Shown here: positions 1 to 22,196 of the stretch, piece by piece | Position numbering within the stretch: position 1 is the stretch's first letter | Layout: each line of letters starts with the position of its first letter | Virus record (IMG/VR): IMGVR_UViG_3300010885_010247 | Span: 1-22,196 of that record | Reading direction: 5' to 3' (one strand) | Source: a virus | DNA: 22,196 bases | Program-made: the position numbers and the translations under genes | The notes under the pieces: model-generated | What the model was told of the DNA's origin: nothing | The model's database searches: none | The model's input: the letters and a program-made list of their open reading frames with translations, nothing else

Positions 1-47
1 GACGCTTCCCAACTGCCAATTGCCAGATCGATGTTTTTCTTAGCCAT
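1..47 (-). CDS. Start of an unknown gene leaving the window (N-terminal 15 aa)
   Basis: A minus-strand reading frame begins with ATG at 47-45 and runs off the left edge, giving MAKKNIDLAIGSWEA. The start is supported by a GGGAG Shine-Dalgarno (plus-strand ctccc at 54-58) about six bases upstream. It lies beyond the integrase and is transcribed away from it, so it does not belong to the late operon that ends at 1410. Fifteen residues are too few to recognise a family, and I assign no function. Confidence 0.6.
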   Translation of the reverse strand, partial: MAKKNIDLAIGSWEA

Positions 48-80
48 TTAAATCTCCCTAAGTAGCCTATTCGTCCGAGA

Positions 81-108
81 TTAAAAAAACAACGCCTTGG
101 CGGTTTTT
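81..108. terminator. Possible bidirectional hairpin terminator
   Basis: A short GC hairpin (CGCC-TT-GGCG, 93-102, or CGC closed by a CTTG tetraloop) is flanked by an A-run at 83-89 on one side and a T-run at 104-108 on the other. A U-tract would therefore follow the hairpin on both strands. The stem is only 3-4 bp, so this is weak. It sits between two divergent genes and could insulate them from each other's read-through. Confidence 0.25.
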
Positions 109-137
109 CCCGCAAGACGCCACGGCTCCCTCCGCTC

Positions 138-166
138 TTGACAAGTGGAGGATAGGGGATTTGAAT
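138..166 (+). promoter_or_regulatory. Sigma70-type promoter for the 70-aa gene and possibly integrase
   Basis: A perfect -35 TTGACA (138-143) is followed after exactly 17 bases by TTGAAT (161-166), which matches 4 of 6 positions of TATAAT. Transcription would begin near 173 and give a leader of about 50 nt before the ATG at 222. It is the only consensus-like promoter I noticed in the window and it points toward the integrase. Confidence 0.55.
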
Positions 167-211
167 ATGGGGGTCGCCGTCAAAGGAACGGCTTTTCGAT
201 CAGCATCACAT

Positions 212-219
212 GGAGGTGA
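212..219 (+). promoter_or_regulatory. Ribosome binding site that fixes the start at 222
   Basis: GGAGGTGA is a full match to the 16S anti-Shine-Dalgarno, with GGAGG ending five bases before the ATG at 222. The upstream in-frame ATG at 210 overlaps this site and has no ribosome site of its own, so translation should start at 222. Confidence 0.75.
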
Positions 220-221
220 GT

Positions 222-434
222 ATGCGTAGCTTCACGGTTATTTGCCACTGGGAAGGTCGTGACGAATACGAAGCGGACGCTGACGAGATTACCGTCTCGG
301 CAGAGTCTGCGGCCAAGGCCGTCGCCAAAGCTCGAAAGCAATGGCGACTGACTCATGGTGCGGAATGGCCGCACCTCAAGCTGACAGAATCCGTCGTCTT
401 GACGAAAAAAATCATTCAGGAGAACTCACCGTGA
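222..434 (+). CDS. Unknown 70-aa protein preceding the integrase
   Basis: This 70-residue protein begins MRSFTVICHWEGRD. I do not recognise it. The pattern suggests a short beta-beta-alpha-beta fold: an N-terminal strand (FTVICHWEG), an acidic stretch (EADADEITV), an alanine-rich helix (SAESAAKAVAKARKQW) and a final strand (KLTESVVLTKK). The strong ribosome site at 212-219 and the promoter at 138-166 argue that it is expressed. The next gene on the same strand is the integrase, 124 bases downstream across a long hairpin. By position it could be a recombination directionality factor or another lysogeny accessory protein, but no excisionase or helix-turn-helix motif is visible. Confidence 0.7.
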   Translation: MRSFTVICHWEGRDEYEADADEITVSAESAAKAVAKARKQWRLTHGAEWPHLKLTESVVLTKKIIQENSP

Positions 435-468
435 CGCGCAACAGCTTCACCCCCTACAAGCGGACTGC

Positions 469-502
469 GACCCCCCCCAATTTCTATGCTGGTGGGGGGT
501 CG
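469..502. other. GC-rich inverted repeat between the 70-aa gene and integrase
   Basis: GACCCCCC (469-476) pairs with GGGGGGTC (494-501), extended outward by C468-G502 and inward by CCA (477-479) with TGG (490-492) across a single bulged T493. The loop is about 10 nt. Neither strand has a U-tract after the stem, so it is not a classical terminator. It could be an RNA element controlling integrase expression or part of a recombination site; the sequence alone does not decide. Confidence 0.5.
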
Positions 503-558
503 ATCCCCTTTAGCCTCAGCGCACGGAAGTGCTACTTCTTACGAAGGAGCCACTCACC

Positions 559-1413
559 ATGCTTTTGCACAATGTTCTGCGTGATTTCTACGCCCCGCTG
601 ACAGGCGTCAGCGACAGGACGATCACCCTCTATGGGTACACGCTCCGGTCTTGGGGGGAATTCCTTGGAAGACCCCCCGAGACTGGAGATTTAGAAGAGC
701 TTGCAGTTGCAAGATTTCTTTCGTGGCGAGTCCGCAAATGGGCACCGGCCACCGCAGCAAAAGATCGCGCACAGATTCTTGCCCTCTGGGGCTTCGCCGC
801 AAAACGGAAGATGTGCGACACATGGCCGCTGGCTCACCGAGTCAACGTGCCCGAGCGGGTGCCAGAGGCGTGGCTGACCGACGAGATGCAGCGGATCATG
901 GTTTCTGCTGCCGCCGAGCCAGGGCTAATCGGCAAGTTCCCCGCGTCGGCCATGTGGAGGGCTTTGCTACTACTCTCCTATGACACGGGCGAGCGCATCT
1001 CCTCGATGCTTGAGCTTCGTTGCTGCGACGTTCGCGGTCTGAACGTCATCTTCCGCGCCGAACAGCGGAAGGGGAAAACAAGGGATATCTTTCGAGAGAT
1101 CAGCCAAGAGTGTGCCGATGCCTTGGCAGCGGTTCGCCGCACCCCGGCCGACTTCGCCTTGCCGTGGGATCGCCACCGCACATGCGTCTGGCGTTTTCTT
1201 CGCAAGATTCTGGAACGGGCTGGGTTGCCAGCCGACCGTCGCTGCAAATTTCACAAGATCAGAAAAACGACGGCGTCCTATTACGAAGCGGCTGGCGGGT
1301 CGGCCCAGCGCTTGATGGATCACAGTTCGCCGTCGGTCACTCGCAAATACCTAGACCCACGCATCGTCAGTGCGGGTGTGCCGGCCCCCAGCGTGCTGCC
1401 GAAGGTGAGCTAG
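559..1413 (+). CDS. int: Tyrosine recombinase (phage integrase)
   Basis: This 284-aa site-specific recombinase would integrate and excise the phage through a covalent phosphotyrosine intermediate. All catalytic positions are visible: Arg146 (TGERISS), the beta-hairpin Lys171 or Lys173 (EQRKGKTRD), His232 and Arg235 (FHKIRKTT), His255 (LMDHSS) and nucleophile Tyr264 (TRKYLD). The first 100 residues form the SAM-like core-binding domain (VSDRTITLYGYTLRSWGEFL). There is no separate arm-binding domain, so it is short for an integrase. The start at 559 is chosen because GAAGGAG lies about ten bases upstream; an in-frame start at 529 lacks a ribosome site. Its TAG stop overlaps the TAG stop of the convergent late operon. 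Confidence 0.93.
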   Translation: MLLHNVLRDFYAPLTGVSDRTITLYGYTLRSWGEFLGRPPETGDLEELAVARFLSWRVRKWAPATAAKDRAQILALWGFAAKRKMCDTWPLAHRVNVPERVPEAWLTDEMQRIMVSAAAEPGLIGKFPASAMWRALLLLSYDTGERISSMLELRCCDVRGLNVIFRAEQRKGKTRDIFREISQECADALAAVRRTPADFALPWDRHRTCVWRFLRKILERAGLPADRRCKFHKIRKTTASYYEAAGGSAQRLMDHSSPSVTRKYLDPRIVSAGVPAPSVLPKVS

Positions 1414-1709
1414 GCAGGCTCCACCCAGGCCGCCGTTGCATCGTCAAGAACCCAACCTTCACCGGGACATGGCGAGACAAAGATATCGCGTTCTGCGATA
1501 TAGACCATCCCGATCCCGGCGTAGTTTCCTCTATATGGCGTTCCTGCTGGGTGCTGGTTGGCGTATGTGCGGTAGCTCGTCCGTAGGCAACGCTGGCCTC
1601 TGATGGCAGCGTAGTGCGTCTCCCAATCACCATCACCAGTAGTCTCGTCGTTGCCAACGATGACCTCTGTCACCACGTTCTGGTCGTCAAGGAATGCGTA
1701 GTGTGCCAT
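1410..1709 (-). CDS. Small tail-fibre-associated protein (99 aa)
   Basis: The last gene of the minus-strand late operon encodes 99 residues starting MAHYAFLDDQNVVTEVIVG. It resembles a short protein family that I recall from cyanophage and other environmental phage tail regions, with a conserved NVVTEVIVG start, a central RGQRCLRTSYRT, the NYAGIGMVYIAERDIF block and a C-terminal WVLDDATAAWV. The biochemical role is unknown; attachment to or assembly of fibres is inferred from its position directly after the glycine-rich adhesin. The start ATG overlaps the upstream stop by one base (TGATG), so translation is probably coupled. The terminal TAG is shared with the integrase stop in CTAG at 1410-1413. 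Confidence 0.8.
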   Translation of the reverse strand: MAHYAFLDDQNVVTEVIVGNDETTGDGDWETHYAAIRGQRCLRTSYRTYANQHPAGTPYRGNYAGIGMVYIAERDIFVSPCPGEGWVLDDATAAWVEPA

Positions 1710-2572
1710 CAGGAGAATGTCACCGTGTCGGTGCCTGCTGTGATAGTGATGATGCGATCAGATCCAATGGTTGTTGACGAATAAGTCAGGCCAGCGCCAA
1801 GCAGGGGGGGGCCTAGTGCCGCGTTGAATCTCAACACGACAACGCCGCTTCCGCCGTTGTAGCCAGCAGTGGACGCACCACCACCGCCACCACCGCCGCC
1901 GCCTCCTGTGTTCGCAGTGCCGTTCGCTCCAACGGCCGCAGTAGATCGACCAGCACCGCCACCGCCAGTTCCACCGCTTCCAGAAGTGGCACCAAGCGAA
2001 CCGCCGCCGCCGCCACCAGCGTAGGCCGATCCAGTTATGGTTGAAGTTTTTCCGGCACCTCCGTTGCCGCCAGAGGTTGACGCTACAGCAGCGGAACCGA
2101 CAGCACTTGCACCGCCACCACCCCCGCTGTTGTTCGTCGCGCCGACGCCGCCTGAGTTGCCTTGCAGGCTGATTGCCGTTGTGCCAGCACCTGTGTTGCC
2201 GTTTGAACCGCCGCCGCCAGACCCACCAATCACGCCGCCGTTATTCGTTCCGGCGCCGCCACCACCGCCACCGCCGGCAGTCATGATTGCCCCAAAACGC
2301 GAAGTGTTTCCGTTACCAGCGCGTGTCGTTGTATTTCCTGCGGCGCCGCTGCCGCCGCCGCCAACACTCACGGAGTATGCAGTGCCCAACACTACAACCA
2401 AGGCGGTTTCTTCTGCGAAGCCGCCAGCGCCGCCGCCGCCCGTGCAGTTGGTGGCGTTTGCGCCCATTGATCCGCCACCGCCGGCAACTACAAGAACGCT
2501 AACGACACGGGACACGCTCGCGCGTAGCCTCGCGTTACTCGCCAGCGACGTTGACGCAATGCGATTACTCAC
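1709..2572 (-). CDS. Glycine-rich tail fibre or adhesin protein (287 aa)
   Basis: The protein starts VVSVLVVAGGGGS-like near residues 24-36 and then carries about 200 residues dominated by Gly runs separated by short Asn, Ser, Thr and Ala segments, with uninterrupted runs up to ten glycines. The glycine domain closes with GGSGVVVLRF, followed by a short beta-rich tail ending in TITAGTDTVTFS. This matches the glycine-rich domain common in phage fibre tips. T4-like gp38 adhesins such as that of S16 fold similar sequence as polyglycine-II helices, so receptor binding is a reasonable inference. The start is GTG at 2572, overlapping the previous stop as GTGA. The opposite strand reads as a long proline-rich open frame, which is only a shadow. 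Confidence 0.82.
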   Translation of the reverse strand: MSNRIASTSLASNARLRASVSRVVSVLVVAGGGGSMGANATNCTGGGGAGGFAEETALVVVLGTAYSVSVGGGGSGAAGNTTTRAGNGNTSRFGAIMTAGGGGGGGAGTNNGGVIGGSGGGGSNGNTGAGTTAISLQGNSGGVGATNNSGGGGGASAVGSAAVASTSGGNGGAGKTSTITGSAYAGGGGGGSLGATSGSGGTGGGGAGRSTAAVGANGTANTGGGGGGGGGGASTAGYNGGSGVVVLRFNAALGPPLLGAGLTYSSTTIGSDRIITITAGTDTVTFS

Positions 2573-2898
2573 GTTACCTCTACGCCGAAAGCTGAGAATG
2601 CAACGCCCGTCGCGCCTGCGTAGACGCTAACAACGTCAGTAGCCGCTAGAGCAATTCCAAGCGTGAGCGTTACCGTATCGTTGGCAGGCAGTGCCGCGTC
2701 ATACGCGAGGTAGTGCTGAATCGCCACGGTTGCGCCAGATGGACGAATCGCCACGCGGTAGGTTGTTGCCGAGGATGCCGTATTGCAGATCGTCAGCGAC
2801 GAGCAGACGGCCTGCGTTGACGACGGCACCGTATAGAGCGTTGTCAGCGTCGTGGCCGATGGACTGCTCTGCCCGAGGACTTTGTGTGCCTGTGACAT
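2569..2898 (-). CDS. Small beta-rich virion protein (109 aa)
   Basis: This 109-aa protein starts MSQAHKVLGQSSPSATTLTT. I recall similar small proteins from phage tail regions, with the pattern VLGQSxPxATTLTTLYTVP, then a CNTASSATTYRVAIRPSG segment and a C-terminal ATDVVSVYAGA strand. The sequence alternates hydrophobic strands with Thr/Ser turns, as expected for a beta-sandwich virion component. Function is unknown; a fibre-associated or decoration role is inferred from context. A GGGAGG ribosome site lies five bases before the ATG at 2898. The gene follows the short fibre with a one-base gap and overlaps the adhesin by four bases. Confidence 0.78.
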   Translation of the reverse strand: MSQAHKVLGQSSPSATTLTTLYTVPSSTQAVCSSLTICNTASSATTYRVAIRPSGATVAIQHYLAYDAALPANDTVTLTLGIALAATDVVSVYAGATGVAFSAFGVEVT

Positions 2899-2899
2899 A

Positions 2900-3508
2900 T
2901 CAACCTCCCATCAAGAGAAATGGATGAATGATCAGATTGCGGACTTCGTTTGCTAGGTCGCTCTCAGTCACGGCCCCTGCCGCAATCGTCGGGTTGGGGT
3001 AAGTCCCCGTGAGGTCGCCGCCGGCAGTTCCAGTCGGCGTGCGCGAGTCAGATAGACGAGAGTCATTTCCAGCACAGTAGTTCGTTGAGGCCGTGCCAGC
3101 AGTCGGTAGTCCAGTGATCTGCGAAGCAGCGAGCGACAGCGCATCAGAGCCACCGCTTGCGTGACTAGAGGCGTGCGAGGCAGCGGCGTAGCTCCCGGCC
3201 GCCTGCTTGCCGTCGATGGCTGCCTGCAAGCCAGAGATGTCGCCGATGGCGGGGGCCGCGTGCCGGTGATCAGATCGTGAGGCCGTTGCCGCCGTACCGG
3301 CAGCCGCCGCGCCTGGGGCAAGCGGCGTGGCATCAGACAGAGTTGCACCGCCGCCACCTCCAGCGTCACCAGACGGCCCTTGCGGCCCGATGCCGCCCCC
3401 CACCGACACGCCGATAGCCGACGAGCCGACGCTCGCGGAGATCCCGCCAGCCCCGCTGACCGTCGCCGATATGGGCTGCGAGACGACGTTTGCGGCGATA
3501 TCGCTCAT
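2900..3508 (-). CDS. Short collagen-like tail fibre protein (202 aa)
   Basis: This is the second, shorter fibre. Residues 1-40 are beta-rich (MSDIAANVVSQPISATVSG onward), followed by a short collagen-like GPQGPSGDAGGGGG (41-54). Residues 58-90 carry SDATP and ASRSDHRH, also present twice in the large fibre. A GLQAAIDGKQAAG linker (93-105), a SHASSHASGG stretch, and the fibre motif DLTGTYPNPTIA (165-176) follow. These motifs are widespread in trimeric phage fibres. The start at 3508 is chosen because GAGG precedes it by seven bases and its ATG overlaps the upstream stop (ATGA); an upstream extension is Arg-rich and unlike the protein. It follows a BppU-like adaptor, the same order as in the larger cassette. 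Confidence 0.82.
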   Translation of the reverse strand: MSDIAANVVSQPISATVSGAGGISASVGSSAIGVSVGGGIGPQGPSGDAGGGGGATLSDATPLAPGAAAAGTAATASRSDHRHAAPAIGDISGLQAAIDGKQAAGSYAAASHASSHASGGSDALSLAASQITGLPTAGTASTNYCAGNDSRLSDSRTPTGTAGGDLTGTYPNPTIAAGAVTESDLANEVRNLIIHPFLLMGG

Positions 3509-3825
3509 GCGACGACCTCGACGGTGCCCGTGAGCGCCGTCCTCTGGACGCTGCCCGGGGCCACCCAATCAAGCTGCCATCCGTAGGTGCCCGAGGCGAG
3601 AGCGGCCGTCTGCGTGTCGGTGAGGCTCACAGAGACTTGCCCTGCGGCGGCGTCGGCGACCGAGGCCGTGAACGCCTGCACCACGGTGTTCGAGACGAGG
3701 CTCGTCAAGCTTGCCGTGACAGTGTATGAGGTCAGGGCGAAGTCGAAGTCGATAAGTACGCTGAAGTCCCCAGCCCGCTTGAACGCAAGATTCATCGTGC
3801 CGGGGAGGACGCTGTATGTGCTCAT
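3505..3825 (-). CDS. BppU-like baseplate or fibre adaptor (second copy, 106 aa)
   Basis: The 106-aa protein begins MSTYSVLPGTMNLAF, then GDFSVLIDFDFALTSYTV and ends ASGTYGWQLDWVAPG with GTVEVVA. This layout (a GD near residue 20, a strand with LTSYTVTA, and a final G-Y-W-L-W strand before a TGTV strand) resembles the N-terminal Ig-like domain of phage upper baseplate proteins (BppU family), which anchors fibres to the tail tip. It aligns by eye with the product at 6722-7087, which precedes the other fibre. The start at 3825 is supported by the ATGA overlap with the gene before it and by the paralogue's matching N-terminus. The family assignment is from pattern and not from a search. Confidence 0.7.
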   Translation of the reverse strand: MSTYSVLPGTMNLAFKRAGDFSVLIDFDFALTSYTVTASLTSLVSNTVVQAFTASVADAAAGQVSVSLTDTQTAALASGTYGWQLDWVAPGSVQRTALTGTVEVVA

Positions 3826-4295
3826 GCTTGCCACCAGATAGATAGTGTGCCACCCCACGTCAAATTGTCTGAACTTCCGCCGAGCTTTATTACGTTGCCA
3901 GCGGCGACGGTGATGGTCGAGTTGACGTTCCCGTTCAAAAAACCTGCTCCACTAGAATTGTCTGCGTAAGTATCAGCCGCTACACCGTTTTTATAGATTA
4001 CGAACGCATTGTCGCAGTCAACGCCCGACGCCGTTATCCTTACAGTCCCAGCAGAGACGACGGTCGCTTGCGCACCGTCTGCCGCGGAGTAACTTTGGAA
4101 ATTGGTTTTTGCATAGGGCGAAGCACTCGTCCCGCTGCCCGTAAAGCCAATCGCATTCCATGCTGTGTTGAACGAAGAGAAAGTCGCGCTTGAGACGACA
4201 GGCCATGCTTGCGACGAGCCGATGTACACTGCGCTCACGGCACTGCTGCCAAGGTAGTACGCTGACGGTGTTGCGGTGCCCAGATAAATTGCCAC
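3822..4295 (-). CDS. Fibre-associated beta-rich protein (157 aa)
   Basis: The N-terminus has three short repeats: IYLGTATPSA, YYLGSSAVSA and VYIGSSQAWP. This YLGS-type repeat ending in WP is a common tail-fibre element. Residues 35-157 form a beta-rich domain (FNTAWNAIGFTG, YAKTNFQSYSA, VRITASGVDCDNAF, TWGGTLSIWWQA) that looks like a jelly-roll or C1q-type fold; I cannot name it. The start is GTG at 4295, three bases after the stop of the large fibre gene, and the GGGGTGA that includes that stop serves as ribosome site. It probably sits on the large fibre as a tip or cap, which is inference from order only. Confidence 0.75.
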   Translation of the reverse strand: MAIYLGTATPSAYYLGSSAVSAVYIGSSQAWPVVSSATFSSFNTAWNAIGFTGSGTSASPYAKTNFQSYSAADGAQATVVSAGTVRITASGVDCDNAFVIYKNGVAADTYADNSSGAGFLNGNVNSTITVAAGNVIKLGGSSDNLTWGGTLSIWWQA

Positions 4296-4298
4296 TTT

Positions 4299-6725
4299 TC
4301 ACCCCGAAACGACATACAGCGTCGTGGACGACTTTGTGCCAAGCGCCGCATACGCCGCGGCGGTGAGGTAGACGACATTCGTCACCGCGTTCGCGCCGGT
4401 AATGCCGGACACGATGCTGGTCACGGCCGACAACTCAGTCGTCGTGATTGTCACCGTGCCCGTCCTGCCTTGAACGCTGACTACGTTCGCACTGATGGTG
4501 CCACTACTGACAGCCAAACCAGTGCCGACGATCACGCCGCCGATACTTGAGTTTGTGGCTGCGGGGATTCGGCCGGCAGGAACCGTGCCCGTACTCAAAT
4601 CACTTGCCGACCCCGATGTGGCGATTGTGGCGAGGCCGGAAACTGTGCTCGAGGCTTGGGTGCCAGTGTGATTCGCACGCTGGATCGCAAATGCCTGCAC
4701 GGCAGCGTCCGCAGCCGCTTGAGCCGTCGAAACGGGTTTACTGGCGTCGGCCACGTTATCGACGCTGCCCAACCCCACGTCGCCCTTAACAAGCGAGACG
4801 GCCCCGGTCTTCGACGCCACCGACGTGACCGGGCCGTAGAGGGCGGATTGGGTAGCGAAGTCGCTGATAGTCGATGCAAGCTGCGATCCAGTGTGGTTTG
4901 TTCTCTGAATGGAGTATGCCTGCACCGCGGCGTCCGCAGCCGCTTGAGCCGTCGAAACGGGCTTGCTGGCGTCGGCTACGTTATCGACCGCGCTCAAGCC
5001 CACGTCTGACTTGGTCAGTGACACAGCGCCTGTACGCGAAGCCACCGACGTGACTGGGCCGTAGAGGGCCGATTGAGCAGCGAAGTCGCTAATTGTCGCC
5101 GCAAGCTGCGATCCAGTGTGGTTTGTTCGTTGGATCGAATACGCCTGCACGGCAGCGTCTGCGGCGGCTTGGGCCGTCGAGACAGGCTTGCTTGCGTCTG
5201 CGACATTATCGACGTTGCCCAGCCCCACGTCGCCCTTGACGAGCGTAATATCCCCAGTCCTCGTCGCCACTGAGGTGACCGGGCCATAGAGAGCGGACTG
5301 GGTGGCGAAGTCGCTGATTGTCGCCGCAAGCTGCGATCCAGTGTGGTTTGTTCTCTGAATAGAGTATGCCTGCACGGCAGCGTCAGCGGCCGCCTGGGCG
5401 GTCGAGACGGGCTTACTTGCGTCGGCGACGTTATCGACGCTGCCCAACCCCACGTCGCCCTTAACCAGCGTGATAGCGCCCGTCCTCGTCGCCACTGAGG
5501 TGACCGGGCCGTATAGGGCGGACTGGGTGGCGAAGTCGCTGATGGTGCTTGCGGTTTGGGTATGGGTGGCCGGCGAGAAACTCGTCGGCACATTGCTCAG
5601 TGCCGTATAGGAAATCGTAGGCAGCAAATGAACGTGATCGTCTCGAGAGGCAAGGCTTGACGTTCCAGGCGCAGCCGTTCCGAGTGGCTGCGGGGTAGCG
5701 CTTGATAGCGATGCCCCAGAAGTGCCGCCGCCGGCCGTGATCGTCACAGCGCCCGTAAGCCCGTTGACCGACAGCACGTTCCCGATCTTTGCCACCTCAA
5801 CCGCGAAGTCACTTATGGTGCTTGCGGTCTGCGTGTGGGTGGCCGGCGAGAAAGACGTTGGCACGTTACTCAAGGCCGTATACGAAATCGTCGGCAGCGA
5901 ATGAACGTGGTCACTTCTGCTGGCGAGGCTTGAGGTGCCAGCCGCCGCCGTGCCCAGTGCCGCTGGCGTGGCGTCGGACATATTCGTACTGCCAGAGGCA
6001 CCGGCAGGCCCTGGCTGAAGTACGAAAGACAGAGTCTGAGAGGGTGCGGTTCCGCTAATGCTCACCGCTGCCGTTGTTCCGGTGGTGACGCTCCCGATGG
6101 ATAGCAAGTTCGCCGGCCCCGCTGGGAGTACGAACGAGAGCGACTGAGACGGTGCTGTGCCGCTAATGCTGACAGCAGCCGTTGTTCCGGTGGTGACGCT
6201 GCCGATAGATATAGAATTGGCTGGCCCAGAATTTCCAGTCGGCCCTGGCTGAAGCACGAAAGACAGAGTCTGAGAGGGTGCGGTTCCGCTTATGCTCACG
6301 GCCGCAGTTGTCCCCGTCGTCACGCTTGCCACCGACAGAGAATTTGCGGGGCCGGCTGAACCGGCAGCACCCGGCTGAAGGACAAAAGCGAGAGTCTGCG
6401 ATGGTGCCGAGCCGCTGATAGTGACGGCCGCCGTGGCTCCAGTCGTCACGCTGCCAATGGACAGCGAGTTTGCGGGGCCGGTTGCCCCCGTCAGCCCGCG
6501 CGGCAATCCAAAATCCAGCTTGGCTGCATAGGACGTGCCAGAATTCACAACGGATGCGGACGCCGTAGTTCCGAGCGTCGTGACCGTGCCGACTTGTACG
6601 GTCGCCGCGGCTCCGTTGCCGCCGCCGATGGTCTGGTCGCCGACATTGACGCTGACCGAGTCGCCGTTACCCACGGTGCTTGAAATACTCGTCGATCCGA
6701 CGACGACGACGGATATTTCGCTCAT
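4299..6725 (-). CDS. Large repetitive tail fibre protein (808 aa)
   Basis: This is the main fibre. Residues 1-80 form an N-terminal beta region (MSEISVVVVGSTSISSTVG) similar to that of the short fibre. Residues 85-246 hold four collagen-interrupted units (SIGSVTTGTTAAVSISG, then APSQTLSFVLQPGP). Residues 248-400 hold two copies of SDATP/SSATP with ASRSDHVH and TISYTALSNVP. Residues 408-700 hold four 75-aa units (VTSVATRTG, GDVGLGSVDNVADASKPVST, NHTGSQLA, ISDFATQSALYGP), and a unique C-terminus follows. The GDVGLGNVDN module is well known from phage fibres. No C-terminal chaperone or enzymatic domain is seen. The gene overlaps its adaptor (ATGA). Repeats suggest a trimeric shaft whose length can vary. 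Confidence 0.88.
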   Translation of the reverse strand: MSEISVVVVGSTSISSTVGNGDSVSVNVGDQTIGGGNGAAATVQVGTVTTLGTTASASVVNSGTSYAAKLDFGLPRGLTGATGPANSLSIGSVTTGATAAVTISGSAPSQTLAFVLQPGAAGSAGPANSLSVASVTTGTTAAVSISGTAPSQTLSFVLQPGPTGNSGPANSISIGSVTTGTTAAVSISGTAPSQSLSFVLPAGPANLLSIGSVTTGTTAAVSISGTAPSQTLSFVLQPGPAGASGSTNMSDATPAALGTAAAGTSSLASRSDHVHSLPTISYTALSNVPTSFSPATHTQTASTISDFAVEVAKIGNVLSVNGLTGAVTITAGGGTSGASLSSATPQPLGTAAPGTSSLASRDDHVHLLPTISYTALSNVPTSFSPATHTQTASTISDFATQSALYGPVTSVATRTGAITLVKGDVGLGSVDNVADASKPVSTAQAAADAAVQAYSIQRTNHTGSQLAATISDFATQSALYGPVTSVATRTGDITLVKGDVGLGNVDNVADASKPVSTAQAAADAAVQAYSIQRTNHTGSQLAATISDFAAQSALYGPVTSVASRTGAVSLTKSDVGLSAVDNVADASKPVSTAQAAADAAVQAYSIQRTNHTGSQLASTISDFATQSALYGPVTSVASKTGAVSLVKGDVGLGSVDNVADASKPVSTAQAAADAAVQAFAIQRANHTGTQASSTVSGLATIATSGSASDLSTGTVPAGRIPAATNSSIGGVIVGTGLAVSSGTISANVVSVQGRTGTVTITTTELSAVTSIVSGITGANAVTNVVYLTAAAYAALGTKSSTTLYVVSG
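4605..5504 (-). repeat. Four tandem 225-bp repeats in the fibre gene
   Basis: The 75-codon module of the large fibre occurs four times at residues 408, 483, 558 and 633. At the DNA level the landmark gtgtggtttg falls at 4891, 5116 and 5341, with the related gtgtgattcg at 4666. The period is therefore exactly 225 bp with no indels. The last unit in reading order (toward 4605) is the most diverged and its end grades into unique sequence. Confidence 0.92.
5529..5957 (-). repeat. Duplicated 52-codon fibre module
   Basis: Residues 257-308 and 348-399 of the large fibre are nearly identical, from LGTAA through ASRSDHVH and TISYTALSNVPTSF to ASTISDFA, and start 91 codons apart. In DNA the copies lie at about 5802-5957 and 5529-5684. 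A related but shorter version occurs in the short fibre at residues 58-90. Confidence 0.85.
5988..6473 (-). repeat. Four tandem 126-bp-class repeats in the fibre gene
   Basis: Units start at residues 85, 127, 169 and 205 of the large fibre, each reading PANSLSIGSVTTG then SGTAPSQTLSFVLQPGP. The spacings are 42, 42 and 36 residues. The third unit lacks the six-residue collagen-like end, an in-frame loss of 18 bp. Confidence 0.88.
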
Positions 6726-7087
6726 GGGGCTACCGCCGTGACGCTTCCGCTAATGATCGTGCGGGTGATGGCCGTTGGCGAAATCCACCGCAGATACCAG
6801 CGGTAGGTCGTCCCCGGCGAAAGGAGATTCGTCTGCGTCTCGTTTAGGCCGATCACCAGCGCCCCAGTTGAGGCGTTGGAGATGCCGATGGTCGGCTGCG
6901 TTACCGTGGTGCCGATGCCCGAGAGCGAGCCAGCACCGCCGCCAGCCGTGGTCGTGTCGCTCTGGTAAACGTAGCTCTCCCAGGAGTAGCTAGTAACGTC
7001 CCGGCCGAGCGAAATTGCGACGTTCACTTCGTCGCCGTGTACCGCGAGAATGTCCAATACACCTGGAAGCTGGCTGAAGGTTGCGAT
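6722..7087 (-). CDS. BppU-like baseplate or fibre adaptor (first copy), apparent ATC start
   Basis: The 121-aa product is a paralogue of the adaptor at 3505-3825. From ATC at 7087 it reads (I)ATFSQLPGVLDILAVHGDEV, which aligns with MSTYSVLPGTMNLAF of the paralogue, and later DVTSYSWES, LSPGTTYRWYLRW and IISGSVTAVAP match its LTSYTV, ASGTYGWQLDW and GTVEVVA. The first conventional start codon is TTG at 7057, which would discard the conserved FSQLPG block and has only a poor ribosome site. The ATC has GAGGTGAG seven bases upstream, just after the previous stop. I therefore infer an ATC start (permitted in bacterial code 11 but rare) or a single-base error. The role, linking a fibre to the tail tip, is inferred from the family pattern. 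Confidence 0.68.
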   Translation of the reverse strand: MATFSQLPGVLDILAVHGDEVNVAISLGRDVTSYSWESYVYQSDTTTAGGGAGSLSGIGTTVTQPTIGISNASTGALVIGLNETQTNLLSPGTTYRWYLRWISPTAITRTIISGSVTAVAP

Positions 7088-7090
7088 TGT

Positions 7091-7098
7091 CTCACCTC
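7091..7098 (-). promoter_or_regulatory. Ribosome binding site supporting the ATC start
   Basis: On the minus strand GAGGTGAG begins two bases after the TGA of the membrane-protein gene, and its GAGG ends seven bases before the ATC at 7087. That is optimal spacing for initiation at ATC, whereas it lies more than 30 bases from the TTG at 7057. Confidence 0.6.
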
Positions 7099-7099
7099 G

Positions 7100-7414
7100 T
7101 CAGTTGCTGGCAGAGTCTGCCGAACCAGTCCGCTTGACGACGGCGGCCTTGATTTCGTGCTGATCCTTGGCAATCGCGTCAAGCGTCTCCGCTTGCTTGA
7201 ACTGGGTTTTACCAATCTCATCCAGAGTCGCCCGCGTCGAATCCAAGAACTCTGTATGGCTCTTCACAATCGGCACCAGAACCGTGCCGTGAAGCGTCAC
7301 AGCGGCGTCACGCAGGAACCAGACCATGACGGCCAGAAGCAGGACGGGGACGCCGAATCGTTCGGCCACCCGAAACCCGGCCTCAATAAGGGACAAGGGA
7401 CGGGGGTCGCTCAT
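7100..7414 (-). CDS. Single-span membrane protein, holin candidate (104 aa)
   Basis: After a short soluble N-terminus (MSDPRPLSLIEAG) one hydrophobic helix is clear at about residues 20-35 (FGVPVLLLAVMVWFL), followed by a predicted helical, charged C-terminal half (EFLDSTRATLDEIGKTQFKQAETLDAIAKDQ cut by no prolines) likely to form a coiled coil. Size, one transmembrane segment and location between the enzyme genes and the fibre cassette are compatible with a holin, but no endolysin gene is in the window, so it could be another virion or membrane protein. The start at 7414 has CGGAG seven bases upstream; the longer TTG start at 7438 has no comparable site. Confidence 0.7.
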   Translation of the reverse strand: MSDPRPLSLIEAGFRVAERFGVPVLLLAVMVWFLRDAAVTLHGTVLVPIVKSHTEFLDSTRATLDEIGKTQFKQAETLDAIAKDQHEIKAAVVKRTGSADSASN

Positions 7415-7458
7415 CGTGAACTCCGCGGAAAACCACAATATATAGGCCGGTAGCCTAC

Positions 7459-8010
7459 TTAAATTGTAGCAGCGAGGAGTTGCCGTCTGAGGTCATCCAG
7501 CGAGCCGGAGTTGTCGATGGTTCGGGCGATCCACTGCTCGCCGACCCCGGCCTCGCTCTGGTGTGCGGCCGCGTTCGCGTCCAAACACCGCCACCCAGGC
7601 CGAATGACCCTCCAGACCTCGCCTCCCGCATCGACGATGGCCTGGGCCTCGTTGGTGAAGCGAACGTCTGTGATGACGACTCCGCGGCCCACGGCGAGGT
7701 GCGGGATGGCCCGCTCAATGGCGATCCGAATCCAAATCTGCGAGTTAACCGTCTCTCTGCCCCACTCAGTGCCAAGCGTCTGAAGCATCTGCCTTGGGCT
7801 TTGGCCCAGCCAGGGGATCACGGCTTCCTTCGCGTCCCGCTGCTGGAGGCCAGCCACTGAGATGCCTGTGATCACCGATATGCACTCATAGATCGGGTCG
7901 GCAAAGGCCAACTGGTGGAATGTGCATCGATCCGAGTCGATGAGGAGTTCTGCTACGGTATTCTTGCCGGCCCCCGCCGGCCCGCAGAGTCCGATCAGTC
8001 GGCCGCTCAT
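7459..8010 (-). CDS. Deoxynucleoside monophosphate kinase-like P-loop enzyme
   Basis: The 183-aa protein has a Walker A motif GPAGAGKNT (10-18), FADPIYECI (36-44), the SPRQMLQTLGTEWGR block (71-84) typical of phage dNMP kinases, the VVITDVRFTNEA segment (111-122), and HQSE (150-153). Such enzymes, with T4 gp1 as reference, phosphorylate dNMPs using ATP to raise the dNTP supply for phage DNA synthesis. It is cytosolic and not a virion part, yet lies in the late structural operon. The start at 8010 overlaps the phosphoesterase stop (ATGA) and places the P-loop ten residues in. Substrate range cannot be read from sequence. Confidence 0.85.
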   Translation of the reverse strand: MSGRLIGLCGPAGAGKNTVAELLIDSDRCTFHQLAFADPIYECISVITGISVAGLQQRDAKEAVIPWLGQSPRQMLQTLGTEWGRETVNSQIWIRIAIERAIPHLAVGRGVVITDVRFTNEAQAIVDAGGEVWRVIRPGWRCLDANAAAHQSEAGVGEQWIARTIDNSGSLDDLRRQLLAATI

Positions 8011-9182
8011 TTGGACGGCCCCGCGATGTGCATTGCGGTCAGGCCGCCCTCGGGCAAGTAGATGAACGTCTCCATGCACTGCCTCGCGCAAACGTACCCT
8101 TGGCCTGCGTGCCATTCATCGGGGGGCGTGAGCGAGGGCGAGGTTCTAAGCACCACAGAATCCTGTGTCTCAATCGAACGCTCGGCGGCTTGAGAGTGCA
8201 GATGCCCCGTGTGGAACTCGCGATACCAGCACCGCGACCAATCGGCGGCGGCCTCCATCGCCATAAGCTGCGGCAGACGCTTTTTCGCTTTGTCGCCGTG
8301 GGCCGCGCCGATCAAGTTATTGCCGTAGGTCACATACTGCCGGCGGGTGTAGTTCTGTGAGATGGCGACCCTGCCGCTGTTGCGGAACCGCTCTTGCAGG
8401 ATTCTCAACCATGCCCAAGTGAGCGTCTCGTCGTGATTGCCGTTCACAACGACCACGTCGGTCTGGGCGGTGTCGGATGACCGCTCGACGATCCCCAAGA
8501 GCGTGTCGCACCCTACTTGGATCATCTTCTGGAGCCGGCCGTCGTTGTCCTGCGGCGTCCCTGCGGTCGTCGCTCCAGACGGCCCGTCGGAGTTGAAGAG
8601 GTCGCCGAGGAACAAGATCGTCCTGCGGGCGGGGGCGTAGGTGTCGCCGATTTCGATGAGCGACCGGCCGGCATCGCCGACCATCCGCTCGGCTATCGAC
8701 AGATCGTAGTCGTCGTGGCCTGTCGATTTGCCCCAGGCATATTTTCCAAAATGACAGTCCGCCACCACCAGCACTTGCCAGAGGTCACCGCGGGCCTTTG
8801 GCTTGATGGGCTTGTGCTTGATGCGGGGCAGATTGGCTGCCGCGATCATGGCCTCGACGGCCTCTTTGATTCCCGGCCCAGCCTTTGGCTTGAGACGCAC
8901 CCAGACCCGGTGGAGGTCGGTGACCGTCGGCTCGCCGTCGCTTCCGGCGGTCGCCACTTGCCACACAGTCGCTTCAGATGAGGCGATCTCATAGCGGGTC
9001 ATGTCCGCTTCGATATGGGCGAGCAGATCGTCAACCGTCTTGATTCGGCGGCTGGTGGAGCGGGCCTCGAGCACCTCGCCATCACGCCGCTGCGTCACCT
9101 GTTCGGCGTCGGGGGCGGGCTTTGGCGTTGCCGCCGCTGCCGCCGACGACATGATGTCGCCGGTTAGCCCTGCGTCAGCCAT
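8007..9182 (-). CDS. Calcineurin-like metallophosphoesterase (391 aa)
   Basis: The binuclear metal motifs of the calcineurin-like superfamily are complete: D142-x-H144 (ADCHFG), GD at 193-194 (FLGDLFN), GNHD at 248-251, H295 (AAHGD) and GHLH at 326-329. The first 130 residues form a separate N-terminal region (RIKTVDDLLAHIEADM, then EATVWQVATAG and VRLKPK) that I recall as preceding phosphoesterases in other phages and whose role is unknown. Phage members may act as DNA exonucleases, nucleotide phosphatases or RNA 2',3' repair enzymes; this one is not resolved. The ATG at 9182 has AAAGG seven bases upstream and overlaps the previous gene by 19 bases. Confidence 0.88.
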   Translation of the reverse strand: MADAGLTGDIMSSAAAAATPKPAPDAEQVTQRRDGEVLEARSTSRRIKTVDDLLAHIEADMTRYEIASSEATVWQVATAGSDGEPTVTDLHRVWVRLKPKAGPGIKEAVEAMIAAANLPRIKHKPIKPKARGDLWQVLVVADCHFGKYAWGKSTGHDDYDLSIAERMVGDAGRSLIEIGDTYAPARRTILFLGDLFNSDGPSGATTAGTPQDNDGRLQKMIQVGCDTLLGIVERSSDTAQTDVVVVNGNHDETLTWAWLRILQERFRNSGRVAISQNYTRRQYVTYGNNLIGAAHGDKAKKRLPQLMAMEAAADWSRCWYREFHTGHLHSQAAERSIETQDSVVLRTSPSLTPPDEWHAGQGYVCARQCMETFIYLPEGGLTAMHIAGPSK

Positions 9183-9412
9183 CGTTGAACCTTTCTGTAG
9201 CCGTTTATCTTGTAGCCGCGGTCAACGAGCTTGGCGACGATTGTCTTCGCCATCTGCGCGGCTGAGATGCCGCTGGCCTCGGCGGTCTGCCGCCACTGCC
9301 GACGAACATCAAGGATTGCGCTTTGGTGGTCGCTTGAAAGAACGTCGAACCAACTTTGCGGCTTTGGGGTCGGCTTTGCGCTTAACAGAATCTCCTCGGT
9401 CAGCGTGTCCAT
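9164..9412 (-). CDS. Small helical protein, possibly DNA binding (82 aa)
   Basis: The 82-aa protein contains SWFDVLSSDHQSAILDVRRQW and a C-terminal AKTIVAKLVDRGYKINGYRKV cut before QRWL, a mostly helical layout. The last part has the spacing of a winged-helix or helix-turn-helix unit (helix, turn, YRKVQRWL). Similar W-F-x-x-L ... V-x-x-W-L small proteins occur beside metallophosphoesterases in other phages as I recall them. No function is established. AAAGGA lies five bases before the ATG at 9412. It overlaps the next gene by 19 bases and its first 104 bases lie inside the preceding 71-aa frame. Confidence 0.7.
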   Translation of the reverse strand: MDTLTEEILLSAKPTPKPQSWFDVLSSDHQSAILDVRRQWRQTAEASGISAAQMAKTIVAKLVDRGYKINGYRKVQRWLTQG

Positions 9413-9524
9413 GCTTTTCCTTTAGGTAGATCATGCCGTCGTCATCGGGGATGCCGCCGCCCTCGACGAGATCGTCGTCGTCGTCGTCGGAGTAGAAATC
9501 CTTGGGCGTGGGGGTTTTTCCCAT
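9309..9524 (-). CDS. Charged unknown 71-aa protein overlapping its neighbour
   Basis: The product has an acidic N-terminal half (YSDDDDDDLVEGGGIPDDDG) and a strongly basic C-terminal half (KAAKLVRRSFKRPPKRNP). It is not a family I know. The first part of the frame is the only way to fill 9413-9548, which favours a real gene; the basic end is read from the same DNA as the 82-aa protein in another frame for 104 bases. The start at 9524 has no good ribosome site, which lowers confidence. If real, the bipolar charge would fit a nucleic-acid or scaffold-like partner, but that is speculation. Confidence 0.5.
   Translation of the reverse strand: MGKTPTPKDFYSDDDDDDLVEGGGIPDDDGMIYLKEKHGHADRGDSVKRKADPKAAKLVRRSFKRPPKRNP
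9472..9489. repeat. Six TCG trinucleotide repeats
   Basis: TCG is repeated six times without interruption, encoding the Asp6 run near the N-terminus of the 71-aa frame on the minus strand. Slippage here would change length in frame. Confidence 0.85.
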
Positions 9525-9548
9525 AGCATTAGTGTGGCTCAGTAGGCT

Positions 9549-9851
9549 TTAGCGGTCAATCGTGTTTTTGCGTGCATTCTTGATAGCACGGCGAATCAGA
9601 AAGCGACCGGCAACGTCGAGGAACGGAAGACCTCGAGCCTCGGCCTCCGCTCGCATGACGGCAACCACCTCGGCTATACGTTCTGGCTTCTCGCACTCGT
9701 CTGGCCCCCATGCGTCCATCTTGCGTGCGACACTGTTGCACGAGCAGTCGGGCGTGCTGGTAATTCCAATGCGTCCCAGTAGCTTTTTTAGTTCTGTTCC
9801 AGGCAAGCAATGCTGCACGTTGTACTGAATCATGCTTGAAAACCAAGTCAT
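9549..9851 (-). CDS. Cysteine-motif protein, unknown function (100 aa)
   Basis: The protein has Cys15, the pair Cys36-x-Cys38 in PDCSCNSVARKMDAWG and Cys53 in GPDECEKPERI, followed by two amphipathic helices (ERIAEVVAVMRAEAEARGLPF and AGRFLIRRAIKNARKN). I recall this C-x-C, M-D-x-W-G, LPF, LIRRAI arrangement in small proteins of many phages and prophages, always without known function. The cysteines could bind metal. Its ATG at 9851 overlaps the stop of the 340-aa gene (ATGA), so it is coupled to that gene. Confidence 0.8.
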   Translation of the reverse strand: MTWFSSMIQYNVQHCLPGTELKKLLGRIGITSTPDCSCNSVARKMDAWGPDECEKPERIAEVVAVMRAEAEARGLPFLDVAGRFLIRRAIKNARKNTIDR

Positions 9852-10870
9852 AGCGGTAAGTCCGTAACGCTTGTGCTGTAAACGTACCTAATAGATTCAA
9901 TTTTTATATGGAAAGGAATTGTTGATCCTGACGTTTGCCCTTGGTAAGTAGCCTGCTGGCTATCGTTTCGGAAAACATAAAACAATCTTCCGAATGCATC
10001 GTAGTAAACAAGCGATATATCGTCATAATCTACATACAGCCCAGGCTTTTGGTAAGTACCTGTTACTTCAATAGGAAAAGCGGGTTGGAAATAATCCCAG
10101 ACAAGCAGGTCACTACCAGAAATGGATATGGTGTGCGAGCTTTGTCCGGTAATAGCTACAGATGGCAGAACCGCCTGCACAGAAGGATACGAAAGAAACC
10201 TTTCTGCGCTGAACGGATTTCCACTTCCGCTCCACACTCCATAGGTATTCACTACGTCTCTGGCGCATGTCTGTGTCAGGCTTATCGCTGCAATCTGAGT
10301 GATGATTGGATCAGCTTGCCACTGACCAGCGCCGCTACTTAGGATTTCCGCAGCTGTCCACGTTTTGAGAGGTTCGGTAGGCTGAAGTGTGTTCAGAAAA
10401 AGATTCACGCGCTGCTGAACATCCCTCACGTTGGTAAGAAATACAAACAGCCGCCAACGTATTTCTGGTGATCCGCCGTTGTATGGCAGCCCGTAGTCGC
10501 CTGTTGTCACAACAATTGATAGTGCAATGCGGCTGTCTTTATATGAGTAGATTGAGTGGCTGCTGACAACTCCGCCATCAATGACTTCATAGTCCAACTC
10601 TGGAACGCGCGTGAGGCTATATGTTCCCGATATGGCACCAAGCAAACAAACAGTTTGCCTGTTGCTTTGATAGCTTTGAGCGCCGTTCTGATTGAAATAT
10701 CTTGTCGTGGTGACCGTCTCTACAATCCTGTCTGTCATCGTTGATGATAGCACGACAGTGACGGAGTCTGGCTTGCTTGTTCTCGGGCAAGAGTTTGAGC
10801 AGCAGTTGCAGTTCTCCGCAATGCTGCCGCTCTTGATAATGAGCGATCCGTTTTTTGTGGCGAGTGGCAT
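9848..10870 (-). CDS. Putative distal tail protein with N-terminal Cys cluster (340 aa)
   Basis: The N-terminus reads GSLIIKSGSIAENCNCCSNSC with cysteines at 21, 23, 24 and 28, then a long beta-rich body (VTVVLSSTM, SYSLTRVPELDYEV, IRWRLFVFLTN, ISISGSDLLVWDYF). I recall phage tail-region proteins with a comparable short lead and CxCC cluster but have no function for them. It follows three distal tail genes after the tape measure, so a tail-tip or baseplate role is likely by synteny. The reading frame is intact. The DNA is far more AT-rich than its neighbours (hand count 33 percent GC at 9961-10020 and 40 percent at 10021-10080), which may mark recent acquisition. No clear ribosome site precedes the ATG. 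Confidence 0.75.
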   Translation of the reverse strand: MPLATKNGSLIIKSGSIAENCNCCSNSCPRTSKPDSVTVVLSSTMTDRIVETVTTTRYFNQNGAQSYQSNRQTVCLLGAISGTYSLTRVPELDYEVIDGGVVSSHSIYSYKDSRIALSIVVTTGDYGLPYNGGSPEIRWRLFVFLTNVRDVQQRVNLFLNTLQPTEPLKTWTAAEILSSGAGQWQADPIITQIAAISLTQTCARDVVNTYGVWSGSGNPFSAERFLSYPSVQAVLPSVAITGQSSHTISISGSDLLVWDYFQPAFPIEVTGTYQKPGLYVDYDDISLVYYDAFGRLFYVFRNDSQQATYQGQTSGSTIPFHIKIESIRYVYSTSVTDLPL

Positions 10871-10874
10871 TATG

Positions 10875-11306
10875 CTATGCGCACGCAGTGGTGCCGATCC
10901 ATTTGAGCGAGCCGTTTACGATAGTGAGAACCTGAGTCCCGCTGGCCGAATACCCAGGCTGCTGCGTCAGGTTGGGCTGGATCAGATACCACGCCGTCCC
11001 TTCCTTCGCCACGCTAATGTCGCACGACCCAGTCGGCGCAAGGCCGCAGACGAGATTCGTCACGCTGACCGTATTCGGCGTGGTCGTCACACCGCGGAAC
11101 GTCACGGTCTTTGCGGTGTCAATCGCCCATGTGCCAGTGAAGGTGCAGACGCGGAAGGTCTTTGGGTTAAACGCAGGCATCCCTTGATGAGCCGTCTCTA
11201 TGCGAGTAACCGGCGCGCCCGGCGAGAGCGCATCGACCTTCGCGATTGTGCTTTTCAGCTTTTCGCGGAGGCTCTGACCGATCAGGTATTTGCCGTTTTC
11301 TGCCAT
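10875..11306 (-). CDS. Putative tail-tip protein (143 aa)
   Basis: The 143-aa protein has a short helical N-terminus (QSLREKLKSTIAKVDAL) and a beta-rich body with TFTGTWAIDTAKTVTFRGV, TTTPNTVSVTNLVCGL and AKEGTAWYLIQPNLTQ. I recall the TGTW, TTPNTVTV and KEGTAWYLI blocks from small structural proteins near phage tail genes. Function is unknown; its place between two putative distal tail genes suggests a virion component. AAGAG lies two bases before the ATG at 11306, a short spacing, and a 20-base gap separates it from the previous gene. Confidence 0.78.
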   Translation of the reverse strand: MAENGKYLIGQSLREKLKSTIAKVDALSPGAPVTRIETAHQGMPAFNPKTFRVCTFTGTWAIDTAKTVTFRGVTTTPNTVSVTNLVCGLAPTGSCDISVAKEGTAWYLIQPNLTQQPGYSASGTQVLTIVNGSLKWIGTTACA

Positions 11307-11326
11307 TACTCTTATTCAGTGGTCTT

Positions 11327-12427
11327 TTATGTATACCAGCGAAGGCCGAAGGCTGAGAAGTTATTGCCGAAAGGCATTTCGGGTTGAAGGCAGATGCGGT
11401 TAATGAGCACCTTCTCCGTTAAGCCATACACCGTCGTGTCTCGAGGTGTGCCATTGTCGTTCAGAGGAATTGGTTGAGCGCACGGTATTTGGGTATAGCC
11501 GCCCACGGCACTGCCAGTTGCCGCCACCGTCACCATAGCCCTCACTTTTCCAGTTGCTCCCGTCGCCAGGGCCGCCGGGGCGTTGCCATTCATCTTCACG
11601 CGACCGTTGTCGTCATGCTCGAGTACAAGTGCTTTTTGGTCTACGCCGCTTGTCCCTAGTCCACTATTGATGATATTGAATCCAGTTAGTGGAACGGCGA
11701 TGTCCCAGCCAATGGCTTGAAAACCGTCTCGAGTAAAAGCCCAGTGCGAGCGGACGGCGAAGCTAAATGTCACCTTAAAACCACGAAACGTCACGCCGCC
11801 GAACTGCTCAACGACCGGCGATGATGAGATGCTCTGGAGCATACAGCAGTGGGTGCCGATGGAGAGGCCGCTGAATGTGAATGAAGACTGGTTGACATAT
11901 CCGCAGTACCCCAGGTAGTTGCTCATATCAGTTGACGAATACTGATCAATGTTGATTGTGACGACGGGTTCGAGTCGAGTAATCCCATCGACCATATCGC
12001 CTGCTGGATTTACCGCAGGCACCATCGCCCCAGAAGACCCGCCCGTGACGACTTTGCCTCCCCACGCCGCGATCTCCGTCAGCGACGTTGTCATCGAATA
12101 CATCGCCGGTCGAACCGTCGGTTCCTGCGACTTCGGGTCTGCTGCACCTGGCGCTGCGCTGGGGGTTGAGCGGTATTCAGCCGTGACGATGCACAGCATC
12201 CGGTCTTCGCCGTCGTGGACGGCCTCAACGCTCACGCACGGGATCGGATTGGCATTGCTGTACAGGTCGCCGATGTTCACGCCGACCGCAGCGAAGATAT
12301 CCCAGTTCTCGCTCGGCGTGTTAAGGAGAACCTTCCACTTGCGGGTGGCTTTGTAAGCCTCGCCGCCGCCATCGGAGCTAAGACCGAAGGCATTGCCCTG
12401 CGCGAGTTCTGATACAAGCTTTGGCAT
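11327..12427 (-). CDS. Putative distal tail protein (366 aa)
   Basis: This gene starts three bases after the tape measure stop, the position of distal tail proteins in lambda-like and HK97-like tails. The sequence has RKWKVLLNTPSENWDIF, VNIGDLYSNANPIPCVSVEA and DRMLCIVTAEYRSTP in the first 90 residues, and a central VTFRGFKVTFSFAVRSHWAFT block; the whole looks beta-rich. I do not recognise a named family and see no peptidase or glycan hydrolase motif. There is no convincing ribosome site, so it is probably translated by coupling to the tape measure gene. Confidence 0.75.
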   Translation of the reverse strand: MPKLVSELAQGNAFGLSSDGGGEAYKATRKWKVLLNTPSENWDIFAAVGVNIGDLYSNANPIPCVSVEAVHDGEDRMLCIVTAEYRSTPSAAPGAADPKSQEPTVRPAMYSMTTSLTEIAAWGGKVVTGGSSGAMVPAVNPAGDMVDGITRLEPVVTINIDQYSSTDMSNYLGYCGYVNQSSFTFSGLSIGTHCCMLQSISSSPVVEQFGGVTFRGFKVTFSFAVRSHWAFTRDGFQAIGWDIAVPLTGFNIINSGLGTSGVDQKALVLEHDDNGRVKMNGNAPAALATGATGKVRAMVTVAATGSAVGGYTQIPCAQPIPLNDNGTPRDTTVYGLTEKVLINRICLQPEMPFGNNFSAFGLRWYT

Positions 12428-12430
12428 GAT

Positions 12431-15400
12431 TTAGAGTAGAACGCCTGGGACTTGTTGTTTGATGATTTCGATGAGTGCGTCGAACTTCTGCGTCTGCTTC
12501 CGTAGCTCTGCGAGGTTCACGTCCTTCGCCGAATCGTCGCCTCGGAGAAGTCGGGTGAGTTCGCTGGCTCCTTGACTCGTCGAAACGTCGGAGACTTGGA
12601 GAGCCTTGCGGGATGGGCCCTGAATGAGAGCGTTCTGCCGCTCTTCCTCGAACCCTTTGAGCATCGGGGCGACTTGCTCCATCTGGTTGCTGATGGCCTG
12701 ACGGAGGAACTTGGTGGGGTCTTCGCCTTTTTGCCTTAGCTGTCTTCCGCGAGCCCCAATGTCTGCCCCAGTGTTTTCCTCAAAATCCTTTCTGAACCGC
12801 TCTATCTCAGTCATCCCGAGTTCACGGCCACGGCGGCCACGCTCGCGAAGGACTCGCTGCTTTGCTTCAAAGTCAATGGCTGCTCGTTCGTCGTCAGTGC
12901 CGCCCAGCATATTATTCTCTATCCAAAGTCGCCTCTGTCGGTTGTCTTCTTGAAGGGCGGCTCGCTCATCGACCTGATCTTTCGTCAGACCACCCGCCGT
13001 TTCCATTTGGGCAAGCTCGGCCAATTGTGTCTCGTTGTCCGCAATTTGTTTTCTGTCTCTGACAACAGGAATACTCTGCTCAATCTCATTGCGTTTGTTG
13101 TCCAAACTGTCCTGCAACTCTTGCGTGCTTTGGCGGTCGTAGAGAAGCTGGGCCTCTGCCGTTTTCAATTCGTCAAAATTCTTTTGCGTCGGATTTTCGA
13201 TATAGCGCTGCCTTGCTTCGCTCGTTTGCCGCTCGCTTTCGGCCATAACTTGGCCCAAGGCGTCAGTTGCTCGCTTAAAAGTGGGGTCTTCAGCAGTGCG
13301 CTGGCGACCCTTTTCAAGTTCTTTCTCTCGGGCCGCGATGCCGTTGTTGATCGCGTCCAGTTGCTTCCGCTCAGACTCTGTCAACCGCTGTGCAAGCTGC
13401 TCACGCTGCCGTATAAGTTCGATGTCACGCTTTGTCGCGGCAGCAAGTTCGTCCTGTTCCTTTGGTGTTATACCGCCGATGGCCGCCTTGGCCTCGAGGT
13501 CTTTCCTTGTCTGCGTGTTTGACTCTATCTCAGTATTGATCCCGATCATATTGCGAAAGGACTTAATTGCGTTGCGGCGATTATCCAAGTCGGCCTGTGC
13601 CTTCGCCACGCGGGCGCGGTCTTCGATCAGACGAGACTCGGCAGCGTCTCGAGCCTCCATCGCCCCGGCCTGGAAAGGGTTGTCCTCGTATGACTTCTGG
13701 GCTGCGTCGGCACCCGACTCCGACTTTTGCACCGCCGAGTCGCCGATCTTGCGGATACGGGTGATAGCGGCCTCAAGAGCGATGGCGGCTTCGGCCATCG
13801 CTGCCGTCGCCTCCGATGCTTTCTGCGCGGCCTTAAGTGATGCTTCTGCTGCCTTTATTTCTCCGTCTACGCCCTTCGCCGTGGCTGCCTCAAGATTTTT
13901 GCGAGCTTGAATTTCCGCGTCGATGGCCGAAATCAGCTTTGCTGTTGCACCGGTGCGTTCGTTGGCAAAACGCTCTCCACTCAATCCAGAAAGCGCCGAA
14001 GTGGCCCGCTCGCCGCCAAACGTGCGACCGAGTCGGACTTCGCGAGCGCGGGCGTCAAGGCCAGCCATCTCCCGATTGACACGGAAGATGTTTTCGTTTG
14101 CCTGGTTTACCTTTTCCTGCTTCTTCTCTGGAGTGTCCTCGTTCTGAGCCTCCTCAAGCCTGTCATAGGCAGCCCTGAGCTTCTTCGCCGACGAATCAAG
14201 CTCGCGCTGGAACGCACCCGCACTGGGAACACCTCGCTTGATAGCGTCAGCCACGTCCTCTTGGGCTTGACTAATCTTTACGGCCGGGCCACGGGAGGCT
14301 TCGGCGATTTCGTTTGCGAGAGCATCGATCTCTCGCATGAGTGGGGCTTCTAGGCTACTGAATGTTGCAAGCAGAGTCTGAATCTGGCGTCTTGCCGCTT
14401 CGGCTTGCTGCGAGTTAAAGAAACCACTTTCAACCTGAGTCGATAGCTCGTTGATGGTGGTTTGAAGCTGATCCCGTGCTTCCTTAACGCTTCCGGCTTG
14501 TTCGACCCCTGCTGCCTTCTCTCTGAGCGGGGCTGCCGCGGCCTCCCCAGCGCCGGGGTTCTCGGGGTTAAACTGGTTGACATCCATCTCAATGGCATCT
14601 GCCATCTCACTGAATGCTTTTTTGATGCGGGCTTGAACGTCACCCAAATCTGGCGGCGCAGCAGACGCCACGCGGTCTGCTGCGTCCTTCTCTCGCCGCT
14701 TAGACACCTCCATCTGGGTCTGAAGGCCAACGATTTCGCCTACATCGCTGCTGCCTTCGATCTTTCTCTTGAGCTTTCTCTGTTCGGCCCTTTCCTTAAT
14801 GACCTGTGGATCAAGGTCTACGATGCTATTTTTTACAGACTCTTCCTGCTTTTTCTTGATGTCGTCAAGCTGCCGAGAGAATTCTTGGTCTTGCTCCGCG
14901 CCTGCTGAGAACAAGCCTCGCGACATCGAATCGCCCAGCGACCGGAACGCTTTTGCCAAATCCTCGACAAGCGTCTTCTGGCGAGCGAGGGCGTCATTCA
15001 ACGCCTTCGTCTGATCTTCGGCCGATCTTCCGTTGTTGATCCACTTATAGAGGCCAACGGCGGCCTGCCCCGCAAGAACAGCACCCAAGCCAATAAACAG
15101 CCCTTTTGTGCCACCGGCCACGAAAGCAAGCTGCGTGACGTTATTGCTGACTGCCCGAAGTTTCTGATCCCAACCGCCGACGGACGACAAGAAGTCATCG
15201 ACCGCGAATGCGGCTTGATTCAACGCAAGGGAGTATTTATCTACGCCACCGCGGCTAACGTCTCCGATTCCCTTCTTAAAAGCCTTGCCTTCGGCGACCG
15301 TCAGGTTGCCGGCAGCGACCGCCGCCGCAACGAGCTTGTCGATATAGATGTCAATCTGTTTTTGAGTCCGACCAAAACCTAGCACGCCTTCATTTGCTGC

Positions 15401-16783
15401 GTCTCCTGCGTATTTCGATAGGTTGTTGAACGCCGTGGCTACCGGGCCGTGCGCCGTTACGCCCACGTCAATTAGCTTGCCCCGGATCAGGCTGAGTTGT
15501 TTTTCTGTGCGAGTAAATGCGACATCGTTAAGCGAGTCGCCGAGAGTACCGCCAAGTTTGGCTCCTTGACCTGCACGCTGGAGCATTTTTCCAAGAAGAG
15601 CGGCCTTGGCCGTTGCTTGCTCGATTTCGTGAGACGTGGACGTTGAGTCCAGCTTTTTCAGTTCGCCCCTGACCTGGTTGATCATCGGGATAAACTTTGC
15701 CTGCAACGGAAGCGGCAGCCTCTCCATGTCGCCTTGCAGCGAAGCGACAGTAGAACGAAGCGACATCAGCTTCCGGTCTGCCGTTCCGAAGTCTGGGTCA
15801 AGGTTGCGGAACTCTCCGGTTCCGAGCCTTTTTTGCTCTGCGGATTTCCCCGCCTGCTCACGTCGCTGGAGTAAAGCGATCTCTGCTTCGGCTGCGCCCG
15901 CTGCGCCCTTGCTCTCCGCTGCCTCGGCACCAATACGTCGCTCAATCTCGTCGTTTAGCTGCCGTTGAACCGCAAGCTGCGCTTGATACGCGGCCGTGGC
16001 ACCAGCGACGTTGCCGTTGATGAGGAGGCTTTCGTTCTCCAGGGCTGCGGCGAGTCGCTCTGTCTCGAGTGCTGCCGCCCGCTGCTGGGCAACAAGGCTA
16101 GCTACTCCGTTGCTGGATATTGCCGCTGGAGACATCTGCGAAGCCTGCGACTGCAACGCCGACGACCGCTGCATTTCCGCTGATAGCTCTGGCCTCTGGA
16201 ATCGAAGTTCCTTCCCCGTGGCGAGGCCGGATGTCATCGCGCCGACCTCTTTAAGCCGCTCCATAGCAGCGGCTGTCACATCTACTTGCTTGGCGACGGT
16301 GGCAAGTCTGTCCGCAAGCCTTGAGAAATCCGCCGCGGAGTCGCCCGCAGTTCTGTCAATCTCGGCGTTTAGTTTCTCGACTGACGCCTGAGTGACCTGA
16401 AGGGCGGCGTTGAACTCACCTTGCACCGCCATCGACAACTTGTTGAAACCCCTTACGGCAGATGAAAGCGGTTTGTTGATCTGCTCTGTAGCCGAATAGA
16501 CGGCCTGCATCTTCGTGACTGCGCCTTCAAGGTTCGATGTATCAAAACCCTTGAACCGCAGCTTTTGCGTTGCGACTGCCTGCAACGCACGCTCAACCTT
16601 CTGAGCGTCTGTGTAAATGCCACGAAGGGCATTTCCCGCCCCCGTCTGCGCGGAGGTCAGCGTGCCCTGCATACTGCCGGCGAACTTACGCACCTCGGCA
16701 GCAGACTTACTCAGCTTGCTATCGAAGTCGGCCGTATTCGCCGAGACGATTGCGCTGATCTTGCCGAGATAACCGTTTGCCAT
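12431..16783 (-). CDS. Tail tape measure protein (1450 aa)
   Basis: The longest gene encodes the protein that sets tail length and enters the cell during DNA ejection. The start GKISAIVSANTADFDSKLSKS is typical for tape measures. Long helical, Gln/Glu/Ala/Arg-rich stretches likely form coiled coils at about 120-330 and 580-1440. One hydrophobic segment lies at about 551-581 (AGGTKGLFIGLGAVLAGQAA). No lytic transglycosylase or peptidase motif is seen. GGGGTGA sits just before the ATG at 16783. It follows the chaperone frames directly, the standard order. At about 0.15 nm per residue, a known rule of thumb, the tail would be near 0.2 micrometres long. The frame is uninterrupted. Confidence 0.93.
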   Translation of the reverse strand: MANGYLGKISAIVSANTADFDSKLSKSAAEVRKFAGSMQGTLTSAQTGAGNALRGIYTDAQKVERALQAVATQKLRFKGFDTSNLEGAVTKMQAVYSATEQINKPLSSAVRGFNKLSMAVQGEFNAALQVTQASVEKLNAEIDRTAGDSAADFSRLADRLATVAKQVDVTAAAMERLKEVGAMTSGLATGKELRFQRPELSAEMQRSSALQSQASQMSPAAISSNGVASLVAQQRAAALETERLAAALENESLLINGNVAGATAAYQAQLAVQRQLNDEIERRIGAEAAESKGAAGAAEAEIALLQRREQAGKSAEQKRLGTGEFRNLDPDFGTADRKLMSLRSTVASLQGDMERLPLPLQAKFIPMINQVRGELKKLDSTSTSHEIEQATAKAALLGKMLQRAGQGAKLGGTLGDSLNDVAFTRTEKQLSLIRGKLIDVGVTAHGPVATAFNNLSKYAGDAANEGVLGFGRTQKQIDIYIDKLVAAAVAAGNLTVAEGKAFKKGIGDVSRGGVDKYSLALNQAAFAVDDFLSSVGGWDQKLRAVSNNVTQLAFVAGGTKGLFIGLGAVLAGQAAVGLYKWINNGRSAEDQTKALNDALARQKTLVEDLAKAFRSLGDSMSRGLFSAGAEQDQEFSRQLDDIKKKQEESVKNSIVDLDPQVIKERAEQRKLKRKIEGSSDVGEIVGLQTQMEVSKRREKDAADRVASAAPPDLGDVQARIKKAFSEMADAIEMDVNQFNPENPGAGEAAAAPLREKAAGVEQAGSVKEARDQLQTTINELSTQVESGFFNSQQAEAARRQIQTLLATFSSLEAPLMREIDALANEIAEASRGPAVKISQAQEDVADAIKRGVPSAGAFQRELDSSAKKLRAAYDRLEEAQNEDTPEKKQEKVNQANENIFRVNREMAGLDARAREVRLGRTFGGERATSALSGLSGERFANERTGATAKLISAIDAEIQARKNLEAATAKGVDGEIKAAEASLKAAQKASEATAAMAEAAIALEAAITRIRKIGDSAVQKSESGADAAQKSYEDNPFQAGAMEARDAAESRLIEDRARVAKAQADLDNRRNAIKSFRNMIGINTEIESNTQTRKDLEAKAAIGGITPKEQDELAAATKRDIELIRQREQLAQRLTESERKQLDAINNGIAAREKELEKGRQRTAEDPTFKRATDALGQVMAESERQTSEARQRYIENPTQKNFDELKTAEAQLLYDRQSTQELQDSLDNKRNEIEQSIPVVRDRKQIADNETQLAELAQMETAGGLTKDQVDERAALQEDNRQRRLWIENNMLGGTDDERAAIDFEAKQRVLRERGRRGRELGMTEIERFRKDFEENTGADIGARGRQLRQKGEDPTKFLRQAISNQMEQVAPMLKGFEEERQNALIQGPSRKALQVSDVSTSQGASELTRLLRGDDSAKDVNLAELRKQTQKFDALIEIIKQQVPGVLL

Positions 16784-16787
16784 CGCA

Positions 16788-17048
16788 TCACCCCGTTGGC
16801 TGCATATTCAACTTCATCAGTTCGTTCATCATCTGATTCGCCGTCTGCTCTGGCTTGACGGCGGTGGGGATGAAAGCGGCCTCGTCGGGGATATCGTGTT
16901 TCTTGTAGTTTCCCGACGAAGCCATGATCACCCTGCACAATCTGGCCGTCTGCCCCCACGGGTCAGGCAGCGGCCACCGCTGGTCATAGGCATACCACTC
17001 AGCGATCTCCGTACTGTCGATCTCTTGCAGCAGCCGCTTGACGCTCAT
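16788..17048 (-). CDS. Tail assembly chaperone T-like frame, likely read by -1 frameshift
   Basis: From the first ATG the frame encodes 86 aa (MSVKRLLQEIDSTEIAEWYA, then DQRWPLPDPWG), a pattern of the second tail assembly chaperone (lambda T-like, DUF4035-like). Upstream of that ATG the frame stays open and reads RPERRFYFRLAATLG, which looks like the natural beginning of this domain. No conventional start was found in that extension, and the ATG has no spaced ribosome site. I therefore infer translation as a fusion with the preceding G-like gene through -1 slippage near 17105-17113, giving about 215 aa. Such fusions bind the tape measure protein during tail assembly and are absent from the virion. 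Confidence 0.75.
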   Translation of the reverse strand: MSVKRLLQEIDSTEIAEWYAYDQRWPLPDPWGQTARLCRVIMASSGNYKKHDIPDEAAFIPTAVKPEQTANQMMNELMKLNMQPTG

Positions 17049-17062
17049 CCCCAGCGTTGCCG

Positions 17063-17434
17063 CTAGGCGGAAGTAGAATCGCCGCTCGGGGCGGGCTGCG
17101 AATCTTCCCCCAAGGCATCCACTGCCTCCTGGGTGAAGGCATTCAGCTTCCAGCCGGCCTCGAAGAGTCGATTGATCACGACCGACGACTTGTCGCCGAG
17201 CACGTCGCCTTCGTCGTCTCCAAAGAGACGCTTTCCGGCCTCGTCGCAGAGGGCCAAGAGCAAAAAGCGAATACGGAAAGCCTTCATCTTCTGCTCAGAG
17301 TAGGACTCCTCAAAACGGTCGCGGTCGGTGCCGGTAAGAACGCGAAGAAAAACGTCGCCACCCCACTCGGGCACAGCAGTCTTTTCTTTGCGAACGTCGT
17401 CGGCGGCCAGGATGCTTTTGCGGTCAAGAGCCAT
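17063..17434 (-). CDS. Tail assembly chaperone G-like (123 aa)
   Basis: The 123-aa product starts MALDRKSILAADDVRKEKTA and has the block VPEWGGDVFLRVLTGTDRDRF (cut here at 21 residues or fewer by domains: VPEWGGD then VFLRVLTGTDRDRF), then a helical body (FRIRFLLLALCDEAGKRLF) and an acidic, Ser/Pro-rich end. This matches phage tail assembly chaperones located between tail tube and tape measure genes. CGGAG lies about nine bases before the ATG at 17434. Its last 14 codons after the G-run at 17107-17111 encode a low-complexity tail, as expected where a frameshift product diverges. Confidence 0.83.
   Translation of the reverse strand: MALDRKSILAADDVRKEKTAVPEWGGDVFLRVLTGTDRDRFEESYSEQKMKAFRIRFLLLALCDEAGKRLFGDDEGDVLGDKSSVVINRLFEAGWKLNAFTQEAVDALGEDSQPAPSGDSTSA
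17105..17113 (-). promoter_or_regulatory. Candidate -1 frameshift site between the G and T frames
   Basis: On the minus strand the G frame reads TTG GGG GAA. A -1 slip on the five-G run re-pairs GGG with GGG and continues as GGA AGA TTC into the T frame. It is not a canonical X-XXY-YYZ heptamer, because one of the two tRNAs would mispair, so the exact slip point is uncertain. Confidence 0.4.
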
Positions 17435-17477
17435 GTCTATCTACTCCGATAAGTGATTTTGCGAGGCATCCTGCCTG

Positions 17478-17840
17478 CTATGTGCCTGTGTAGTCGGTAA
17501 TAAGAAACTTGAGGGAACCGCTGACTATCTCTCCAGCCTTTGCGCTGATTGATGCCGCTTGGCACACAACGCGGCGAGAGATGGTGAACGCAGCGGAGGC
17601 GAAGATCACGACGCCTGTCGTTTTGACAAGCGACTGTGGGTCGCCTGACCCGATGAAATCCACGGTGATGGTGCCGCCGGCCCAGTCGCCGGTCGGCACC
17701 ATTACCATGTAGCCTTTCGGATTGTTCTTTGAGGTCATATCCGCGATCACCGCCGTGGGTGTCTCTACAGATATGCCTGTCACTTTGCCGGAAAAGCCGG
17801 AGTATGTGAACGTCGCGCCCTGCGCTGTGAATCCAGCCAT
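17478..17840 (-). CDS. Tail-tube-like protein, copy 2 (120 aa)
   Basis: The protein starts MAGFTAQGATFTYSGFSGKV and has a beta-rich layout with TITVDFIGSGDP, VVIFASAAFTISR and KAGEIVSGSLKFLITDYTG. It resembles its upstream neighbour at 17861-18190 in start (MAGxxAxGxxxTY), in the central IxVDxIG and in the final GxxVxGSxxxxI segment, so the two are likely paralogues. Position just before the chaperones is that of the major tail tube protein. Function as tube or tube-associated protein is inferred from synteny. The ribosome site is weak (GAG about nine bases before ATG). Confidence 0.72.
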   Translation of the reverse strand: MAGFTAQGATFTYSGFSGKVTGISVETPTAVIADMTSKNNPKGYMVMVPTGDWAGGTITVDFIGSGDPQSLVKTTGVVIFASAAFTISRRVVCQAASISAKAGEIVSGSLKFLITDYTGT

Positions 17841-17860
17841 GACGACACTCGACTATTTTA

Positions 17861-18190
17861 TTAGGCGACTCGCCACGTCGCGCTGCCCTTGACAAGATCG
17901 CCGACGCTGCCGCTGACGGTCGAGGCCGTGAGGGTGGCGTTGCCGGAGAAACTAACAGGGCCAGAGATGCTGATAGCGGCAGACTGCGTCGAAATGACCG
18001 TGGTTCCGATGTAGTCAACGGAGATTTCCCGCTGCACGAACGTCGGAACATACTGGCGACGGTCACCGACAGCTTGACCAAGGTGCGAGCCGTCAGCGGT
18101 GTCGATCTGGTCGTTGACATTAAAGCTCGTTGCGGTAATACCTACGGAGTTGTAGGTGATCGACACGCCCATCGCAGCAACACCGGCCAT
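17861..18190 (-). CDS. Tail-tube-like protein, copy 1 (109 aa)
   Basis: The protein starts MAGVAAMGVSITYNSVGITA and has NVNDQIDTADGSHLGQAV, REISVDYIGTTVIST, SGNATLTASTVSGSVGDLV and a terminal KGSATWRVA. The layout is that of a small beta-barrel virion protein, and I recall similar short proteins in the tail tube position of other phages. AAGGAGG lies five bases upstream of the ATG at 18190, among the strongest ribosome sites in the operon, which fits an abundant structural protein. It could be the major tail protein with the second copy as a minor or terminal ring, or both may form the tube. Confidence 0.75.
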   Translation of the reverse strand: MAGVAAMGVSITYNSVGITATSFNVNDQIDTADGSHLGQAVGDRRQYVPTFVQREISVDYIGTTVISTQSAAISISGPVSFSGNATLTASTVSGSVGDLVKGSATWRVA

Positions 18191-18213
18191 GTGCGCCTCC
18201 TTGCGCTAAAGTC

Positions 18214-18639
18214 TTACTCAGTGGCCTCTTGCCACCGAATTTGAAATAGTTGTCGAACTTCGTATGCGGGCGGGAGTTGCGCTCCCACGGCTGCCGGGTC
18301 TAGATAGTCATCTGTCTCCGAAACGAGCCGTATATCTTCAATTGTAACCCCCGAGAGGGTGCCGATGCGGCCATCCAAGGCCAATCGAACCTCGTCGGCA
18401 AGCTCGCGGGCGGCATCGTAATAGAGTGCCCAGGAGGCTATCTGAAGGTTCACAATCGGCTGGTAGATCGGCCCTAGAAGAGCCGACTCGCGAGTGATGT
18501 TGTTCCGCTTGTAGACGCAGAACGGCAGAACGGCGGTCTTCGGCACCGCAATCGGGTAAATCTGAAATCCAACGAGCCTCGCCACCGCGGGAGTGGTGAC
18601 AAGACGCTGGAAAACGTGTTTTTCTGGTGAAATGATCAC
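18214..18639 (-). CDS. Tail completion/terminator protein (DUF3168-like, 141 aa)
   Basis: The 141-aa protein has the small tail-terminator pattern: an N-terminal helix (EKHVFQRLVTTPAVARLV), a strand with IYPIAVPKTAVLPFCVYKR, a strand NLQIASWALYYDAARELAD leading to a helix, then VRLALDGRIGTL and a final strand EVRQLFQIRWQE. This is typical of the gp17/DUF3168 family that caps the tail and mates with the head connector. It lies between the gp10-like and tube-like genes as in HK97-type modules. The start is GTG at 18639, overlapping the previous stop as GTGA. Confidence 0.82.
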   Translation of the reverse strand: MIISPEKHVFQRLVTTPAVARLVGFQIYPIAVPKTAVLPFCVYKRNNITRESALLGPIYQPIVNLQIASWALYYDAARELADEVRLALDGRIGTLSGVTIEDIRLVSETDDYLDPAAVGAQLPPAYEVRQLFQIRWQEATE

Positions 18640-19373
18640 GATGTCAGTCTGTCCAGTGAGTTTTGGATGGCAGCCCTGAGAGTGTTAAACACGGCCCCCT
18701 GCTGTTCGCTGATGGTCTTCTCCATCGCGTGTTGCGCGGGCATGGGGGCTATGGTTTCGCCCGGATGAAGCGTGACCGGATGCATCTTGCCGTTTGTGGA
18801 GCCGAAATCGTGCGGATAGCCCGAACCCATCCGCGCCTGCCGGGTTGGCTCGTCATAGCTGCTCATCAAGAAGTAATACCCGCGAGACATATTCGCGAAC
18901 TGCTTGTTGTTCGCCGACGAATGCCGCCTCATCTTCCCGTTGATCATCTGATGGACGTTCAGGTAGGTGCGACGACCCTTTGTTCCTGGCTTTCTGGCAT
19001 CTGTACCGAACTCGATCCACCAAGCATGATTTCCCGATGCTTGTTTTTCTGTGGAGCCAGCACTTCCAGATTGCCACGGGCCGATAATGGCGACGGCTGC
19101 TGCCTCATAGGTCTTGGTTTCAATGCGAACTGACTTGATCAAGTTGCCAGTGACGTTGCTGACCTTCGACTTGTAGCCCTTTTTGATATGCTCGCCCGCC
19201 TTTTCGACGCACTCCTCGAGCGCCTTCGGCTCCCCCATCTTGGCTCCGAGCATCTCAAGCCTCTCGGCAAGCTCGCGGATGCCAGCCGTCTTCACCGTGA
19301 CGAACGCATTCGTCAGTTGCTTGCCGGTCTGGCCGTCCATGACCCGAGGTGCGCCGACGCCTTGCGTAATCAT
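18636..19373 (-). CDS. HK97 gp10-like head-tail/tail protein (245 aa)
   Basis: The 245-aa protein shows the features of the HK97 gp10 family: an N-terminal helical part (IRELAERLEMLGAKMG, ALEECVEKAGEHIKKG), the VTGNLIKSVRIETK segment at about 74-87, HAWWIEFGT at about 116-124, and a C-terminal APMPAQHAMEKTISEQQ helix. The family is a neck or tail component made between the head-tail adaptor and tail completion genes, exactly its place here. It is longer than many members because of an insert at about 125-205 containing a basic GRRTYLNVHQMINGKMRRHS stretch. Start ATG 19373 overlaps the adaptor stop; ATG at residue 12 is an alternative. Confidence 0.83.
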   Translation of the reverse strand: MITQGVGAPRVMDGQTGKQLTNAFVTVKTAGIRELAERLEMLGAKMGEPKALEECVEKAGEHIKKGYKSKVSNVTGNLIKSVRIETKTYEAAAVAIIGPWQSGSAGSTEKQASGNHAWWIEFGTDARKPGTKGRRTYLNVHQMINGKMRRHSSANNKQFANMSRGYYFLMSSYDEPTRQARMGSGYPHDFGSTNGKMHPVTLHPGETIAPMPAQHAMEKTISEQQGAVFNTLRAAIQNSLDRLTS

Positions 19374-19690
19374 GTCGCGTCCTCCCTCGCCAGAATTTCG
19401 TGCACAGACCGGGCCTCTCGCTCGAGCACGCTGCTGATCTCCATCACGCGGTCACGCCAGATCAGCCGATGCTGGTGGGTGATGCCTGGGAAGAAGCGGA
19501 TGCGGATGCGATGGGTGACCAGCACGCCTGCCTGCTGGGCTGCGAAGTAGTCGGCGGCCCTGACGCCCATGACGCTGGCGTAGACCGTGCCCTCGTCTTC
19601 CCAGGAGATCGTCGCCTCGCCAAACGAACTCTGGCTCTCGACCGGCTTCTGGATCGTGACCCGCTCGCGCATCGCGCCAGAGTTGATCAT
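19370..19690 (-). CDS. Head-tail adaptor/joining protein (106 aa)
   Basis: The sequence MINSGAMRERVTIQKPVES, then SFGEATISWEDEGTVYASV, GVRAADYFAAQQAG, THRIRIRFFPGI and DRVMEISSVLEREARSVHEI is a full match in layout to the small phage head-tail joining family (SPP1 gp16 / HK97 connector ring type). It sits under the capsid portal and connects the tail. GGGGTGA lies three bases before the ATG at 19690. It is followed by the gp10-like gene with a four-base overlap. Length is normal for the family. Confidence 0.88.
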   Translation of the reverse strand: MINSGAMRERVTIQKPVESQSSFGEATISWEDEGTVYASVMGVRAADYFAAQQAGVLVTHRIRIRFFPGITHQHRLIWRDRVMEISSVLEREARSVHEILAREDAT

Positions 19691-19693
19691 GGC

Positions 19694-20023
19694 TCACCCC
19701 ATCCAGATGGCGGTATATGAACCAGACCCAGACGGAGCCGAAACCGTAATTGTCGCCGTCACTGGCAGGATGGAAAGCCGGCCTGCGGCGACATCGACGC
19801 TGCCGGCCAGCCGCAGAACTCCAGCCCCCGTGTTCTTCACGACCAGGGTTGAGAGCGGGGTCGTGCCGACGATCTGCACAGATGCCGTGCCAACCGTTCC
19901 GGTGATGGTCTGGGCCGTTGTCAGAGTCGGAGCTAGGTGCTCGGCCAACGTGCCGACCAGCAGCGAGGTGTCGGTGGCGTTGTGGTAGACAACATCGGTG
20001 TCGATGCGGGCGCGAAGAGTCAT
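19694..20023 (-). CDS. Unknown small beta-rich head-region protein (109 aa)
   Basis: The protein starts MTLRARIDTDVVYHNATDTS and continues with strand-rich sequence (AQTITGTVGTASVQIVGTT, LSTLVVKNTGAGVLRLAG, AATITVSAPSG-like end). I do not recognise a family. Its place between the gp6-like connector and the adaptor suggests a neck or capsid decoration component. Its start overlaps the connector stop (ATGA) and its stop lies three bases before the adaptor ATG, so it belongs to the coupled head-tail block. No motif indicates enzyme function. Confidence 0.72.
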   Translation of the reverse strand: MTLRARIDTDVVYHNATDTSLLVGTLAEHLAPTLTTAQTITGTVGTASVQIVGTTPLSTLVVKNTGAGVLRLAGSVDVAAGRLSILPVTATITVSAPSGSGSYTAIWMG

Positions 20024-20661
20024 CGATAAACCCCCATGCTGGCGGCTGCCAAGAGCGTCTCAAATGTCTGAGGCACCGACTGCGGTGCCCCGGTGACCGC
20101 CGGCTGGCGAGTGTCATACCAGTGCCCCACAAGAAGGCAGATCAGGTGTTTTGCCACGCGGGGGGCAGTCTGCCCGTCGTCGCCGTAACCGGCCGTATAC
20201 CGCACCGTGACCGAGTTCTCGTCGCCGCGGGTCGCCGGCCACGCCGTCGCCCATTGCGGGTAGATTCGCCCCGGCAAGACGCTGGCATCGACCTGGAAGG
20301 CGGCATTCGCACTCGAGAGCGTGCCGTAGGTGCCGTCGCCGCTGCGGTAGGTCACCGTGACCGTCTTGTCCTGCATGGGCAGGCGGGGCAGGACGATGGC
20401 CCAGATTGGGAACAGGTCATACTTGACCTCCCAGACCGTGGTGCAGATCGTGATATCCAGAATGTCCTCTACATACTCGCGCGCCACCGAGATCAGAGAT
20501 TGGATGTAGAGATCGTCCGTCTCTGTATCGACGCGGGCGTGGGTCTTGGCGAAAGCCAAACTAACCGGCTCGACGGCCGGCTGCGTGATTCGGCGAAGAC
20601 TACGAAACGGCGTAATCGTCGCCGTTGGCTTCTGCGGTGTACCGAAGACAATCGTGTCCAT
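20020..20661 (-). CDS. Head-tail connector (gp6 / phiE125 gp8-like, 213 aa)
   Basis: The 213-aa protein has the signature of the phiE125 gp8/HK97 gp6 connector group: PVSLAFAKTHARVDTETDDLYIQ with SLISVAREYVEDIL (the classic DDxxIxxLIxxARxxVE helix), a middle beta part (LPRLPMQDKTVTVTYRSGDG), VTVRYTAGYGDDG and a C-terminal helix ICLLVGHWYDTRQ. It forms the ring joining portal to tail. The ATG at 20661 directly follows the TAA of the previous gene and has GAGG seven bases upstream. Length is normal. Confidence 0.88.
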   Translation of the reverse strand: MDTIVFGTPQKPTATITPFRSLRRITQPAVEPVSLAFAKTHARVDTETDDLYIQSLISVAREYVEDILDITICTTVWEVKYDLFPIWAIVLPRLPMQDKTVTVTYRSGDGTYGTLSSANAAFQVDASVLPGRIYPQWATAWPATRGDENSVTVRYTAGYGDDGQTAPRVAKHLICLLVGHWYDTRQPAVTGAPQSVPQTFETLLAAASMGVYR

Positions 20662-20853
20662 TTAACGCCTCTGCTTTGGCTTTGTTCTTACGCCCATGTC
20701 GGCCCTCTCAATCGTTTCGGGTACGGCCTCTGCCGTCTCGACTTCTTCGATCAGCCCGCGGCGAATGAGCAGATCGCACATGCCCCCCGGCCAATCCTCA
20801 AAGACTTGGCCTTTCTCGTAGCAGTCGAAATTCTGTAGCACGCGGATTTTCAA
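20662..20853 (-). CDS. Small head-region protein, TTG start (63 aa)
   Basis: The product reads (M)KIRVLQNFDCYEKGQVFEDW, then PGGMCDLLIRRGLIEEV and a charged end KPKQRR. Short proteins of this form (strand, Y-x-K-G-x-V-F, helix, R-G-L-I-E) are frequent near phage capsid and connector genes; function is unknown. I chose TTG at 20853 because it overlaps the glycosyltransferase stop as TTGA, is preceded by a G-run about nine bases away, and starts right at the conserved KIRVL strand. A longer TTG start at 20901 would lie inside the upstream gene. Confidence 0.68.
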   Translation of the reverse strand: MKIRVLQNFDCYEKGQVFEDWPGGMCDLLIRRGLIEEVETAEAVPETIERADMGVRTKPKQRR

Positions 20854-21578
20854 TTGACTTGCCCCCAGGCTTTCTCTGGTGCCTTCTGGCCGCTGTTCCA
20901 ATACTCGGTCGTGTGCTGCTGCACCTTGCCGCTGGCGTCAGTCCTAGAGGGCCATGTGACCATCAGTTCGGCGTGCCCGACGCTGACGTGAGTGGCGAGG
21001 CCCAGCGTATTGCCGCAGGCGGCCCACTGCTTCCAGAAATAGATATCCTCGTCGGTGTGCCCGCCCGTCCACTCGCCCTGGTCATTAGCACGGGCGAGAA
21101 ACCACGGCTTCTTCATCTTCTTCAGCGCCGACGTTCGCAGGAACGTCAGGCCGAAGTGAGCCGTCTCCACGGGCTGGACGACCTTCTCAAAGAACTCGCG
21201 GCCCACCTCAGTCTTTTCTTCGACATCGCTGCCGGCTAGAGCGAACATGACGGCGTTCGCCTCCCGTTTCGTCTGAAGCGGGGCAATCGCGTCATAGCCC
21301 GAGTGCATTAGAAGGGCTAGAAGCGCCTCGACCGTCTTCGCATTGAAGACCGTGTCGTAGTCAACGGTCAGGATCACATCGTTGTTGTCGATGACCTGTT
21401 CCATTGACCGCTGGAGACACTGCCCCCAGAACGCACCAGTCACCTTCGTGGGACTGATGCCGTGGGGCGCGAGCGCGGATGAGACGCAGAAGAAGTTATC
21501 GGTAAATCCAAGTCGCGGGGTGGACATCACCGCCGCGACTTTGATTTCCGCTTCGACGTTACCAATACGCAATAGCAC
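20850..21578 (-). CDS. GT-A fold glycosyltransferase-like protein (242 aa)
   Basis: An N-terminal strand IKVAAVMSTPRLGFTDNF (12-29) is followed by the helix around SMEQVIDNNDVIL, a DxD-type metal/nucleotide-sugar motif DYD at 73-75 (TVDYDTVF), ETAHFGLTFLRTSAL (138-152), HTDEDIYFW (174-182, likely catalytic acid residues) and VSVGHAEL (198-205, possible metal His). This is the family 2/GT-A layout. The likely role is transfer of a sugar from an activated donor, but the acceptor is unknown: virion glycoprotein, phage DNA base or host surface. It lies within the head module between head proteins and the connector. Start is GTG at 21578 with GGAG six bases upstream inside a hairpin. Confidence 0.8.
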   Translation of the reverse strand: MLLRIGNVEAEIKVAAVMSTPRLGFTDNFFCVSSALAPHGISPTKVTGAFWGQCLQRSMEQVIDNNDVILTVDYDTVFNAKTVEALLALLMHSGYDAIAPLQTKREANAVMFALAGSDVEEKTEVGREFFEKVVQPVETAHFGLTFLRTSALKKMKKPWFLARANDQGEWTGGHTDEDIYFWKQWAACGNTLGLATHVSVGHAELMVTWPSRTDASGKVQQHTTEYWNSGQKAPEKAWGQVN

Positions 21579-21582
21579 GGTT

Positions 21583-21654
21583 CGCTCCTAGTGTGGAGCG
21601 GGCGCGCATCCTTGCGCCTTTGTCGGCCGTCATGGCCGTCCCGCAGATACGGGA
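21583..21654 (-). promoter_or_regulatory. Four tandem stem-loops, the last covering the glycosyltransferase ribosome site
   Basis: In minus-strand order: TCCCG-TATCTG-CGGGA (21654-21639), CGGCC-ATGAC-GGCCG (21638-21624), GGCGC-AAGGATGC-GCGCC (21618-21601) and CGCTCC-ACACTA-GGAGCG (21600-21583). All are perfect short stems, packed almost without spacers between the stop of the 141-aa gene and the GTG at 21578. The GGAG ribosome site is in the 3' arm of the last stem. No U-tract follows, so they are not intrinsic terminators. Confidence 0.6.
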
Positions 21655-21655
21655 A

Positions 21656-22081
21656 TCAGCCCTTAACCCAACCGATGACGCCAGCCTCGGTCACAGTGGA
21701 CGGTGCGTTCTCGCCTCGCGACTGACGAGCAGTCACGATGGTGTTCACGCTCACAGCCGGGGTCGCAGTGACCTTCAAGTAACGCTTCTTCGACTGCGTG
21801 TTGATGTCAAGCTTCACGATGGAAGCCGACGACGTGTCGGAGACAGCGGGGATCGTGAAGTCGGTGCCGCCGAGGAAGCCCGTGACGTTCGAGAACGTCG
21901 AGTTGTCGTCGGACTCTTCCACCTTGAGCACGCTCGCGAACACCGTCGAAGCGTTGCTGGCCCGCAGGACAGAGACGCTGGTGTGATCCCAACCAATCGT
22001 GTCGATTGTCAGGGTTACGGCACTGCTGCCGACAGCCGTGGGAACGGCGGCGACAATCTTTTCCATCTGACTGTGAATCAT
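21656..22081 (-). CDS. Head-region virion protein (141 aa)
   Basis: The 141-aa protein has a beta-sandwich-like sequence: SSAVTLTIDTIGWDHTSVSV, ASVLKVEESDDNSTFSNV, a GGTDFTIPAV strand and KKRYLKVTATPAVSVNTIV. The VEESDDNSTFSNV style block is frequent in small phage proteins encoded just after the major capsid gene, where they may decorate or stabilise the head; that role is inference. The ATG at 22081 has GAAGGAG about ten bases upstream. The second methionine at residue 6 is an alternative start. A 77-nt stem-loop region follows its stop. Confidence 0.77.
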   Translation of the reverse strand: MIHSQMEKIVAAVPTAVGSSAVTLTIDTIGWDHTSVSVLRASNASTVFASVLKVEESDDNSTFSNVTGFLGGTDFTIPAVSDTSSASIVKLDINTQSKKRYLKVTATPAVSVNTIVTARQSRGENAPSTVTEAGVIGWVKG

Positions 22082-22116
22082 GGTCTAGATACTCCTTCTA
22101 AGAGGTTGGGTTAGGC

Positions 22117-22196
22117 TCACGACGCCGCGGTCTTGAGGGCAATCACCGGGCCGGCGGTCGTGTTGTCGCCGAGGGAGTGATGAACAATGTCGAAGC
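22117..22196 (-). CDS. C-terminus of a head protein, possibly major capsid protein (partial)
   Basis: A minus-strand frame enters from the right edge and ends at TGA (22119-22117) with FDIVHHSLGDNT followed by TAGPVIALKTAAS. It is in the coding direction of the operon and leaves 35 bases before the next start, which carries that gene's ribosome site. Identity as the major capsid protein is suggested only by gene order, since it lies immediately upstream of a decoration-like protein and the head-tail connector block. Twenty-five residues do not allow a family call. Confidence 0.5.
   Translation of the reverse strand, partial: FDIVHHSLGDNTTAGPVIALKTAAS

Follow-up and report, generated by a model that had tools for sequence, protein, structure and literature searches.

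A very probably natural ATC start at a fibre adaptor gene of an uncultured phage group, in a start column without ATG

To our knowledge, conserved ATC or ATT start codons have been described for very few genes, mainly infC. The infC gene (IF3) starts with ATT in E. coli and with ATC in Streptomyces, and Streptomyces sigR starts with GTC (PMC5472188). For E. coli infC mutants the same source cites a 3- to 15-fold rise in output. For phage T5, p132 is described as an Ig-like dodecameric collar on which the side fibres are anchored and which resembles the BppU N-terminal domain (PMC10038345); in DT57C, LtfC, of 140 residues, is the equivalent of p132 (PMC10713586). Here we describe a putative collar-like fibre adaptor gene in one uncultured phage group, the frame of which opens with ATC.

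The window (the whole stretch of DNA that was analysed, 22,196 bases of a virus record) carries two cassettes of adaptor and fibre genes, which differ in that the first has a weak start and the second a normal one (Table 1). On the minus strand, the gene with the weak start reads ...AACTGACGAGGTGAGACA-ATC-GCAACCTTCAGCCAGCTTCCAGGTGTATTGGAC..., with the ATC exactly at 7087-7085, and its frame runs as I-ATFSQLPGVLDIL... through the TGA ending at 6722, which agrees with the frame drawn by the first-pass annotation. The 12-nt interval between the upstream TGA (7102-7100) and the ATC holds the codons CGA GGT GAG ACA (RGET) and no plausible start; judged from the sequence, the ATC is the sole plausible start of the frame 7087-6722. 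The first conventional start is indeed the TTG at 7057 that the annotation had named, found at codon 11, and the predicted N-terminal peptide would be ATFSQLPGVLDILAVHGDEVNVAISLGR from the ATC and MDILAVHGDEVNVAISLGR from the TTG. The Shine-Dalgarno sequence (SD) that had been placed seven bases upstream was likewise recovered (GAGG at 7098-7095, 7 nt before the ATC), as was the alignment of the N-terminus with the paralogue starting at 3825 (31% identity from the first residues, E=5e-14 for the pair). Among eight relatives, this paralogue starts with ATG in 7/8 and with GTG in 1/8, and its overlap with the fibre-like gene is ATGA except in one relative with GTGA.

Table 1. Coordinates of the features at the two adaptor-fibre cassettes of the window.
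Feature	Position	Strand	Basis or conservation
Fibre adaptor (collar-like) gene, ATC-initiated, 121 codons	6722..7087	-	Frame, length, clade homologues, fold match
ATC start codon	7085..7087	-	ATC/ATT/GTG/TTG, never ATG, in 21 clade members
GAGGTGA Shine-Dalgarno, GAGG core ending 7 nt before the ATC	7092..7098	-	Predicted anti-SD duplex -11.8 kcal/mol
TTG, first canonical in-frame start, codon 11, not the real start	7055..7057	-	TTA in relatives L046, L053
Small membrane-protein-like gene (ATG, MSDPRPLS...), stop TGA 7102-7100, frame shared with the adaptor	7100..7414	-	
ATGA overlap, adaptor stop TGA / fibre start ATG	6722..6725	-	21/21 clade members
Tail fibre gene, 808 aa, ATG, after the adaptor, repeat-rich, terminal Phage_tail_C	4299..6725	-	
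Paralogous adaptor, second cassette, ATG start	3505..3825	-	ATGA overlap with the next fibre-like gene
Second fibre-like minor tail protein, overlapping the paralogous adaptor	2900..3508	-	

Three genes on the minus strand have features of their own. The fibre gene (4299-6725) contains several near-identical internal repeats (TISDFATQSALYGPVTSVATRTG...) and is a likely recombination site. The gene at 3822-4295 has a GTG start, shared by the three alignable relatives (L007, L010, L011), and a GGGGTGA ribosome site ahead of it. A very glycine-rich predicted protein at 1709-2572 also starts with GTG, as it does in L011.

The label of fibre adaptor given by the first-pass annotation was supported by the predicted fold. 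The AlphaFold2 model (pLDDT 80) is an Ig-like beta-sandwich of the LtfC/p132 type, and its top-ranking matches among solved structures come from the tail tips of T5 (chains 7qg9 L and J) and DT57C (chains 8hqz T and Q), with E about 1e-5; judged by their length (137-140) and by the papers, these chains are taken to be p132 and LtfC. The fold matches in a viral library include a protein named BppU N-terminal domain-containing. The family search, directed at Pfam LtfC and the PHROG fibre-assembly families, returned only phrog_1084 for the adaptor, weakly at 0.0025, and for the paralogue phrog_1084 (1.3e-11), phrog_3304 (2.4e-4) and PF23926, the last below its cut-off. The protein likely works like a collar adaptor, and its membership of LtfC/p132 is likely rather than proved because the sequence evidence is weak. 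In the T5 region taken for the start-codon comparison, p132 was not seen.

A scan with the adaptor matched five viral contigs, with ATC in L002 (100% identical) and L004/L005 (78%), ATT in L003 (79% identical) and ATG in the distant L006 (40%). Scanning with the upstream membrane protein gave 34 contigs and a profile scan 69, and scans with the fibre N-terminus and the metallophosphoesterase gave no additional ATC or ATT member. The resulting clade, one uncultured phage group, has 21 distinct adaptors of 121 codons each, nearly all co-linear; in a 20-row protein alignment, gaps were confined to L034 or stood opposite it. The start column holds ATC in eight members (L045, L046, L047, L053, L059, L061, L064, L067; L063 is almost identical to L059), ATT in a single sequence (L049), TTG in six (L050, L055, L065, L066, L068, L077), GTG in six (L034, L052, L056, L062, L070, L073) and ATG in none. 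The two members that diverge most from the rest are L034 and L070, and on the tree L034 groups with ATG-starting relatives; leaving both out, the count of ATG is 0/19. More distant relatives outside the set start with ATG or GTG, and a few with TTG. Searched by tblastn, 50,697 named phage records gave no match to any of three proteins (the adaptor, the product of the upstream membrane gene and the protein encoded at 11330-12427), and hence no cultured relative; a collection of bacterial and archaeal genomes likewise yielded no relative. On a tree of 53 sequences, the distribution of ATC/ATT implies 5 changes; for ATC by itself, well-supported branches require no fewer than 3. Start-region recombination could explain some of these changes, and relatedness and recombination together lower the effective number of independent start-codon events.

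The ATC is one base from ATG and TTG is the first canonical start of the frame, as would be expected if the ATC were a sequencing or assembly error, which the annotation had offered as its alternative, or if translation really began at TTG 7057. The ATC/ATT starts, however, occupy one alignment column in 13 contigs, each from a different one of 13 IMG metagenome datasets, and L002/L007 represent a separate assembly, two of whose other tail genes are 99% and 95% identical to their counterparts in the window. With a non-ATG start retained there by homologues that were assembled independently, the ATC is neither chance nor error. At the TTG position L046 and L053 carry TTA, and no close homologue starts there. 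In the nine ATC/ATT members the first canonical start is not conserved, lying at codons 11, 16, 6, 10, 62, 52, 16, 24 and 16, and some members have none before codon 52 (L059) or 62 (L053) of 121. Over codons 2-11 of these members, pairwise differences number 60/54/147 at positions 1/2/3, and the codon differences are 118 synonymous and 64 non-synonymous; since they are mostly third-position and synonymous, codons 2-11 are translated in the adaptor frame. Both an error and a start at TTG are refuted by this comparison and very improbable, and the ATC start is, with high confidence, natural, as the annotation had proposed. The upstream TGA at 7102-7100 shares the adaptor frame four codons ahead of the ATC, and therefore readthrough, which would yield a membrane protein-adaptor fusion, needed testing. 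In the window the stop and the adaptor do lie in one frame, with a C after the TGA; against readthrough, L046/L010 have an in-frame TGA TAG double stop before the ATC, the upstream stop is TAA in L059 and L067, in L018/L023, L022 and L034 the upstream gene is in another frame, and the spacing varies among relatives. A single readable stop with the frame preserved across relatives was not found, and the comparison refutes readthrough. The pairing of membrane gene and adaptor is not universal: in L037, L038 and L039, unrelated genes follow the homologues of the upstream membrane gene.

The absence of ATG is particular to the adaptor. Twelve neighbouring genes in the same contigs start with ATG in 148/157 cases and with GTG in the other 9; ATG opens the fibre gene in 20/20, the metallophosphoesterase gene in 20/20 and the upstream membrane gene in 21/22. 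The start rule used for the neighbours prefers an ATG within a few codons, and the same rule applied to the adaptors still gave ATG in 0/21. The contrast between adaptors and neighbours has a Fisher p of about 1e-20, which is descriptive only as the sequences are related. We conclude that the avoidance of ATG is specific to the adaptor gene. What is selected may be this avoidance and not ATC itself, because the GTG and TTG members have only mildly weak starts. Avoidance of the CCATGG palindrome was considered as a cause of the missing ATG and rejected, as several members have flanking bases that would not complete the palindrome.

The mean predicted SD-anti-SD duplex was -10.6 kcal/mol for the clade adaptors, -7.0 for the neighbours and -5.8 for distant ATG-starting homologues. 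The anti-SD and the IF3 of the host are assumed to be standard. A strong SD in front of a poor codon is compatible with a tuned weak start and also with compensation; such an SD could partly offset the codon, so that output may not be low. RNA structure at the start did not appear conserved (z-scores about -1.5 to 0, no covariation), and a predicted GAGGU/ACCUU pairing was unsupported. The starts of ATC/ATT members were not less accessible than those of other members (p 0.15), and the tRNA and Rfam search of the window found none. Initiation at the out-of-frame GTG within GAGGTGA, followed by frameshifting, was set aside as having no supporting feature.

The most likely reading, which we hold with moderate confidence, combines a natural weak AUC start with a throttle on the coupled adaptor-fibre cassette. 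A 121-residue Ig-like adaptor of the T5 LtfC/p132 and BppU-N kind would be made by natural AUC initiation (AUU in one relative), the strong and well-spaced GAGGTGA positioning the initiator tRNA, presumably with fMet. The initiator tRNA would pair with only the first two bases of AUC, and IF3 would be expected to reject most such complexes, giving initiation that is weak, presumably IF3-sensitive and low in output. Through the overlap of the adaptor stop with the start of the fibre gene, the rate of adaptor initiation should limit the fibre as well, by a presumed coupling, and the poor start would act as a throttle on the cassette, which perhaps determines how much of each cassette is made relative to the other. 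The comparison shows where the start lies, that it is conserved, that ATG is absent and that the SD and the ATGA overlap are present; it supports the weak start well, and the purpose of the weak start is probably to hold back the production of fibre parts. The suggestion, made in the first-pass annotation, that ATC keeps the adaptor at low stoichiometry would fit the weak start and the ATGA overlap.

Two live rivals of the throttle, which are not mutually exclusive with it or with each other, concern what the weak codon does. If the drift among ATC, ATT, GTG and TTG were simply tolerated and a strong SD restored normal initiation, there would be no throttle and no function in the start. The stronger SDs of the clade compared with the ATG-starting distant homologues would agree with such compensation, as would the general tendency of weak-start genes toward stronger SDs (Belinky et al. 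2017, PMC5622118); yet in that study GUG and UUG starts changed most often to AUG (PMC5622118), and ATG is found in 0/21 despite frequent switching of the column, while neighbours with fairly strong SDs (fibre, dNMP kinase) retain ATG in all or most members. We consider compensation as the whole explanation rather unlikely. Alternatively, ribosomes that end the upstream membrane gene at the SD could restart at the ATC, in which case the quality of the codon would matter little and expression of the adaptor would depend on translation of the membrane gene. In all members a gap of 2-12 nt separates the upstream stop from the adaptor start, and a 12-nt spacing is seen in 9/9 ATC/ATT members vs 2/12 of the others (usually 8-9), but on the tree the association lacks significance (3 independent pairs, starred branches, p 0.25). 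Termination-reinitiation is a possibility to be held tentatively; it is compatible with the throttle and may operate alongside it.

That the lineage is under long-term selection against ATG at one structural gene, with AUC/AUU used repeatedly as an IF3-gated throttle, is a further and doubtful proposal. If it were true, the initiation-factor state of the host would set the amount of one of the two cassettes and hence the fibre make-up of the virion. The switching of the adaptor start among ATC, ATT, GTG and TTG, never ATG, provides a natural weak-start series for testing the purpose of the codon. Gene callers restricted to ATG, GTG and TTG would miss the adaptor gene or shorten it by up to half its length.

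Among described systems, LtfC (DT57C) and p132 (T5) of the collar and the BppU N-terminal domain resemble the adaptor in predicted Ig-like fold and in being small single domains. The likeness to LtfC/p132 lies in the predicted fold and in gene adjacency, the adaptor directly adjoining the fibre gene with an ATGA overlap; identity is only 13-15%, and the available text describes no ATC start for them. The AUU start of B. burgdorferi pncA was, like that of the adaptor, missed by annotation, and the conserved protein depends on the correct N-terminus; unlike the adaptor, pncA is a single bacterial enzyme gene, with a start verified by biochemistry and a crystal structure (PMC13398362). In sigR, the non-canonical start lowers one protein relative to its operon partner, and replacement by ATG, GTG or TTG unbalances the pair (PMC5472188); that gene encodes a regulatory sigma factor and its effect was shown experimentally, whereas the adaptor case comes from sequence comparison. 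As in infC, a canonical start of the adaptor cannot give the conserved protein (the first ones lie at codons 6-62), and the non-canonical codon is kept, as ATC/ATT in 9 distinct sequences and GTG/TTG in the remainder. The two genes share an evolutionarily conserved ATT/ATC start, of the kind that IF3 represses in the case of infC; they differ in that infC belongs to the host and is autoregulated through the protein it encodes, whereas the adaptor is a phage structural gene with a start that alternates with GTG and TTG. The adaptor is a further case beside the known conserved non-canonical starts, with infC (ATT/ATC) as its closest precedent.
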